Below, piece by piece: positions 1 through 64,000 of a DNA stretch of 64,000 nt (position 1 is its first letter; each line of letters opens with the position of its first letter). The stretch lies in contig NZ_ATVR01000004.1 of NCBI RefSeq assembly GCF_000420825.1, positions 62,001 to 126,000 of the forward strand, written 5' to 3'. Source of the stretch: Butyrivibrio sp. AE2015 (lineage in GTDB: Bacteria > Bacillota > Clostridia > Lachnospirales > Lachnospiraceae). The notes beneath the pieces were generated by a model. That model worked only from the letters and a program-made list of their open reading frames with translations, had not been told where the DNA came from and ran no database searches. The position numbers and the translations under genes are program-made.

Positions 1-52
1 ACAGGATTATAAGGAAGGACTGAGAATTCTGGAGGAAAGCTATATGGAATAA
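1..52 (+). CDS. C-terminal tail of an unidentified protein (cut by window start)
   Basis: Reading from base 2, the window opens in a frame that gives QDYKEGLRILEESYME and a stop at 50-52. The other two forward frames stop sooner or read less like protein. It is probably the last 16 residues of a gene that begins outside the window. The tail is too short to assign a family. Confidence 0.4.
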   Translation, partial: QDYKEGLRILEESYME

Positions 53-111
53 GGAATGTGGAAAAGGAGTTAAGATAATTAACGTTCAGGATAAATGACT
101 GAGGAGATAAA

Positions 112-198
112 ATGACAAAAATATACTTTGTTTGGCATGCAGCAAGGAAACTGCAAAAAAACTGTTACAAAGAAAAATTAAAGTATTTATTACGATGA
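112..198 (+). pseudogene. Relic of a histidine phosphatase (phosphoglycerate mutase-like) gene
   Basis: A well-placed ribosome binding site (GAGGAG, 101-106) precedes an ATG at 112. The reading is 28 residues, starting MTKIYFVWHAARK and ending at TGA 196-198. The first ten residues look like the opening of clostridial histidine phosphatases, which normally read MTKIYFVRHA. Here the Arg of the RH(A/G) catalytic motif is Trp. The rest of the domain is absent: lysine-rich, unrelated residues follow and then a stop. I infer a 5' remnant of a deleted gene. Chance resemblance of ten residues cannot be excluded. Confidence 0.5.
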
Positions 199-227
199 CA
201 AAATGATGTTGACAGAGGAGACTGGAC

Positions 228-674
228 ATGAATATAAGGCAAGCTAAGCCATCGGATGCTTCTAGAATTGCAGAAATGATTGTTACAAATTATAGAAAGA
301 ATTTCTTTCCGATATTTAAAAATGAGCAATTTTATTTTGGGGAGTTAAATGTTGTTGATGTAGCTAAAGAGTACATTGATAACAAGAAAATACTGCAGGA
401 TACGTATGTATATGATGATGGTGCTGTTAAAGGAGTTATTCGATTAAATCATGATGAAATAGTAAAGCTTTATGTTGAACCCCAGTTTCAAGGGGAGAAG
501 ATTGGCAGTAAATTACTAAACTTTGCAATCTTAGACAAAGGAGCAAAATGGCTGTGGGTTTTAGAACAAAATGAGCGAGGCATTAAGTTTTATAAGAAAA
601 ATGGATTTGATTTTACTGGCGATACAATGATAGAGGACGAATGGATCCCATTAAAGAAAATGTCGATTGAATGA
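228..674 (+). CDS. GNAT family N-acetyltransferase
   Basis: A 148-residue single-domain protein of GNAT length, which would transfer an acetyl group from acetyl-CoA to an unknown amine. The acetyl-CoA pyrophosphate loop is visible as PQFQGEKIGSKLL (about residues 86-98). It follows a beta strand (VKLYVEP) and precedes the usual C-terminal NERGIKFYKKNGF segment that packs on the cofactor. The start has AGAGGAG about 7 bases upstream. The next gene is a paralogue with the same N-terminal pattern ((R/K)xA.P.D.SRIAE), so this is a local duplication. The substrate cannot be read from the sequence; candidates include small amines, antibiotics or ribosomal proteins. Confidence 0.85.
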   Translation: MNIRQAKPSDASRIAEMIVTNYRKNFFPIFKNEQFYFGELNVVDVAKEYIDNKKILQDTYVYDDGAVKGVIRLNHDEIVKLYVEPQFQGEKIGSKLLNFAILDKGAKWLWVLEQNERGIKFYKKNGFDFTGDTMIEDEWIPLKKMSIE

Positions 675-759
675 AAACTATGTATTTGTAGGGTAATGCG
701 ATATGAAGATTTATAATGGCATTAGGAAAATGATTGAGATTTAAGGCGGATATAGAAAC

Positions 760-1203
760 GTGATAAGAAAAGCAGAACCGAAAGATATATCTAGAATTGC
801 TGAAATCCTGGTGTTTACAAAAAGAATGAAGTACAGAGCAATATTTCACAATGATGATTACTCTTTTAACGAATTGCAGGTAGTAAAGGTCGCCAATGAA
901 TTCAAGGATCCTGAACTTCTCAATAAAGTTTGGGTATATGATGATGGTATAGTTAAGGGAATGATGCATCTGGAGGGAAAAGAAATTTCGGAATTATATG
1001 TAGATTACTTCTTTTGGAACCAAGGCATAGGAGCCCAATTGATAGAGTTCGCAAAAGAAAAATATGATTGCAGATTTCTATGGACTCTGGAGAAGAACAA
1101 AGAAGCTATTCAATTTTATAATACACATGGTTTTAAGCTCAACGGAAAAAGACAATTAGAAGAAGGCACACCTGAATATATCGTGATGCTAGAGCGAGAC
1201 TGA
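760..1203 (+). CDS. GNAT family N-acetyltransferase (paralogue of the preceding gene)
   Basis: A 147-residue GNAT protein starting at GTG 760, preceded by AAGGCGGA at 743-750. The cofactor loop reads FFWNQGIGAQLIEFA and the C-terminal segment NKEAIQFYNTHGFKLNG. It aligns along its whole length with the gene at 228-674 (SRIAEI/SRIAEM; FNELQVVKVANEF against FGELNVVDVAKEY; VYDDGIVKGMM against VYDDGAVKGVI), so the pair is an old tandem duplication. No partner gene reveals the substrate. Confidence 0.82.
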   Translation: MIRKAEPKDISRIAEILVFTKRMKYRAIFHNDDYSFNELQVVKVANEFKDPELLNKVWVYDDGIVKGMMHLEGKEISELYVDYFFWNQGIGAQLIEFAKEKYDCRFLWTLEKNKEAIQFYNTHGFKLNGKRQLEEGTPEYIVMLERD

Positions 1204-1264
1204 AACTAGGATCTTTTGATTCGATACATTGAATGAGAGATTATATATAAGGAGAAAATTTAGT

Positions 1265-2059
1265 ATGAAAATGGGTAGCAGTAACGATAAAGAGGCAGTA
1301 AAGGCACAGTATGCATCATCCAAAAGCCTTGATACCAGAATCAACTTCCATAATATGTATTCAACAAACAAGATGGGGTTTGGCCCCTGGCTTATATCTA
1401 ATTATGAGATTAAAGAGGGCATGAAAGTACTTGAGATTGGATGCGGAACAGGCGATATGTGGAAAGGGCACGGCGATCTCATCGTAAAGTGTGATAAGCT
1501 TGTTCTATCTGATTTTTCTGAAGCTATGCTTGACGCTGCAAGGAAGAACGTTGGAGAGTTTTCAAACATAGAATACAAGCAAATCGATGTTCAGAATATA
1601 CCTTTTGAAGACAGCTCTTTTGACATAGTAATTGCAAACATGATGCTCTATCATGTGCCGGATATAGATAAAGCAATCAGTGAGGTCAGAAGAGTACTTA
1701 AGGATGATGGTGTTTTTTACAGCGCTACATACGGTGAGCACAATTTCAATGATGTTATTGCTGAATGGTTTGGACTTGTTGGCAAGAACTATGATCCTAA
1801 CCATCTATTTACCCTTCAGCACGGAGGAGATGTTCTGGGAAAAGAGTTTGCGGATATAGAGGTGCGCCGATACGAGGATTCTCTTCATGTTACAAATATA
1901 GATGATCTTGCAGATTACCTTCAGAGTCTGAAGGCTCTTCATGGCATTGGAACTATGGAAAGAGAAGAGATTCTTAATATGCTGCTACCTCATGTAGAAG
2001 GTGGCGCCATCAATCTTCAGAAGGAATATGGAACTTTCATAGCACAGGGGATAAAGTAA
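1265..2059 (+). CDS. Class I SAM-dependent methyltransferase
   Basis: A 264-residue Rossmann methyltransferase. Motif I is VLEIGCGTGDMW, the acidic ribose-binding strand is LVLSDFSEAMLDAAR, and the post-I segment YKQIDVQNIPFEDSSFDIVIAN carries the usual catalytic-face acidic and aromatic residues. The family resembles UbiE/Methyltransf_11. I chose ATG 1265 because AAGGAG lies 9 bases before it; an in-frame ATG at 1229 has no such site and would add 12 unrelated residues. The C-terminal 90 residues may select the substrate, which is unknown. Confidence 0.83.
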   Translation: MKMGSSNDKEAVKAQYASSKSLDTRINFHNMYSTNKMGFGPWLISNYEIKEGMKVLEIGCGTGDMWKGHGDLIVKCDKLVLSDFSEAMLDAARKNVGEFSNIEYKQIDVQNIPFEDSSFDIVIANMMLYHVPDIDKAISEVRRVLKDDGVFYSATYGEHNFNDVIAEWFGLVGKNYDPNHLFTLQHGGDVLGKEFADIEVRRYEDSLHVTNIDDLADYLQSLKALHGIGTMEREEILNMLLPHVEGGAINLQKEYGTFIAQGIK

Positions 2060-2154
2060 GTGGACCTGGGAGCAAAAGGTACTATATCTTTTCTGACAAG
2101 TTTGTGGTAGGGTCAAAGTAGGTAAAGTTATTCGCATTTGAAAGGAGACCTGCC

Positions 2155-2628
2155 ATGAAGAATATAAGACTGGTTCTAATCGGTGAATTGCTACTGTTCA
2201 TTGCGGTATTTATGATGACTGTATTAGGGGGAAGCTGGGGGATGTCTGCTGTCTTATGGTTCCTTGACTTGCCATCGATACTGCTTATAGTACTAATCTT
2301 TGTTCCGGGATTACTTATCATGGGGGAATGGAAGAATTTCTTAAAAGCATTTTCAGTTGGCATCAGGCCATTTAGTCTGTTGGAACTGAAAAATATAATA
2401 GGCGCTGTCGATGCGGCACAGAAGCTTACTATATATGCAGCTCTTTTTGCAATAATCATATCAGGGGTTCTGTTGATGGGGCGATTAGACGATCCATATA
2501 CGATAGGTCCCAATTTGGCAGTCTGTTTTCTGGCCGGATTATATGCAGTTATTATTGAGTTTTTGCTTCTTCCACTGAGGCTGAATGCAGAGCGGAAGAT
2601 GAATGAAGAAATGGATCTGGGAGAATGA
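2155..2628 (+). CDS. Small MotA-like membrane protein, coupled to a LuxR-type regulator
   Basis: 157 residues with about four hydrophobic segments (about 5-22, 30-60, 87-105, 118-140). The stretch GGSWGMSAVLWFLDLPSILL and the overall layout recall the first half of MotA/TolQ proton-channel proteins, but the cytoplasmic domain of those proteins is missing and I do not claim motor function. Its stop overlaps the next start (ATGA at 2625-2628), so it is translationally coupled to a HTH-only LuxR protein. This suggests a membrane sensor or anchor for that regulator. AAGGAGA precedes the start. Confidence 0.6.
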   Translation: MKNIRLVLIGELLLFIAVFMMTVLGGSWGMSAVLWFLDLPSILLIVLIFVPGLLIMGEWKNFLKAFSVGIRPFSLLELKNIIGAVDAAQKLTIYAALFAIIISGVLLMGRLDDPYTIGPNLAVCFLAGLYAVIIEFLLLPLRLNAERKMNEEMDLGE

Positions 2629-2864
2629 CGAAAAATGAGATAACAAAACAGCAGTATCTCAAAGTTGCTCAGAAATACAGCTTTACTAGACGTGAACTGG
2701 AGCTGGGCTTTCTGAAGGTCTCCGGTTTTTCAAATAGAAGAATAGCATTTATGCTTGGAATTTCGGAGCAGACTGTTAAGAATCATTTTACGCATATTTA
2801 TGAGAAAGCGTGGGTTCCGGGAAGAAAGGAATTCCATGAATTGTTTGTAAATAATCAGGACTAA
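2625..2864 (+). CDS. HTH-only LuxR/GerE-family transcriptional regulator
   Basis: 79 residues forming a single LuxR-type helix-turn-helix domain: FTRRELELGFLKVSGFSNRR, then IAFMLGISEQTVKNHFTHIY, the recognition helix being EQTVKNHFTHIY. There is no receiver or ligand domain. The start overlaps the stop of the MotA-like membrane protein by 4 bases, so the two are made together, and signal input may come through that protein. The last residues precede a decayed ABC ATPase reading that begins within a few bases of the stop. Confidence 0.78.
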   Translation: MTKNEITKQQYLKVAQKYSFTRRELELGFLKVSGFSNRRIAFMLGISEQTVKNHFTHIYEKAWVPGRKEFHELFVNNQD

Positions 2865-2866
2865 AG

Positions 2867-3337
2867 ATCACTGAAAATGGAAATAGATATGAGGGTAAGA
2901 AACGTATCGGACTGTGCTACATGGTGATGCAGGATGTGAATCATCAGCTGTTTACTGATAGTGTTGAGGCGGAAGTACTTCTTTCAATGAAGGACGAGGA
3001 TAAAGAAAAATGTTCTGAAATACTTGATTCATTGGGACTGCTTAAGTATAAGGATAAACACCCGATGGATTTGTCTGGGAGCCAGAAACAACGTGTTGCT
3101 ATAGCATCCGCTATAGCTGCAGATGCTAAGATTCTTTTGTTTGATGAACCAACGTCCGGACTTGACTATTCACATATGGTGAAAGTATCTGAGCTTTTGA
3201 AGTCTCTTGCAGAGGCTGGAAGAACAGTGTTTGTTTCTACACATGATCCGGAATTGATTGAGCTTTGTTGTGATCATGTGCTGACTATTAGTAATGGAAA
3301 GGTATTTAGTCTGGTAGACAAGACTGGAGCGGTATAA
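2867..3337 (+). pseudogene. 5'-truncated ABC ATPase relic (ECF/CbiO type)
   Basis: The reading contains the C-terminal two thirds of an ABC nucleotide-binding domain: Q-loop (YMVMQDVNHQLF), signature (LSGSQKQR), Walker B (ILLFDEPTSGLD) and H-loop (VSTHD). The Walker A motif is absent. The first available ATG (2921) lies inside the Q-loop, while homology-like sequence (KKRIGLCY) continues upstream in frame to about 2870, where no start codon exists. Without a P-loop it cannot bind ATP in the normal way. The Q-loop and signature style fit energy-coupling-factor ATPases. I infer a remnant left when the 5' third was deleted next to the LuxR gene. Confidence 0.72.
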
Positions 3338-3342
3338 CGAAC

Positions 3343-4005
3343 ATGATAGTTGAAGGAAAGCATATCTATATACATGGAGACAGAGAGAAATCTGCGCCAC
3401 TTATTGTCATGAATACATTTCAGGGTGATGGAAGTAATGTTTATAGTGCGCTTTGTACCATAACGGAAAAAGAGCTGAATCTTGCTGTTATTAGTGATAT
3501 CAACTGGAATGATGAGATGTCTCCCTGGGAATGTGCACCTTTGTATAAAAATGACAGTCCTTACACGGGCGGAGCCGACAGATATCTTGAGAAGCTGACT
3601 GGGAGCATAATCCCTGCGATAAAAGATGAGCTTGGCGCAGAACCTGAATATACGGCCATTGCAGGCTATTCACTTGGGGGATTGTTCGCCATTTACAGCT
3701 TGTACAGGACTGATGTGTTCTCAAGAGCAGTAAGTGCATCAGGTTCCATGTGGTATCCATCATTTTCAGAATATGTAGAAAAAAATGATTTTTGTAAAAT
3801 GCCTTCAAAAGTATATTTTTCCCTTGGTGATAAAGAGGCGCGCACTCGCAACGCGCTTCTTAGTACAGTTGAAGATAAGACCGGAAAAGTTTATGATCAA
3901 TACAAAAATAAGGGCATAGAAACTACGTTTGAAATGAATCCGGGAAATCATTTCAAAGATGCAGATTTGCGTCTTGCAAAGGGAATAGCCTGGATACTTA
4001 AATGA
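3343..4005 (+). CDS. Alpha/beta hydrolase, putative esterase
   Basis: 220 residues with an alpha/beta-hydrolase core. The nucleophile elbow is GYSLGG (about residues 108-113) and the His end of the triad is probably in NPGNHFKD near the C-terminus; LGDKEA is a candidate acid region. It resembles the esterase D/enterochelin-esterase-like family (SASGSMWYPSF after the elbow is typical). No signal peptide is visible, so it should be cytosolic. It starts 5 bases after the ABC relic. The substrate is unknown. Confidence 0.75.
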   Translation: MIVEGKHIYIHGDREKSAPLIVMNTFQGDGSNVYSALCTITEKELNLAVISDINWNDEMSPWECAPLYKNDSPYTGGADRYLEKLTGSIIPAIKDELGAEPEYTAIAGYSLGGLFAIYSLYRTDVFSRAVSASGSMWYPSFSEYVEKNDFCKMPSKVYFSLGDKEARTRNALLSTVEDKTGKVYDQYKNKGIETTFEMNPGNHFKDADLRLAKGIAWILK

Positions 4006-4055
4006 TCTTAACTATTAAATAATTAACATCAAGAGAAAGACTAAAGAGAGCGGCC

Positions 4056-5405
4056 ATGAAAAATACAGAACAGACCACACAAAATATGACCTCAGGAAAC
4101 AGTATGAAACAGATCATACTGTTCTTTTTGCCCTTATTATGGGGAAATCTTTTCCAACAACTATATAGTCTTGTGGATAGCATTATAGTTGGCAAAGGAA
4201 TCTCGGATCAGGCGCTGGCTGCTGTTGGGGCAACCGGGACACTTAACTTCCTTATACTTGGATTTGTTGTAGGAATGACAAGAGGATTTGGCATAACCTT
4301 TGCACAGAGCTTTGGAAAAAATGATATGGCTATGCTAAATGCATACATCAGAGCTGCCAAGAAGCTCAGTATCACGTTTGGAATTGTCTTTACTGTTGTA
4401 TGCGTTTCTTTGCTCAATAAGATGCTGACGTTCTTGAACACTCCTGAAGATATCTATGACGATTCATATAGATATTTTGCGGTGATCTTACTGGGAATTG
4501 TAATGACGGTTATGAATAACCTTGAGATCACAATTCTCCAGTCAATGGGAGATTCCAAAACGCCCCTTACTGCTATGATCTGTTCCTCACTTGTGAACAT
4601 CATGCTTGATATTATTTTCATAATGGCCTTTGGAACAGGTGTGGCCGGGGCGGCAGTGGCAACAGTGGTTTCTCAGTTTGTATCATACCTTTTGTGCCTT
4701 AAAAAGCTTAGAACCATCAATTTTATGATGCTGGGAAAAGATACATTAGAAATAGCAGATGAAAAGAATTTACTGGTTGAACTGATGAAAATAGGACTTC
4801 CTGTGGCACTTATGAATTCGGTCACAGCTGCAGGTGCTATGGTTCTGCAGTACTTTGTAAATCTTATGGGAAGCGCATATGTAGCGGCGTATTCAGCCTG
4901 CATGAAATTTGCATCTCTTTTTGAGCAGTTCGGAATGTCTGTGGGCCTATCGATGATGACCTTTGTGGGACAAAATCAGGGCGCCGGCAAATATGACAGG
5001 ATACGCACCGGTGTAAGGCAGGGCCTTATGCTTTCCACGGTGGTGAATGTGCCTATATCGCTCCTTATGATATTTGTGCCCGGAAGCCTGGCAAGGATGC
5101 TGCTGACTGACAACATGATAATCGGTTATTGTACCGATTTCATGCCGATCATGGGAATAAGCTTTTTTGCCCTGGGCTGGCTTTTTGTATACAGATACTC
5201 TGTGCAGGGATTGGGCAATACCTTTATACCAATGCTCTCAGGCGGCCTGGAAGTTATTATGAGACTGATCTTTGGCTTTTTGGTAGGAAGGAACGGATTT
5301 AAGGGCATTGCCGTTTCTGAAGTATCTGCATGGATAGGCGCTTTTCTGATGCTCATGGTGACATACTATTGTTTAATTGGTAAAAGAACTAAAGCAATAG
5401 CCTAA
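4056..5405 (+). CDS. MATE family efflux transporter
   Basis: 449 residues with about twelve membrane segments in two similar halves, the standard MATE/DinF-NorM size. Typical sequences are LPLLWGNLFQQLYSLVDSII near the N-terminus, GMTRGFGITFAQSFGK (loop 2-3) and the matching second-half GLSMMTFVGQNQGAGKYDR. It would export cationic drugs or metabolites in exchange for Na+ or H+. It stands alone, followed by a strong terminator shared with the convergent LacI gene. AAGAGAGCGG is a weak ribosome binding site. Confidence 0.9.
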   Translation: MKNTEQTTQNMTSGNSMKQIILFFLPLLWGNLFQQLYSLVDSIIVGKGISDQALAAVGATGTLNFLILGFVVGMTRGFGITFAQSFGKNDMAMLNAYIRAAKKLSITFGIVFTVVCVSLLNKMLTFLNTPEDIYDDSYRYFAVILLGIVMTVMNNLEITILQSMGDSKTPLTAMICSSLVNIMLDIIFIMAFGTGVAGAAVATVVSQFVSYLLCLKKLRTINFMMLGKDTLEIADEKNLLVELMKIGLPVALMNSVTAAGAMVLQYFVNLMGSAYVAAYSACMKFASLFEQFGMSVGLSMMTFVGQNQGAGKYDRIRTGVRQGLMLSTVVNVPISLLMIFVPGSLARMLLTDNMIIGYCTDFMPIMGISFFALGWLFVYRYSVQGLGNTFIPMLSGGLEVIMRLIFGFLVGRNGFKGIAVSEVSAWIGAFLMLMVTYYCLIGKRTKAIA

Positions 5406-5419
5406 AGTGGTAAGAAAAA

Positions 5420-5453
5420 GAGTCCCTGGATTTTATCCAAGGACTCCTTTTTT
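5420..5453 (+). terminator. Bidirectional intrinsic terminator
   Basis: An 11-bp stem (5420-5430 with 5436-5446, one C/A mismatch) is followed by seven T, with an A-run on the left. It lies between the convergent MATE and LacI genes and can serve both. Confidence 0.85.
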
Positions 5454-5495
5454 AGCATTGGAAAGAACGAGAACATCTGACTCCCAATTATTCTT

Positions 5496-6548
5496 TTACA
5501 TTTTTGTAGATTCTCTATAGATCAGATCTGTTTCTGTATAAGTGATGCGGTAGTTAAGATCAGGCTGTTCAATCCTTGACATGACCATGTTGGCAGCAGA
5601 ATAGCCTATTATTTGGCTGTGTATATGGCTGGTTGAAAGAGATGGTGTCATTATCTTTGACTCAGGTGAGTCGTCAAATCCAAACAGTTTAATGTCCCTT
5701 GGACACTCAATGTTTAGCTTTCTAAGCCCGTATAAAAGATCCAGTGCAACGAAGTCGTTGGCACAAATAAACATCTCCGGAAGTTCTTCCATGTTCTGAA
5801 GAGCCTTGAATAAATAATCTTTATAATGAGAATCATGACTGTGAACTTCTGAAAGACAGTATTTTTCATTGAATTCCAGGTTATTGATGTACAGTGCTTC
5901 CCTAAAGGCAGTAAATCTCTCATAGAATGAACGACAGTGAGTCACCTGGCCTACGAAGCCTATTTTTGTCATACCCTTTTTGCTCATATCGTTTATTACT
6001 GTGTAAATGCTTGTAGAATTGTCCATAAGCAGGATATCTGCATTCAGCGGCTTCCAGTAGCTTGCAACTGGAGCATCGATCATAAGTACCGGAATATCAA
6101 GTCCGCACAGCATCTCGCAGTAGGGATGATTGAACATCTCAATACATACGATAGCCTTAGTGTTGTCAGGATTAAATGAAAGCGGGAGACTGAGCTCTGC
6201 CAGATTGTTCTCGTCTACTCTGTGCATTGTAAGGCTGTATCCAAGAATCGATATCTCATTCTGAAACTTGTCGATCATAGTGGAAGCAAAGTGAGAGTTA
6301 TTAAGAAGTCCTCCTGTGAAAAGAGCTATCTCTCCGGCAGCTTTATTTCTGGTAAAAGAAGGATTCTTGATATCAGCTACAGAGTTTGCGTATGAAAACT
6401 GCTTGTATCCCATAGCTATAGCTTTTTCTAAAACCTTTTGCCTCGTTGACTCAGCTAAAACACCTGTATTATTGATCGCTTTTGAAACTGTATTTCTGGA
6501 TACTCCAAGAGCATCTGCTATATCCTGAAGTGTAACTTTGGTTGCCAT
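5496..6548 (-). CDS. LacI family transcriptional regulator of the fructan/sucrose locus
   Basis: 350 residues. The N-terminal LacI helix-turn-helix is VTLQDIADALGVSRNTVSKA. It is followed by a periplasmic-binding-protein-like effector domain with LFGFDDSPESKIMTPSLSTS near the end, the usual C-subdomain signature. It is divergent from the ABC importer, GH32 and fructokinase genes, so it probably represses them in the absence of sugar. The shared 198-bp intergenic region carries repeated AATGTAAAA boxes that could be its operators. The inducer is not shown by the sequence. Confidence 0.9.
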   Translation of the reverse strand: MATKVTLQDIADALGVSRNTVSKAINNTGVLAESTRQKVLEKAIAMGYKQFSYANSVADIKNPSFTRNKAAGEIALFTGGLLNNSHFASTMIDKFQNEISILGYSLTMHRVDENNLAELSLPLSFNPDNTKAIVCIEMFNHPYCEMLCGLDIPVLMIDAPVASYWKPLNADILLMDNSTSIYTVINDMSKKGMTKIGFVGQVTHCRSFYERFTAFREALYINNLEFNEKYCLSEVHSHDSHYKDYLFKALQNMEELPEMFICANDFVALDLLYGLRKLNIECPRDIKLFGFDDSPESKIMTPSLSTSHIHSQIIGYSAANMVMSRIEQPDLNYRITYTETDLIYRESTKM

Positions 6549-6603
6549 TGTAATCTCCGTCCTTTAGTGCTTTTTCTTATGCATAATACCCATATCATTA
6601 TAA

Positions 6604-6728
6604 AATGTAAAAACCATTGTGTCAAATGTAAAAAGAAAATGTTGCAAATGTAAAAGTAATATATTGACAGTGGATTTTACCTATGTTATATTTTACATAC
6701 GCAAAAGATAATGTTACAAATGTAAAAC
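6604..6728 (+). promoter_or_regulatory. Importer promoter with repeated AATGTAAAA operator-like boxes
   Basis: A sigma-A promoter TTGACA (6664-6669), 17-bp spacer, TATATT (6687-6692) faces the permease genes. AATGTAAAA occurs at 6604, 6625, 6647 and 6719, the first three at 21-22 bp spacing (two helical turns). The last two sit in dyads of the form TTRCA-AA-TGTAA. The boxes flank the promoter and lie just upstream of the divergent lacI-type gene, so a repressor operator cluster is a reasonable inference. Confidence 0.6.
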
Positions 6729-6746
6729 AAATGGGGAGGAAGCGTT

Positions 6747-7667
6747 ATGAATGCAAAAGCAAAGGACAACAGCTTACACAATACATTCATATACATTAAG
6801 CAGCATTGGCAACTGTACGTATTCTTTTTGGGGCCTGCACTAATCCTTACAATCGTGTTCAGGTATGTTCCTATGGGAGGCATTCTTATCGCATTCCAGA
6901 AATATAACCCTTTCAAAGGAATATTGGGGAGCGAGTGGGTTGGTTTTAAATATTTCAGGCAGTTTTTATCTTCGCCTGACTTCTTCCAATATCTTACCAA
7001 TACATTAAAACTTAGTATTTTCGGTCTTCTTTGGGGCTTCCCAATGCCGATCATATTGGCACTCTTACTTAACAGAGTAACAAGTAGCAGTATCAAGCAG
7101 AAAATCCAGCTGGTTCTCTACATGCCAAACTTTATCTCAGTCATCGTTCTCTGCGGTATGGTCAGAATTCTTCTTTCAGTAACAGGACCACTTAACCTTT
7201 TGCTTGGAACGAGCATAAACTTCCTTACGATCCCGGCAGCTTTCAGACCGATCTACATCATAAGCGGGATCTGGCAGGGAGCAGGTTGGGCATCGATCAT
7301 GTACACAGCGGCTTTATCCAATGCCAGCAAGGAGTTAAAAGAGGCAGCGCAGATCGACGGAGCTAATATCTGGCAGCAGATAAAGGCAGTTGAGTGGCCT
7401 GCGATCAAGGATATGGTTGTTATCCAGTTCATACTTCAGGCCGGAAATATCATGAGCATAGGCTTTGAGAAAGCTTATGCATTACAGTCAGATATGAACC
7501 TTGCTTCATCTGAGATCATAGCAACTTATGTTTACAAAAAAGGTTTGCTTAATGGTGATTACAGTTATTCCACAGCGGTAGGTCTTTTCAATACTATCGT
7601 CAATGTCATTCTTCTTATCACAGTTAATAAAGTAGTAGAGAAGCTCAATGACGGACAGGGATTATAA
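6747..7667 (+). CDS. Sugar ABC transporter permease (LplB-like, CUT1 family)
   Basis: 306 residues with six membrane segments. The binding-protein-dependent permease EAA loop is visible as LKEAAQIDGANIWQQIKAVE, which docks on the ATPase. The N-terminal segment (FFLGPALILTIVFRYVPMGG) is typical of LplB-type permeases of complex sugar importers. It is the first gene of an operon with a second permease and a lipoprotein binding protein. No ATPase is encoded here, so a shared MsmK/MsiK-type ATPase must be elsewhere. The start has GGGGAGGA upstream. Confidence 0.92.
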   Translation: MNAKAKDNSLHNTFIYIKQHWQLYVFFLGPALILTIVFRYVPMGGILIAFQKYNPFKGILGSEWVGFKYFRQFLSSPDFFQYLTNTLKLSIFGLLWGFPMPIILALLLNRVTSSSIKQKIQLVLYMPNFISVIVLCGMVRILLSVTGPLNLLLGTSINFLTIPAAFRPIYIISGIWQGAGWASIMYTAALSNASKELKEAAQIDGANIWQQIKAVEWPAIKDMVVIQFILQAGNIMSIGFEKAYALQSDMNLASSEIIATYVYKKGLLNGDYSYSTAVGLFNTIVNVILLITVNKVVEKLNDGQGL

Positions 7668-7679
7668 GGAGATATCAAA

Positions 7680-8597
7680 ATGGAAAAATCACTTTCAATC
7701 AGGAAAAAGAGCGAATTCGCAAGGGCTTCTCTTGGAGATAAGACATTTCTTCTTGTTGGATATATTATCCTTGCAGCATTTGTACTGGCTATTATAGGCC
7801 CCATGATCTATATCATAATTGCTTCATTCATGGATCCTATAACACTTCAGAATAAAGGAATAGTCTTTGATCTTAGCAAGTGGACACTCACAGCTTACGA
7901 GAGAGTAATGACAAACCCACAGATCTGGACAGGATTTTTCAACGCAGTACTTTATTCAGTATTGTTCGCATTCATATCAGTTTTCGTTACACTGCTGTGT
8001 GCGTATCCAATGTCACGAGATGATTTTAAGGGTAAAAAAATCTTCAACACAATTTTTATCATAACAATGTTCTTTGGAGGCGGCCTTATTCCTACATACC
8101 TTCTTGTCAGCAACTTAGGACTTCTAGACAGCATGTGGGCAGTAATCCTTCCTGGATCATTTAGTGTTTGGAACATGATAATTGCAAGAACCTATTACAA
8201 AGGAATTCCAAGTGAACTCAGAGAGGCAGCAGACGTTGATGGAGCCAATGAGCTTGTATTCTTCTTCAGAATACTTCTTCCTGTCTGCACACCACTTATT
8301 GCAGTTCTTATTCTCTGGCAGTTTGTTGGAATGTGGAACAGCTACTTTGACGCAATGATCTATCTTAACTCTGCAAACAAGCAGCCGCTTCAGCTGGTGC
8401 TCAGAGCAATCCTGATCCAGAATGAGCCTGATCCAGGAATGATCGCAGACATGCAGAGCACAGCCCAGAGAGCACAGCTTGCAGAACTTTTAAAATATGC
8501 AACCATCATAGTTTCAAGCTTACCACTTATAGTTATGTACCCATTCTTCCAGAAATACTTTGATTCAGGAATTATGGTGGGTTCGGTGAAGGGTTGA
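7680..8597 (+). CDS. Sugar ABC transporter permease (YtcP-like, CUT1 family)
   Basis: 305 residues with six membrane segments and the EAA loop LREAADVDGANELVFFFRIL. It is the MalG-like partner of the preceding permease. The C-terminal MVGSVKG ending is the common end of YtcP-type permeases. It starts 12 bases after the first permease with AAGGAGAT as ribosome binding site. A structured hairpin element begins five bases after its stop and separates it from the binding-protein gene. Confidence 0.92.
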   Translation: MEKSLSIRKKSEFARASLGDKTFLLVGYIILAAFVLAIIGPMIYIIIASFMDPITLQNKGIVFDLSKWTLTAYERVMTNPQIWTGFFNAVLYSVLFAFISVFVTLLCAYPMSRDDFKGKKIFNTIFIITMFFGGGLIPTYLLVSNLGLLDSMWAVILPGSFSVWNMIIARTYYKGIPSELREAADVDGANELVFFFRILLPVCTPLIAVLILWQFVGMWNSYFDAMIYLNSANKQPLQLVLRAILIQNEPDPGMIADMQSTAQRAQLAELLKYATIIVSSLPLIVMYPFFQKYFDSGIMVGSVKG

Positions 8598-8602
8598 GCA
8601 GA

Positions 8603-8676
8603 GCACTTGCTGAGGTATTATCGAAGCTAGTGCGAGCCATGGGTGAACACTTGACGAGGTATTTTCGAGTCTAGTG
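8603..8676 (+). repeat. Two tandem GA-flanked hairpins between permease and binding-protein genes
   Basis: Hairpin 1 (8603-8633): 5-bp stem, T.T mismatch, 3-bp stem GCT/AGC, GA opposite GA, one G-C pair, 7-nt loop GTATTAT. Hairpin 2 (8648-8676): 4-bp stem, T.T mismatch, GAC/GTC, GA/GA, G-C, loop GTATTTT. The same fold occurs at 48748-48780 before ptsI with compensatory changes. The downstream text CGAGAGCAGAACTTC is also shared. The position inside an operon suggests an mRNA processing or stability element. Confidence 0.6.
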
Positions 8677-8777
8677 AGAATCCCAGAGAGCGAGAGCAGA
8701 ACTTCCTTATGAGATCAGAACTCCCTTAAAAAGGAGTTTATAAATAATGTAATGTTAGAGGGAAAAGGAGAGGAAAA

Positions 8778-10430
8778 ATGAAAAAGAAAGCATCAAAATT
8801 TTTAAGTGCTGCACTTGTACTTGCACTGACTGCAGGCATAGCTACAGGTTGTGGTAACGGGGCATCAGGCAGCGGATCAGCCAGTGTATCAGCAGATGAT
8901 CTTAGCTTCCCACTTGAGAACAAGGTAACAATCACAGGTATGATCAGCTATCCATCAGGAACTGAGTCAGAACCTAACAACAGAACAATCTTCAAAAGAC
9001 TTGAAGAAGAAACCAATGTACATGTTGACTGGACCGCTATTTCAAGCGATCAGTGGGGCGATAAGATCCAGCTTAGCATGGCAAACAAGAACACTCTTAC
9101 AGATTTCGTTTTCAATGCAGGATTCAGCAACTCTGATCTTATCAGATATGCAGATCAGGGCGTGATCATTCCTGTGGAAGAGTACATCGATAACTACATG
9201 CCTAATCTTAAGGCCGTATTTGACAAGTATCCTGAATACCGCACAATGTGTGAGGATTCAGAGGGACATATCTGGGCACTTCCTTGGATCGAGCAGCTTG
9301 GTTCAAACAAGACAGCTATCCAGACAGTAGGTAACAACTTCACATACATCAACAAGAAATGGCTTGATTTCCTTGGACTTCAGACACCTACAACAGTTGA
9401 TGAGTTTGAAGAAGTACTTAAGCAGTTTAAGGATCACGCAGCAGACCTTCAGAAAGAATTTGGTATCGAAGGCGATATCATTCCTATGTCATGCATCATG
9501 AACGATCAGGATCCAAGCCTTCTTATCAACGGTTTTGGCGAGGGCTACGGCGATAACGACATAGGACAGCACATTGCAGTTACTGATGACAAGAAGGTCA
9601 TCTGCACAGCTACTCAGGAAGGCTTTAAGTCTGGTATGCAGTGGCTCCATAAGCTCTATGAAGAGGGCCTTATCGATCCTGAGTGCTTTACACAGGACTG
9701 GTCTACATATGTAGCAAAAGGAAAATCCCACAGATACGGCGTATGCTTCACATGGGATGTTGCCAACATCGATAACCTTGAAGACTTCGTTCCACTTGCA
9801 GCTCTTCAGGCAGATACCAAGAACGTAACACCTTTAAATGCTTCATTCACATCAGGTTTTGACCGCGGCAGATGCGTTGTAACATCAAAGTGCGCTAACC
9901 CTGCATTCGTATGTGCTTGGCTTGATCTTATGTATGATCCATTCCAGTCACCACAGAACAACTGGGGAACATATGGCGAAGACGATGAATTCGATATCTT
10001 CGAGCTTTCAACAAATGCAAATGGTGAAAAGATGCTTAAGCACGCACCTCTTGGAGATGCATCACCTGTAGAAGTTCGTGAAGCTGAGTGCGTAGGCGGA
10101 CCTCTTGCAATCCTTGATGAGTACTATGGCGTATACGTAACATGTCCTGATGATGCACAGTATCGTCTTGACTGGATAAAAGAGTACTACACAGATGACA
10201 TGCACTGCCAGTACGTATATCCTAACGTATTCATGACAGCAGATGACACAGAAAAGCTTACAACTATCCAGACAGATCTTATCAGCTACATCAACTCAAG
10301 CAGAAGTAACTTCGTAATGAACGGCCTTACAGATGCTGACTGGGATGAGTACATCAAGCAGGTCAATGCATATGGTCTTGATGAGTACCTTTCAATCTAT
10401 CAGAAGTATTTTGATGAGTTCTACAAGTAA
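8778..10430 (+). CDS. Extracellular sugar-binding lipoprotein of the ABC importer
   Basis: 550 residues. A lipoprotein signal peptide of about 24 residues ends at the lipobox with Cys25 (ALTAGIATGCG), followed by a Ser/Gly linker. The long mature part has the type I sugar-binding fold features seen in LplA-type proteins (FKRLEEETNVHVDW; AWLDLMYDPFQSPQNNWGTYGE). At this length it belongs to the large binding proteins used for oligosaccharides. It follows two matching permeases and precedes GH32 and fructokinase genes, so fructo-oligosaccharides or sucrose are the likely ligands. That is an inference from context. Confidence 0.9.
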   Translation: MKKKASKFLSAALVLALTAGIATGCGNGASGSGSASVSADDLSFPLENKVTITGMISYPSGTESEPNNRTIFKRLEEETNVHVDWTAISSDQWGDKIQLSMANKNTLTDFVFNAGFSNSDLIRYADQGVIIPVEEYIDNYMPNLKAVFDKYPEYRTMCEDSEGHIWALPWIEQLGSNKTAIQTVGNNFTYINKKWLDFLGLQTPTTVDEFEEVLKQFKDHAADLQKEFGIEGDIIPMSCIMNDQDPSLLINGFGEGYGDNDIGQHIAVTDDKKVICTATQEGFKSGMQWLHKLYEEGLIDPECFTQDWSTYVAKGKSHRYGVCFTWDVANIDNLEDFVPLAALQADTKNVTPLNASFTSGFDRGRCVVTSKCANPAFVCAWLDLMYDPFQSPQNNWGTYGEDDEFDIFELSTNANGEKMLKHAPLGDASPVEVREAECVGGPLAILDEYYGVYVTCPDDAQYRLDWIKEYYTDDMHCQYVYPNVFMTADDTEKLTTIQTDLISYINSSRSNFVMNGLTDADWDEYIKQVNAYGLDEYLSIYQKYFDEFYK

Positions 10431-10461
10431 TTAAGAATGTTTTTTGCATTATGAAAGGCGA

Positions 10462-10495
10462 GGGGGAGGAGAATTAATTTATCCTCCCTCTTTTA
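10462..10495 (+). terminator. Intrinsic terminator after the binding-protein gene
   Basis: A 9-bp stem (10462-10470 with 10482-10490, G-rich left arm, C-rich right arm, one G.T pair) is followed by TTTT. It may allow part of the transcripts to stop before the GH32 gene, so that the binding protein is made in excess. Confidence 0.65.
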
Positions 10496-10571
10496 TGGAA
10501 AAAAACTGTTTACCAGATCTTTCATCAGCCGGAAAAAGAAATACAGGATTTATTTAAGTGAGGAACAAAGA

Positions 10572-12062
10572 ATGAGTGATAAATTAAACAAAGCCAGAGA
10601 ATATGAAGTAAAGAAGGAAAAGATGATCCCGGAGGAGCAAAGGCCTCTTTTTCATCTTACTCCCAGATGTGGCTGGATGAATGATCCAAACGGTTTTAGT
10701 ATCTATAAAGGGGAGTATCATCTCTTTTACCAGTATTATCCATATGATACAGTATGGGGACCTATGCACTGGGGACATGCAAAGAGCACTGACCTTATAA
10801 CATGGCAGTACCTTCCTTGCGCAATAGCGCCTGATGAGGAGCATGATAAAGATGGATGCTTTTCAGGAAGTGCTATTGAGATGGAAGATGGCAAGCAGCT
10901 CCTTGTCTATACAGGTGTTGAAAAGAAAGAAGATGAAGAGGGTAATATCAGAGAAGTTCAGACTCAGTGCATTGCTCTTGGAGATGGAACAGATTACAAA
11001 AAGTATGAAAATAACCCTGTAATTGACAGCACCACCTTGCCTGAGGGGGCAGGAAAGTACGATTTCAGAGACCCTAAGGTTTGGAGAGAAAATGGCAAGT
11101 ACTATCTTGTAGTAGGTAATAAGACAGAAGATAAAGATGGACAAATTCTAAAGTATGTGAGCGAGGATGGAATCCATTGGGAATATGACAAACTTGTCAT
11201 AAAGAACAACCGCAGATTCGGTGTAATGTGGGAATGTCCTGACTATTTTGAACTTGATGGCAAACAGCTTCTTATGACAAGCCCACAGGATATGCTTCCT
11301 GAGGAACTTGAATTCCACAATGGTAATGGAACTTTGTGCGTGATTGGCCATTTGGATGAAAATGGCGATTACTGCGAAGAAAATTTCCAGGCAATAGACT
11401 ACGGAATTGATTTTTATGCACCACAGACAATTCTTGCTGCTGACGGCAGAAGAATCATGATCGGCTGGATGCAGAACTGGGACACATGCGGGATCAGACG
11501 CGATGATTTCCCATGGTTTGGACAGATGAGCTTCCCAAGGGAAATCTGGCTTGATAACAACAGACTTATGCAGAGACCTGCAAGAGAAATAGAGAATTAC
11601 TACGGAAAAAGAATAAGCAGACAGAATGTTCTTATATCTGACAGCGCATCGCTTTCAAGCATTGAGGGGAGATGCATAGATATGACAGTAAAGGTCAGAC
11701 CAACAGCGGACGACCTTTCATATAAAAAGTTTGAGATAAGATTTGCAGATAACGGCAAAGCATTTTCAACAATTGAATACGATCCGGAAATGAACATTGT
11801 TAAGATCGACAGAAAACATTCCGGCAGCAGAAGAGCTATAGTTCATCAGAGAAGATGCAAAGTGGCTAATAATAAGGGACAGATCACACTGCGCCTTGTT
11901 CTGGACAGATACAGCATGGAGCTGTTCATAAATGACGGCGAGCAGGCTATGTCAATGGTCATTCTTACAGATGTGAAGGCTGAAGGAATCAGCTTTAAAG
12001 CTCAAGGGGAGCTATTGATGGACGTTACAATGCACGAACTTGTGAGGGGAAAAGATGAATAA
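10572..12062 (+). CDS. Glycoside hydrolase family 32 (beta-fructosidase / sucrose hydrolase)
   Basis: 496 residues, typical for intracellular GH32. The three catalytic sites are visible: WMNDPNG with nucleophile Asp38, FRDP with Asp167 (transition-state stabiliser) and WECPDYF with Glu221 (acid/base). A five-bladed propeller is followed by a C-terminal beta-sandwich (from about residue 350). No signal peptide is present, so it acts inside the cell. Import by an ABC system delivers unphosphorylated sugar, which favours a sucrose/fructo-oligosaccharide fructosidase over a sucrose-6-phosphate hydrolase. Its end overlaps the fructokinase gene by 8 bases. Confidence 0.92.
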   Translation: MSDKLNKAREYEVKKEKMIPEEQRPLFHLTPRCGWMNDPNGFSIYKGEYHLFYQYYPYDTVWGPMHWGHAKSTDLITWQYLPCAIAPDEEHDKDGCFSGSAIEMEDGKQLLVYTGVEKKEDEEGNIREVQTQCIALGDGTDYKKYENNPVIDSTTLPEGAGKYDFRDPKVWRENGKYYLVVGNKTEDKDGQILKYVSEDGIHWEYDKLVIKNNRRFGVMWECPDYFELDGKQLLMTSPQDMLPEELEFHNGNGTLCVIGHLDENGDYCEENFQAIDYGIDFYAPQTILAADGRRIMIGWMQNWDTCGIRRDDFPWFGQMSFPREIWLDNNRLMQRPAREIENYYGKRISRQNVLISDSASLSSIEGRCIDMTVKVRPTADDLSYKKFEIRFADNGKAFSTIEYDPEMNIVKIDRKHSGSRRAIVHQRRCKVANNKGQITLRLVLDRYSMELFINDGEQAMSMVILTDVKAEGISFKAQGELLMDVTMHELVRGKDE

Positions 12063-13023
12063 AAAAATAGATGTTGTTGCTCTTGGGGAGCTTTTGATTG
12101 ATTTTACAGGCAGTGGAGAGAGCGACCAGGGAAATCCTTTATTTGAGGCCAACCCTGGCGGAGCGCCATGCAATGTCCTTTCAATGCTTCAGAATCTTGG
12201 AAACAGTACTGCTTTTATAGGAAAAGTTGGAGATGACTTCTTTGGAAGACTTCTTGCTGAGAGGATAAGCAAGCAGGGCATAAGCACAAAGGGACTTACC
12301 TTTGATAAGGAAATACACACTACACTTGCCTTTGTAAATAAGCTTCCAAACGGCGACAGGGATTTTTCTTTTTACAGAAAACCCGGTGCTGATATGATGC
12401 TGAGTATTGATGATGTTCTGGCAAACAGAGCGATTATTGAGAGCGCAGATGTATTTCATTTTGGGACTCTTTCAATGACAGATGAGACTGTGCGAAAGGC
12501 AACAGAGCTTGCTGTTGATATAGCTAAAAAAGCGGGATGCCTCATTTCTTTTGACCCCAATTACAGAGCACCCCTGTGGGAGTCGGAAGAAAAGGCGTTA
12601 AAAGCCATTGAATATGGACTAAGTAACTGCGATATCCTTAAAATATCAGATAATGAAGTGGAGCTTGTTACGGGAATATCTGATATCCAGGCAGGTGCTG
12701 AGAAGATAAAAAGAGATTTTTGCATTTCTCTTGTCTTTGCAACTCTTGGGCCCAATGGCAGCATGGCCTTGTATAAAGATATGGTTGTTAAAAAGGAAGG
12801 ATATCTGAATCCTGACACTATAGAAACCACAGGTGCCGGAGATACCTTCTGTGCCTGCGCAATTGACTATGTACACAAAAAAGGCATAAACAGTCTTACA
12901 AAAGAGGAACTTTTTGAGTGTCTTGATTTTGCGAATGCTGCAGCTTCAATAATCACAACGCGCAAAGGAGCGCTTTCCGTAATGCCTTCAAAAGAGGAGG
13001 TTGAAGCCTTCTTGTGTAGGTGA
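12055..13023 (+). CDS. scrK: Fructokinase (PfkB family)
   Basis: 322 residues of the ribokinase/PfkB fold. The N-terminal signature is GGAPCNVLSMLQNLG and the C-terminal anion-hole motif with the catalytic Asp is ETTGAGDTF. It phosphorylates fructose released by GH32 to fructose 6-phosphate using ATP. It overlaps the GH32 gene by 8 bases, so the two are translationally coupled. Specificity for fructose over other sugars is inferred from that partner. A 23-bp inverted repeat begins six bases after its stop. Confidence 0.88.
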   Translation: MNKKIDVVALGELLIDFTGSGESDQGNPLFEANPGGAPCNVLSMLQNLGNSTAFIGKVGDDFFGRLLAERISKQGISTKGLTFDKEIHTTLAFVNKLPNGDRDFSFYRKPGADMMLSIDDVLANRAIIESADVFHFGTLSMTDETVRKATELAVDIAKKAGCLISFDPNYRAPLWESEEKALKAIEYGLSNCDILKISDNEVELVTGISDIQAGAEKIKRDFCISLVFATLGPNGSMALYKDMVVKKEGYLNPDTIETTGAGDTFCACAIDYVHKKGINSLTKEELFECLDFANAAASIITTRKGALSVMPSKEEVEAFLCR

Positions 13024-13029
13024 GCTAGG

Positions 13030-13085
13030 GGGACGGGGTTTGTGGGCCATTTTGGCTGGCCCAAATGGCCCACAAACCCCGTCCC
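13030..13085. repeat. Long perfect inverted repeat in a convergent junction (copy 1)
   Basis: 23-bp arms 13030-13052 and 13063-13085 match perfectly around a 10-nt centre. The outer edge reads GGGACGGGG/CCCCGTCCC. Similar elements lie at 17323-17388 and 28154-28206, also between convergent genes. It has no T-run of its own next to the stem. Confidence 0.85.
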
Positions 13086-13104
13086 TATGGTTCATTTTGG
13101 CAAA

Positions 13105-13147
13105 AAATAAAGCCCCTCACGCAGGATCTTGCCTACGCAAAGGGCTT
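13105..13147 (-). terminator. Intrinsic terminator of the chemoreceptor gene
   Basis: On the minus strand a hairpin (arms 13132-13147 and 13111-13125, AGCCC core with a second GCG/CGC block) is followed by a T-rich run (TTTATTTTTT, plus-strand AAAAAATAAA at 13102-13111). It lies 16 bases past the chemoreceptor stop. Confidence 0.7.
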
Positions 13148-13162
13148 ATTAGCTAAAATGTA

Positions 13163-14878
13163 TTATTCGTTAATTGTAAACTGTCCAATGAGATTATTAA
13201 GCGATTCAGACTGCTCCGAAAGCTCCTGGGAAACAGCACTTGATTCTTCAGCGGTAGCGGAGTTGTTCTGAACTACATTAGATATCATCTCAATTCCCTT
13301 ATCTATCTCATCCATGCTCTGAGCCTGCTGTTCAGCAAGGTCACCTGTCTGGATGATCATTTCTGTGATCTCTTCTACGCTGTTTTGCATAGCGTCAAGA
13401 GCTTCTGTTGTTTCAGCAACTACTGAGTTACCATTGTTGATCTCATCCATAGTATCAGCAATAAGCTGGTGAGTGTTCTTGGCAGCTTCACTTGACTGAT
13501 CTGCAAGTTTTCCAATTTGATCGGCTACGACTGCAAAGCCTTTTCCTGTTTCACCTGCTCTTGCAGCTTCGATAGAAGCGTTGAGGGCAAGGAGTGAAGT
13601 CTGTTTTGCAATGGCTTCGATGGAGTTCGTTACCTGCTCAATTTCAGCGGAAGCCTCTGTGATCCTTGTCATGGCGTCTGTAACAAGATGCATCTTTCTG
13701 GCACTTGCTTCAGCATTATCTCTGACTTCTGTAGCCATTTCCTTACTCTTTTCAGCCACTTCTGCAAGCTGCTTGGTCTGCTCGTTAATGGAATTAACTG
13801 AAGCTGTGAGCTCTTCAACTGCAGCAGCCTGATCTGTAGAACCTTCTGCAAGGTCGTTAGCGCCCTGTGACATGTTAACAGCGCCCTGAGAAACCTGCTG
13901 TGAAGAATTCTTAACTTCCGAAAGAGTACTTGAAAGGTTGTCGGAAATATCAGCAAAAGCTCTTCTGATTGCTTCATAGTCGCCTATATAAAGCTTTTCG
14001 TTCTGTGAACCAGATGAGAAATCACCTGATGACATTCTCTTAAGAGTTTCATCAATATCTCTAACAATATTCTCAATAACGTCTGTGGCTTCTGTGATAT
14101 CATCAGCAAGTCTTCCCAGTTCATCTTCTGAATCTGTTTCAACTTTGATCTCAATTTCACCTTTGGCCATTTTGTCTGCTGCTTCGGCAATAGCATTTAT
14201 CGGCTGCAGGATGCTGTCTGTAAGAGCTTTTCTTGCTTTTAATGAGTACATAATCGCATAAACAACAACTATGAGAGAGATTAAAGTCATTACAAGTACG
14301 CTGATAAGAGCGAGGATGTATGCGGAAGATGCCTGAGCTTTTGCTGAGATTCCAATTTCCTTAAAGTCTTTTACAACGACTTTGATAGCTTCGTTTACAG
14401 TTCCTACATAGTAATCATATAACTCCTGGTTTGTTGCACCATTTGAGAACATCTGAATAAGGGTATCATCGGCCTTGTCTATGTCACTTATATGCTGATA
14501 AGCAGTGGACAGATCACCTTTATATACTTTACTAAGTGTATCAAGACCATCATTCAGCTCCTGGATCTTTTCCTGAGCACCTTCAATCTGTGTCTTGATG
14601 TCATCAGCATCCTTAGCAGCAAGTGCCCACAGATAATATTTCGCCAGAGCCTGAATAGTTATTCGTACTTCACCCTGTTGAGTGTTCTGCTCGTAGTAAA
14701 CCGCATATATGTTATGCAGGTTAAATAGAGCAACAACATCGATCAGAATGATAACTACGAATATTACGATAAGATTAGTCTGGAATTTATTAAAAACCTT
14801 TTTGAATTTGTCAGCTACGGGAAGCTTCTTAAATGAGCCAGACGTAAATTCATTGTTAACTGCCGCTTTCTTAGCCAT
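13163..14878 (-). CDS. Methyl-accepting chemotaxis protein
   Basis: 571 residues. A cytoplasmic N-terminal stretch is followed by a membrane helix (about 33-55), an extracellular four-helix-bundle sensor (about 56-185), a second membrane helix (about 190-213), HAMP (PINAIAEAADKMAKGEIEIK) and a long signalling coiled coil. The conserved hairpin tip that binds CheA/CheW reads EAARAGETGKGFAVVADQIG. It senses a ligand outside the cell and controls flagellar rotation. A sigma-D-like promoter lies upstream (14935-14962), fitting the flagellar regulon. The ligand is unknown. Confidence 0.93.
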   Translation of the reverse strand: MAKKAAVNNEFTSGSFKKLPVADKFKKVFNKFQTNLIVIFVVIILIDVVALFNLHNIYAVYYEQNTQQGEVRITIQALAKYYLWALAAKDADDIKTQIEGAQEKIQELNDGLDTLSKVYKGDLSTAYQHISDIDKADDTLIQMFSNGATNQELYDYYVGTVNEAIKVVVKDFKEIGISAKAQASSAYILALISVLVMTLISLIVVVYAIMYSLKARKALTDSILQPINAIAEAADKMAKGEIEIKVETDSEDELGRLADDITEATDVIENIVRDIDETLKRMSSGDFSSGSQNEKLYIGDYEAIRRAFADISDNLSSTLSEVKNSSQQVSQGAVNMSQGANDLAEGSTDQAAAVEELTASVNSINEQTKQLAEVAEKSKEMATEVRDNAEASARKMHLVTDAMTRITEASAEIEQVTNSIEAIAKQTSLLALNASIEAARAGETGKGFAVVADQIGKLADQSSEAAKNTHQLIADTMDEINNGNSVVAETTEALDAMQNSVEEITEMIIQTGDLAEQQAQSMDEIDKGIEMISNVVQNNSATAEESSAVSQELSEQSESLNNLIGQFTINE

Positions 14879-14934
14879 GATAACCTCCTATCATTTTCCA
14901 TACCTAAAAAGGCACAAACCTTATTCTGAATGTT

Positions 14935-14962
14935 TTATCGACAAGATATATATATTATTTTA
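14935..14962 (-). promoter_or_regulatory. Sigma-D (FliA/SigD) type promoter of the chemoreceptor
   Basis: On the minus strand TAAA (14962-14959) and GTCGATAA (14942-14935) are separated by 16 bases, close to the flagellar sigma consensus TAAA-N15-GCCGATAA. The -10 ends 57 bases before the start codon. Confidence 0.65.
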
Positions 14963-15129
14963 GTGTTAAGGCGTAAAAAAATACATATTTATACGTAAAT
15001 TTATAAATATTTCAGATATAAGTGCTACTTATGACAAATATAAAAAATATTGATTTTACTTATGTATGCCATAAGAGTACTATGAATATGCATTGAAAAT
15101 GCTATTAAGAAAAAAGTGAGGGTTAAAAA

Positions 15130-16416
15130 ATGGTTAAAGCAGTAGTAGGCGCAAACTGGGGAGACGAAGGAAAAGGCAAGATCACAGATACTCTTGCAGA
15201 TAATGCCGATGTTGTTATTCGCTTTCAGGGAGGCGCTAACGCAGGCCACACTATAGTTAATGATTATGGCAAGTTTGCACTTCACACTATGCCATCAGGT
15301 GTTTTTCATTCACATATAATGAACATCATCGGAAACGGTGTAGCTTTTGATATAACAAAGTTCATGAAAGAACTTAATGAGATCACTTCAAAGGGTGTTC
15401 CAATGCCACAGATAATGATCTCAGACAGAGTTCAGGTAATGATGCCTTATCATGTACTTTTCGATACTCTTGAGGAAGCTCGTCTTGCAGGAAAGAGCTT
15501 TGGCTCAACAAAGTCTGGTATTGCTCCTTTCTATTCAGATAAGTTTGCCAAGATTGGCTGGCAGATCAACGAGTTTTACCAGGATGATGAGGTTATTAAG
15601 GAGAAGATCGCCAGAATAGCTGAGATAAAAGACGTGATCTTAAAAAATCTTTATCACGCAGATCCAATCGATCAGGAAGCGCTCTTTGAGCAGATTGTAA
15701 GTTGGAGAGAGCAGGTTAAACCATATATTGGAAATGTAGCTCTTTATCTTGATCAGGCAATCAAGGAAGGAAAGACAATTCTCTTAGAGGGGCAGCTTGG
15801 AACAATGAAGGATCCTGACCACGGAATCTATCCTATGGTTACATCTTCATCACCTCTTGCTGCTTATGGTGCTATTGGAGCAGGCATTCCTCCATATGAA
15901 ATCAAGCAGATTGTTACAGTATCCAAAGCTTATTCTTCAGCAGTAGGTGCAGGAGCATTTGTTTCAGAGCTCTTTGGAGATGAGGCAGAAGAACTCAGAA
16001 GACGCGGTGGTGACGGCGGGGAGTACGGCGCTACTACAGGAAGACCAAGAAGAGTTGGCTGGTATGACTGCGTAGCAAGTAAATATGGCTGCAGACTTCA
16101 GGGTACAACTGATGTTGCATTCACAGTACTTGATGTGTTAGGATACCTTGATGAAATACCTGTTTGCGTAGGATATGACATTGACGGTGAAGTGACAACG
16201 GAGTTCCCTGTTACACACCTTCTTGAAAAGGCTAAGCCTGTATACGAGGTACTTCCTGGCTGGAAGTGCGATATCAGAGGAATAAAGAACTACGAAGACC
16301 TTCCTGAGAACTGCAGAAAATATATTGAGTTTATCGAGGAGCACATCGGATATCCAATCACTATGGTCAGCAACGGTCCTGCAAGAACAGATATAATATA
16401 TCGTAAAAAAGGATGA
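15130..16416 (+). CDS. purA: Adenylosuccinate synthetase
   Basis: 428 residues, the normal length. The GTP-binding N-terminal loop WGDEGKGKITD carries the catalytic Asp, and the catalytic His is in NAGHTIV. Other family marks are GQLGTMKDPDHGIYPMVTSS and TTGRPRRVGWYD. It joins IMP and aspartate with GTP to give adenylosuccinate, the first step of AMP synthesis. Its stop overlaps an in-frame ATG of the following HAD gene, but that gene probably starts 12 bases further on. Confidence 0.97.
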   Translation: MVKAVVGANWGDEGKGKITDTLADNADVVIRFQGGANAGHTIVNDYGKFALHTMPSGVFHSHIMNIIGNGVAFDITKFMKELNEITSKGVPMPQIMISDRVQVMMPYHVLFDTLEEARLAGKSFGSTKSGIAPFYSDKFAKIGWQINEFYQDDEVIKEKIARIAEIKDVILKNLYHADPIDQEALFEQIVSWREQVKPYIGNVALYLDQAIKEGKTILLEGQLGTMKDPDHGIYPMVTSSSPLAAYGAIGAGIPPYEIKQIVTVSKAYSSAVGAGAFVSELFGDEAEELRRRGGDGGEYGATTGRPRRVGWYDCVASKYGCRLQGTTDVAFTVLDVLGYLDEIPVCVGYDIDGEVTTEFPVTHLLEKAKPVYEVLPGWKCDIRGIKNYEDLPENCRKYIEFIEEHIGYPITMVSNGPARTDIIYRKKG

Positions 16417-16424
16417 TATTTATT

Positions 16425-17309
16425 ATGGAAAAAACTCCTAAGTTTAAGAGAGTTCTTGCACTTGCAGCACTTGTTCTGATTGCTGTTTTGATAGTGGCAT
16501 TTTTACTTGTGGCTTTGTTTGGCGGTCCTGAGTCAAAAGATCTTTTTATGGGCCTTGCGGGAGCTGTAGTAGCGGTGCCGATTTTGACTTGGCTTTTGAT
16601 ATGGTCGATCGGAGCTATCACAGGTAGACATACAATTGCTTCACTTGATGCTATGAGCAGCAATAAAAAGCACGACAAATACGGGAATGTTATTCCTGAC
16701 GGCGAAGTCGACACAGTAGTATTTGATATAGGTAATGTCCTTACAGATTTTGCTTGGGATAAGTTCCTTGTATTCAAAGGCTATGATGACAAAATGGTAG
16801 AGCGTATCGCCAAGGCAACTGTTTACAGTGATGACTGGGTGGAATACGACAAGGGAAACCTTACTAATGAAGAGATAATTGCAAGATTTGTGGAAAATGA
16901 TCCTGAGATCAGGTCAGATATAGAGGATTCTTTCAAAAATATCGATGGAATCATCTTAAAGCGTGAAAAGACAATTCCATGGATAAGAGCCCTAAAGGCA
17001 GCAGGTTACAAGGTTTTATATCTTTCAAATTTCTCAAAACAGGCTCTTGAAGGATGTCCTGATGCTATGGCCTTCTTGGATGAAACAGACGGTGGAATCT
17101 TAAGCTACCGCGAGCATGTAGTAAAGCCTGACCCGGCAATCTACAACTTATTGGTAAGCCGTTATAACCTGACTCCATCCAAAACAGTATTTATCGACGA
17201 TACACCGATTAACATCGAAGCAGCCCAAAACCTTGGCTGGAAAGGAATAATCTACCGCGATTACAATCAGGTAGTTGATGAACTTGCAACTATTGGTGTG
17301 AAGTTCTGA
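16425..17309 (+). CDS. Membrane-anchored HAD-superfamily phosphatase (YihX-like)
   Basis: 294 residues. Two hydrophobic segments near the N-terminus (about 10-30 and 40-62) precede a HAD domain starting at VVFDIGNVLTDF. Motif I reads DIG in place of DxD, as in the YihX-like HAD branch. Motif II is LYLSNFSKQ and motif IV is VFIDDTPINIEAAQ. I chose ATG 16425 because GGA of AAAAAAGGA is 12 bases upstream; the earlier ATG 16413 overlaps the purA stop and leaves no room for a ribosome binding site. Co-transcription with purA is likely. Soluble YihX acts on sugar phosphates, and why this one is anchored is unknown. Confidence 0.8.
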   Translation: MEKTPKFKRVLALAALVLIAVLIVAFLLVALFGGPESKDLFMGLAGAVVAVPILTWLLIWSIGAITGRHTIASLDAMSSNKKHDKYGNVIPDGEVDTVVFDIGNVLTDFAWDKFLVFKGYDDKMVERIAKATVYSDDWVEYDKGNLTNEEIIARFVENDPEIRSDIEDSFKNIDGIILKREKTIPWIRALKAAGYKVLYLSNFSKQALEGCPDAMAFLDETDGGILSYREHVVKPDPAIYNLLVSRYNLTPSKTVFIDDTPINIEAAQNLGWKGIIYRDYNQVVDELATIGVKF

Positions 17310-17322
17310 TAAAAAGTCACAG

Positions 17323-17388
17323 AAGTCACAGGGACGGTTCTTTTGACTTATTGTTCACAATAAGTCAAAAGAACCATCCCTGTGACTT
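17323..17388. repeat. Long inverted repeat in a convergent junction (copy 2)
   Basis: Arms of about 31 bp (17323-17353 and 17358-17388) contain one mismatch and flank a 4-nt loop TTCA. The core edge GGGACGGTTC relates it to 13030-13085 and 28154-28206. The right arm touches the stop codon of the LysR gene. Confidence 0.85.
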
Positions 17389-18287
17389 TAGGCTTGGGAA
17401 AAATTGTTTTTGATCAATTGAATGAGCTTGTCTGCAGCTATGGACAGGGAGCGTGATGTGTCGGTGACGACGCAGATCTGGCGTTTTGGGATCATCTTGT
17501 TAAAGCGAAGTTCGAATAGAACGCCGCTGTCCAGATACTCTTTTGCAAAGTCTCTTACGACGCAGCCAACGCCCAGGCTTCGAAGGGCAAACTGGACTAT
17601 CATATCGCTGGTTGCAAGCTCAAATTCCGGATGAAGAGTAGTATTGTGCTTTTCGAGGAATGAGTGGATATAGTCCGTTGTGCTGGTTTTGCCTTCAAGG
17701 AAAATCAGGGGCATTGATTGTAGGTCTGAGAAATCAAGCATCCTGTTCTTATACGGGATAAACTTTCTTCCCGCCACAAAGGTGTCCTGAATGTCTGAGA
17801 CAGGGAAAAAAGACAAATTGCTATCTTCTGTAAATGGGCTTGAAACCACGCCGAAATCAATTCGATCATCTCTTAAGTAAGAGAGCGTCTCAGGGGTCGG
17901 GCCGTTTGTTACAGTTACTTTTATACCGGGATAGAGTTCATGGAATTTTTCAAGGTAGGGCAAAAGAAAGAATCTGAGGGTCATGTCACTGGCACCAATC
18001 CTTACCTCTCCTGCATCAAGATGAAGGAGCTGTTTTAATCTTTGCTCTCCGAGGTCAATCTGCTCATAGCCTTTTTCAACATATCTATATAGAAGACTTC
18101 CTTCAGATGTGAGTTTCATTCCCTTTGAAGTCCTTTGGAACAGTGTACATCCAAGTATGGATTCCAACTGATGTATGGACTGGCTCACGGCAGGTTGCGA
18201 TATTGACAGCTCTTTTGCCGCAGCGGTTATACCATTATATTTGCCCACATAGTAAAAGACTTTGTAGTATTCGAGATTACTTATCAT
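17388..18287 (-). CDS. LysR family transcriptional regulator
   Basis: 299 residues. The N-terminal winged helix-turn-helix is GITAAAKELSISQPAVSQSI, and the effector domain starts near residue 85 (GEVRIGASDMTLRFFLLPYL). I chose ATG 18287 because AAGGAG sits 6 bases upstream; that site overlaps an earlier in-frame ATG at 18302, which lacks its own. Effector and targets are not shown by the context: the divergent gene is a protein of unknown function at 18478, which is the first candidate target. Confidence 0.88.
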   Translation of the reverse strand: MISNLEYYKVFYYVGKYNGITAAAKELSISQPAVSQSIHQLESILGCTLFQRTSKGMKLTSEGSLLYRYVEKGYEQIDLGEQRLKQLLHLDAGEVRIGASDMTLRFFLLPYLEKFHELYPGIKVTVTNGPTPETLSYLRDDRIDFGVVSSPFTEDSNLSFFPVSDIQDTFVAGRKFIPYKNRMLDFSDLQSMPLIFLEGKTSTTDYIHSFLEKHNTTLHPEFELATSDMIVQFALRSLGVGCVVRDFAKEYLDSGVLFELRFNKMIPKRQICVVTDTSRSLSIAADKLIQLIKNNFSQA

Positions 18288-18370
18288 TGCATGCTCCTTC
18301 ATAAGTATTGCTTATATCACGAGATATTATATCATCTTTTATTTTCATAATAAATTCTCATAAAATATTC

Positions 18371-18399
18371 TGTACTTTTTATGACAGCCTTGCTATAAT
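18371..18399 (+). promoter_or_regulatory. Extended -10 promoter before the 18478 gene
   Basis: TGCTATAAT (18391-18399) is a perfect extended -10. A weak -35 (TGTACT, 18371-18376) lies 17 bp upstream. It sits in the divergent region with the LysR gene. Confidence 0.6.
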
Positions 18400-18477
18400 T
18401 TATCAAGGAATTTGGTAAAAGATTATTGAGTTTAGGCAGAGGGATGACCTTCAAAGCCTTTAAAGGAGCGCCTTTCA

Positions 18478-18948
18478 ATGGATATTCAAAATGACGGAAG
18501 TGTCAATGAGAACAGTGTTGAGGACATCGTTTCCAGATACCGTCCGGAAGTGGATAAGTTATTACCATATGTCAGATGGCTGCAGGACAATGCTAAGTCA
18601 GAGGTTGCCCAGAGCTATTCTAATAGCGACCTTAAATCTATGCCATTTCCAGTTTACGATTCAAATTTGCTTATGTTTGTAAAAGCGGCTCAGAATACTA
18701 ATCTTATTGACCGCAATTATGTCTATGTTTATTCCAGGAATCATTTAAATAGTGCTAAAGATGAGCTTATGTTTATCAGGGAAGCTCAGATAATGGATAT
18801 GGATGACCTTGCAGGTATTCTTTCCAAGTACATTCTTACTGGAATGACAAAAGGAACAGTGTGGGCAGAGGGAGTCTACAACGGAGTACTGTTCCAGGTA
18901 GTCAGCAAAATGGACGAGCTTTTGAATTATTGGTCTTCCAAGGCCTGA
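18478..18948 (+). CDS. Protein of unknown function (possible DUF6508-like)
   Basis: 156 residues, soluble, with no signal or membrane segment. The C-terminal part (GILSKYILTGMTKGTVWAEG, then VYNGVLFQVVSKMDELLNYW) has the pattern of small DUF6508 proteins, as I remember that family. This is tentative. It starts about 8 bases after AAAGGAG and is followed 39 bases later by a TetR regulator, so the two may form one unit. No function is proposed. Confidence 0.6.
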   Translation: MDIQNDGSVNENSVEDIVSRYRPEVDKLLPYVRWLQDNAKSEVAQSYSNSDLKSMPFPVYDSNLLMFVKAAQNTNLIDRNYVYVYSRNHLNSAKDELMFIREAQIMDMDDLAGILSKYILTGMTKGTVWAEGVYNGVLFQVVSKMDELLNYWSSKA

Positions 18949-18987
18949 TAGCTGAACTACTTTATTAAATGTTGGTAGGAGTGGAGA

Positions 18988-19584
18988 ATGGGAGAGAAGT
19001 CTGCCAAGAAGAAACAGTATATTCTTGACAAAGCCAGAGTGGTTTTTTCTGAAAAAGGTTTTAAGAATGTAACTATGAAAGACATTGTAGATGCCTGTGA
19101 CATAAGTCGTGGGGGTCTTTATCTCTATTTTTCCAGTACCGAAGATATTTTTCTTGAAGTTCTTTCAACTGAGTCCGATGAGGACGATGACGAGGCTATT
19201 GGTGCAGCGTTATCGGGTGATGCATCTGCAGGTGATATGCTTGCTCTTTTCCTCAAGGAACAGAAAAAAGACATCCTTAGAAAAAAGAACAATCTGACTG
19301 TCGCTACATATGAGTATTTTTCCGTTAAAAAACAGTCGGCAAAAGATAATCCTTTAAAGGTTAAGTTTGATACATCTGTAAGAATTGTTGAAAAGCTCAT
19401 TGAAAATGGCGTTGAAAATGGTGAATTTGTTTGTGAGAACCCTTTAGGCTGTGCTCGCAATCTTATGTACGTGGTGGAAGGTCTTAAGATTTCTTCCAAG
19501 ACTATTGGTATTTCCGAAGAAGCCATTGATAGAGAATTAATGTACGTTCTTGAGGGATTAGTGTCTGATGAATTAAATAGTTAG
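18988..19584 (+). CDS. TetR/AcrR family transcriptional regulator
   Basis: 198 residues. The N-terminal TetR helix-turn-helix is VTMKDIVDACDISRGGLYLY followed by FSSTEDIFLEVLS. The C-terminal ligand domain is helical and not assignable. A terminator follows directly. The targets may be the gene just upstream (18478) or a distant exporter; nothing in the window settles this. Confidence 0.87.
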   Translation: MGEKSAKKKQYILDKARVVFSEKGFKNVTMKDIVDACDISRGGLYLYFSSTEDIFLEVLSTESDEDDDEAIGAALSGDASAGDMLALFLKEQKKDILRKKNNLTVATYEYFSVKKQSAKDNPLKVKFDTSVRIVEKLIENGVENGEFVCENPLGCARNLMYVVEGLKISSKTIGISEEAIDRELMYVLEGLVSDELNS

Positions 19585-19590
19585 TTTTAA

Positions 19591-19625
19591 ATAAAGAGTG
19601 CTTTCCTTAGCACTCTTTATTTTTA
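19591..19625 (+). terminator. Intrinsic terminator after the TetR gene
   Basis: A perfect 12-bp stem (19591-19602 with 19609-19620), 6-nt loop TTCCTT and a T-run to 19624. Confidence 0.9.
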
Positions 19626-19661
19626 AACAATAAACAATATTTTTTTGAACGAGGAGATATT

Positions 19662-22600
19662 ATGAGCAGTGTAAGACGAATCTATGTTGAGAAAAAGCAG
19701 CCCTTTGCTGGAAAAGCAAGAGAACTCAGGCATGAGATTAAGAGTTATCTTGGAATTGAAAGCGTATCAGATGTAAGAATCTTCATCCGCTATGATGTAG
19801 AGAATATTTCTGATGAGGTTTTTGAGAAGGCCTGCAGAACTGTTTTCTCAGAGCCTCCTGTAGATATTTTATACAGAGAGAATATTGAAGTGCCAAGTGG
19901 AGCTGTAGTATTCAGCATCGAAGCACTTCCGGGACAGTTTGATCAGAGAGCTGATTCCGCAGAACAGTGCGTTCGTTTTATAAAAGGTGATGAAGAGCCT
20001 GTTATTAAAACAGCAGTTACCTATATGCTCATTGGAAATATGACTTCTGAGGAAGTTTCAAAGATCAAGGAATACACAATGAACCCTGTGGATTCAAGGA
20101 TTGCAGATGAGACTAAGCCAGAGACTTTGGTAACAAATTATGACGAGCCTGAAGATGTGGCAGTTCTTGATAACTTCTGCACAATGTCAGATGAGAACTT
20201 TGAAAACCTCTACAAGTCACTTGGTCTTGCAATGACACTTAATGATTTCAAGTGGATCAGACAGTACTTTAATGATGACGAGCATAGAAATCCTACAATG
20301 ACTGAGATCAGAGTTCTTGATACATACTGGTCAGACCACTGCCGTCATACAACATTCGGAACAGAGCTCAAGAACGTTGAGTTTGGTGAGGGTGACTACA
20401 GAGCACCTATCGAGAATGCTTATAACGACTACCTTGCTGCAAGAGATTCACTTTATCAGACAGAAGAAAAAAAGAAAGAGAAATTCATTTCCCTCATGGA
20501 TATCGCCCTTATGGGAATGAAGAAGCTTAAAAAAGACGGAAAACTCACAGATATGGAGGAGTCAGAGGAAAACAATGCCTGCACGGTTGTAGTTCCTATC
20601 GATGTAGACTATGGCGAGGGTGTAAAGAGAGAAAACTGGCTTGTGTTCTTCAAGAACGAGACTCACAACCATCCTACAGAGATCGAACCATTCGGTGGCG
20701 CTGCAACATGTCTTGGTGGTGCTATCAGAGATCCTCTTTCAGGAAGAGGCTATGTTTACCAGGCTATGCGTGTAACAGGTGCAGCTGATCCTACAGTTCC
20801 TGTAGCTGAGACCATGAAGGGCAAGCTTTCACAGAAAAAGCTCGTAAGAGGCGCTGCTTCAGGATATTCATCATACGGTAACCAGATCGGACTTGCTACA
20901 GGTTATGTAAAAGAAATCTATCATCCGGGCTATGTAGCTAAGAGAATGGAAATTGGTGCGGTTATGGGAGCTGCTCCTCAGGAGCATGTTATCCGTGAGA
21001 GCGCTGATCCAGGAGACATCATTGTGCTTCTTGGTGGAAGAACAGGAAGAGATGGCTGCGGCGGAGCAACAGGTTCATCCAAGGCTCATGATTCAAAATC
21101 TCTTACAAGCTGCGGAGCAGAAGTTCAGAAAGGTAATGCACCTACAGAGAGAAAGCTTCAGCGACTCTTTAGACGTCCTGAAGTTAGTGAACTTATAAAG
21201 AAATGTAATGACTTTGGCGCTGGCGGAGTTTCAGTTGCTATTGGTGAGCTTGCGCCTGGTCTTGATATCAATCTTGATCTTGTACCTAAAAAGTACGCAG
21301 GTCTTGATGGAACAGAGCTTGCCATTTCAGAGTCACAGGAGAGAATGGCAGTAGTTGTAGCTCCTAAGGATGTGGACAAGTTCCTTGGATATGCGGGAGA
21401 GGAGAACCTTGAGGCAGTTAAGGTTGCCGTAGTTACTGAGGAGCCAAGACTTGTACTTAACTGGAGAGGTAAGAAGATCGTAAATCTTAAGAGAGCATTC
21501 CTTGATACCAACGGAGCTCACCAGGAGACAAACGTTAAGGTTGAGATTCCTTCAAAGGCTGACAACTATCTTGAGCAGACAGCTTCAGAGGGCGTAAAAG
21601 AAGCTCTTTCAAAGGGAGATGTAAAGAAAGCATGGCTTTCAGTATTAAATGACCTCAATGTATGTTCTCAAAAAGGTCTTGTTGAGATGTTCGACTCATC
21701 AATCGGAGCAGGTTCAGTCCTCATGCCTTATGGTGGAAAGAGACAGCTCTCTGAGACACAGACTATGATCGCAAAACTTCCTGTTTTATCAGGAAAGACA
21801 GATACAGTAACAATGATGAGCTATGGTTTTGATCCATATCTTTCAAGCTGGAGTCCATACCACGGTGCTGCCTTTGCTGTTACAGAGTCTGTATCAAGGA
21901 TTGTTGCAAGCGGCGGAGATTACAAAAAGCTCCACTTCACATTCCAGGAGTACTTTAAGAGAATGACAGAAGATGCAAGCCGTTGGAGCCAGCCATTCAC
22001 AGCTCTTTTGGGAGCATATGAAGCTCAGATGAAGTTTGGTCTTGCTTCTATCGGTGGAAAAGACTCTATGTCAGGCTCATTTAACGAGATAAACGTACCA
22101 CCTACACTTGTTTCTTTTGCAGTAGATGTTGCACAGCTTTCAGATGTAGTAACACCTGAACTTAAGAAGGCAGGAAATAAGCTTGTTCAGTTCAAGCTTC
22201 CAAGAGACAGCTACGATCTTCCTGATTATGAAAAGATCATGGCTCTTTACGAGAAGATAAATGCTCTTATGAAGAAGAAAGCAATCGTTTCAGCATATGC
22301 TGAGGACGCATACGGAATCGCTGCTTCAGTTTCCAAGATGGCCTTTGGTAACGGTCTTGGAGTTAAGATTGATGACAGCATCAGTGCAAAAGAGCTCTTT
22401 GCAAACGATATTGCAGATATCATCGCAGAAGTTCCTGCAGAGTTTGTTTCAGATGCAGTAAATGCAGGAGCAAGAGTTATCGGTGAAGTTACAGATGATA
22501 GCACATTCACAGCTTGCGGCGTAAGCTTCTCAGAAGAAGAGGCCCTTGAGAGCTGGAAGGAAAAACTTGAGAAAGTATTCCACTCAACAGTTAACGAGGA

Positions 22601-23465
22601 GAAAAAAGCTGTAGACACAGGTCTTTTCAAGGCTGACGGCATATATGTATGCAAGAACAAGGTTGCAAAGCCTACAGTATTTATTCCGGTATTCCCTGGA
22701 ACAAACTGCGAGTATGACAGTGCACAGGCCTTTGAAAGAGCCGGTGCAAATACAAATATTAAGATATTCAGAAACAGAGATGCTCAGGATATCAGAGAAT
22801 CAGTTGAAGAGTTCAAAAAAGCTATTGAGCAGGCTCAGATCATCATGTTCCCTGGCGGATTCTCAGCCGGTGACGAACCTGACGGAAGTGCTAAGTTCTT
22901 TGCTACAGCCTTCCAGAATGAGGAGATCAAGGCAGCAGTTGAAGACCTCTTACAGAACAGAGACGGACTTGCACTTGGTATCTGTAACGGTTTCCAGGCT
23001 ATGATCAAGCTCGGCCTTGTACCAAACGGCAGAATTACAGGACAGGATGAGAACGCACCTACACTGACATTTAACACAATTGGAAGACATATTTCCAAGA
23101 TGGCTACAATAAAGGTTGTTTCCAACAATTCACCTTGGCTTCAGAATGCAAAGCTTGGCGGAGTATACACAAACCCTGCTTCACACGGTGAAGGAAGATT
23201 TGTTGCACCTGAAGATGTACTTGATAAGCTCTTTGCAAACGGACAGATTGCAACACAGTACTGCGACCTTGATGGAAACATCACAATGGATGACGAGTGG
23301 AACATCAACGGCTCCTACAGAGCAGTTGAAGGTATCCTTTCACCTGATGGAAGATGCCTTGGTAAGATGGCTCACTCAGAGAGACGCGGCGACGGCGTTG
23401 CGATCAACATCTACGGCGAGCAGGATATGAAGATATTCGAATCAGGAGTACAGTACTTTAAGTGA
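19662..23465 (+). CDS. purL: Phosphoribosylformylglycinamidine synthase, single-chain type
   Basis: 1267 residues, the large one-chain form that fuses PurS, PurL and PurQ functions. In order: a PurS-like N-terminal region, two ATPase halves (WSDHCRHTTFGTEL near residue 222; HNHPTEIEPFGGAATCLGGA) and a C-terminal glutaminase (FPGTNCEYDSAQAFERAGA; nucleophile Cys in LGICNGFQ; catalytic His in SHGEGRF). It converts FGAR to FGAM with glutamine and ATP in purine synthesis. GAGGAGA lies before the ATG. carA follows after a 176-bp structured spacer, not another pur gene. Confidence 0.96.
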   Translation: MSSVRRIYVEKKQPFAGKARELRHEIKSYLGIESVSDVRIFIRYDVENISDEVFEKACRTVFSEPPVDILYRENIEVPSGAVVFSIEALPGQFDQRADSAEQCVRFIKGDEEPVIKTAVTYMLIGNMTSEEVSKIKEYTMNPVDSRIADETKPETLVTNYDEPEDVAVLDNFCTMSDENFENLYKSLGLAMTLNDFKWIRQYFNDDEHRNPTMTEIRVLDTYWSDHCRHTTFGTELKNVEFGEGDYRAPIENAYNDYLAARDSLYQTEEKKKEKFISLMDIALMGMKKLKKDGKLTDMEESEENNACTVVVPIDVDYGEGVKRENWLVFFKNETHNHPTEIEPFGGAATCLGGAIRDPLSGRGYVYQAMRVTGAADPTVPVAETMKGKLSQKKLVRGAASGYSSYGNQIGLATGYVKEIYHPGYVAKRMEIGAVMGAAPQEHVIRESADPGDIIVLLGGRTGRDGCGGATGSSKAHDSKSLTSCGAEVQKGNAPTERKLQRLFRRPEVSELIKKCNDFGAGGVSVAIGELAPGLDINLDLVPKKYAGLDGTELAISESQERMAVVVAPKDVDKFLGYAGEENLEAVKVAVVTEEPRLVLNWRGKKIVNLKRAFLDTNGAHQETNVKVEIPSKADNYLEQTASEGVKEALSKGDVKKAWLSVLNDLNVCSQKGLVEMFDSSIGAGSVLMPYGGKRQLSETQTMIAKLPVLSGKTDTVTMMSYGFDPYLSSWSPYHGAAFAVTESVSRIVASGGDYKKLHFTFQEYFKRMTEDASRWSQPFTALLGAYEAQMKFGLASIGGKDSMSGSFNEINVPPTLVSFAVDVAQLSDVVTPELKKAGNKLVQFKLPRDSYDLPDYEKIMALYEKINALMKKKAIVSAYAEDAYGIAASVSKMAFGNGLGVKIDDSISAKELFANDIADIIAEVPAEFVSDAVNAGARVIGEVTDDSTFTACGVSFSEEEALESWKEKLEKVFHSTVNEEKKAVDTGLFKADGIYVCKNKVAKPTVFIPVFPGTNCEYDSAQAFERAGANTNIKIFRNRDAQDIRESVEEFKKAIEQAQIIMFPGGFSAGDEPDGSAKFFATAFQNEEIKAAVEDLLQNRDGLALGICNGFQAMIKLGLVPNGRITGQDENAPTLTFNTIGRHISKMATIKVVSNNSPWLQNAKLGGVYTNPASHGEGRFVAPEDVLDKLFANGQIATQYCDLDGNITMDDEWNINGSYRAVEGILSPDGRCLGKMAHSERRGDGVAINIYGEQDMKIFESGVQYFK

Positions 23466-23474
23466 TATAGCAGA

Positions 23475-23522
23475 CCAAAGTCAACTTGTCATGTGTTTAC
23501 ACAAATGACAAGTTGACCTTGG
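23475..23522. repeat. 18-bp inverted repeat after purL
   Basis: Arms 23475-23492 and 23505-23522 match with one mismatch at 23479. The 12-nt centre holds a small GTGT/ACAC dyad. No T-run follows, so it is not a normal terminator. It differs in sequence from the GGGACGG repeats. Confidence 0.7.
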
Positions 23523-23529
23523 GATGCGA

Positions 23530-23604
23530 ACATACATGAGGGAAAAAGCACGAAGTGCGATTTCCGAATGTATGTAGGATTGCGAGAGTGAAGCGGAGCA
23601 ATCC
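23530..23604 (+). repeat. Composite GA-flanked hairpins upstream of carA
   Basis: Hairpin 1: ACATACAT (23530-23537) pairs with ATGTATGT (23568-23575), GA faces GA, then GGAAA/TTTCC and a GCAC/GTGC tip. Hairpin 2: GGATTGC (23577-23583) pairs with GCAATCC (23598-23604), again with GA on each side next to the stem. The fold style recalls the elements at 8603 and 48741, although the sequences differ. Confidence 0.45.
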
Positions 23605-23641
23605 GTATATCACTCAAGCCACATGTACAGAGGAGTAATTC

Positions 23642-24853
23642 ATGAAAGCATTTTTAATATTGGAAGACGGAACCGTCTTTGAAGGAAAGCATATTGGTGC
23701 TGATAAAGATGTAGTAAGCGAGATCGTTTTTAACACATCAATGGCAGGATATACAGAAGTTTTTACAGACCCATCCTACGCAGGACAGTCTGTTTGTATG
23801 ACATATCCTCTTATAGGAAATTATGGCGTGTGCCTGGATGACATGGAATCAGATAAGATCTGGGTTGACGCAGTTATAGTAAGAGAGCTTTCTCATATTC
23901 CTTCCAATTTCAGATGTGATATGTCAATTCAGGAATTTCTTGAAAAGTATGATATTCCTGGAATTGAGGGTATAGATACCAGAAAGCTTGTAAGGATCCT
24001 TAGAGAAAAAGGAACTATGAACGGTTTTATTACAACCAACGAAAGTCTCAAGTATGAGGATGTAAAAGATAAGCTTCACGCCTATACAACAGGGGATGTG
24101 GTAAGCAAAGTATCCTGCAAGGAAAAGAAGTTTCTTAAGGGAGTGGCAGATATTTCTGAGAACGGACCACTTTCAGGCAGTGCTTCTTTTAACGAGGATG
24201 ATTACAAGGAGAGCCTTAAAGGTGACCTTTCAAAGAGAGAAAAGAAGCCTGCTATCGTAAAAGAGCTTAACGGAAAAGGCCTTAAGATCGCGCTTCTTGA
24301 CTTTGGTGCAAAAAGAAACATTGCAGCATCACTGGCCTCCAGAGGGTGCGACGTAACAATCTATCCTTCAGATACAACAGCAGAAGAAATTCTTAAGGAT
24401 GCGCCGGATGGAATCATGCTTTCCAACGGCCCTGGAGATCCAAAAGAGTGCACACAGATCATTAAAGAGATCAAAAAACTCTATGATTCAGAGTTGCCTA
24501 TTTTTGCCATCTGTCTTGGACATCAGCTCATGGCACTTGCAACGGGAGCTGATACCTTCAAGATGAAGTATGGACACAGAGGTGGTAACCACCCTGTAAA
24601 AGACCTGTCAAATAACAGGGTTTATATCTCATCACAGAACCATGGATATGTGGTTGATATGGATAAGCTCGATCCAAATGTGGCAAAGCCTGCATTTATA
24701 AATGTTAACGATGGAACAAACGAGGGACTTGCCTATGTTGGAAAGAATATCTTTACAGTTCAGTTCCATCCTGAAGCATGCCCTGGGCCACAGGACAGCA
24801 GCTATCTGTTTGACAGATTCATTTCAATGATAAGGGAAGGAGGCAGAGACTAA
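23642..24853 (+). CDS. carA: Carbamoyl-phosphate synthase small (glutaminase) subunit
   Basis: 403 residues. The N-terminal domain starts ILEDGTVFEGKHIGADKDVV, and the class I glutaminase has its Cys nucleophile in ICLGHQLMAL and catalytic His in QFHPEACPGP. It supplies ammonia from glutamine to CarB for carbamoyl phosphate in pyrimidine and arginine synthesis. At 403 residues it is about 40 longer than common CarA proteins. The extra length appears to lie in the charged linker before the glutaminase (about residues 170-210: SENGPLSG... to REKKPAIVKE). Stop and carB start overlap as TAATG. Confidence 0.95.
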   Translation: MKAFLILEDGTVFEGKHIGADKDVVSEIVFNTSMAGYTEVFTDPSYAGQSVCMTYPLIGNYGVCLDDMESDKIWVDAVIVRELSHIPSNFRCDMSIQEFLEKYDIPGIEGIDTRKLVRILREKGTMNGFITTNESLKYEDVKDKLHAYTTGDVVSKVSCKEKKFLKGVADISENGPLSGSASFNEDDYKESLKGDLSKREKKPAIVKELNGKGLKIALLDFGAKRNIAASLASRGCDVTIYPSDTTAEEILKDAPDGIMLSNGPGDPKECTQIIKEIKKLYDSELPIFAICLGHQLMALATGADTFKMKYGHRGGNHPVKDLSNNRVYISSQNHGYVVDMDKLDPNVAKPAFINVNDGTNEGLAYVGKNIFTVQFHPEACPGPQDSSYLFDRFISMIREGGRD

Positions 24854-27800
24854 TGCCAAAGAATAAAGATGTAAAAAAGGTACTGGTCATCGGCTCCGGT
24901 CCTATAGTAATTGGTCAGGCTGCAGAGTTTGACTATGCCGGAACTCAGGCCTGCCGCTCACTTAAAGAAGAGGGAATTGAGGTTGTACTTGTAAACTCAA
25001 ACCCTGCTACGATCATGACTGATAAGGACATTGCTGACGAGGTTTACATTGAGCCTCTTACAGTGAAGACCCTTGAGCAGATCATAGAAAAAGAAAAGCC
25101 GGATTCAATCCTTCCAACTCTTGGTGGACAGGCCGGACTTAATCTTGGAATGGAGCTTGATGAGTCAGGATTTTTGAAATCCCATAACGTTAAGCTTCTT
25201 GGAACTACAGCTGAGACTATCAGAAAAGCTGAGGACCGCCAGGAATTCAAAGATACAATGGAAAAAATCGGTGAGCCTTGTGCGGCTTCACTTGTTGTAC
25301 ATAACGTAAAAGACGGTGTGGATTTTGCAAACAAGATCGGATACCCGGTAGTTCTTCGTCCTGCATTTACACTTGGCGGATCAGGCGGCGGAATAGCCTA
25401 CAACCAGGTACAGTGCGAAGAAATCCTCGAGAACGGACTCAGACTTTCAAGAGCCAGTGAGGTTTTGGTTGAAAGATGTATCGCTGGTTGGAAAGAAATC
25501 GAGTACGAAGTAATGCGTGACAGTGCAGGAAACTGCATCACAGTCTGCAACATGGAAAACATCGACCCTGTTGGTGTTCACACTGGTGACTCAATAGTTG
25601 TGGCTCCATCACAGACTCTTTCTGATAAAGAATACCAGATGCTCAGAAGCGCAGCTCTTAATATCATCGATGAGCTTCAGATCACAGGTGGCTGTAACGT
25701 ACAGTTCGCCCTTCATCCAACAAGCTTTGAGTACTGTGTAATTGAGGTTAACCCACGTGTAAGCCGTTCTTCTGCGCTTGCATCAAAGGCTACAGGATAT
25801 CCTATAGCAAAAGTTGCAGCAAAGATCGCCCTTGGATATACCCTCGATGAGATAAAGAATGCGATCACAGGAAAGACCTATGCAAGTTTTGAGCCTACTT
25901 TGGACTACTGCGTAGTTAAGTTCCCAAGGCTTCCATTTGATAAATTCATTACAGCCAAGAGAACACTTACAACACAGATGAAGGCAACAGGCGAAGTTAT
26001 GAGTATCTGCACTAACTTTGAAGGTGCAATGATGAAGGCTATCAGATCTCTGGAACAGCACGTTGACTGCCTTACAAGCTACGATTTTTCAGAGCTTGAT
26101 GACGATGAGCTTTTAGAGAGACTCAAAGTAGTAGATGACCAGAGAATATGGGTAATTGCTGAGGCTCTTCGCCGCGGTATAAGTCATGATCAGATCCATG
26201 ACATCACAAAGATCGATCTTTGGTTTATAGATAAGCTCCACACCCTTGTAAAGATGGAACTTAAGCTCCTTAGGATAGGTGAAAAGAATACAGAAGGTAA
26301 GCAGGGAACAGTGGAAGATGCTAAGAAGATCATTTCTTTTGACACACTTCTCGAAGCTAAGCGCCTTGAGTATCCTGACACAGTTATCAGCAGACTTACA
26401 AGATTCTCAGTTGATGTTTTAAAGCAGCTCCGTGAAGAACTTGGCATCAAGGCCACATTTAAGATTGTTGATACCTGCGCCGCTGAGTTTGAAGCTGCAA
26501 CGCCTTATTACTACTCAGTTTACAACGGTCCTGACTCTGAGGATGAAGCTGCGCTGTCAGCAAATAATGGCAAGAAAAAGATTTTGGTTCTTGGTTCAGG
26601 TCCTATCAGGATCGGCCAGGGTATCGAGTTTGACTACTGCTCAGTTCATGCTACATGGGCGTTTAAGAAGGCAGGTTATGAAACAATCATCATAAATAAC
26701 AACCCTGAGACAGTAAGTACTGACTTTGATATTGCTGATAAGCTTTATTTTGAGCCACTTACTCCTGAAGATGTTGAGAATATTGTTAAACTTGAAAAGC
26801 CTGACGGAGCAGTAGTTCAGTTCGGTGGACAGACTGCCATCAAGCTCACTCAGGACCTGATGAAGATGGGCGTTAAGATCTACGGAACTGATGCAAAAGA
26901 CGTAGACGCTGCAGAGGATAGAGAAATCTTTGACCAGATCCTTGAAGAGACTCAGATTAAGCGTGCTCAGGGAGCAACAGTTTATACAGCAGAAGAGGCA
27001 AAAGAGGTTGCTAACCGCCTTGGATATCCTGTGCTTGTTCGCCCTTCATATGTTCTTGGTGGACAGGGCATGCAGATAGCTCTTTCTGACCAGGAGATCG
27101 AGGAGTTCATGAACATTATCAACAGATATGCTCAGGATCATCCTATCCTTGTTGATAAGTACCTTCAGGGAATTGAGACAGAAGTTGATGCTGTGTGTGA
27201 CGGCGATGACATCGTTATCCCTGGAATCATGGAGCATATTGAGAGATCAGGTATCCACTCAGGAGATTCAATCTCCGTTTATCCTGCACAGTCTCTTTCT
27301 GACAAGGTAAAAGAGACAATTGCTGAATATACAAAGAGGCTTGCAAAGGCACTTCATGTAATAGGCCTTATCAATGTTCAGTTTATCGCTGTAGGTGATG
27401 AGGTTTACATCATCGAGGCTAACCCAAGATCTTCAAGAACAGTTCCTTACATCAGTAAGGTTACAGGTATTCCTATCGTTGATCTTGCAGCTAAGGTTAT
27501 GATGGGACATAAGTTAAAAGACCTTGGATATACACCGGGACTTCAGCCTGAAGCAGGTTACGTTGCTATCAAGATGCCGGTATTCTCTTTTGAAAAGATC
27601 AGAGGAGCTGAGATCAGCCTTGGACCTGAAATGAAGAGTACAGGTGAGTGCCTTGGAATAAGTAAGAGCTTTAATGAAGCCCTTTACAAAGCCTTCCTTG
27701 GAGCTGGCGTAAACCTTCCTAAGTACAAGCAGATGATCATTACTGTTAAGGATTCAGATAAGGGAGAAGTTATTGAGATAGCACGTCGCTACGAAAAGCT

Positions 27801-28119
27801 TGGATACATTATCTACGCGACCCGCTCAACAGCTGATACTCTCAATGAGAACGGCGTTAAGGCCAGAAAGATAAACCGTATCAATCAGGAATCTCCTACA
27901 GTCATCGACCTTATCCTTGGTCATAAGATCGACCTTGTAATTGATACTCCTACACAGGGAAGAGATAAATCAAGAGACGGATTCCTTATCCGCAGAACTG
28001 CCATAGAGACAGGTGTTAATGTCATTACAGCACTTGATACAGCAAGAGCGCTTGTAACAAGCCTTGAGACAAAGGCAACTGAAGAAAATCTTGAACTTGT
28101 AGATATTGCAAAATTGTAA
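24853..28119 (+). CDS. carB: Carbamoyl-phosphate synthase large subunit
   Basis: 1088 residues, the usual two homologous ATP-grasp halves. The first begins [20 protein letters not shown], the second [20 protein letters not shown] near residue 570, with the matching [12 protein letters not shown] and [12 protein letters not shown] loops. A C-terminal allosteric MGS-like domain follows (from about 945; [20 protein letters not shown]). It makes carbamoyl phosphate from bicarbonate, ammonia and two ATP. It overlaps carA by one base. A 25-bp inverted repeat follows in the convergent junction. Confidence 0.97.
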   Translation: [1088 protein letters not shown]

Positions 28120-28153
28120 AAGGCAAAGAACTAAGGGGACGTGGGTGGACCTT

Positions 28154-28206
28154 GGGGACGGGGTTGTAGGGCCATTTTCAGAAAATGGCCCTACAACCCC
28201 GTCCCC
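28154..28206. repeat. Long perfect inverted repeat in a convergent junction (copy 3)
   Basis: 25-bp arms 28154-28178 and 28182-28206 match perfectly around a 3-nt loop. The edge GGGGACGGGGTTG and the inner GGGCCATTTT closely follow copy 1 (13030-13085). Part of the edge is also found just upstream (GGGGAC, 28136-28141). Confidence 0.88.
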
Positions 28207-28220
28207 CTAGTCTCTTTTTT

Positions 28221-28880
28221 TCAAATCCATGTTGCCCGAAGGTTTCTGTATTCTGCGACCATAGGAGCCAATTGTCTGAATCCAATGTGTCCGCCTGTCA
28301 ACAGGTCGCCATAAGTGTGACCGTCATCAACGAATTCAAATATCTGTAAGTCGTTAACATAGAAATTGACTTTATTCTTATTCTTTATCACTTTTATTTT
28401 GTACCATTCAGATTCCACTGATGCATCAGGAATAGGATCTGCTCCCTGAGCTACCAGGTGGAAACCATAGCTTTTTCTTAGATTACAGGTGTGGAAGGCC
28501 CTTTCATCAGGCTCTTTTCTCCTGAAATAAGAAACGTGAAAAGCATTTATGTCGCCACTGTGATACTGCTTGTATTCACCGGTTCTTTTGCTTAAAGACT
28601 CATCGAATATGCTTCCGCCACTTCTGGCTTTTGCAGCAAAGAACATAATGGCCAGTCCCGGCTCTTTTAATGGGCGGAATTCCCATTCAATCTTCACATC
28701 AGAAGGAAAAGCTTCAGGACACCATAAAACGTAGTTTGCCTTCTGGCCTTCACTGGCAGACAAGGCATTCTCAAGCCTCATTGCCCCATCAGGAAAACTG
28801 ATCTTGGCACTGCCTTCAAGGATGAACTTTGAAATGTCCTCCTGACATGCAAGCGGATTTTCATAAATTAACTTGCTCAT
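28221..28880 (-). CDS. DUF1961 family protein (YesU-like)
   Basis: 219 residues with a concanavalin-like jelly-roll look: alternating strands such as VKIEWEFRPLKEPGLAIMFF and EWYKIKVIKNKNKVNFYVND, and a final HIGFRQLAPMVAEYRNLR. This pattern fits YesU/DUF1961 proteins found with pectin or rhamnogalacturonan genes in other Bacillota. No signal peptide is visible. No other polysaccharide gene adjoins it here, so the substrate remains open. GGGGGTT precedes the start on the minus strand. Confidence 0.72.
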   Translation of the reverse strand: MSKLIYENPLACQEDISKFILEGSAKISFPDGAMRLENALSASEGQKANYVLWCPEAFPSDVKIEWEFRPLKEPGLAIMFFAAKARSGGSIFDESLSKRTGEYKQYHSGDINAFHVSYFRRKEPDERAFHTCNLRKSYGFHLVAQGADPIPDASVESEWYKIKVIKNKNKVNFYVNDLQIFEFVDDGHTYGDLLTGGHIGFRQLAPMVAEYRNLRATWI

Positions 28881-29425
28881 TTTGTAACCCCCAACGAATG
28901 TTTAATACACTACATTGCCTATTATAGCAGATGGGTAGGCGGTTTGGACCTTTGTTTTTTATCTGAATATGATTTTCATCAGGAAAAAGAAATAGTGAAA
29001 AACACATTCTAAAAACCATTAATTTAATAATGTTTTAATAGTTTGCTAGAGCTATATGCCCAGATCAACATTTTTACACCATTATATGTTCTGTATCTTT
29101 TTGCTGATATCTTTTGGGGAGAAAACATCGAATAAAGATGTATGTCTAAAAAAAATCCGGTACTTTTGGGGGTACTTTTGGCGATGTACGGATAAGAATG
29201 CCGATAAAGTGCAATCTTATCCGTACAATCTGTCATTAGACACTTCATATTTCGCGTGACATACGGATAAGACAGCATACAACATGCAATCTTATCCGTA
29301 AAAGGAAAGATCATTGAGCAAAAAATGACCATATTGTACGGATAAAAATAAAGAATAGTGCTGAAGTTATCCGTACGATGGGATGAAAAGGAGAAAATCT
29401 ACAAGTATCACTTTAAATGAGTGGT
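28881..29425. other. 545-bp gene-free region with a regular dyad array
   Basis: Short open frames on both strands here have no ribosome binding site or family resemblance, and I reject them. The left part (28881-29110) is AT-rich and should hold the promoter of the DUF1961 gene, though I cannot point to clear boxes. At 29157-29179 GGTACTTTTGG occurs twice, 12 bases apart. The right half holds three long dyads at 29186-29376, described separately. Confidence 0.7.
29186..29376. repeat. Array of three 41-nt dyads with 75-bp period
   Basis: TACGGATAAG and its complement CTTATCCGTA bound units 29186-29226, 29261-29301 and 29336-29376. Unit starts are exactly 75 bases apart. Centres are 19, 19 and 21 nt and mostly differ, although units 1 and 2 share TGCAATCTTATCCGTA. 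The third has TACGGATAA/TTATCCGTA arms. The spacers between units are 34 nt and differ. No neighbouring gene explains it. Confidence 0.9.
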
Positions 29426-29830
29426 TTATTTAAATGGCACATGAGCGCCAGTGAATGAAACTACTGCGACTAGTTTGTCGAGGTCGTCTGTCACAGTGAC
29501 TTCGAAGAAGCTGTTCCTTTTGCCGTCTTTTAAGAGCCTGGCTTCTGCAAAAAGCTTGTTTCCTTTGGTTGCTGACATAAAGTTTGCCTGACCTACAAGG
29601 CTGACAGTAGCATATTCTTTTTCATAGTTGGATGCAACCGCAAAAGCAAAATCAGCCAGTGTATAGATGGCGCCGCCCATTATGCCACCATAGGCATTCT
29701 TGTGTTTTGGAGTAAGCTCCATACTGCATTTGGAATAGTTTTCACCTATTTCATCTATTACTGCACCGGAAAGCTCTGTGGCATACAGATCTTTTGAAAA
29801 AACTTCTCTTGCATCTTCAAGTGTTCCCAT
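29426..29830 (-). CDS. PaaI-type hotdog thioesterase
   Basis: 134 residues, one hotdog domain. The family motif around the catalytic Asn/Gly/Asp region reads HKNAYGGIMGGAIYTLADFA (about residues 43-62), with ASNYEKEYATVSLVGQANFM after it. It would hydrolyse an acyl-CoA or aryl-CoA thioester in the cytosol. The true acyl group is not predictable. It follows aroQ on the same strand, with a small terminator-like hairpin between them. GGGGAT precedes the ATG. Confidence 0.83.
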   Translation of the reverse strand: MGTLEDAREVFSKDLYATELSGAVIDEIGENYSKCSMELTPKHKNAYGGIMGGAIYTLADFAFAVASNYEKEYATVSLVGQANFMSATKGNKLFAEARLLKDGKRNSFFEVTVTDDLDKLVAVVSFTGAHVPFK

Positions 29831-29863
29831 GTTATATCCCCAATTAGTTGTTGATTATCAAGT

Positions 29864-29884
29864 AAAATTGCCTGGGGCAATTTT
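29864..29884 (-). terminator. Intrinsic terminator after aroQ
   Basis: AAAATTGCC (29864-29872) and GGCAATTTT (29876-29884) form a perfect 9-bp stem with a 3-nt loop. Read on the minus strand it ends in TTTTACTT, consistent with termination after aroQ. Confidence 0.65.
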
Positions 29885-29905
29885 AAGTGTAAATCAATAT
29901 TAGTA

Positions 29906-30346
29906 TTATTTTGAAAGAGTTTCTTTTATATAATCCATGGCTTCAAGGTATCCATTTAGCCCGTGTCCATATATTTGTTTGTCGCAGGCCGGAGCAGTTA
30001 CAGAAATCTTTCGGAATTCTTCTCTGGACTGGATATCTGAAATATGTACTTCTACCTTTACGATTTGCTCGATGCTCTTTAGTGCATCATGGATAGCGTA
30101 GCTGTAATGTGTATAAGCTCCAGGATTAATTACGATTCCCTGAGTGCCATCGCTATAGGCTTCCTGTATTCTGTCTATAATAGCGCCTTCATGATTGGAC
30201 TGGAATATTATGACTTCATCACCGTCTGCTGCAGCTTTTTCTCTTATCATGTTGCAGAGATATGCATAATCCTGATTTCCATATATAGCCTTTTCTCTTA
30301 TTCCAAGGAAATTGAGATTTGGTCCGTTGATTACAAGAATTTTCAT
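29906..30346 (-). CDS. aroQ: 3-dehydroquinate dehydratase, type II
   Basis: 146 residues, the usual size of the dodecameric type II enzyme. The N-terminal active-site loop is INGPNLNFLGIREKAIYG, with the Arg and Tyr of the family. QSNHEGAIIDRIQ, INPGAYTHYSYAI and the catalytic His of VEVHISD follow. It removes water from 3-dehydroquinate in the shikimate pathway. No other aro gene is adjacent. AGGAG precedes the start on the minus strand. Confidence 0.95.
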   Translation of the reverse strand: MKILVINGPNLNFLGIREKAIYGNQDYAYLCNMIREKAAADGDEVIIFQSNHEGAIIDRIQEAYSDGTQGIVINPGAYTHYSYAIHDALKSIEQIVKVEVHISDIQSREEFRKISVTAPACDKQIYGHGLNGYLEAMDYIKETLSK

Positions 30347-30540
30347 GTTCTTTCTGCTCCTGTTTCCAAATTTATCATGTTAAAAAAGATTATAAATAAT
30401 GAGAAGGCAGAATAAAAGGAAAAAATACTCATTCAGAAAAAACAAATGTGAAAATAGGGGTCAGAAAAATGCAAAATAAAAACAAAATTCCCCTTGCACC
30501 TGCTATTGAATTGGTGTATAAAGAGAAAGGAAAATTTAAC

Positions 30541-30632
30541 AGACGGGAGCTTGTATTACAGGCTGAGAGGAAGGTGTGACCTTCGACCGAGAACCTGATT
30601 TGGATAATGCCAACGTAGGGATGCCTGATACA
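30541..30632 (+). ncRNA. TPP riboswitch (THI element)
   Basis: The thi-box core is clear: GGCTGAGAGG (30571-30580), GAACCTGATTTGGATAATGC (30591-30610) and CAACGTAGGGATG (30611-30623), with a P3 stem GAAGGT/ACCTTC. P1 can form from CAGAC/GCCTG with one A.C mismatch. A terminator-like hairpin follows. It lies 128 bases before thiW and should turn the thiamine operon off when thiamine pyrophosphate is plentiful. Confidence 0.96.
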
Positions 30633-30645
30633 TAGGAGAATATTC

Positions 30646-30680
30646 GCGGAAGCAACCAAACAAGGTTACTTCCGCTTTGT
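30646..30680 (+). terminator. Probable expression-platform terminator of the TPP riboswitch
   Basis: GCGGAAGCAACC (30646-30657) pairs with GGTTACTTCCGC (30664-30675) apart from one C.A mismatch, followed by TTTGTGCGTTT. The T-run is broken, so termination strength is uncertain. Confidence 0.6.
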
Positions 30681-30760
30681 GCGTTTATGGGAAAAACGCA
30701 GAGCGGATAGGAACCTTGTGAATATTATGAGCAAAACCGTCTGAGAAAAGGAGAAAAGGT

Positions 30761-31294
30761 ATGAAAAAAAGTAACTGGTTATTAAGGATGGTAATGCTTG
30801 CAATGTTCGTTGCACTCGGGGTGGTAATATCACCGATCCTGAGGATTGAGGGAATGTGCCCAATGGCGCATCTTATCAACATCACCTGTGCTGTGTTTAT
30901 GGGACCTGCCTATGCATTTTTGTGTGCAATCCTGATCGGAGTCATCAGAATGATGATCATGGGCATCCCTCCGCTTGCTCTTACAGGAGCTGTGTTTGGA
31001 GCAGCGCTTTCCGGTATTTTCTACAAACTTTCTAAAGGAAAGATCATCGCAGCTGTTCTTGGGGAAATCATTGGAACAGGAATCATAGGCGCAATTGTTT
31101 CTTACCCGGTAATGACATATATCTGGGGAAAACAGGGACTTACATGGTTCTTCTATGTACCATCATTTATCTGCGGAACCCTCATTGGAGGAAGCATAGC
31201 ATTTTTGCTTCTTAACAGATTGGAGGCAGCAGGTGCTCTTTCAAAGATCCAGAACAGTTTAAAAGACATTGAAACAAAGGAAAAGGCGGCATAA
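30761..31294 (+). CDS. thiW: Thiazole/thiamine precursor transporter, ECF S component
   Basis: 177 residues with about five to six membrane segments. The sequence RMVMLAMFVALGVVISPILR with RIEGMCPMAHLINITCAVFM fits ThiW, the substrate-binding subunit of an energy-coupling-factor importer for hydroxyethylthiazole. It needs shared EcfA/EcfT subunits encoded elsewhere. It is the first gene after a TPP riboswitch, and its stop overlaps the thiM start (TAATG), which supports a thiazole substrate. AAAGGAGAAAAGG precedes the ATG. Confidence 0.9.
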   Translation: MKKSNWLLRMVMLAMFVALGVVISPILRIEGMCPMAHLINITCAVFMGPAYAFLCAILIGVIRMMIMGIPPLALTGAVFGAALSGIFYKLSKGKIIAAVLGEIIGTGIIGAIVSYPVMTYIWGKQGLTWFFYVPSFICGTLIGGSIAFLLLNRLEAAGALSKIQNSLKDIETKEKAA

Positions 31295-32127
31295 TGGCTG
31301 ATTTGATCCATTGTATTACCAATCCAATATCTATGATGCAGTGTGCCAATGCGGTTTTGGCTCTCGGTGATAAGCCCATAATGGCTGAGCATCCATTGGA
31401 GGTAAAAGAAATAACAGATGATGCATCAGCGCTTCTATTAAATCTTGGGAATATATCTGATTCAAGGATGGAAGCTATGAAAATATCATTTGAGGCAGCT
31501 CTTTTTAAAGAGCTGCCTATTGTGCTTGATGCGGTTGGAGTTGCGTGCTCGGAGCTTAGAAGGAAATTTGCTTTGGAACTTATTAAGGAAAGAGAAGCTC
31601 TAATGCGCGATGAGAGCAGGGACTTCAAAGGATTCTTTTTGATAAAGGGCAACAATTCAGAGATAAAGGCGCTTCTTGATGAAAACTATAGGGGGCTTGG
31701 CGTTGATGCTGATGAACGCTTAAAAAAAGAAGACTCAATCAGTGCTTCAATAAAGCTTGCTGCAAGTTTAAATGCAACTGTTTTGTGCAGTGGCGAAACA
31801 GACATGATAACTGATGGGGAAAAGACATTCCTTATATCGAACGGAGTCTCGGAAATGGGGAATATAACCGGTACAGGCTGTATGCTTGGAGCTGTGTGTG
31901 CAAGTTTTCTGGCCCATGAAAAGAGTATTCATCAGGTTGTAAAAGCTTGCGCGTTTTTTGGAATTGCAGGCGAGATTGCAAGGGAAGAACTATTAAAGAA
32001 TCAAAAGGATATGAATGAAAGAGTCAGCCCAATAGGCTGTGGAAGTTTCCTTATAAAACTTTTGGATGAATTATCAGTTGTAAACGAAGATATCATAGAA
32101 AAACGGATTAATTTAGATTACATATAA
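31294..32127 (+). CDS. thiM: Hydroxyethylthiazole kinase
   Basis: 277 residues of the ThiM ribokinase-like fold. Family marks are HCITNPISMMQCANAVLALG near the N-terminus, PIVLDAVGVACSELR (magnesium and thiazole region), IKGNNSEIKAL and the C-terminal NITGTGCMLGAVCASFL anion hole. It phosphorylates 4-methyl-5-hydroxyethylthiazole, which the preceding ThiW would import, so it serves salvage. Translation is coupled to thiW by a one-base overlap. Confidence 0.94.
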   Translation: MADLIHCITNPISMMQCANAVLALGDKPIMAEHPLEVKEITDDASALLLNLGNISDSRMEAMKISFEAALFKELPIVLDAVGVACSELRRKFALELIKEREALMRDESRDFKGFFLIKGNNSEIKALLDENYRGLGVDADERLKKEDSISASIKLAASLNATVLCSGETDMITDGEKTFLISNGVSEMGNITGTGCMLGAVCASFLAHEKSIHQVVKACAFFGIAGEIAREELLKNQKDMNERVSPIGCGSFLIKLLDELSVVNEDIIEKRINLDYI

Positions 32128-32153
32128 CATATGAAAGAAGCAGGAAAAATTAA

Positions 32154-32795
32154 ATGAGCAGAATAGACAGAGAGCAAATGAAGCTGTATCTGGTGACAGA
32201 TAGTACTAACCTGCCTGAAGAGATTTTTTTAAAGAAGGTAGAAGATGCCCTGCGAGGCGGGGTGACCATGCTTCAGATAAGGGAAAAAGACAAGACTACA
32301 AGAGATTACATTGAACTTGCCGCAAAAACTCATGACATAGCTAAAAAATACAATGTGCCTCTTATTATCGATGACAGAGTGGATGTTGCCATGGCTGTAG
32401 ACGCCGAGGGAGTTCATCTTGGACAGAGCGATATGCAGGTGGATAAAGCAAGAGAAATCCTGGGTGAAAAGAAAATAATAGGCGCCACCACAAAGACTGT
32501 ACCCCAGGCTCTTGAGGCATACCAAAACGGTGCAGATTATCTGGGAGTTGGAGCAATTTATCCGACAACTACCAAGGTAAAAACGGTTCTCACCTCTGTG
32601 GAGACTCTGACTGACATCTGCAATAGCGTGCCTATTCCTGCTAATGCCATAGGTGGTCTTAACAAAGGCAATATTGATGTGTTGAAAGATGCTCCCATCG
32701 CTGGAATATGCGTGGTTTCTGCAATCATGAAGGCAGAAGACTCATACCAGGCAGCAAAAGAGCTGCTTAAGGCATACGAGGAACTAAAAGCATGA
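32154..32795 (+). CDS. thiE: Thiamine-phosphate synthase
   Basis: 213 residues, a TIM-barrel enzyme. The barrel begins LYLVTDS and continues with GGVTMLQIREKDKTTRDYIE, LIIDDRVDVAMAVDAEGVHL, GQSDMQ, and the phosphate loop region YLGVGAIYPTTTK with AIGGLNKGN. It couples HMP pyrophosphate and thiazole phosphate to thiamine phosphate. It overlaps thiD by four bases (ATGA). Confidence 0.96.
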   Translation: MSRIDREQMKLYLVTDSTNLPEEIFLKKVEDALRGGVTMLQIREKDKTTRDYIELAAKTHDIAKKYNVPLIIDDRVDVAMAVDAEGVHLGQSDMQVDKAREILGEKKIIGATTKTVPQALEAYQNGADYLGVGAIYPTTTKVKTVLTSVETLTDICNSVPIPANAIGGLNKGNIDVLKDAPIAGICVVSAIMKAEDSYQAAKELLKAYEELKA

Positions 32796-33577
32796 AAACA
32801 GTACTTACAATAGCGGGAAGCGACTGTTCAGGCGGAGCCGGGATCCAGGCGGATCTTAAGACGATTGAAGCTCATGGACTGTACGGCATGAGCGTTATCA
32901 CGGCTCTGACTGCACAGAACACACTTGGAATAAGCGGAATCATGGTGGTGGGAGCTGAATTTGTAAAAATGCAGCTTGAGGCAATATTTGATGACATAAG
33001 GCCTGATGCCATAAAAATTGGAATGCTTCCTGATGCAGATGTTATGAAGGCTGTAAGGGACGTGCTTGTTGCTTATAAGGCATCAAATATCGTACTTGAC
33101 CCTGTTCTTGGCTCAACATCAGGGACAGAGCTTTCTAAAAAGGCAGCGAGAGAGTTCCTTAAAAATGAGCTCTTTTGCCTGTGTGATCTGGTAACCCCTA
33201 ACATTCCGGAAGCAGAGATACTCAGCGGAAGGAAGATAGGCTCAAAGAAAGATATGGAAGATGTAGCTGCGGCTTTATCTAAAGAATATGGCTGCAGCTT
33301 TTTGATAAAAGGTGGACACAGCTCTTTTGGCAGAGAGGATGAAGCTTGTGATTGCCTGTATCAAAAAGAAGCTGCTTTTATAGAAGGTAAGCGAATAGAC
33401 AATCCTAACACTCATGGAACAGGATGCACCTTGTCGAGCGCTATTGCCTGTAATCTGGCTTGCGGCCTTACCATGGAAGAGTCAGTAAAAAGAGCTAAAG
33501 AATATATTGGAAAGTGCATATCGGCCAGGCTTGATATCGGCAGAGGCAGAGGCCCACTTTTACATAATTTGAGGTGA
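32792..33577 (+). CDS. thiD: Hydroxymethylpyrimidine/phosphomethylpyrimidine kinase
   Basis: 261 residues of the ribokinase superfamily. Typical motifs are IAGSDCSGGAGIQADLKTIE at the N-terminus, IKIGML, VLDPVLGSTSG, LVTPNIPEAEILSG and the C-terminal NTHGTGCTLSSAIA with the catalytic Cys region. It phosphorylates HMP and HMP-P to HMP-PP for ThiE. Its start overlaps the thiE stop. An 83-bp structured spacer separates it from thiC. Confidence 0.95.
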   Translation: MKTVLTIAGSDCSGGAGIQADLKTIEAHGLYGMSVITALTAQNTLGISGIMVVGAEFVKMQLEAIFDDIRPDAIKIGMLPDADVMKAVRDVLVAYKASNIVLDPVLGSTSGTELSKKAAREFLKNELFCLCDLVTPNIPEAEILSGRKIGSKKDMEDVAAALSKEYGCSFLIKGGHSSFGREDEACDCLYQKEAAFIEGKRIDNPNTHGTGCTLSSAIACNLACGLTMEESVKRAKEYIGKCISARLDIGRGRGPLLHNLR

Positions 33578-33580
33578 CTG

Positions 33581-33627
33581 TTCAGAGCCGGAACCCGGAA
33601 ACATAAATGTTTTCGCTTGACTCTGAA
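33581..33627 (+). other. Structured spacer between thiD and thiC
   Basis: TTCAGAG (33581-33587) pairs with CTCTGAA (33621-33627) and encloses a second stem CGGAAACA/TGTTTTCG (33596-33603 with 33608-33615, one G.T pair) with a TAAA loop. It may set the relative level of thiC mRNA. Confidence 0.4.
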
Positions 33628-33660
33628 TATTTACAAAATAAAAACTTGAGGAGAAAAGGT

Positions 33661-34965
33661 ATGACAAATTACACAACACAGATGGATGCTGCGAGGAAGG
33701 GGATCATAACACCTCAGATGGAGGCTGTTGCAAAGGACGAGTACAGATCAGCAGAAGAAATAAGAGATCTTGTAGCAAGGGGACAGGTAGCAATCTGTGC
33801 TAACAAGAACCATAAGTGCCTAAAACCTAAGGGAGTAGGCTCTATGCTAAAAACAAAGATAAATGTAAATCTTGGAGTTTCAAGAGACTGCAAGGATTAT
33901 GATGTTGAGATGGAAAAAGTGATGGCGGCTGTAAACATGGGTGCTGATGCCATTATGGATCTGTCTTCTCACGGAAACACACAGCCTTTTAGAAAAAAGC
34001 TTGTTGAAGAATGCCCTGTAATGCTGGGAACAGTGCCGGTTTATGACAGTGTGATCCACTATCAGAGGGACCTTTCCGAACTTACAGCCAAAGATTTCAT
34101 CGATGTTATAAGGCTCCATGCTGAGGATGGTGTTGATTTCGTGACACTTCACTGCGGAATAACCAGAAAGACCATTGATCAGATAAAAAGACATAAGAGA
34201 AAAATGAATATTGTATCAAGGGGCGGTTCGCTTGTTTTTGCATGGATGAGCATGACGGGAGAAGAGAATCCTTTTTATGAGTACTTTGACGAAATCCTTG
34301 AAATATGCAGAGAACATGATGTGACAATCTCACTTGGAGATGCCTGCAGACCGGGATGTCTTGCGGATGCAAGCGATGTGTGCCAGATAGAAGAGCTGGT
34401 AAGACTTGGAGAACTGACAAAGAGAGCCTGGGAAAAGGACGTTCAGGTTATGGTTGAAGGACCGGGACATGTGCCAATGGATCAGATCGAGGCAAACATG
34501 AAGATGCAGCAGACAATCTGCATGGGAGCTCCTTTCTATGTACTTGGACCTCTTGTTACAGACATTGCTCCCGGATATGACCATATTACATCTGCAATCG
34601 GTGGTGCGATCGCAGGGGCGGCAGGTGCAGCTTTCCTTTGCTATGTGACACCGGCTGAGCACCTTGCTCTTCCAAACGTAGACGATGTTAAACAGGGTAT
34701 AATCGCTTCTAAGATTGCAGCACATGCTGCTGATATAGCAAAAAAGATCCCGCATGCCATGGATATCGACAATGCGATGGCGGATGCCAGAAAGAATTTT
34801 GACTGGGACAAACAGTGGGAGTGTGCCATCGACCCTGAAACTGCGAAGGCTATAAGGGCCGACAGAGCACCTGAATTTGATGATACCTGCTCTATGTGCG
34901 GTAAATTTTGCGCTGTCAGGAGCATGAACAAAGCACTTGCTGGAGAACATATTGACATATTATAA
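33661..34965 (+). CDS. thiC: Phosphomethylpyrimidine synthase
   Basis: 434 residues, the short clade without the N-terminal extension. Core motifs include [53 protein letters not shown] and [20 protein letters not shown]. The C-terminal cluster-binding motif is [12 protein letters not shown], that is CX2CX3C, one residue shorter between the last two Cys than the CX2CX4C form. It is a radical-SAM enzyme turning AIR into HMP-P. I chose ATG 33661, which has GAGGAGAAAAGG directly upstream; an in-frame ATG at 33607 lacks one. The operon supports ThiC over benzimidazole-forming paralogues. Confidence 0.93.
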
Positions 34966-35009
34966 TTAGATAGACTATCCCGTAAAAAAATAGTTGAAAA
35001 AAACAAGTC

Positions 35010-35025
35010 TATAGTTTAAACTATA
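35010..35025. promoter_or_regulatory. 16-bp perfect palindrome in the efp upstream region
   Basis: TATAGTTTAAACTATA is fully palindromic and overlaps a possible -10 (TAAACT, 35016-35021) that lies 17 bp from TTGAAA (34993-34998). The arm AGTCTAT (35006-35012) can instead pair with ATAGACT (34969-34975). Confidence 0.4.
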
Positions 35026-35100
35026 CTAGTTGTTTGATGTAAAAATTTATATTGTTACTTTCTTAAACGCAGATAGTGACGTTTTTTAGGAGGATTTTTT

Positions 35101-35658
35101 ATGATTTCTGCAAGTGATTTCAGAAATGGTATGACCATCGAAATCGATGGCAACGTATGTCAGATTATTGAATTCCAGCACGTTAAGCCTGGTAAGGGCG
35201 CTGCTTTCGTAAGAACAAAGCTTAAGGATATCATCAATGGCGGTGTTAAAGAGACAACATTCCGTCCTACTGAGAAGTTCCCAGCAGCTCGTATTGACAG
35301 AAAAGATATGCAGTATCTCTATCAGGATGGCGATATTTACAACTTCATGGATTCAGAGACTTATGAGCAGATCGGACTTACATCTGAGCAGGTTGGCGAT
35401 TCTCTTAAGTTCGTAAAAGAGAATGAAGTTTGTAAGATCAATTCTTATAATGGAAATGTATTCGCAGTTGAGCCTCCAATGTTCGTAGAGCTTGCAATCT
35501 CTGAGACAGAGCCTGGATTCAAGGGCGATACAGCAACAGGTGCTACAAAGCCTGCAACTGTTGAGACTGGTGCAACTGTTTATGTTCCTCTCTTCGTTAA
35601 CGAAGGAGATGTTATCAAGATTGATACAAGAACAGGTGAGTACCTTTCAAGAGTTTAA
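35101..35658 (+). CDS. efp: Translation elongation factor P
   Basis: 185 residues in three OB-like domains. The tip loop of domain I reads [17 protein letters not shown], with the modifiable Lys in PGKGA. The C-terminal signature is [23 protein letters not shown] rescues ribosomes stalled on proline runs. AGGAGG precedes the ATG and a clear terminator follows, so it is a single-gene unit. The Lys modification enzymes are not in the window. Confidence 0.97.
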
Positions 35659-35712
35659 TCTGTATACAACCGTATCTGATTCATTTAGATCATAATTTTA
35701 TAGAAACGAATG

Positions 35713-35751
35713 TAAGACAATAGTTTATTTGAGCTATTGTCTTATTTTTTT
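35713..35751 (+). terminator. Intrinsic terminator of efp
   Basis: A perfect 11-bp stem TAAGACAATAG/CTATTGTCTTA (35713-35723 with 35734-35744) followed by seven T. Confidence 0.92.
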
Positions 35752-35782
35752 ACTTTTATCAAAAAATTGAAATGGAGAGGAT

Positions 35783-36688
35783 ATGAAAATGAATATATTA
35801 GAATTTGGAAAGATAATGACAGAGGAAGTAAAGGATGCGCTTGGAAATGCTGTAGATGTAGAATTTAAGGAGATTACCAAGAATAATGGTATAGTCAATC
35901 ACGCACTTATTATCAGAAAACAGGCAGAAAATGTAGCTCCTACAATCTACATCGATGATCTCTATGATAAATTTAAGGATGGGAAGGTAATCATGAGTAT
36001 TGTGAATGAGATTGTTGAGCTGTATAACCAGTATGCCCCAGGGGAAAGCGTTGATGTGTCATTCTTTACTGACTTTTCGAAAGTGGCAGGTCTTTTGGCA
36101 TTTAAGGTTGTTAATTACTACAAGAATGAAGAAGTCCTTAGAGATATTCCTTATAAGAGATTTGCAGACCTTGCCATGATTCCGTTTTGCCTTGTTCACG
36201 ATGAAAGGCTTGGAAGGGGAATCATTACTATAAAAAATGAGCACTTGAAGGAGTGGGAGGTATCCTTTGATGAGCTATGGGAGAATGTCTATGAGAATGC
36301 ACCCAAAATTCTGCCGCTTACTTTCGGTAATATGGCAGAGTATGTACCTGCTCTGAAAGAAATGCCCCTTGAAGGAGTCCTTCCTGAAATGTTCGTCTTT
36401 TCCAACAGTTCAAAGATTAACGGAGCAGGAGTCTTTTTGTATCCGGGGGTAATGGAGGCGACTTCCAAAGCCCTGCAAAGCAGTTTGATCGTAATCCCTT
36501 CATCTGTGCATGAGGTGATAGTTATTCCTTCTGAGAAGATGGCAGTAGATCCGGAATATCTTTATAAAATGGTAAAAGAAGTAAATCGTACTGTTGTGGA
36601 GGATGGAGAAGTGCTAAGTGACAACGTTTATTATTATGACAAAAACACAGGTAAAATGGGGATCTTACAAGAGGAGATGGCTATTTAA
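35783..36688 (+). CDS. DUF5688 family protein
   Basis: 301 residues, soluble, no signal peptide. The pattern VKDALGNAVDVEFKEITKNN, then GLLAFKVVNYYKNEEVL, and the C-terminal IVIPSSVHEVIVIPSEKMAV match my recall of DUF5688 proteins, which occur in many copies in Lachnospiraceae. The molecular role is unknown. It stands between efp and tRNA-Arg with its own GGAGAGG ribosome binding site. Confidence 0.75.
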   Translation: MKMNILEFGKIMTEEVKDALGNAVDVEFKEITKNNGIVNHALIIRKQAENVAPTIYIDDLYDKFKDGKVIMSIVNEIVELYNQYAPGESVDVSFFTDFSKVAGLLAFKVVNYYKNEEVLRDIPYKRFADLAMIPFCLVHDERLGRGIITIKNEHLKEWEVSFDELWENVYENAPKILPLTFGNMAEYVPALKEMPLEGVLPEMFVFSNSSKINGAGVFLYPGVMEATSKALQSSLIVIPSSVHEVIVIPSEKMAVDPEYLYKMVKEVNRTVVEDGEVLSDNVYYYDKNTGKMGILQEEMAI

Positions 36689-36689
36689 A

Positions 36690-36719
36690 TTGGACTTTAA
36701 GGTGCGCATATGATATTAT
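36690..36719 (+). promoter_or_regulatory. Promoter of tRNA-Arg
   Basis: TTGGAC (36690-36695), 18-bp spacer, TATTAT (36714-36719). The tRNA starts 15 bases after the -10 box. Confidence 0.65.
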
Positions 36720-36733
36720 ATTCGGGTATGTAT

Positions 36734-36805
36734 GCACCCGTAGTCTAATGGATAAAACGTAGGCCTCCGACGCCTTTGTTGCTGGTTCGAGTCCAGTCGG
36801 GTGCA
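36734..36805 (+). tRNA. tRNA-Arg (anticodon CCG)
   Basis: A 72-nt cloverleaf: acceptor GCACCCG/CGGGTGC (36734-36740 with 36798-36804), discriminator A at 36805, D arm GTCTAATGGATAAAAC, anticodon loop CTCCGAC giving CCG, and T arm with TTCGAGT. CCA is not encoded and must be added. One T.T pair stands at the top of the anticodon stem and one C.A in the D stem. Confidence 0.95.
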
Positions 36806-36853
36806 TGTTTACTAGTATAGTGGGGACTATTACTTATTCAGAGGTTTTTTATA

Positions 36854-38143
36854 ATGAAAAAGAAAAATGACTTTAATTCATGGAGAAATGAAAAAAAGGA
36901 TATATTTGCAATTCTAGGCGACAATAAAAAGATTCTCATGCCTGTTATCTTGGTACTTGCTGTTGCTATTACTGTCGGTATTGCTATCAGTGCAAACCGC
37001 AGGGCTGCGATGCTTGCTGAAGCTCCGGCCGATTCTGACGTGGCAGCGACTTTTGAAATTCAGGATGTAACTATGGAAGAGAATGCATATCCTGATGTGA
37101 ATGCTCTTGTTGATACTTATTACACTGCAATGGCTGAGGGTGATTCAGAGACTATCAAGTCTATCTACAAGGGACTTGATGAGACAGAAGCTCTTAAGGC
37201 AGTTGCAGCTGCAGATTATATAGAGGATTTCGAGAATATCATTGTATATACAAAACCCGGTCCATTGACCGGAAGCTATGTGGCTTACGTATATAACGAG
37301 GTTAAGCTATATGAGTATGAAAAAGCCATTCCCGGACTTGAGACTATGTACATCTGTACTGATGAGAATGGTAGTCTTTATATCAATGGAGACATTGCTG
37401 ATGCCAACGAGATTGAGTATATAAAGAACGTGAATGTGCAGGCTGATGTTATTGACTTAAACAACAAGGTAGCATCAAGCTATAATGAGATGGTCAATTC
37501 TGATGAAGCGCTTGCAGAGCTTTTGACCAAGATGAGATCTGGAATTCAGGTATCAGTAGGAGAGGCTCTTGCATCTTCTGAGGCAAGCTCATCAACTGCA
37601 GATGATGCAGAGGCAAGTGATGAGAGCTCAGAAGAAGTCAGCGAGGCAGCACAGGAGACAGAGCCTGAGACAACGACGGTTCGCACTATTAAGGCAACAG
37701 ACGTAATAAACATCAGAAAGTCTGATAGTGAAACAGCAGATGTCCTTGCCAAGACTTCAAAGGGAGAGGAATTTAAGGAGCTTGAAGCTCTTGCGAACGG
37801 ATGGAGCAAGATAGAATATAATGGCGGAGTTGCTTACGTAAAGACTGAGTTTTTTGAGGTTGTAAGTGAAGAAACTGTCACAGTTGATAATAAAGAGACT
37901 GAAACAGAAACTGAGACAACAACAGAGGAGGCAACTTCAACAAAGGACACTTCTGCCAAGACTGGCAAGATGACTGTAAAGGATTCAGTAAGACTTCGTA
38001 AGTCTGAGAGCACAGAGGCTGAGATCATATCAATGATATATGCTGGTTCAACAGTCAATGTAGTGGAACAATACGCTAACGGCTGGGCAAAAGTAGAGTA
38101 TAATGGAAATACAGGATATATCAAATCTGAATTTTTAGAGTAA
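36854..38143 (+). CDS. Membrane-anchored protein with two bacterial SH3 domains
   Basis: 429 residues. A basic cytoplasmic N-terminus (1-30) leads to one membrane helix (about 33-50). An extracellular domain of unknown type (about 70-220; NALVDTYYTAMAEGDSETIK resembles an NTF2-like helix) follows. Then come an acidic Ser/Glu linker, SH3b domain 1 (about 275-325, DVINIRKSDSETADVLAKTS), a Thr/Glu-rich linker and SH3b domain 2 (about 373-428). Such SH3b modules bind peptidoglycan peptides. It heads a cluster with an oxidoreductase and a SleB-like hydrolase, so a cell-wall role is likely. No enzyme domain is present. Confidence 0.8.
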   Translation: MKKKNDFNSWRNEKKDIFAILGDNKKILMPVILVLAVAITVGIAISANRRAAMLAEAPADSDVAATFEIQDVTMEENAYPDVNALVDTYYTAMAEGDSETIKSIYKGLDETEALKAVAAADYIEDFENIIVYTKPGPLTGSYVAYVYNEVKLYEYEKAIPGLETMYICTDENGSLYINGDIADANEIEYIKNVNVQADVIDLNNKVASSYNEMVNSDEALAELLTKMRSGIQVSVGEALASSEASSSTADDAEASDESSEEVSEAAQETEPETTTVRTIKATDVINIRKSDSETADVLAKTSKGEEFKELEALANGWSKIEYNGGVAYVKTEFFEVVSEETVTVDNKETETETETTTEEATSTKDTSAKTGKMTVKDSVRLRKSESTEAEIISMIYAGSTVNVVEQYANGWAKVEYNGNTGYIKSEFLE

Positions 38144-38170
38144 TCAGACCCGAATAAGGAGGCAAGCTAT

Positions 38171-39316
38171 ATGTTTGGACGAACAAGAGTTGCTATTATG
38201 GGGACTGGCAAAATTGCAGGAGTTATGGCCAAAACCCTTAAAAATACCAAGGGAGTTGTCTGCTATGCAGTTGGTTCAAGGACTGAAGAGAAGGCTAAAG
38301 CATTTGCATCCCAATATGGAATAAAGAGATATTATGGATCTTATGAAAGTCTTGTGGCGGATCCAAAGATTGACCTTGTTTATATTGCAACTCCGCATTC
38401 TGAGCATTTTGATAATGTGAAGCTGGCCCTTTTAAATGGCAAGCATGTTTTATGTGAAAAGGCTTTTATGCTGAATGAACAGCAGGCTAAAACCATATTT
38501 GATCTGGCTGAAGAGAAAAATCTCCTTGTAGTAGAAGCTATGTGGGTAAGATTTATGCCTATGAGAAATAAGCTCATGGAGGTTCTGGCCGGAGGTGTTA
38601 TTGGCGAGCCTACGATGCTTACAGCCAATTTAGGGTATAACATCGCGAATAAAGAGAGAATTGCCAAGCCTGAGCTTGGTGGTGGGGTTCTCCTTGATCT
38701 TGGCGTATATGTTCTTAATTTTGCGTCAATGGTATTTGGAAATGATGTGACAGATATTGTTTCCATGTGCTCTTTTAACAATTTTGGGATGGACCTTCAT
38801 GACAGTATTACGCTTAGGTACAGAGATGGCAAAATGGCCGTGCTTAATGCGTCAGGTCTTTCTGTAAGTGACAGAAGCGGTGTTATCTATGGAACAAAAG
38901 GATATATTGTTGTAGATAATATAAATAATTTTGAGGGAATCACGGTTTACGACTCTGACCACAAAAAGACTGCTTATTATAAACGGCCTAAGCAGAAGAC
39001 GGGTTATGAGTATGAGGTTGAGGCATGTGTGAGAGCGCTTAATGAGAAGTGGATTGAGTGTCCTGAAATGCCACATTCTGAGAGTCTTAAGATCCTTAAT
39101 ATGATGGATTTTATCAGAAAGACTAATGGAATAGTATTTCCTATAGAGAAGGAAACAGATGTTACAGTTACAGATGCGATAGAAACGGCTATTACTACGG
39201 AAGAAGTTGAGGGAACTTCTGAAGAAAAACAAATTGAGGGAACTTCTGAAGGAACGCAAGTAGCGGTAGCTTCTGAAGAAAAACAGGATGAGAATGCGGG
39301 GGCTGTAGAAGAGTAA
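38171..39316 (+). CDS. Gfo/Idh/MocA family oxidoreductase with acidic C-terminal tail
   Basis: 381 residues. The N-terminal NAD(P) Rossmann fold is VAIMGTGKIAGVMAKTL, followed by the catalytic-region motif CEKAFMLN and MWVRFMPM. The C-terminal alpha/beta domain ends about residue 335. The last 45 residues are a Glu/Thr/Ser-rich tail with a repeated EGTSE(E/G) unit, absent from ordinary family members. It would oxidise or reduce a sugar or cyclitol; the exact substrate is unknown. It sits 27 bases after the SH3 protein and 12 bases before the hydrolase. Confidence 0.85.
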   Translation: MFGRTRVAIMGTGKIAGVMAKTLKNTKGVVCYAVGSRTEEKAKAFASQYGIKRYYGSYESLVADPKIDLVYIATPHSEHFDNVKLALLNGKHVLCEKAFMLNEQQAKTIFDLAEEKNLLVVEAMWVRFMPMRNKLMEVLAGGVIGEPTMLTANLGYNIANKERIAKPELGGGVLLDLGVYVLNFASMVFGNDVTDIVSMCSFNNFGMDLHDSITLRYRDGKMAVLNASGLSVSDRSGVIYGTKGYIVVDNINNFEGITVYDSDHKKTAYYKRPKQKTGYEYEVEACVRALNEKWIECPEMPHSESLKILNMMDFIRKTNGIVFPIEKETDVTVTDAIETAITTEEVEGTSEEKQIEGTSEGTQVAVASEEKQDENAGAVEE

Positions 39317-39328
39317 GACGAGGAGTTT

Positions 39329-40810
39329 ATGCAAAAGAAGTATTTATTGGGAATTTTGCTCATAGCGATAATAGCAGGAAATATTCCGTTCATCAGTTAT
39401 GCTGATGAATATGAAGATACTATCGCTGCAATGCAGCAGCAGGAAGCACAAACTCAGGCGGAAATTTCTGATCTTGAAAAGCAGACTAAGGAAACACAGG
39501 ATGCTATCAGCGCTCTTCAGGGACAGAAAGCTCAGACTCAGAACAACGTATCTAACCTGGAAACTCAGAGTAGTGCGTTGCAGAGTACAATTAATGGATA
39601 TTCCAATAAACTTAATTCGCTTAACGAAGAGATTTCTGAAGCAGAAGTGGCAATGGCTGAAGTGTCTTCAGAAATCGTTAAGCTTAATTCTGAACTTCAG
39701 CAAGCTAAGGCTGAGGAACAGGACAGATATAATCTTTTAAAGAAACGACTTAAGTCCACCTACGAAAAAGGGTCAGGTGCCGGACTTCTTCAAATTCTTT
39801 TGGAATCAGGTTCAATCCAGGAATTTCTTACAAAATTTGAATATTTAAATGCCATCATCGAATATGATCAGAGAAAGATCAGTGAATATCAGGAATTGCA
39901 GGCTGATATTGAGAGTAAAAAAGCTGTGGTGGAAGAAAAAGAAGCAGAACTTGATGAGTATCAGACACAACTTGATGAGAAACATGATGAACTGGCTGAT
40001 CTTACAGATACAGTAAGAGGACAGCTTAGCAATACCAAGAGTACTCTTTCTTCTGAGAAAAACAAACTTGCTGATTATGACAAACAGCTTACTGAGCTTG
40101 ATGCCAAGATGAAAGCCCTGGAGGCTAAAACGGCAGCGGCACAGGCAGCTCTTGCTAAACAGATAGCCGAGAGACTTGCAATGACTAAGGAAGATACTTC
40201 AGGTTCTTACGCTGCAAGTGCGGATGAGCTTACCTGGCTGGCGGCAACAATACAGGCCGAGGCAGATGGAGAATCCTATACAGGTAAGCTGGCAGTAGGC
40301 TCTGTGATCATGAACAGAGTTAAGAGTTCTGCTTTCCCGAGCACAGTTGTGGGTGTAATAACGCAGAATATGCAGTTTGCATCCTATCGTTCCGGTAAGG
40401 TTGAGCTTATTATATCAAACGGTCCCAATTCCACATGTATACGTGCGGCTCAGGAGGTTTTGGATGGAGCCCGTGTAGGTGATTATCTCTTTTTCATGAC
40501 CAGATACTGGGCAGATTATTATGGAATTGCCGAATATGAGATGATTGGTAATCATGCATTCTTCTATCGCTGGATCGTAAAAGAGAAAGAAGAGGAAGAG
40601 GAGCAGGAAGTCGAGGAATCTGACAGCAGCTCTGAAAACAATGAAAGCGAATCATCTTCAGAATCTGAAAATGAGGAGAATTCTGAAGAATCCGAGGAGA
40701 ATTCAGAGGAGTCAGAAGATAATTCAGAAGACAATTCTGAGGAAAACTCTGAGGAAAATTCCGAGGAAAACTCTGAGAATAGTGGAGATTCAGGTGAAGG
40801 CGGCGAGTAA
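39329..40810 (+). CDS. Secreted cell-wall hydrolase, SleB/CwlJ type, with coiled coil and acidic tail
   Basis: 493 residues. A signal peptide (about 1-26, ending ISYADE) precedes a long PcsB/CwlO-like coiled coil (about 30-270, rich in Gln/Glu/Lys heptads). A Hydrolase_2 domain follows (about 298-412; LTWLAATIQAEADGESYTGK with the catalytic Glu region, then KLAVGSVIMNRV and GNHAFFYRW). The last 75 residues are a low-complexity Glu/Ser/Asn tail. The domain cleaves the glycan strands of peptidoglycan. The coiled coil may keep it inactive until FtsEX-like activation, as in related proteins. Confidence 0.85.
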   Translation: MQKKYLLGILLIAIIAGNIPFISYADEYEDTIAAMQQQEAQTQAEISDLEKQTKETQDAISALQGQKAQTQNNVSNLETQSSALQSTINGYSNKLNSLNEEISEAEVAMAEVSSEIVKLNSELQQAKAEEQDRYNLLKKRLKSTYEKGSGAGLLQILLESGSIQEFLTKFEYLNAIIEYDQRKISEYQELQADIESKKAVVEEKEAELDEYQTQLDEKHDELADLTDTVRGQLSNTKSTLSSEKNKLADYDKQLTELDAKMKALEAKTAAAQAALAKQIAERLAMTKEDTSGSYAASADELTWLAATIQAEADGESYTGKLAVGSVIMNRVKSSAFPSTVVGVITQNMQFASYRSGKVELIISNGPNSTCIRAAQEVLDGARVGDYLFFMTRYWADYYGIAEYEMIGNHAFFYRWIVKEKEEEEEQEVEESDSSSENNESESSSESENEENSEESEENSEESEDNSEDNSEENSEENSEENSENSGDSGEGGE

Positions 40811-40861
40811 GGCTATCTGAAAGACTATTTCAAATAGTTGAAAAATAATTAGATTTTACTA

Positions 40862-40890
40862 TTGCACTTTAAATTACTAAAATGTATAAT
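40862..40890 (+). promoter_or_regulatory. Strong sigma-A promoter upstream of gdhA
   Basis: TTGCAC (40862-40867), a 17-bp spacer and a perfect TATAAT (40885-40890). Transcription should start near 40897, about 100 bases before the gdhA start codon. Confidence 0.8.
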
Positions 40891-40918
40891 CGTATACATG
40901 CAGTGATGTCTGCGCAAT

Positions 40919-42346
<1,428 letters not shown>

Positions 42347-42442
42347 TAATTACAGGTGAATAAAAGATTCATTATTCTGGTCGAAGACTGTTTTTGTTTT
42401 TCGAGGACACACTTATTTCACACTTTTTTGTGTAAAATGACA

Positions 42443-42471
42443 TTGCAAAGATTATGAAAAACAGATAATAT
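42443..42471 (+). promoter_or_regulatory. Promoter of the small gene at 42515
   Basis: TTGCAA (42443-42448), 17-bp spacer, TAATAT (42466-42471), 43 bases before the start codon. Confidence 0.65.
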
Positions 42472-42514
42472 AAATCACGCTACTGTTGTTGGTCTTTTAT
42501 ACGGAGGCGACGAT

Positions 42515-42673
42515 ATGGGTGAATGGAAACAGGTCTTTGACCGAGTGATGGATCAGTTATATAACCATCCTGAAGAGATGCGTGCCAGACTTCTTAATAA
42601 GTATGATAATAATAAATATAAAACTGAGGAACGTCCTCAAACTGCTATTGAGATGCTTCGAGGTATGCACTGA
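42515..42673 (+). CDS. Small uncharacterised protein (52 residues)
   Basis: The reading starts MGEWKQVFDRVMDQLY and ends with IEMLRGMH before TGA 42671-42673. It is hydrophilic and charged, probably helical, with no membrane segment and no Cys. Its reality is supported by a good ribosome binding site (ACGGAGGCG), its own TTGCAA-17-TAATAT promoter, and a strong terminator 15 bases past the stop. It forms a single-gene unit between gdhA and the convergent DUF4317 gene. I do not recognise a family and propose no function. Confidence 0.75.
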   Translation: MGEWKQVFDRVMDQLYNHPEEMRARLLNKYDNNKYKTEERPQTAIEMLRGMH

Positions 42674-42688
42674 TTAAAATAGTAAAAT

Positions 42689-42724
42689 AAAGGCGATGAA
42701 ATGATCTTCATTTCATCGCCTTTT
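42689..42724 (+). terminator. Bidirectional intrinsic terminator
   Basis: A perfect 13-bp stem GGCGATGAAATGA/TCATTTCATCGCC (42692-42704 with 42708-42720) is flanked by A- and T-runs. It ends the small gene and the convergent DUF4317 gene. Confidence 0.93.
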
Positions 42725-42729
42725 GTTCT

Positions 42730-43866
42730 TTATTTATTCATAAATGTTCTAACATTGATCCCGTTTACTTCAATATGATCATCTACCGCGATAACAAGGC
42801 ACTGTCTGCCGTCAACTATTTTGGATTCTACAAGATCTGTGCGGTCTGGTTTAACCTTGATAACTACGTCAGGTGTTTCAATGTCGAATTTCTTGGTATT
42901 GGCAATGTTGCTTGCAAGAAGAGGGAAGTCCTCATCACCTGCGCATTTTGTGTAGTTCTCCTCGAAATATCCAAGTCGCTCTTCAGATACGCCACTATCC
43001 TGAAGGAGCTGCTTGACGTCTTTTTTGGAAAGCTCAAGTGGTTCAGGGTCTTCAGCGTGATCTTCGATCATATCGTTTAAGTTATCATGAATGTTCTTCA
43101 TGATGTCATAGTCAGCATCCTCGCCGATAGTGTTCTGGACAACCGCATCGAAGATGTCCTTCTGCTCCGGAGCGGATATAGGAGCTCTTCCACCGAACAT
43201 GGCCTCCACAAATTCTGGCTGAAGATCATCAGGTTTTTTGGTGAAGTAGAGCATATTGTGGATATCCATATCTCTTTCTATGAAAGCAGGGAAAAGAAAT
43301 CCCTTTGTAGGACCCTCTACAATCCAATCGCGGTATCTGTCCTCTATAACATTCTTGGATTCATTGTAGCCAAGACCTGCCTTTGAAAGCTTTACAGGGC
43401 AGATGCTGCAAAGAATGTAGTCATAGATCTTGTCGGAAGCATCTTCCATTTCGATTCCGTCATTTGTGACACCGGGAATATCGTAAACTGCGTGAACTAC
43501 GATTATGTAATAGTTTTCTCCGTTGATGTAATTGGCTATGATCTTGTCGTAGAATTCCTCTAAGAGCTCATCATCTTCAAGCCTTGAATTACGGAGAGTC
43601 AAAAGAAAGTCCTGAGTTCCTCCCGGCTGTTCCTGGTCAAGAGGAAACTCAAGACTGATCAGATTCTTGCCAAATGTTCCTGCAAGTGTGTGCTGGAAAA
43701 TATCCAGATATTTAAACATTTCTTCCTCTGGGATCTGTCCAAAGGCCTTTCTGAAAGTAAGTCGCTTGTTTTTTTCATGATCAACATAGCATCCGCAAAT
43801 GTGATCGATAGTGCATCTGTCTGGTGTGAACTGCTTCTTGATTTCTAGTGTTTCTGCCTTATTCAT
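42730..43866 (-). CDS. DUF4317 family protein
   Basis: 378 residues, soluble. The opening EIKKQFTPDRCTIDHICGCY with VDHEKNKRLTFRKAFGQIPE is the typical start of DUF4317 proteins of Clostridia. The C-terminal half carries PELVEAMFGG-like and EDFPLLASNIANTKKFDIET sequences. The function is unknown. It lies 8 bases downstream of a CheC-type phosphatase on the same strand, so they are probably co-transcribed. Whether the two work together is open. Confidence 0.8.
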   Translation of the reverse strand: MNKAETLEIKKQFTPDRCTIDHICGCYVDHEKNKRLTFRKAFGQIPEEEMFKYLDIFQHTLAGTFGKNLISLEFPLDQEQPGGTQDFLLTLRNSRLEDDELLEEFYDKIIANYINGENYYIIVVHAVYDIPGVTNDGIEMEDASDKIYDYILCSICPVKLSKAGLGYNESKNVIEDRYRDWIVEGPTKGFLFPAFIERDMDIHNMLYFTKKPDDLQPEFVEAMFGGRAPISAPEQKDIFDAVVQNTIGEDADYDIMKNIHDNLNDMIEDHAEDPEPLELSKKDVKQLLQDSGVSEERLGYFEENYTKCAGDEDFPLLASNIANTKKFDIETPDVVIKVKPDRTDLVESKIVDGRQCLVIAVDDHIEVNGINVRTFMNK

Positions 43867-43874
43867 TATAAATA

Positions 43875-44480
43875 TTATTTTCCTTTATCCATAAATTTTT
43901 GGCACATATCCTCAGCAAACTGTACCGGATATAATTGTACCATAACGGAATCAATAAGGTCACCTATCGTCATCCTAAATGCTATTTTAACAAATTTATC
44001 GTAGGTAGTATCAAACATTTTTTCAAAAACTTTTATGCTCTCTACGTCAATCTGATTGACGATAGGAGTACTGATATCAGTTGCAATTCCCAGCATTGAG
44101 GACAGACTTGTGGCGCTTGTACCCATCATCTGGTTCATTGCTTCAGAAGCGGCTGACAAATGAAGCTCTGTGATCTCACCTGAGGTATTTGTTCCATCGC
44201 CGCCCATCATAAGGTCGGTCATGACTTTAACATCGTGTTCTTTCAAAACGAGCACGTTATTGCCCTGAAGGCCTTTTACATAATGGATCTGTACAAATAT
44301 ACAGGTCTTTTCGTAGTCATCAAGGGCTTCACTTCTCTTAATGACTTTAACATTCGGGGTAGTGATATCTACCTTTTTATTTACCATCATACTCAGAGTG
44401 GTAGCGGAATTTCCCATGCTTATATTGGCAATCTCACCTAAGATATCAACCTGCTCATTAGTTAAGCTCATTCCTTCCAA
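43875..44480 (-). CDS. cheC: CheC-type CheY-P phosphatase / FliY N-terminal-like protein
   Basis: 201 residues with two copies of the CheC active-site pattern ExxN-X22-P: EIAN...TTP (about 15-41) and EAMN...STP (about 110-136). Both copies keep Glu, Asn and Pro, so both sites may dephosphorylate CheY-P. The FliN-like C-terminal domain of FliY is absent. Start choice: GGAGGT lies inside the first codons of the longest reading (ATG 44495) and sits 7 bases before TTG 44480, which I take as the start. ATG 44471 is a further option. It precedes the DUF4317 gene by 8 bases. Confidence 0.82.
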   Translation of the reverse strand: MEGMSLTNEQVDILGEIANISMGNSATTLSMMVNKKVDITTPNVKVIKRSEALDDYEKTCIFVQIHYVKGLQGNNVLVLKEHDVKVMTDLMMGGDGTNTSGEITELHLSAASEAMNQMMGTSATSLSSMLGIATDISTPIVNQIDVESIKVFEKMFDTTYDKFVKIAFRMTIGDLIDSVMVQLYPVQFAEDMCQKFMDKGK

Positions 44481-44712
44481 GACAGTTACCTCCATGATTT
44501 AATATGAAATCTACTAATATTTTAGTTTATTTAACGCATTTTTGTAAAGGAAGATTTACGTAATAACCTTAAGGTTTATTCTTTTTTAAGAATATATTTA
44601 TAACCTTTAGTTTATAATATAAGAAGTGGAAGTATTTGTTCAGATTTGGTCACAAAAATTACATATTTTGATCGTTTGTGCTTATTTTGTGAGTATCTTA
44701 CAATATTAGCGG

Positions 44713-44762
44713 TGATTAATTGTGATTAATATTGATTGAAATTGATTGAGTATGATGATATT
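44713..44762 (+). promoter_or_regulatory. Five 10-bp repeats upstream of fruR (probable operator)
   Basis: TGATT starts at 44713, 44723, 44733 and 44743, and a variant TGATG at 44753, an exact 10-bp period. The first four units read TGATTRA. The array ends 30 bases before the fruR start. Tandem direct repeats on one helix face fit DeoR-family binding, so autoregulation is likely. Confidence 0.65.
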
Positions 44763-44792
44763 ATTTATTCAATAAAAAACAAAGAGGGCAAT

Positions 44793-45539
44793 ATGCTTAC
44801 ACAAGAGCGTCGTGATCTTATAGTTTCATATGTTAATGATAACAATGCAGTTACAGTAGCAGAGCTTATGGAGAAATTTGATGCTTCCGCTGCTACGATT
44901 CGTCGTGATCTTTCTGTCCTTCATGATGAAAAAAAGATACTTAAGGTATTCGGTGGTGCAACATCTGTTATGTCCGGTGATGTGACAACTTTTGAGCCGC
45001 CAGTATCAGCTAAGGCCTCCCTTAACAGGGAAGAAAAAGATGCGATAAGTAAATATGCAGCATCTTTAATATATGATGATGACTTTGTTTATATAGATTC
45101 AGGAACAACGACACTTGAGATGATCAAGTATATAGAAAACAGCAAGGCCAAGTACATTACAAACGGAATTGTACATGCCAAGAAGCTTTTGGAAAAAGGC
45201 CTTAATACCATGATCATCGGTGGAAGATGCAAGGCTTCAACAGAAGCGATCATCGGTCCTGATTGTATCGAGGGCATCAGTAAATATCATTTTACTAAGG
45301 CTTTTATGGGAACAAACGGCATTTCAATCCCGGCAGGCTTTACAACTCCTGATGTGGATGAAGCCCTGGTAAAGCAGGAAGCTGTCAAACATGCGTATAT
45401 CTCCTATATTCTGGCAGATCATACCAAATTTGGTCAGGTTAGTTCAGTTACTTTTGCAGACATAACAAGCTGCTGCATTATAACGGATAAAGAGCCCAGT
45501 AAGAACTATAGTAGTAAAACAATCGTGAAGGTTGTATGA
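44793..45539 (+). CDS. fruR: DeoR family regulator of the fructose PTS operon
   Basis: 248 residues. The DeoR helix-turn-helix is NNAVTVAELMEKFDASAATI followed by RRDLSVLHDE. The C-terminal sugar-phosphate sensor domain has DSGTTTLEMIKYIEN and ADHTKFGQVS. I chose ATG 44793 (MLTQERRDLIVSYV, the usual DeoR opening) with AAAGAGGG upstream; an ATG at 44736 would add 19 atypical residues and overlap the repeat array. It leads the fruK-fruA-ptsH-ptsI genes. In relatives fructose 1-phosphate is the inducer. Confidence 0.9.
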   Translation: MLTQERRDLIVSYVNDNNAVTVAELMEKFDASAATIRRDLSVLHDEKKILKVFGGATSVMSGDVTTFEPPVSAKASLNREEKDAISKYAASLIYDDDFVYIDSGTTTLEMIKYIENSKAKYITNGIVHAKKLLEKGLNTMIIGGRCKASTEAIIGPDCIEGISKYHFTKAFMGTNGISIPAGFTTPDVDEALVKQEAVKHAYISYILADHTKFGQVSSVTFADITSCCIITDKEPSKNYSSKTIVKVV

Positions 45540-45555
45540 AGTAAGGAGGAAACAC

Positions 45556-46461
45556 ATGATCTATACGGTTACTTTTAATCCGGCAATTGATTATGTAGTC
45601 AGAATGAGCGATTCTCTTTTACCTGGAATGACAAACCGCTCAGATTCTGAGGAATGTTACTTTGGTGGAAAGGGAATCAATGTATCAACTATTCTTAAGA
45701 ACTTGGGAATAGACAATACAGCTCTTGGTTTCGTTGCAGGTTTCACCGGAGAAGCAATCGAAAAGAGTGTAAATGAGAGAGGAATTAAAGCTGACTTCAT
45801 AAAGCTGAGCGATGGAATCTCAAGAATCAATGTAAAGATAAAAGGACAGGCTGAAACAGAGATAAATGCCCAGGGTCCCAAGATTCCGGCAGATGCTCTG
45901 GACAAGCTTTTCTCCCAGATAAAAGAGCTTAAGGATGGCGACATTCTTATTCTTGCAGGAAGTATTCCAAATTCACTTCCAAGTGACGTTTATGAAAGAA
46001 TTATTTCTTTTGTCTGCGATAAGAAGATCGAAGTTGTTGTTGATGCCACAAAGGACCTTTTAAAGAACGTCCTTAAGTATCATCCATTTTTAATAAAGCC
46101 AAACAATCACGAACTTGGTGAGATGTTTGGAACGGTTCTTAAGACCGATGATGAGATTGAGGAACATGCTAGAAAACTTCAGGAGATGGGCGCCAGAAAT
46201 GTTCTTATTTCCATGGCTGGTGACGGTTCAATGCTCATTACTGAGACCGGTGAGAAATACCGCGTAGGTGTTCCAAAGGGGAAGGTTAGAAATTCGGTAG
46301 GTGCAGGCGATTCAATGGTCGCTGGCTTCATCGCCGGATATCTAAATAAAGGGAGCTACGAAGAGGCTCTCAAAATGGGTACTGCTGCTGGAAGCGCCAC
46401 AGCTTTTTCAGACGATCTGGCAACAGGAGAAGCAATACACGAACTATATAATAGCCTATAA
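45556..46461 (+). CDS. fruK: 1-phosphofructokinase
   Basis: 301 residues of the PfkB family, opening MIYTVTFNPAIDYVV as FruK/LacC proteins do. The substrate region is FGGKGINVSTILKNLG and the catalytic motif RNSVGAGDSMVAGFIAGYL. It phosphorylates fructose 1-phosphate, the product of the PTS encoded next, to fructose 1,6-bisphosphate. ATG 45556 follows AAGGAGGA by 6 bases; an upstream in-frame ATG overlaps the fruR end. The operon position separates it from tagatose-6-P kinases. Confidence 0.93.
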   Translation: MIYTVTFNPAIDYVVRMSDSLLPGMTNRSDSEECYFGGKGINVSTILKNLGIDNTALGFVAGFTGEAIEKSVNERGIKADFIKLSDGISRINVKIKGQAETEINAQGPKIPADALDKLFSQIKELKDGDILILAGSIPNSLPSDVYERIISFVCDKKIEVVVDATKDLLKNVLKYHPFLIKPNNHELGEMFGTVLKTDDEIEEHARKLQEMGARNVLISMAGDGSMLITETGEKYRVGVPKGKVRNSVGAGDSMVAGFIAGYLNKGSYEEALKMGTAAGSATAFSDDLATGEAIHELYNSL

Positions 46462-46479
46462 GGCATACAAGGAGGGACT

Positions 46480-48399
46480 ATGAAAATCACAGATTTACTA
46501 AAGAAAGAGGGTATACTCTTGAATTGCCCTGCTACTGACAGGGAAAGCGCGATTGATGCACTCATCGACCTGCATTCAAAGGTTGGTAATCTTAATGATG
46601 CAGCAGCATTTAAAGAAGCAATTCTTGCGCGTGAAGAGAAGGGGTCAACTGCAATTGGTATGGGAATTGCTGTTCCTCATGGAAAGTCAGCAGCAGTAAA
46701 GACAGCAGGACTTACAGCTATCACAATTCCAAGCGGAATTGATTACAAATCACTTGATGGAAACCCAAGTAATCTTTTCTTCATGATCGCTGCACCTGAT
46801 ACAGCAGCTGATACACACTTGGAAGTTCTTTCAAAGCTCATGACTCTACTTATGGACCAGTCATTTGCTAAAAAGCTTGTTGAAGCAAAAACAGCTGATG
46901 AATTCCTTAAAGTAATCGACGATAAGGAAGCAGAAAAAGACAAAGAGACAAGCGCAAAGGCTGCACCTGCAGCAAAACCTTCTGTAAAGAAGCTTGTTGG
47001 TGTTACAGCTTGTCCTACAGGTATCGCGCATACATTTATGGCTGCTGAAGCTTTAGAGCTTAAGGCAAAAGAGCTTGGAATTGATATCAAGGTTGAAAAA
47101 GACGGTTCAGCCGGAGCAAAAGATGTTCTTACTGCAAAAGAGATCGAAGAAGCAGACGCAGTTATCGTAGCATGTGATAAGAATATTGATATGGGCAGAT
47201 TCAATGGAAAGCCTGTTATCATCACATCTACTAAAGAAGCTATACACAACCCTGAAAACCTCATTAAGAGGGCAACTGACGGGGATGTTTCAATTTATCA
47301 TCACTCAGGAAAGATCTCAGCTTCATCAGAAGCTACTAATGAATCAGCAGGCCGTCAGGCTTACAAGCACCTTATGAATGGTGTATCACATATGCTTCCA
47401 TTCGTTATTGGTGGTGGTATCCTTATCGCTATCGCTTTCCTTTTGGATGATTTCTCAATTGACCCAAGTAACTTTGGTAGCAACACTCCTGTAGCTGCAT
47501 GGTTTAAGTCAATTGGTGGTACAGCATTTGGATTTATGCTTCCAATTCTTGCCGGATTTATTGCACAGAGTATTGCAGACCGCCCAGGTCTTGCAGTTGG
47601 TTTTGTAGGTGGTGCACTTGCAAGCACAGGTGCTACTTTCGTTTCACCTGGCGGAGATGTTCCTTCAGCTTTCCTTGGCGCTTTGGTTGCTGGTTTTGCA
47701 GCTGGTTACCTTGTACGCTTCATGGAAAAGATCTGTGAGAAACTTCCACAGGCACTTGAAGGTATCAAACCTGTACTTATCTATCCTCTTTGCGGTATCT
47801 TCATCATCGGTATTGTTATGTGTGCGATCAACCCTATCGTTGGTGCTCTTAACGCATGGATAACAGCTCTTCTTGAAGGAATGGGAACAGGTTCTATGGT
47901 AGTTCTTGGTATCCTCCTTGGAGCAATGATGGCAACAGATATGGGTGGCCCTCTTAATAAGGCTGCTTACGCATTTGGACTTGCAAGTCTTGCTAACCAG
48001 AATGAGACAGGTCATATGATCATGGCTGCAATCATGGTTGGTGGTATGGTTCCTCCAATTGCAATCGCTCTTGCAACTATTTTCTTTAAGAATAAGTTCA
48101 CTCCAGCAGAGAGAAAGTCAGGACCTGTTAACTTTATCATGGGTCTTTGCTTCATCACAGAGGGTGCTATCCCATTTGCAGCAGCTGATCCTATCAGAGT
48201 AATACCATCTCTTATGGTTGGTTCAGGTGTTGCCGGAGCTCTTTCAATGGCATTTAAGTGCACACTTAGAGCACCTCACGGTGGAATCTTCGTATTCCCT
48301 GTAGTTGGTAACGTAGCAATGTATCTTGTAGCTCTTTTGATTGGATCTGTTGCAGGATGCTTTATGCTTGGTCTTCTTAAAAAGAATATTGAAGACTGA
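46480..48399 (+). CDS. fruA: Fructose PTS permease EIIABC
   Basis: 639 residues in the order IIA-IIB-IIC. IIA (1-145) has the phospho-His in AVPHGKS (His67). IIB (about 170-265) has the phospho-Cys in GVTACPTGIAHTFMAAEAL (Cys178). IIC (about 295-635) has about nine membrane segments, including MLPFVIGGGILIAIAFLLDD and GSGVAGALSMAF. It takes up fructose and releases fructose 1-phosphate inside. An Ala/Lys-rich linker joins IIA and IIB. A terminator-like hairpin separates it from ptsH. Confidence 0.96.
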   Translation: MKITDLLKKEGILLNCPATDRESAIDALIDLHSKVGNLNDAAAFKEAILAREEKGSTAIGMGIAVPHGKSAAVKTAGLTAITIPSGIDYKSLDGNPSNLFFMIAAPDTAADTHLEVLSKLMTLLMDQSFAKKLVEAKTADEFLKVIDDKEAEKDKETSAKAAPAAKPSVKKLVGVTACPTGIAHTFMAAEALELKAKELGIDIKVEKDGSAGAKDVLTAKEIEEADAVIVACDKNIDMGRFNGKPVIITSTKEAIHNPENLIKRATDGDVSIYHHSGKISASSEATNESAGRQAYKHLMNGVSHMLPFVIGGGILIAIAFLLDDFSIDPSNFGSNTPVAAWFKSIGGTAFGFMLPILAGFIAQSIADRPGLAVGFVGGALASTGATFVSPGGDVPSAFLGALVAGFAAGYLVRFMEKICEKLPQALEGIKPVLIYPLCGIFIIGIVMCAINPIVGALNAWITALLEGMGTGSMVVLGILLGAMMATDMGGPLNKAAYAFGLASLANQNETGHMIMAAIMVGGMVPPIAIALATIFFKNKFTPAERKSGPVNFIMGLCFITEGAIPFAAADPIRVIPSLMVGSGVAGALSMAFKCTLRAPHGGIFVFPVVGNVAMYLVALLIGSVAGCFMLGLLKKNIED

Positions 48400-48415
48400 T
48401 ATAACACAAATTGAT

Positions 48416-48449
48416 GATGTACAGCTGCTTCTTTAAGTGGCTGTACATC
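48416..48449 (+). terminator. Terminator-like hairpin between fruA and ptsH
   Basis: GATGTACAGC and GCTGTACATC (48416-48425 with 48440-48449) form the base of a 15-bp stem with two G.T pairs, followed by a broken T-run (AGGTTTTCATTTT). It may let only part of the transcripts pass to ptsH-ptsI, or end fruA mRNA. Confidence 0.65.
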
Positions 48450-48478
48450 AGGTTTTCATTTTAGAAAGGATTTAAAAA

Positions 48479-48742
48479 ATGGTATCACAGGTAGTAAAAG
48501 TAACAAATGAACAGGGAATGCACATGCGTCCGGCAAGTCTTTTTTGTCAGACAGTAACTCCTTTTAGCAGCGACGTTAAGGTTGTTTTCAACGGAACAGC
48601 TTATGATGCTAAGAGCGTTATGATGCTTATGAGCGCTTGCATCAAGTGCGGTGCCGAGATCGAGATCCAGTGCGATGGTCCTGATGAAGCAGAAGCTTTA
48701 AAGAAGGCTGTTGAACTTGTTGAGAGTGGATTAGGAGATTGA
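48479..48742 (+). CDS. ptsH: Phosphocarrier protein HPr
   Basis: 87 residues, the normal HPr size. The phospho-acceptor His15 lies in GMHMRPAS and the regulatory Ser46 in DAKSVMML, so both enzyme I and HPr kinase sites are kept. It carries phosphate from enzyme I to EIIA and, as HPr-Ser-P, acts with CcpA in catabolite control. It sits inside the fructose operon, between fruA and ptsI. A structured hairpin overlaps its stop codon. Confidence 0.96.
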   Translation: MVSQVVKVTNEQGMHMRPASLFCQTVTPFSSDVKVVFNGTAYDAKSVMMLMSACIKCGAEIEIQCDGPDEAEALKKAVELVESGLGD

Positions 48743-48821
48743 CCATGACTACTTAACGAGGTTTTATCGAGTTTAGTAGGCATGGTCGTTCTGGCGAGGA
48801 TTGAAAATCCGAGAGCAGAAC
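48741..48821 (+). repeat. GA-flanked hairpin element between ptsH and ptsI
   Basis: Outer stem GACCATG/CATGGTC (48741-48747 with 48781-48787) encloses CTACT-T-AAC, GA/GA, G-C, loop GTTTTAT, GTT-T-AGTAG. This is the same fold as 8603-8633 and 8648-8676, with compensatory changes. A second hairpin GTTCTG/CAGAAC (48788-48793 with 48816-48821) has GGATT/AATCC at its tip and GA next to it on both sides. CGAGAGCAGAACTTC is shared with 8690-8704. Confidence 0.62.
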
Positions 48822-48838
48822 TTCATTAGGAGGTACGC

Positions 48839-50545
48839 ATGTATAAAGGAATCGCCGCATCACGCGGTATAGGAATCGGAAGTGTCTGCGTTATTGTTGA
48901 GCACGATCTTAAATTTGAAGCGAAAAAGATTGAAGATATACAAGCTGAAAAAGAACGTTTTAATAAAGCTGTAGAGGAATTCATAACCGAAACAACTGCT
49001 CAGGCTGAAGACATCAGGAAAAAGATTGGCTCAAAAGAAGCTGAAATCCTCGAGGGCCATATAGTTATGATTTCCGATCCCTCCATGGCCGGAGAGATGA
49101 CCAAAATGATCGATTCAGGCCAGTGTGCCGAGTCTGCTGTAGAAGCAGTTTGTGACATGTTTATTGGCATGTTCTCAAAGATGGACGATGACATGATGCG
49201 TCAGAGAGCTTCAGACATCAGCGATGTTAAGATCTCTATGCTCAAAATTCTCCTTGGTATAAAGGACATAGATATAAGTAAGGTGGCTCCGGGAACAGTT
49301 CTTGTGGCTAAGGATCTTACTCCATCAATGACATCTCAGATCAACAAGGAAAACGTTGTTGGTATTCTCACAGAGGTGGGTGGAAAGACTTCTCATTCAG
49401 CTATTTTGGCAAGGGCGTTGGAAATACCAGCAGTTCTTTCTGTTCCTGATATTACAAAGCTTGTTAAGGATAAAGACACTGCAATAGTAGATGGTACAGA
49501 GGGCAATGTATATATTAATCCTGAGGGAGATGTACTTTCACAGTACATTTTGAAGAGAGAAGAGTTCATCAAAAAACAGTCTGAGCTCAAGGGTTTCCTT
49601 GGAAAAGAAACTAAGACTCTTGATGGTGACACTGTTGAACTTTTCTGTAATATCGGTACTCCAAAGGATGCTAAAAAAGCCATTGAATGTGATGGCGAAG
49701 GAATAGGTCTTTTCCGTTCAGAGTTCTTGTTCATGGATAACAATCACATGCCTACTGAGGATGAGCAGTTTGCTGCTTATAAAGAGGCGGCTGAGACCAT
49801 GGGTGGAAAGCCTGTGATCATCAGAACTCTGGACATCGGTGGAGATAAAGATATTCCTTATCTCAACATGAAAAAAGAAGAGAATCCATTTCTTGGTTAC
49901 AGAGCTGTAAGATACTGCCTTGGAAACAAGGACAGCTATATGATCCAGCTCCGCGCAATAGTCAGAGCAAGTGCATATGGTAAAGTTAAGATCATGATCC
50001 CTCTTGTAACCTGCGTTGATGAACTTAGAGCGGTTAAAGAGCTGGTAGAAGAGATTAAAAAGGATTTCGATGAGCAGGGAGTTGCCTATGACAAGGACAT
50101 TGAAGTGGGCTGCATGATCGAGACTCCTGCTGCTTCACTTATAGCTGATATTCTTGCTAAGGAGGCAGATTTCTTCTCAATCGGAACTAATGATCTTACT
50201 CAGTACACAATGAGTGTTGACAGAGGAAATGCTGATGTTGCATACCTTTATTCAACCTTCCAGCCATCTGTGCTGCGTTCAATAAAGAACATTATAGAAT
50301 GCGGGAGAAAGGCAGGAATTCCTGTAGGAATGTGTGGAGAAGCTGCAGCTGATCCTATGCTGATTCCTCTTCTTATATCATTTGGACTTACAGAGTTCAG
50401 CGTTAATCCTGTTCTTGTTCTTACTGCAAGATGTGTTATCTCTAAGTGGAGCAAGGAAGAGGCCGATAAATTGGCTGAAAAGGTCATGGCCCTTGATAAC
50501 GAAAAAGAAATCGCAGCTCTTTTGAAAGAGTCTGCAAAAGAATGA
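48839..50545 (+). CDS. ptsI: Phosphoenolpyruvate-protein phosphotransferase (enzyme I)
   Basis: 568 residues, normal for enzyme I. The N-terminal swivel domain carries the active His186 in GGKTSHSAILARA. The HPr-binding helical domain is inserted at about 33-140. The C-terminal TIM barrel has the PEP site SEFLFMDNNHMPTEDEQ and the catalytic Cys in GMCGEAAAD. It passes phosphate from PEP to HPr. TTAGGAGG precedes the ATG. A terminator follows, closing the fru-pts operon. Confidence 0.96.
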   Translation: MYKGIAASRGIGIGSVCVIVEHDLKFEAKKIEDIQAEKERFNKAVEEFITETTAQAEDIRKKIGSKEAEILEGHIVMISDPSMAGEMTKMIDSGQCAESAVEAVCDMFIGMFSKMDDDMMRQRASDISDVKISMLKILLGIKDIDISKVAPGTVLVAKDLTPSMTSQINKENVVGILTEVGGKTSHSAILARALEIPAVLSVPDITKLVKDKDTAIVDGTEGNVYINPEGDVLSQYILKREEFIKKQSELKGFLGKETKTLDGDTVELFCNIGTPKDAKKAIECDGEGIGLFRSEFLFMDNNHMPTEDEQFAAYKEAAETMGGKPVIIRTLDIGGDKDIPYLNMKKEENPFLGYRAVRYCLGNKDSYMIQLRAIVRASAYGKVKIMIPLVTCVDELRAVKELVEEIKKDFDEQGVAYDKDIEVGCMIETPAASLIADILAKEADFFSIGTNDLTQYTMSVDRGNADVAYLYSTFQPSVLRSIKNIIECGRKAGIPVGMCGEAAADPMLIPLLISFGLTEFSVNPVLVLTARCVISKWSKEEADKLAEKVMALDNEKEIAALLKESAKE

Positions 50546-50595
50546 TGGTATTAGATTATTTATATAATTAGATAACATAAATATATGGTAAAATG

Positions 50596-50632
50596 AAACT
50601 GCCAGGATACAGAGCGTATTCTGGCAGTTTTT
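50596..50632 (+). terminator. Intrinsic terminator of the fru-pts operon
   Basis: AAACTGCCAG (50596-50605) pairs with CTGGCAGTTT (50621-50630), extended by GATA/TATT, and ends in a T-run. Confidence 0.85.
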
Positions 50633-50661
50633 CAGTTATGTTGAAGTGTGGGGAGGACTTG

Positions 50662-52281
50662 ATGTTTAAAAAGATAGGAAAAACTATACTGATACTTCTG
50701 GCAATACTGGGAATCTTGTTTATTGTTATCATGCTAATACCTACAGGAGATGAAAAAACTGATACGGTACAGACAGGTAATGATTTGACAGAACAGCCAC
50801 AGGAAAGCAGTTACACGAATCCTTATGCTGATATCGATGTGGTATCTGTGGATACTGACGCAAAATCAGCCACAATAATGATCTACATGAATGGATCAGA
50901 CCTTGAGTCAGAGGCAGGGGAGGCTTGTGAAGACTTAGAGGAGATGCTTGCCTCCGGCATAGGGAAAAATGTAAATGTCATTATTCAGACCATGGGGACA
51001 AAAAAGTGGCATGGTTTTGGGATATCTTCACAAACGGCACAGACATACAAAGTAGATAACGGAAAACTTGTTTTGGTGAGAGATAATCTGGGACAGCTTG
51101 ACTGCACAGCAAAAGATACGTTATCGGAATTTGTGGGCTTTTGTAAAACAAAGTATCCTGCTGACAGATATCTTTTTGTATTTTGGAATCATGGCGGCGG
51201 CCCGGTTTATGGATTTGGCTATGATGAGTGGCAGGATGAGGAAGAAAGTCTCACCATTGATGAGATGGCGATGGCTTTTTCCGAAAATAGTGACATTCAA
51301 TTTGACATGATCGGAATGGACTGCTGTATTATGGCCAGCATGGAAACCTGTTATGCCCTTTCGCCTTATTGCAAATATGCTCTTCTTTCAGAGGATTTTG
51401 AATCAGGACTTGGTTGGAACTACAGCAGGTGGATGAAGTCTTTTGAAGAAAATCCCGGAATGGCAACACCTCTTTTGGGAAAATACATTATTGATGACAT
51501 TATAACAGACAACGAAAATGAAGATGGCGGTGATTCAGCCTGTCTTGCTCTTTTTAACGTATCGGTTGCCACAGATCTGTTCAATGCCTGGAAAAATTAT
51601 GCATATAAAAATGAATATAAGCTTCTTGACAAGAATTACAGCAGGAGCCATAAGGCTAAAGGAAGAGCAATAGAAGATTGGGACCTTTGGGAATCTGATG
51701 GTAGCGATGTAACTCTTTCAGATTATTACATAAGCGACATACTGGCCCTTATGGAAAGTGTGGATAACAACAGTGATGAGGCCAAAAAACTTATGTCTGT
51801 GCTTAAGGCTTCTGTGGCATATTATGGGCACACTTCAGACAAAAATGAGCTTACAGGCCTTTCAGTTTCGCTACCTTATGGAGACTCTGACTTTTATGAC
51901 AAGTTGAAAGATGTCTTTAAAGGCATATCTTTAGACAATGAGTATATCGAATGGCTGGGATCATTTGTTTCAAGCGACGGATATGATGACTACTACGATT
52001 ATGGTGGTTTTGAGGATGATTGGAGCGGCTGGGGATCCTACGAAAGCGATTATGGTTTTAACTACAGCAGCGGTGGCTCGGGGCAGTATTTCTTTGATGG
52101 CGATGATTATGAAAATGACTGGGTATATGATCACGAAGAAAAAATCTGGTACATGTATGAAGGAGATGTCCTTTATCTATATGATGACGAGACCAATACT
52201 CTGTTCTATTACGATGACTATGAGGACAAATACTACTATTATGATGAAGATCAGGATGACTGGTTTGAAGTAGAGGAATAA
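50662..52281 (+). CDS. Membrane-anchored clostripain family (C11) cysteine protease with aromatic/acidic repeat tail
   Basis: 539 residues. One membrane helix (about 5-27) anchors an extracellular peptidase. The C11 domain begins ATIMIYMNGSDLESEAGEAC. The catalytic His is His177 in FWNHGGG and the Cys is Cys222 in GMDCCIMASMET. From about residue 430 the chain turns into Asp/Tyr/Trp-rich repeats (for example WYMYEGDVLYLYDDET and YYYYDEDQDDWFE). I chose ATG 50662, which has GGGGAGGA 6 bases upstream; the reading from 50593 overlaps the ptsI terminator. It may act on peptides near the cell surface, possibly with Ca2+. Confidence 0.85.
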   Translation: MFKKIGKTILILLAILGILFIVIMLIPTGDEKTDTVQTGNDLTEQPQESSYTNPYADIDVVSVDTDAKSATIMIYMNGSDLESEAGEACEDLEEMLASGIGKNVNVIIQTMGTKKWHGFGISSQTAQTYKVDNGKLVLVRDNLGQLDCTAKDTLSEFVGFCKTKYPADRYLFVFWNHGGGPVYGFGYDEWQDEEESLTIDEMAMAFSENSDIQFDMIGMDCCIMASMETCYALSPYCKYALLSEDFESGLGWNYSRWMKSFEENPGMATPLLGKYIIDDIITDNENEDGGDSACLALFNVSVATDLFNAWKNYAYKNEYKLLDKNYSRSHKAKGRAIEDWDLWESDGSDVTLSDYYISDILALMESVDNNSDEAKKLMSVLKASVAYYGHTSDKNELTGLSVSLPYGDSDFYDKLKDVFKGISLDNEYIEWLGSFVSSDGYDDYYDYGGFEDDWSGWGSYESDYGFNYSSGGSGQYFFDGDDYENDWVYDHEEKIWYMYEGDVLYLYDDETNTLFYYDDYEDKYYYYDEDQDDWFEVEE

Positions 52282-52318
52282 GTAAATATGAAAGTTTTAT
52301 GAAGTTGGTTTTGACTTA

Positions 52319-52370
52319 TTGACAACATGTAGCTAGCTACGTATTATATAACATGTAGCTAACTACATGT
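52319..52370 (+). promoter_or_regulatory. marR promoter with two embedded palindromic operators
   Basis: TTGACA (52319-52324), 17-bp spacer, TATTAT (52342-52347). Palindrome 1, ACATGTAGCTAGCTACGT, fills the spacer (52325-52342). Palindrome 2, ACATGTAGCTAACTACATGT (52351-52370), covers the start site. Bound MarR protein at either would block RNA polymerase. Confidence 0.85.
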
Positions 52371-52423
52371 TTTCTTTTTGTGGAAAATCATTCCATCGAA
52401 AAGCACTGAAAAGAGAGGAATAA

Positions 52424-52903
52424 ATGAGCTGCACAGACGAACAAAATGAATTTTTTAGGGATCGTGAACATGAACCTATAGGTTTTAAGTTCAAACTTAT
52501 CCATGAGGGCTTTGTTGCAATGTTCAATAGAGAACTTAAGGAAGATGATATAACTTTTTCTCAGGTTATGGTGATCTCGTATCTTGATGAACACAAAGAT
52601 AAAAAGGTAACTCAAAAGGATATCTCTGAAGCCCTTCATATTAAGCATCCGACTACGATAGGTCTTTTGAAGAGGCTGGAAGAAAAAGGCATGATCACAA
52701 ATGTGACAGATCCTGACAATCGCAGGTGCCGAAATGTCACTCTTTCAGAAAAGGGCCTTAAGTTTGTTGATAAACGAAGGGAACGAAGGAAGAACACGGA
52801 CTATTATCTGGTAAATGGAATGACAGAAGATGAGATTGCATCATTGAGAAAGCTTTTGGATAAAGTTATCGATAATATGGGCTCGATTAATACCAGATGT
52901 TAA
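52424..52903 (+). CDS. MarR family transcriptional repressor
   Basis: 159 residues. The winged helix reads VTQKDISEALHIKHPTTIGL with the wing LEEKGMITNVTDPDNRRCRN, standard for MarR. It lies 46 bases before two ABC exporter genes and behind a promoter with two ACATGTAGCTANCTAC palindromes, so it very likely represses itself and the exporter and is released by an exported toxic compound. The inducer is unknown. Confidence 0.92.
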   Translation: MSCTDEQNEFFRDREHEPIGFKFKLIHEGFVAMFNRELKEDDITFSQVMVISYLDEHKDKKVTQKDISEALHIKHPTTIGLLKRLEEKGMITNVTDPDNRRCRNVTLSEKGLKFVDKRRERRKNTDYYLVNGMTEDEIASLRKLLDKVIDNMGSINTRC

Positions 52904-52949
52904 TTATGGGGTTTTTACCCTGATTATTTTATAAAGTAGGGAGAATTTT

Positions 52950-54704
52950 ATGGTTAAGACATTACTAAAAGAAATAAAGGAATTTAAATTTCCTTCCATA
53001 ATGACTCCGATCTGTATGATTGGAGAAGTTATCTGCGAAATGGTAATTCCGATCCTGATGGCCAGAATTGTCGACTTAGGTATATATGGCGGCGATATGG
53101 CGCTTATCTTTAGAACAGGTGGCATGATGGTCGTGATCGCAATATTGGGACTTCTTGCCGGCCTTGGTGGAGCCTATTTTGGAGCTAAGGCATCAGCAGG
53201 TTTTGCCAGAAACTTAAGAAAGGCTATGTTCGATAATATTCAGACATTTTCATTCTCGAATATAGATAAGTTCTCAACTTCAGGTCTTGTAACAAGACTT
53301 ACGACAGATGTAACAAATATCCAGAATGCCTATATGATGACACTCAGAATGGCTATGAGAGCACCTTCATCTCTTATTATTGCCATGATCGCAGCATTTA
53401 CCATAAATGCTGAGCTTGCTTCTATTTATCTGGTTGCAGTGGCTGTTCTTTCAGTCATCATGGTATATATCATGAACAGAGCAACTAAATATTTCAAAGA
53501 AGTATTTGAAAAGTATGATGCTCTTAATGAGAGTGTTCAGGAAAATGTATCTGCTATCAGAGTAGTAAAGGCCTATGTAAGAGAAGATTACGAGAACAAT
53601 AAGTTCAAAAAAGCTGCTCTGAATATTTACAACATGTTCGTAAAAGCTGAGTCCAATGTTGTTTTCATGAGCCCTATCATGACAGGAACAGTATATGTAT
53701 GCATTCTTCTTATCAGCTGGCTTGGTGCACATATGATAGTCGGTGGAAGCCTCACAACAGGTAATCTGATGAGTCTTTTGACCTATTGTATGACAATCCT
53801 TATGAACCTTATGATGCTTGCTATGATCTTTGTTATGCTTACAATGGCTTCAGCAAGCGGCAAGCGAATCGCAGAAGTTATTGAAGAGAAGACAGATATC
53901 ACAAATAATGACAAGGCTATTAGAGAGGTACCTGACGGAAGCATTTCTTTTAATCATGTAAACTTTGCTTACAATCAGACTTCAGAGGAGCCTGTGCTTA
54001 AAGACATCAATCTTGAGATAAAGTCCGGCGAGACAATAGGTATCATAGGAGGAACAGGTTCTGCCAAATCTTCTTTGGTAAACCTGATAAGCAGACTCTA
54101 TGATGTTACAGGCGGATCTGTGAAGGTTGGCGGCATTGATGTAAGAGATTATGATCTTGAGACTTTAAGAGATCAGGTTTCTGTAGTTCTTCAAAAGAAT
54201 GTGCTGTTCTCTGGAACAATCCTTGACAACCTCAGATGGGGTAATAAGGATGCAACTTTGGAAGAATGCCAGAGAGCCTGCAAAATGGCCTGCGCTGATG
54301 AATTTATAGAAAAAATGCCGCAAGGCTATAACACAGAGATCGAGCAGGGAGGAACCAATGTTTCCGGCGGACAGAGACAGAGACTTTGTATTGCAAGAGC
54401 TCTTTTAAAGAAACCAAGGATCCTTATCCTTGACGATTCAACAAGTGCTGTTGATACAGCTACAGATGCCAGGATAAGAAAAGCTTTTGCAGAGGAAATA
54501 CCAGGAACAACAAAGCTTATCATTGCTCAGCGTATAAGCTCAGTTCAGGGATGTGACAGAATAATTGTTATGGACGATGGTAAGGTGAACGGATTTGGAA
54601 CACACGATGAACTTCTTAAGTCCAATGATATTTATAGAGAAGTATATGAGTCACAGACAGGAATGAGCGGCGACGCAGATTTTGATGAAAATAGAGAGGT
54701 ATAA
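52950..54704 (+). CDS. ABC exporter half-transporter (ATPase/permease), subunit 1
   Basis: 584 residues: six-helix exporter membrane domain (about 10-310) and a nucleotide-binding domain. Walker A is GGTGSAKSS (Ala in place of the third Gly, common in this branch), the Q-loop VVLQKNVLFSGTI, the signature VSGGQRQR and Walker B ILILDDSTSAVD. Asp stands where Glu would normally be the catalytic base (LDD), as in the degenerate site of heterodimeric exporters. The partner is the next gene, three bases away. Multidrug or peptide export under MarR control is likely. Confidence 0.93.
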   Translation: MVKTLLKEIKEFKFPSIMTPICMIGEVICEMVIPILMARIVDLGIYGGDMALIFRTGGMMVVIAILGLLAGLGGAYFGAKASAGFARNLRKAMFDNIQTFSFSNIDKFSTSGLVTRLTTDVTNIQNAYMMTLRMAMRAPSSLIIAMIAAFTINAELASIYLVAVAVLSVIMVYIMNRATKYFKEVFEKYDALNESVQENVSAIRVVKAYVREDYENNKFKKAALNIYNMFVKAESNVVFMSPIMTGTVYVCILLISWLGAHMIVGGSLTTGNLMSLLTYCMTILMNLMMLAMIFVMLTMASASGKRIAEVIEEKTDITNNDKAIREVPDGSISFNHVNFAYNQTSEEPVLKDINLEIKSGETIGIIGGTGSAKSSLVNLISRLYDVTGGSVKVGGIDVRDYDLETLRDQVSVVLQKNVLFSGTILDNLRWGNKDATLEECQRACKMACADEFIEKMPQGYNTEIEQGGTNVSGGQRQRLCIARALLKKPRILILDDSTSAVDTATDARIRKAFAEEIPGTTKLIIAQRISSVQGCDRIIVMDDGKVNGFGTHDELLKSNDIYREVYESQTGMSGDADFDENREV

Positions 54705-54706
54705 AG

Positions 54707-56647
54707 ATGGCAGATACAAAACAGGTTAAAACAGGTCCCGGCGGTGGAAACAGACGTGGAATGCCAAGACCTAAGGTGCAAAACCCCGGTGCTTTATTTA
54801 AGAGAATTATGGGATATGTTTTTAAATACTATCCTTTACATATGATAACAGTGCTTGTTTGCATACTGTTAACAGTATTTTCAAGCGTTCAGGGAACTCT
54901 TTTTACAAAGACACTTATTGATTCCTATATCCAGCCTATGCTTGATAGCGGAAATAGTGACTACGGTCCACTTCTTGCTGCGATGGGAAGAGTTGCAATA
55001 TTCTATGGAATAGGTGTGATCGCAGCTTTCGTTCAGGCGAAGGTTATGATCTACATTAACCAGGGAACATTAAAAAAACTCCGTGAAGAGCTCTTTGTCC
55101 ATATGGAGAGTCTTCCTATAAAGTACTTTGATACAAATGCCCATGGCGACATCATGTCAATCTACACCAATGATATTGACACATTAAGACAGATGATAAG
55201 CCAGAGTATTCCACAGATGCTCAGCAGTGCGATCACAATCGTGAGTGTTCTGATCTCTATGGTCGTGCTCAGTATTCCATTGACTCTGATTACTCTTTTG
55301 ATGGTTGGAATTATGCTGTTTTGCTCAGCTAAGGCCACAAAAGCTTCAGGTAAAAACTTCGTAGCTCAGCAGAAGAACATTGGCTCATTAAATGGTTATA
55401 TCGAAGAAATGATGACTGGTCAGAAGGTAATCAAAGTATTCAATCATGAGCAGGAAGCAATCGAAAAATTCGATGAGCTAAATCACCAGCTTTATGAGAG
55501 TTCATTTAAGGCTAACGGCTTTTCAGGTGCTCTTGGACCTATTAATGCCCAGCTTGGTAATACCAGCTATGTTATCTGCGCTATGATAGGTGGAGCGATA
55601 GCTCTTTCTGACTCAGTTGCGGTAGGCTTCACTGTTGGTGGTCTTGCAAGTTTCCTTACTTTCAATAAGAGCTTTTCAATGCCTATCAACCAGGTGAGCA
55701 TGCAGTTCAACTCAATAATCATGGCTCTTGCAGGTGCAGAGCGTATCTTCAGACTCCTTGATGAAAAGCCTGAGACAGATGAAGGATACGTAACCTTGGT
55801 TGATGCAGAAATCAAGGAAGGACAGGTTGTTGAAGCAGATCATCACACAGGTCACTGGGCTTGGAAGCATTATCACAAGGCTGACAACACTACAACCTAT
55901 CAGCCAATGGAAGGCGATGTTACATTTAATGGCGTTGACTTTGGTTATACAGATGAAAAGATGGTTCTTCATGATATCGTCCTTCACGCAAAGCCTGGTC
56001 AGAAGATCGCATTTGTTGGTTCAACAGGTGCAGGAAAGACAACGATCACAAACCTTATCAACAGATTTTATGATATCCAGGATGGTAAGATCAGATACGA
56101 CAACATCAATATCAACAAGATAAAAAAAGCTGATCTTCGCCGTTCACTTGGAATAGTACTTCAGGATACACATCTTTTCACAGGAACTGTAAGAGACAAT
56201 ATCCGCTATGGAAAGCTTGATGCCACAGACGAAGAAGTAATTGCAGCAGCTAAGCTTGCAAATGCTCACAGCTTTATAAAAAGACTTCCTGAAGGATACG
56301 ACACAATGCTCACAGGTGATGGAGCAAACCTTTCACAAGGCCAGCGTCAGCTCCTTGCTATTGCCAGAGCTGCCATAGCAGATCCGCCTGTACTTATTCT
56401 TGATGAAGCTACTTCATCAATCGACACACGAACAGAGAAGATTGTTCAGGATGGTATGGATAAACTCATGAAGGGCAGAACTACCTTTGTTATTGCCCAC
56501 AGACTTTCAACTGTTAAAAACAGTGACTGTATCGTAGTCCTTGAACAGGGCCGTATCGTAGAGCAGGGAACTCACGATGAACTCATTGCCAAGAAGCAGC
56601 GTTACTACCAGCTTTATACAGGAAATAAGGCAGAAGAGACTGCATAA
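54707..56647 (+). CDS. ABC exporter half-transporter (ATPase/permease), subunit 2
   Basis: 646 residues. A Gly/Pro-rich N-terminus precedes six membrane helices (about 40-350). About 60 residues with a His-rich stretch (VVEADHHTGHWAWKHYHKAD) lie between the membrane and nucleotide domains. The latter has Walker A GSTGAGKTT, signature LSQGQRQL, Walker B VLILDEATSSID with the catalytic Glu, and H-loop VIAHRLSTV. With subunit 1 it forms a heterodimer in which this protein supplies the canonical Walker B. The His-rich insert could bind metal; that is inference. Confidence 0.93.
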   Translation: MADTKQVKTGPGGGNRRGMPRPKVQNPGALFKRIMGYVFKYYPLHMITVLVCILLTVFSSVQGTLFTKTLIDSYIQPMLDSGNSDYGPLLAAMGRVAIFYGIGVIAAFVQAKVMIYINQGTLKKLREELFVHMESLPIKYFDTNAHGDIMSIYTNDIDTLRQMISQSIPQMLSSAITIVSVLISMVVLSIPLTLITLLMVGIMLFCSAKATKASGKNFVAQQKNIGSLNGYIEEMMTGQKVIKVFNHEQEAIEKFDELNHQLYESSFKANGFSGALGPINAQLGNTSYVICAMIGGAIALSDSVAVGFTVGGLASFLTFNKSFSMPINQVSMQFNSIIMALAGAERIFRLLDEKPETDEGYVTLVDAEIKEGQVVEADHHTGHWAWKHYHKADNTTTYQPMEGDVTFNGVDFGYTDEKMVLHDIVLHAKPGQKIAFVGSTGAGKTTITNLINRFYDIQDGKIRYDNININKIKKADLRRSLGIVLQDTHLFTGTVRDNIRYGKLDATDEEVIAAAKLANAHSFIKRLPEGYDTMLTGDGANLSQGQRQLLAIARAAIADPPVLILDEATSSIDTRTEKIVQDGMDKLMKGRTTFVIAHRLSTVKNSDCIVVLEQGRIVEQGTHDELIAKKQRYYQLYTGNKAEETA

Positions 56648-56660
56648 AAGAAAAATGTGA

Positions 56661-56699
56661 AAAAAATCCAGTAATGACAAAGTCATTACTGGATTTTTT
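56661..56699 (+). terminator. Bidirectional intrinsic terminator
   Basis: A perfect 18-bp stem (56661-56678 with 56682-56699) and 3-nt loop, with A6 on the left and T6 on the right. It closes the exporter operon and the convergent cheY gene. Confidence 0.95.
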
Positions 56700-56716
56700 A
56701 ATTCGCAAAAGTATTA

Positions 56717-57079
56717 TTATCCGATGGCTTTTTTAACGGCCTCAAGAACACGGTCAGCCTGGAAAGGCTTAACGATGAAGTCCTTGGCACCAGCCTGAAT
56801 AGATTCTATAACCATTGCTTGCTGACCCATAGCAGAGCACATAATACAAACCGCATTAGGATCTGCAGCCTTAATTCCCTTTAGGGCTCCAATACCATCA
56901 AGCTCGGGCATTGTGATATCGAGAGTTACAAGGTCGGGTTTCAACTCATTATATTTTTCGATTGCGATCTTTCCGTTCTCTGCTTCGCCAGCAATCTCAT
57001 ATCCATTCTTGGAAAGGATATCCTTAAGCATCATACGCATGAAAGCGGCGTCATCAGTAATGAGTATTCTTTTTCCCAT
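56717..57079 (-). CDS. cheY: Chemotaxis response regulator CheY
   Basis: 120 residues, a lone receiver domain. The acidic pocket is DD at 9-10, the phospho-acceptor Asp54 lies in LVTLDITMPELDG, the switch region is CSAMGQQ and the conserved Lys is in DFIVKPFQ. These residues fit the single-domain CheY of Bacillota, which signals to the flagellar switch. A CheC-type phosphatase is encoded at 43875-44480. GGAGG precedes the start on the minus strand. No other che gene is adjacent. Confidence 0.9.
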   Translation of the reverse strand: MGKRILITDDAAFMRMMLKDILSKNGYEIAGEAENGKIAIEKYNELKPDLVTLDITMPELDGIGALKGIKAADPNAVCIMCSAMGQQAMVIESIQAGAKDFIVKPFQADRVLEAVKKAIG

Positions 57080-57255
57080 ATTGAACCTCCAATAAGTAAT
57101 TTAGTATGAGACAATTAAAACAATTTCTTTTTAAAATTTAATGTAGTTCAGTACATAATCTATTGTATCACAACATTTTAAAAATAAGCGTTAAATCGTT
57201 ATGCAAATAATTAAAATTTGATAAAGTCTCTGAGAAAATTGTTTTAACAAATAAA

Positions 57256-57666
57256 TTAGTTTTGCTTAACGGGAAGTGAGTAATCATACTCGAAATCCTC
57301 GTGGTTAACGATTTGCCACTGCTTTATGCTGTAGAAATTGTTTGAAATGCTCAAATTGTTTGCAGTATTCACGGTTAACGTAATATCAAGAGATTGGTTA
57401 TCGGTAATTGGTATACTTTCTTTTATTATACCATCAACCATTCCCAAATCATACCCTGAATTTACTGCCGCAAGAAAAGCATTTCCTTGGTGACAAGCAT
57501 TATAGTATATTCGTTCGCGTTCTGCAAGTTTATTGCTTAAAGTGTAGTCTGCTCTTGAGTTTACAAGGGAAAGGCAGGCGAACGATATGAGACTTAGAAC
57601 TGTAAAAATAAGTAGAATGGAGGCACTTCCTACATGGGCGCCCGGTGGTCTTTGACTTCCTGCCAT
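57256..57666 (-). CDS. Pseudopilin-like protein of the pilus cluster (last gene)
   Basis: 136 residues. A short Gly/Pro-rich leader ends in GAHVGSASILLIFTVLSLIS, a hydrophobic stretch that looks like a pseudopilin helix lacking the Glu at position 5, as in GspK/PilX-type minor pilins. A C-terminal extracellular part follows (DIFT-like strands; NNFYSIKQWQIVNHEDFEYD). It starts 3 bases after the end of the previous pilin gene and should be exported with it. I do not recognise a narrower family. Confidence 0.62.
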   Translation of the reverse strand: MAGSQRPPGAHVGSASILLIFTVLSLISFACLSLVNSRADYTLSNKLAERERIYYNACHQGNAFLAAVNSGYDLGMVDGIIKESIPITDNQSLDITLTVNTANNLSISNNFYSIKQWQIVNHEDFEYDYSLPVKQN

Positions 57667-57669
57667 TAT

Positions 57670-58191
57670 TTATCCTCCTATGTATGTGTCAACAGATATG
57701 CTGTGGATAACATTTGGATCGTCATCAGAGGCTTCAAGGAGTGGTTCAGAAAGCTTCCTGACATCTATGATCTTGATTGTGCCACAGATGGCGTTTCCTT
57801 TGAGCTTTACATTATATTTTGTAACATCCGAGTATGCTTCACCTGCAGGTATCTCTTTGGTACTCAGTATTGCCTCAAAAGAAGCTTTTGCTGAATTGCC
57901 ATCCATATATTCCCAGTTATCATCAAAAAAGATTATGAGATTTTTGTCTGAAAGAAATGCAGAAGGGTAGGATCTTCCGATTTCATGTATATCGCCTTTT
58001 GCGCTGACAAAGCTTTCTGCAAGGGACTGGGACCATGTGACAGCATGATTTAAATTTACTGTTCTGTCAGCCATCTCATGGGATGCCACAAAAAGTTTTA
58101 CGCATACTGCTGCAGAAAGTGAAAAGAAAAAAACTGCAACTATAAGCTCCATAAGGAAAAGGCTTGTTCTTGAATTATTTCTCTGGTTCAT
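57670..58191 (-). CDS. Prepilin-like minor pilin
   Basis: 173 residues. The N-terminus NNSRTS-LFLMELIVAVFFFSL has the type IV prepilin form: a short basic leader, then a hydrophobic helix with Glu at position 5. Ser stands at the cleavage position where Gly is usual. The globular part contains MADRTVNLNHAVTWSQSLAE, which is common in pilin-like proteins of Clostridia. Its start overlaps or abuts the previous gene without spacing (58191/58192), so it belongs to the same operon. Confidence 0.7.
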   Translation of the reverse strand: MNQRNNSRTSLFLMELIVAVFFFSLSAAVCVKLFVASHEMADRTVNLNHAVTWSQSLAESFVSAKGDIHEIGRSYPSAFLSDKNLIIFFDDNWEYMDGNSAKASFEAILSTKEIPAGEAYSDVTKYNVKLKGNAICGTIKIIDVRKLSEPLLEASDDDPNVIHSISVDTYIGG

Positions 58192-58686
58192 TTAGTTTTC
58201 CTCTGTGCTTCTTTTGGCTATATAGACGTCTTCGTTCTCGCCATCAGCTAATACGATATTTACAGATAAAAGAGCTTCCGACGCATAGGAAACATCAAAA
58301 GAGTGGATTTCTAGGATCTTCTGACCTGATTGCGGATAGAAGCTTGTCAGGTCTGCTCTTGCATAAAGCTCCATAAGATATCCGTTGTAGTCATAAATAT
58401 AAGTGTTATATAAAGTTCCATTGACTTCCTCTTGCAAAACAAGAGTGTTCTGACCGAAGAGGTTTGTGACAAAGATTGCGCCATTGTTATCAGATTGTCT
58501 GACTTTTTCAGTGATATAAGCACAGGCGGTCCTGTGATCATAGTTGCTTCCCATGGTTTCCACGTTCTTTTTGTAGATACCGGCGCCCAAAGAAATAACG
58601 GAAAGAGCAGACAGTATAAACAAAAGCATGAGACACAGTATGAATGTCACATCTACAATATGATGTTTGTTCTTCACATATTCCAT
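58192..58686 (-). CDS. DUF4860 family pilus-cluster protein
   Basis: 164 residues with one N-terminal hydrophobic helix (VDVTFILCLMLLFILSALSV) and an extracellular beta-rich part (NDHRTACAYITEKVRQSDNN-like pattern, LVLQEEVNGTLYNTYIYDYN). The layout matches DUF4860 proteins that occur in pilus/type II secretion clusters of Lachnospiraceae. It is probably a minor pseudopilin. It lies directly between two other pilin-like genes. Confidence 0.72.
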   Translation of the reverse strand: MEYVKNKHHIVDVTFILCLMLLFILSALSVISLGAGIYKKNVETMGSNYDHRTACAYITEKVRQSDNNGAIFVTNLFGQNTLVLQEEVNGTLYNTYIYDYNGYLMELYARADLTSFYPQSGQKILEIHSFDVSYASEALLSVNIVLADGENEDVYIAKRSTEEN

Positions 58687-58699
58687 ATGTTTTTCCTGC

Positions 58700-59041
58700 T
58701 TAATTGTTTATTTTGATGACTGTTACATCGGGATAAAGATTCGAGGCAATGGGCTGATAATCCACAAAAAAAGTGGTTTTGTCGTAGGTAAGTCCATAAT
58801 GATTTTCAAGATATGACAGATCCGGTGGATACATTCCCTCGATCGCATAGCACTGCACAATATCCCTGGCTAAAGCGCTCTCCAGTGACTCCTGCTGTTT
58901 TTCAATAGTGTTTTTTCCTGATGCGTCAACAGCAAAGTAAAATAACAGGATGATAGCAGCAAAAATGACTGCAGAAAGAATCCTGTATACGCTATCTGAT
59001 ATGTTTAAAAATCTGCTTTTCTTTTCAAACCTGTTTGTCAT
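58700..59041 (-). CDS. Small pseudopilin-like protein
   Basis: 113 residues. The basic N-terminus (RFEKKSRF) precedes a membrane helix (ILSAVIFAAIILLFYFAVDA) and a short extracellular part with CYAIEGMYPPDLSYLENHYG. The last stretch resembles the YP..L..L pattern of major pseudopilin beta regions. No GFTLIE-type cleavage site is visible. It lies 4 bases after the pilC-like gene and is probably a pilus component or anchor. Confidence 0.62.
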   Translation of the reverse strand: MTNRFEKKSRFLNISDSVYRILSAVIFAAIILLFYFAVDASGKNTIEKQQESLESALARDIVQCYAIEGMYPPDLSYLENHYGLTYDKTTFFVDYQPIASNLYPDVTVIKINN

Positions 59042-59045
59042 TTGC

Positions 59046-60101
59046 TTATCCTATAGATGTCATGATGCCCATAAGAGGCATGATCACTGATAAAAGAATC
59101 ATTCCTACTATTATGGAGAGTATTATTACCAAAGTCGGTTCTATGATAGAGATTATTGATGAGATCTTTCTCTGGGTCTCACGCTCAAATCTGTCAGCAA
59201 TCTGCTTCATTGCCTTATCCATTGATCCGGATTTGAATCCAACATCTACCATCTGTGCATAAAATGATGTGAATATTTTTGAAGCTAAAAGAGCTTCAGG
59301 GAAAGAGCTTCCGTCGATGAGCATTTCTTTGCACTTATCGATTTTCTCTTTCATCTCATTTGATTCCACAAGCTTTTTTACCAGGGCGAGACCTTCAAAG
59401 GTGTCCATGCCACTTGAAAGAGTCAGGACCATTCCACTGGCAAAACGCTCGCTTTCAAGCTCCTGCATAAGCTTTTTGGTCGGCGCAAATCTGCCGATGA
59501 ATTTTCTGAATGCCTGGCGGCCTGAGACTGTATAAGTGATATAGAAAAATAAAATTGCCAAAAGAACCAAAAAAGCTACGAGTATAAAGGAGTATCTGTT
59601 GAGAATACTTCCCAGATTTAAAAGTGACTGGGAAAAACCGCTCATTGCTGTTCCAAGCTGAGCAAAGACCTGCTCAAAAATAGGAAGGACCTTTAAGACA
59701 AGCACCAGCACAACAACAAGCATCATAAACACCATGACAAGAGGGTAGCTTATGGCACTTTTTATGCTGGATTGTATGCTGTCTTCTCTTTCGTAGTAGT
59801 CAGCAAGAGAGTCCATGACTACATCTATGTTTCCGGATTCTTCACCAATTGTTACCATGTGAGAGACATAGTCCGGAAAAACTCCGCTCATAGTCAGGGC
59901 AACATGGAATTTTTCGCCGCTCCTTAAAACCTGACTGATGGAGCCAAGAATCTCTTTTATGGAAGGATCATCAGTGTCCTGAGTTAATATCTCAATGCTG
60001 TCAGACGGAGCAATACCGGCCCTTAAAAGAAGAGCGAGCTGCCTGCAAAAACTTGATATTTCGTAGCTGTTTAGCTGTTTGATTTTTCTTTTTGTTTTCA
60101 T
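59046..60101 (-). CDS. pilC: Type II secretion/type IV pilus inner-membrane protein (GspF/PilC)
   Basis: 351 residues with two GspF domains. The first (about 15-135) has SFCRQLALLLRAGIAPSDSI and FPDYVSHMVTIGEESGNIDV. The second (about 215-335) has FASGMVLTLSSGMDTFEGLA and FYAQMVDVGFKSGSMDKAMK. Membrane helices lie at about 127-150, 170-195 and 320-345. It forms the platform that the assembly ATPase drives. No ATPase or prepilin peptidase is found in this window. It starts the run of pilin-like genes. Confidence 0.92.
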   Translation of the reverse strand: MKTKRKIKQLNSYEISSFCRQLALLLRAGIAPSDSIEILTQDTDDPSIKEILGSISQVLRSGEKFHVALTMSGVFPDYVSHMVTIGEESGNIDVVMDSLADYYEREDSIQSSIKSAISYPLVMVFMMLVVVLVLVLKVLPIFEQVFAQLGTAMSGFSQSLLNLGSILNRYSFILVAFLVLLAILFFYITYTVSGRQAFRKFIGRFAPTKKLMQELESERFASGMVLTLSSGMDTFEGLALVKKLVESNEMKEKIDKCKEMLIDGSSFPEALLASKIFTSFYAQMVDVGFKSGSMDKAMKQIADRFERETQRKISSIISIIEPTLVIILSIIVGMILLSVIMPLMGIMTSIG

Positions 60102-60111
60102 AATCCATTCC

Positions 60112-61104
60112 CTAATAGATGTATTTTACGGAGTAATTTGATCCGTCTCCAATAAAGCTCTTTAGCTCTTTTTCATTGACGTTGGATGCAAAAGTTGGAT
60201 CCATGAGTGACCACTTTGTTCCGTCAAACTCAATGATTCCGTTCACCCAGCCAACATCTGTTATGTAGGTGCTTATCCATGCGTGATAAGCAGTTCCTGC
60301 GTAGCCGACTTCCATTCTGGTAGGAATCCTTTGACTTCGCAGCATGCTGCTCATAAGAACTGCGTAATCAAGACATATTCCCTTTTTTGTTGAAAGAACT
60401 TCATCAATATCAGGAATATAACCGCTTTGAACCGTTTCGGCTTCATTGTAGTCATAGGTGATGTTGTCAATCATAAAGTTGTAAACTGAAGAGACAACTT
60501 CAAGATCGTTGTTGCAGGAGTAACTGAGCTCCTGCCCCTTGGAAATAGCCGCATCATCTTTTGTGAAATTGACGTATTGATTGGGATATAAAAAAGGTGA
60601 AAATTCATTGGAAATATTCACTTCGAGCATTTGGGAAAAGACCATGGAATATTGGGTCTTTTCTATATTCTCATAAACATTTACAAGGTATTCACCATTG
60701 CCTGACTGAAGAGGGAACACTTCATCAGTGGGAGTTTGTGAATTTAGATTATAAGTATATGTAGTCTCATCAGGCCCTGTGATCTGCAGCTTAACTTTGG
60801 GCGATTCTCCGGTATAGCGGACAATTACGTATCCTTCAGAAGAGTTGGAAGCATCGAGATGAGCAAATTCATTCTCATAAGTAACTGTTCCGCTGGCTTC
60901 AGGAACAAGGCAAACAGGCGTATTATCCCTGGCGCCCTTTACGGGAGCAGAAGCTGCGCTCACATCCTCTGATCCGGAACTGGTGTCAGAGGGAATAGTG
61001 CGAGATTCAGAAACAGTTTCACTGCTTCCACACCCTGAAAGAATAAACAGGATCATGCCTGAAACTATAAATATTTTTTTATCAAAAAAACGATTAATCT
61101 TCAT
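60112..61104 (-). CDS. Lipoprotein with transglutaminase-like domain
   Basis: 330 residues. A lipoprotein signal ends at Cys25 (FILSGCGSS), followed by a Ser/Thr-rich linker. A middle beta domain (about 70-165) precedes a transglutaminase-like core: Cys in KKGICLDYAVLMSSMLRSQR, His in AGTAYHAWIST and Asp in WSLMDPTFASN. The full Cys-His-Asp triad suggests an active protease or cross-linker on the cell surface. It lies 10 bases upstream of pilC in the same direction, so it may process or fix pilus proteins. This is inference. Confidence 0.83.
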   Translation of the reverse strand: MKINRFFDKKIFIVSGMILFILSGCGSSETVSESRTIPSDTSSGSEDVSAASAPVKGARDNTPVCLVPEASGTVTYENEFAHLDASNSSEGYVIVRYTGESPKVKLQITGPDETTYTYNLNSQTPTDEVFPLQSGNGEYLVNVYENIEKTQYSMVFSQMLEVNISNEFSPFLYPNQYVNFTKDDAAISKGQELSYSCNNDLEVVSSVYNFMIDNITYDYNEAETVQSGYIPDIDEVLSTKKGICLDYAVLMSSMLRSQRIPTRMEVGYAGTAYHAWISTYITDVGWVNGIIEFDGTKWSLMDPTFASNVNEKELKSFIGDGSNYSVKYIY

Positions 61105-61113
61105 TATTATATT

Positions 61114-61947
61114 TTACAATAGTTTGTGTGCTGTGGGGATTCTTTTTTTGAAGGTGTAGTATTCAGTGAATCCACAGTCTTTGACAATATCTGTCATAAC
61201 ATCAAAATGAGTTGCAACTCTGTCGGGGGTGTGGGCATCAGAACCGAAAGTAATAATCTTTCCGCCCATTTCTTTATATCTTTTTATTATTTCAGGGCAT
61301 GGATTGGGCAAAAGATTCAGATCTGTATATGCAAGGACTTTTGAGTTCAGATCAAGTCCCTTATCTTTTCTTATAAGATGCTCAAGGATCGCATCGATCT
61401 GTTCACTGTATCTTTTGTAGGAATAGGTATCATCGCCCTCGGGAACATAGCGGGATATATAATCAAGGTGTCCAAGAACGTCAAAGTCAGTAAAGCTCCT
61501 GATGTTTTCCAGGGTTGCATCGAAATATTTTTTAAAAATATTATCCACGGTATCAGCTTCCCAAAAATCGCTGTAGAAAGGATCTCTTTTCTCTAAAAGA
61601 TGCTGTGAAGCTATAACGAAATCAAAATCATGCTCTTTGACAAATTCAAGATTTTCTTTTACGCAGTCATCCTGCATTCCTACTTCAACGCCAAATTTGA
61701 TAGTTATCTGGTTCTTATATTTATCACTGTAGTATGAATATTCTTTATAATAAGCATCAACATCGAGCATAAAGGGATCTGGTGGGAGATCCGGTAAAAG
61801 AGGGTAATTCAGGTCCAGATGCTCTGTGAAACAGATCTCGCTAAGTCCCTGCTTTATGGAAGATAAGATCATTTCTTCCATAGGCGCCTGACTGTCGCCT
61901 GAATTGTGGGTGTGCATGTGATAGTCCGGTGGAAGTAATTTATTCAT
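61114..61947 (-). CDS. hisJ: PHP-domain histidinol-phosphatase family protein
   Basis: 277 residues. The PHP metal motifs are visible: DYHMHTHNS at the N-terminus, EMILSSIKQGLSEICFTEHL, GVEVGMQ, IASQH, DVLGHLDY and FGSDAHTPDRV. These residues bind the metals of the HisK/HisJ-type phosphatases that remove phosphate from histidinol phosphate. No other his gene is near. It heads the minus-strand pilus cluster, with 9 bases to the lipoprotein gene, so a different phospho-substrate is possible. Confidence 0.82.
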   Translation of the reverse strand: MNKLLPPDYHMHTHNSGDSQAPMEEMILSSIKQGLSEICFTEHLDLNYPLLPDLPPDPFMLDVDAYYKEYSYYSDKYKNQITIKFGVEVGMQDDCVKENLEFVKEHDFDFVIASQHLLEKRDPFYSDFWEADTVDNIFKKYFDATLENIRSFTDFDVLGHLDYISRYVPEGDDTYSYKRYSEQIDAILEHLIRKDKGLDLNSKVLAYTDLNLLPNPCPEIIKRYKEMGGKIITFGSDAHTPDRVATHFDVMTDIVKDCGFTEYYTFKKRIPTAHKLL

Positions 61948-62069
61948 AATATCCCTGCTCCAAAGTTATCAATATTGAGAAGTACATGTTTAGTATTTTT
62001 TAAGCATATTCTAGCATAAAATTTTACAATCTTACTTGATTTATGCATAAAAGTTTATTAGAATAAGAG

Positions 62070-62097
62070 TTGCTGATAAAAATTTATCAAATATGAT
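62070..62097 (+). promoter_or_regulatory. gap promoter with internal dyad
   Basis: TTGCTG (62070-62075), 16-bp spacer, TATGAT (62092-62097). The dyad TGATAAA-AA-TTTATCA (62074-62089) fills the spacer, a likely operator position. Confidence 0.55.
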
Positions 62098-62144
62098 ATT
62101 GTAACAGCAACTAAATATATAATTCATTTTAGGAGGAACTTAAA

Positions 62145-63170
62145 ATGGCAGTTAAAGTAGCAATCAATGGTTTTGGCCGTATCGGTCGTCTTGCATTCAG
62201 ACAGATGTTTGAGCACGAAGGAACAGAGATCGTAGCAATCAACGATCTTACAGCTCCTAAGATGCTTGCACACCTTCTTAAGTATGATTCATCACAGGGC
62301 AAGTACAAATACGCTGATAAGGTATCTTACGGTGAGGATTCCATTACTGTAAACGGTAAGGAAATCAAAATCTACAAGGAAGCTGATGCTAATAACCTTC
62401 CTTGGGGAGAAATCGGAGTAGACGTTGTTCTTGAGTGTACAGGTTTCTACACATCAAAGGACAAGGCTCAGGCTCACATCAACGCTGGTGCAAAGAAGGT
62501 TGTTATTTCTGCTCCTGCAGGAAATGATCTTCCTACAATCGTATATAACGTTAACCACGAGACACTTACAGCAGATGACAACATCATTTCAGCTGCATCT
62601 TGCACAACAAACTGCTTAGCACCTATGGCTAAGGCTCTTAACGATTTCGCACCTATCCAGTCTGGTATCATGGCTACAATCCATGCTTACACAGGTGATC
62701 AGATGATCCTTGATGGACCACAGAGAAAGGGTGACCTTAGAAGAGCACGTGCAGGCGCTGTTAACATCGTTCCTAACTCAACAGGTGCTGCAAAGGCTAT
62801 CGGTCTTGTTATCCCTGAACTTAACGGCAAGCTCATCGGAGCTGCTCAGAGAGTTCCTGTTCCAACAGGTTCAACAACACTTCTTTTCGCAGTTGTTAAG
62901 TCTGACAAGGAACTTACAAAGGAAGCAATCAACGAAGCTATGAAGAAAGCTTCAGATCCTGAGACATTCGGATACAACGAGGATGAGATCGTATCTTCAG
63001 ATATCGTTGGAATGACATATGGTTCACTCTTCGATGCTACACAGACAATGGTTACAGCAATCGGCGATGGCCTCTATGAAGTTCAGGTTGTTTCATGGTA
63101 TGACAACGAGAACTCATACACATCACAGATGGTTCGTACAATCAAATATTTTGAAAAGTTTGTTAAATAA
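62145..63170 (+). CDS. gap: Glyceraldehyde-3-phosphate dehydrogenase
   Basis: 341 residues, normal for the type I enzyme. NAD-binding start [20 protein letters not shown], active-site motif [12 protein letters not shown] with the catalytic Cys, and the phosphate-site loop [20 protein letters not shown]. The C-terminus has [15 protein letters not shown]. It oxidises glyceraldehyde 3-phosphate to 1,3-bisphosphoglycerate, which Pgk next converts. AGGAGG precedes the start. A terminator hairpin lies between it and pgk. Confidence 0.97.
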
Positions 63171-63183
63171 TTGAGGATTAACT

Positions 63184-63217
63184 AAAAGGTCCGGTCCAAA
63201 TGGACCGGGCCTTTTTT
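63184..63217 (+). terminator. Terminator between gap and pgk
   Basis: AGGTCCGGTCC (63187-63197) pairs with GGACCGGGCCT (63202-63212, one T.G pair), and a run of six T follows. It probably stops part of the gap transcripts and so lowers pgk mRNA. Confidence 0.85.
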
Positions 63218-63240
63218 AAAACGAAAAGGAGACAAAAAAG

Positions 63241-64000
63241 ATGAGTCTTAACAAAAAGTCAGTTGATGACATCAACGTAAAGGGCAGACGCGTACTTGTT
63301 CGTTGCGATTTCAACGTACCTCTTAAGAACGGCGAGATCACAGACGAGACAAGAATCGTTGCAGCTCTTCCTACAATCAAAAAGCTTATAAAGGATGGCG
63401 GCAAGGTTATTCTTTGCTCACACCTTGGAAAAGTAAAAAATGGCCCTAACGAGGGTGAGTCACTTGCTCCTGTAGCTAAGAGACTTTCAGAGAAGCTTGG
63501 CAAGGACGTTAAGTTTGTTGATGATTACAACGTAACAGGCGCTGCAGCAACAGGTGCTGTAGAGGCTATGAAAGAGGGAGATGTTGTTCTTCTTCAGAAT
63601 ACTCGTTTCAGAGGCAAGGAAGAGACAAAGCCTGAAGAGGCTGGTGAGGCTTTTGCAAAAGAGCTTGCTGATCTTGCTGATGATTATGTTTGTGATGCAT
63701 TCGGTTCAGCTCACAGAGCACACGCTTCTGTAGCAGTTGTAACAAAGTACATCAAAGAAAAAGGCGGAAATAACGCTGTTGGATATCTTATGCAGAAGGA
63801 AATTGACTTCCTTGGAAATGCAGTAGAGAATCCTGTAAGACCTTTCGTAGCTATCCTTGGTGGTGCTAAGGTTGCTGATAAGCTCAACGTTATCAACACT
63901 CTTCTTGAGAAGTGCGATACACTTATCATCGGTGGTGGTATGGCTTACACATTCCTTAAGGCTAAGGGATATGAGATTGGTAACTCTCTTCTTGACGACA
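63241..64000 (+). CDS. pgk: Phosphoglycerate kinase (5' part, cut by window end)
   Basis: The first 253 residues are visible and the frame stays open to base 64000. The N-terminal domain shows [20 protein letters not shown], the phosphoglycerate-binding [10 protein letters not shown] and LCSHLGK, the LLQNTRF strand, and [12 protein letters not shown]. The region [20 protein letters not shown] begins the ATP domain. It makes ATP and 3-phosphoglycerate. AAAAGGAGACA precedes the ATG. The C-terminal 140 or so residues lie outside the window. Confidence 0.95.

Follow-up and report, generated by a model that had tools for sequence, protein, structure and literature searches.

Introduction

Homing endonucleases of the PD-(D/E)XK and EDxHD types recognise long and specific sites, show a selfish-looking spread, and are encoded beside the sites that they recognise. 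Repeated dyads precede nuclease genes in type II toxin-antitoxin systems and in the controller operators of restriction-modification systems, with autoregulation the likely outcome, while type III toxin-antitoxin systems (ToxIN, CptIN) carry a repeat array upstream of the gene for a toxin nuclease of a different fold, the array there acting as RNA. Families of homing endonucleases are listed in PMC6083498. Most similar to the locus presented here are the REP and REPIN sequences and their RAYT (TnpA-REP) partners, described in PMC3116915 and PMC8266576 as short palindromic extragenic DNA that has co-evolved with specific nuclease-like proteins, the RAYTs being HUH enzymes with folded single strands as their substrates.

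Here we describe an array of DNA dyads in a window of 64 kb (the whole stretch of DNA analysed) from Butyrivibrio sp. AE2015, the genome of which (G000) is one of a genus sample of 79. The array is probably a DNA platform of cognate sites to which one member of an unnamed family of PD-(D/E)XK nucleases would bind, and it belongs to a widespread and apparently undescribed family of site arrays.

The array and its surroundings

Three directly repeated dyads, assigned to neither strand, occupy positions 29187..29375. A de novo scan for at least three tandem dyads (8-nt exact seed, no more than two mismatches) recovers this array, no second one in the window, and none from 10 dinucleotide-shuffled windows. 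Each dyad has a symmetric core of 39 nt, with the cores starting at 29187, 29262, and 29337, a period of exactly 75, and with an TACGGATAA-R arm at one end and the matching inverted TTATCCGTA arm at the other. The half-sites lie at 29187-29196 and 29216-29225 in unit 1 (29187..29225), at 29262-29271 and 29291-29300 in unit 2 (29262..29300), and at 29337-29346 and 29366-29375 in unit 3 (29337..29375), the last pair being symmetric over 9 bp. Two spacers of 36 nt separate the units, of which spacer 1 (29226..29261) keeps its length more than its sequence, and spacer 2 (29301..29336) measures 35 nt in the G087 orthologue. TACGGATAAG, allowing no more than one mismatch, is matched 8 times in the 64 kb against 2.25 expected, with six of the eight being array arms. 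The first-pass annotation of this DNA had reported three dyads at a constant period of 75, with a last unit one pair shorter and an inner sequence common to units 1 and 2, all of which we confirm; the arms of unit 3 are one base pair shorter, and the common inner sequence is TGCAATCTTATCCGTA. Its unit length of 41 nt is correct where an outer G-C pair exists, in units 1 and 3, and fails for unit 2, where A and A stand outside the core, leaving 39 nt as the symmetric core that all three share.

The gene-free region of 545 bp described at first pass is likewise present, as the gap 28881-29425 between genes for a DUF1961 protein (28221..28880, minus strand; PF09224, E 3e-98) and a hotdog thioesterase (29426..29830, minus strand), both given as context, with the thioesterase gene adjoining the orthologous array in G012 and G087 as well. 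That the array serves an ordinary regulator as an operator for one of these neighbours is suggested by its location, with the DUF1961 start 308 bp downstream of it, however same-type arrays are found beside other genes, in tandem, convergent, and divergent pairs, making this reading very improbable. The number of units at the window locus varies between strains, as the annotation proposed should be checked, with 3 units in the window genome, 4 in G012, and 5 in G087, the extra units of the latter two arising from duplication of the middle unit (unit 2 type). In these relatives the array lies farther from the DUF1961 gene than in the window (28961-29090 against L107 and L027), with roughly 2 kb of extra DNA in G087 and 4 kb in G012, and the extra G012 DNA includes a 47-nt remnant of an inverted-repeat element. 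Elsewhere in the window, a Clostridiales-1 RNA (RF01699) lies at 23461-23614 (+), directly upstream of a carA-like gene, and a TPP riboswitch (RF00059) at 30535-30639 (+), before an apparent thiamine gene cluster.

Related dyads in other genomes

The annotation's suggested search for further units revealed same-type arrays elsewhere in the genome, in 7 of the 79 genus genomes, and in other phyla. The spaced pair TACGGATAA-N18-24-TTATCCGTA occurs 12 times in the window genome, with three copies in the window, three on contig C28, four on C39, and two as lone dyads on C24. A pattern of three half-sites returned 61 stretches among 84,980 species genomes, 56 of them with at least two units of the array type, from Butyrivibrio, other Lachnospiraceae, Saccharofermentans, other Clostridia MAGs, Treponema, other spirochaetes, and a Fibrobacter MAG. 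The remaining five, from Mucilaginibacter, Bacteroidaceae, Paenibacillus, Deltaproteobacteria, and Leptolyngbya, show no second unit at the usual span and spacing and were excluded. The stretch from Leptolyngbya sp. PCC 6406 (L075:6127-6325) has three shorter dyads with ACGGATAA-like arms and an 82-bp period, and may be either a separate kind of repeat or a remote relative. Arrays with TACGGATAA arms, an 85-bp period, and a different class of inner sequence are found in G087 (L110:4226-4604) and G012 (L112:5798-6092), adjoining in both a sensor-kinase-like gene (named by eye). A phage origin was considered and rejected, with three IMG/VR contigs carrying one dyad each, about the number expected by chance on a rough estimate, and two peptide patterns finding no relatives of the linked protein family on viral contigs.

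The linked protein

In 12 of the 61 pattern-found stretches the array adjoins the gene of a PD-(D/E)XK-type protein of ~270–317 amino acids, and in all 12 it lies upstream of the start; six are from Treponema and other spirochaetes, four from Butyrivibrio, one from Saccharofermentans, and one from another Clostridiales MAG, with two of the 12 stretches ending inside the locus. Three members tested match no Pfam or NCBIfam family at cut-off, while their C-terminal part is similar to the nuclease part of PDC-S68, a phage-defence candidate in PADLOC (best model, E 9e-23 to 5e-27). Eight residues (R184, K186, E188, E205, D219, E234, H235, and G237) are invariant in 79 aligned sequences, made up of 76 of 83 paralogue translations (230–340 amino acids, no stop) and three queries, and follow the PD-(D/E)XK-type pattern R-S-K-S-E ... 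YE ... PDF ... EH-G. An AlphaFold2 model of moderate confidence (mean pLDDT 78) begins with a long N-terminal helix, followed by a small sheet, a second long helix, and a C-terminal alpha-beta domain in which the catalytic-type motif sits, with the acidic residues E188, E205, D219, and E234, the order of elements in the model, and the PADLOC models all agreeing with the PD-(D/E)XK superfamily. Foldseek matches to the model are weak (all E > 0.1), and include R2 retrotransposon proteins, MunI, and an Hjc-type resolvase, with prefoldin matching the helical part; a sequence search of the PDB gave no solved relative below E 0.1, and a PHROG of Holliday junction resolvases is matched by 4 of 10 members (best E 7e-4). 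The protein is a putative nuclease that would cut DNA. A comparison of 182 pairs, with half-site words normalised by eye, gave no clear signal for a segment of the protein that tracks half-site sequence, the best partial r being 0.46 for residues 116-130.

The family is present in 69 of the 79 genus genomes, at one to ten copies each, and patchily beyond, in 16 of 291 genomes of the class at E <= 1e-20. A form at least 94% identical to the TACGGATAA-linked protein occurs in five of the 79 (G008, G012, G077, G087, and, truncated, G000), all five of which carry TACGGATAA dyads, and in none of the 72 genomes that have no exact TACGGATAA dyads; apart from these five, the matches listed are ~33–54% identical to the query. 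Two genomes have dyads without this form of the protein, namely G065, with its array at the end of a contig, and G086, with a single isolated dyad.

In all five genomes the nuclease locus follows a lysS-like gene (named by eye). The G000 locus (contig C38, L197:2302-3208) is without its array and without roughly the first 60–70 codons of the gene, a deletion of ~600 bp relative to G087, one end of which falls within the first half-site of the array. Because this locus has lost both array and gene start, G000 retains its TACGGATAA sites only as orphans, in three arrays and two lone dyads, and the window array is best read as one of these, the nuclease of its genome being truncated. The annotation had proposed looking for a linked DNA-binding protein, integrase, or HUH enzyme; an enzyme was indeed found, encoded however at another locus and of PD-(D/E)XK type, neither integrase nor HUH. 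Downstream of the truncated nuclease, a gene of 404 amino acids (L197:3581-4795) resembles at its N-terminus, as judged by eye, integrases of phage or ICE type.

Arrays beside paralogous genes

Paralogues of the protein also adjoin arrays, with arms of other sequence and the same geometry. Among 90 distinct genus loci chosen by protein and having at least 250 bp upstream (three duplicates were dropped and two loci set aside for a short upstream region), arrays of at least three dyads were found at 42, with 35 upstream, 9 downstream (88 tested), and two loci having both, the orthologous loci being non-independent and the 42 arrays representing 32 distinct seed words, some of which are shifted readings of one arm. 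None lies inside the nuclease gene at these loci, and none was found in 360 shuffled upstream regions. A first pass with a 9-nt seed and two units allowed had given 27 upstream and 8 downstream arrays at 81 loci (one G000 place counted twice), against 0 of 243 shuffles. Outside the genus, 19 loci were retrieved solely for the similarity of their protein and represent five families within the class, the window's own included; 11 of them show arrays, with ten upstream, two downstream, none in the gene, and 0 of 370 shuffles, so that the genus and outside shuffles pooled give 0 of 730. At 48 of the 90 genus loci and 8 of the 19 outside loci, the test found no array. Arrays are present in 37 of 104 gaps longer than 250 bp beside a nuclease, compared with 3 of 37 other gaps at the same loci, two of the three belonging to a nuclease's own downstream array.

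Examples of paralogue arms include TACGGATAA, CACAGATAA, GTAGGATAA, ATAGGATAA, ATTGACTAA, GGTATATAA, AGCATATAA, TATACCTAA, ATGACTTTT, TTACTGTTG, and TCCGACGCA, with TAA on the inner side of many and a dyad span mostly of 36–40 bp; G044 has a ACATGACC-armed nuclease. Several types may share a genome, with TACGGATAA, GTAGGATAA, and TGCCTATA in G012, and TACGGATAA, TGCCTATA, TTACTGCA, and TTACGTGA in G087.

The placement of these arrays bears on an alternative in which the protein is an autorepressed toxic or defence nuclease, its array mainly an operator that restrains the harmful enzyme until infection or damage frees it, and the orphan arrays decoys or relics. The upstream position in 35 of the 42 positive genus loci would suit this alternative, as would the 4 of 10 upstream arrays outside the genus that overlap, or lie no more than 30 bp from, the earliest possible start codon, the invariance of the catalytic-type residues, and the similarity to PDC-S68. 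PDC-S68 is however itself a candidate system only, arrays in high-copy repeats and the downstream-only arrays (7 of 42) are left unaccounted for, and among the neighbours listed no partner gene recurs across phyla and no methylase or antitoxin was noted, as judged by eye. We regard this alternative as plausible, though less likely than not.

Spacing of the dyads

Dyad spacings in the genus cluster at 51–54 (33 gaps), 63–65 (27), 73–76 (60), 83–85 (15), and 93–95 bp (7), with ten rarer gaps in total at 103, 104, 108, 116, 126, 147, and 150 bp, each single or nearly so. When each seed word contributes a single period, phase coherence reaches R = 0.90 for a repeat of 10.45 bp (n = 32), compared with a maximum of 0.61 among 3000 random sets; an initial set of 62 periods had yielded R = 0.81 at 10.55 bp. 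Outside the genus R = 0.92 at 10.30 bp and 0.89 at 10.5 bp (n = 11), compared with a random maximum of 0.88. The period test omitted the L281 downstream array and a gap of 164 bp. Only 1 of 197 spacings (61) falls in the zones 56–61, 67–72, 77–82, and 87–92, which were defined after the histogram was seen, as do 3 of 87 orphan-array gaps (67, 68, and 71). A repeat of the 10.5-bp type is the pitch of B-DNA, and the dyads face the same side of the DNA.

Half-site conservation

Across five sets of orthologous arrays, differences number 27 of 970 positions in the arms, 107 of 925 in the dyad interiors, 86 of 1325 in the spacers, and 508 of 3247 in the flanks, such that half-sites change about 2 to 6 times slower than their surroundings, with pairs within a set non-independent and the discovery of loci through exact arms somewhat favouring conserved arms. 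Spacers and inner parts are homologous between orthologous arrays, with spacer divergence of 3–13% depending on the set. The annotation's proposal that selection acts on paired half-sites and on their spacing is upheld by the slow change of the arms and the quantisation of spacings in helical turns. It had also offered a decayed 75-bp tandem repeat as an explanation. Duplication of the middle unit, which changes the unit number, is the kind of event expected of a neutral repeat without function, however the slow change of the half-sites (at loci chosen by exact arms), the existence of dozens of arrays that share one geometry while differing in sequence, and the helical quantisation all contradict it, and of the readings weighed here we give it the least credence.

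Departures from the arm consensus are chiefly uncompensated. In 205 units of three families, counted with arrays not oriented, 150 are one-sided, 14 are double changes that keep the pair, and one differs on both sides, with the Butyrivibrio TACGGATAA arrays showing 27 one-sided changes versus one that keeps the pair. When linked arrays are read in the sense of the nuclease gene, G-U and A-C mismatches stand at 11 and 12 in Butyrivibrio, 18 and 18 in Treponema, 7 and 7 in L136, 1 and 4 in L125, and 5 and 9 in L127, while in the Saccharofermentans and Clostridiales units G-U predominates on the sense strand (15 versus 3, six units). The GTAGGATAA family has 97 one-sided arm changes, of which 84 are transitions of wobble type (50 G-U and 34 A-C as read, unoriented).

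These counts bear on whether the array could instead be transcribed as a string of hairpins, functioning as a type III antitoxin-like RNA or as a sponge. The dyads can fold, the array precedes the nuclease gene as ToxI precedes ToxN, the 15-to-3 lean is in the direction expected of RNA, and the wobble-type changes of the GTAGGATAA family are compatible with pairing in that family alone. Against this, the other oriented families are without a G-U lean, one-sided changes outnumber pair-keeping ones in the three families and in the Butyrivibrio TACGGATAA arrays, and no Rfam match was found at gathering thresholds over the window array or at six related loci. Steps of 10.5 bp in the spacers further disfavour an RNA, since a single strand has no need of them. 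An RNA function is therefore very unlikely, and with it the RNA hairpins among the annotation's options, for which the strand-asymmetry, helical-phase, and one-sided-change results leave little room. On balance, the half-sites would be DNA sites rather than RNA stems, the weak points of this conclusion being the six units of the 15-to-3 family and the transition-rich GTAGGATAA family. An array of binding sites is the best of the options that the annotation had listed.

Dispersal of the arrays

Exact GTAGGATAA dyads number 17 in G012, 5 in G087, 2 in G079 (beside the nuclease), and 1 in G000, with none in the remaining 75 genomes. Fifteen GTAGGATAA places away from nucleases have 4–7 units each. 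A modular repeat of ~1.2–1.5 kb accompanies all but one of them, with both inverted ends around the array at 7 of the 15 and parts on one side at 7 more (several of these at contig ends). GTAGGATAA arrays occur in G087 and G000, yet among the loci examined GTAGGATAA-flanked nucleases were found only in G012 and G079. A single 4.5-kb query containing the repeat gave 66 hits in G000 and 107 in G087, with pieces counted separately, and 18 further G087 copies comprise five with CATGACCTA arrays, two with GTGGGATA-type arrays, and 11 without an array. The TACGGATAA array on C28 of G000, like its G012 and G077 relatives, is also embedded in this high-copy repeat, tested copies of which have no Rfam match. 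Copies of the repeat such as L223:1832-3334 (G012 C51), among L223-L237 and L246-L263, have inverted ends of 200–280 bp and carry one of three array types or none. The inverted-repeat element was rejected as the carrier of all arrays, since it accompanies most GTAGGATAA orphans, the C28 array, and the relatives of the latter, with no inverted flanks at the tested nuclease loci or in the window. A target-site duplication was also rejected, with CGATG bordering the window array on both sides and not the G087 orthologue, and none consistent at the other arrays listed.

Such dispersal raises the alternative of a mobile or homing repeat system, similar to REP-RAYT, in which breaks made by the nuclease at arrays would drive the copying of arrays, or of array plus gene, with orphans as non-autonomous copies. 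Orphan arrays of the nuclease's own type are dispersed through the genome, some within copies of the high-copy inverted-repeat element; an array flanks the gene on both sides in L127, L186, and L281; in G087, ~770 bp of the array region beside the nuclease is found again 7.5 kb away; and the patchy spread of the family and the arms common to several phyla are consistent with movement. Conversely, array edges have no consistent target-site duplication, the nuclease locus looks static in the genus, following the lysS-like gene in five genomes, and the inverted-repeat element could carry arrays passively. We hold this alternative to be a real contender, if somewhat short of an even chance.

Proposed function

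The arrays, their linkage and co-occurrence with the protein, their geometry and helical quantisation, the conserved half-sites, and the invariant catalytic-type motif are computed results, upon which the platform reading builds. Two identical inverted half-sites of 9–10 bp, spanning ~36–40 bp, would be bound by a symmetric nuclease dimer. Because the dyads repeat at whole helical turns (5, 6, 7, 8, 9, or more), such dimers may sit on one face of the DNA, in contact, and so oligomerise. Since most linked arrays lie directly upstream of the nuclease start codon, the platform may double as an operator for the nuclease gene, probably keeping the enzyme scarce and parked, although the downstream placements (9 of 44) are left unexplained by an operator role. 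The paralogues differ in half-site sequence and share one geometry, for which reason no cross-reaction among resident enzymes is expected. Arrays elsewhere could be further landing sites, deposited as copies by mobile repeats or through the activity of the nuclease itself.

Considered separately, with the estimates overlapping, a binding platform is very likely, an operator role through autorepression is evenly poised, nuclease-driven spread falls somewhat below that, and a defence or toxin role is lower again. Speaking against the platform are the genomes in which GTAGGATAA arrays and nucleases are mismatched, the two genomes (G065 and G086) with TACGGATAA dyads and no protein of the >=94% form, the loci without arrays, the downstream placements, and the spacings 61, 67, 68, and 71, which break the rule. 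The absence of a protein segment that clearly follows the half-site, and the moderate structure model with no PDB match better than E 0.1, weigh against it as well. A broader proposal may tentatively be made, with slightly less than even confidence, of a two-part element in which fast-diversifying PD-(D/E)XK nucleases form one-face oligomers on self-encoded arrays, control themselves, and spread their arrays, with several orthogonal pairs per cell and with pairs having crossed phyla.

If right, the platform reading provides natural pairs of nuclease and site that have one geometry and differ mainly in the half-site, with several per genome and a patchy spread across Clostridia and into spirochaetes, from which a DNA-recognition code could be read by comparison and orthogonal long-site DNA binders obtained. 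It would also make an apparently undescribed addition to the inventory of repeat dispersers in bacterial genomes, with the helical quantisation a clean and testable sign, from sequence alone, of protein assembly on DNA.

Comparison with known systems

No description of this system was found in the open-access literature searched, with most subscription journals outside that search; the pairing of array and nuclease is apparently new, the nuclease fold being already known. As with homing endonucleases, the nuclease gene adjoins its site, on both sides at the three loci noted above, however here the gene is accompanied by phased arrays of several units, with no intron, intein, or conserved-gene target seen. 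Type II toxin-antitoxin and restriction-modification operators differ in that an apparently single protein, long arrays, and orphan arrays genome-wide are found here. PDC-S68 has a homologous C-terminal nuclease domain, whereas its models run to 1202–1273 positions, compared with ~270–317 amino acids here, and have another N-terminal part. The type III toxin-antitoxin systems differ in that the indirect evidence here, from sequence tests, favours DNA over an RNA antitoxin repeat, and the arrays also depart from CRISPR-like ones, with homologous spacers in orthologues and helical spacing.

The arrays and nuclease work most like REP-RAYT pairs but fail two of their defining features. The protein linked to the repeats is of PD-(D/E)XK type rather than an HUH/tyrosine (Y1) transposase, and the repeats are not hairpins that keep their pairing (150 one-sided changes versus 14), the GTAGGATAA family being less clear. 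In place of such hairpins are interrupted dyads with about 19 bp between the arms, placed in tandem on one face of the helix and with arm changes mostly uncompensated. What the two systems share is the presence of several repeat types per genome, each tied to a specific nuclease-like protein, with G012 and G087 showing several types that each have a cognate nuclease beside a copy.
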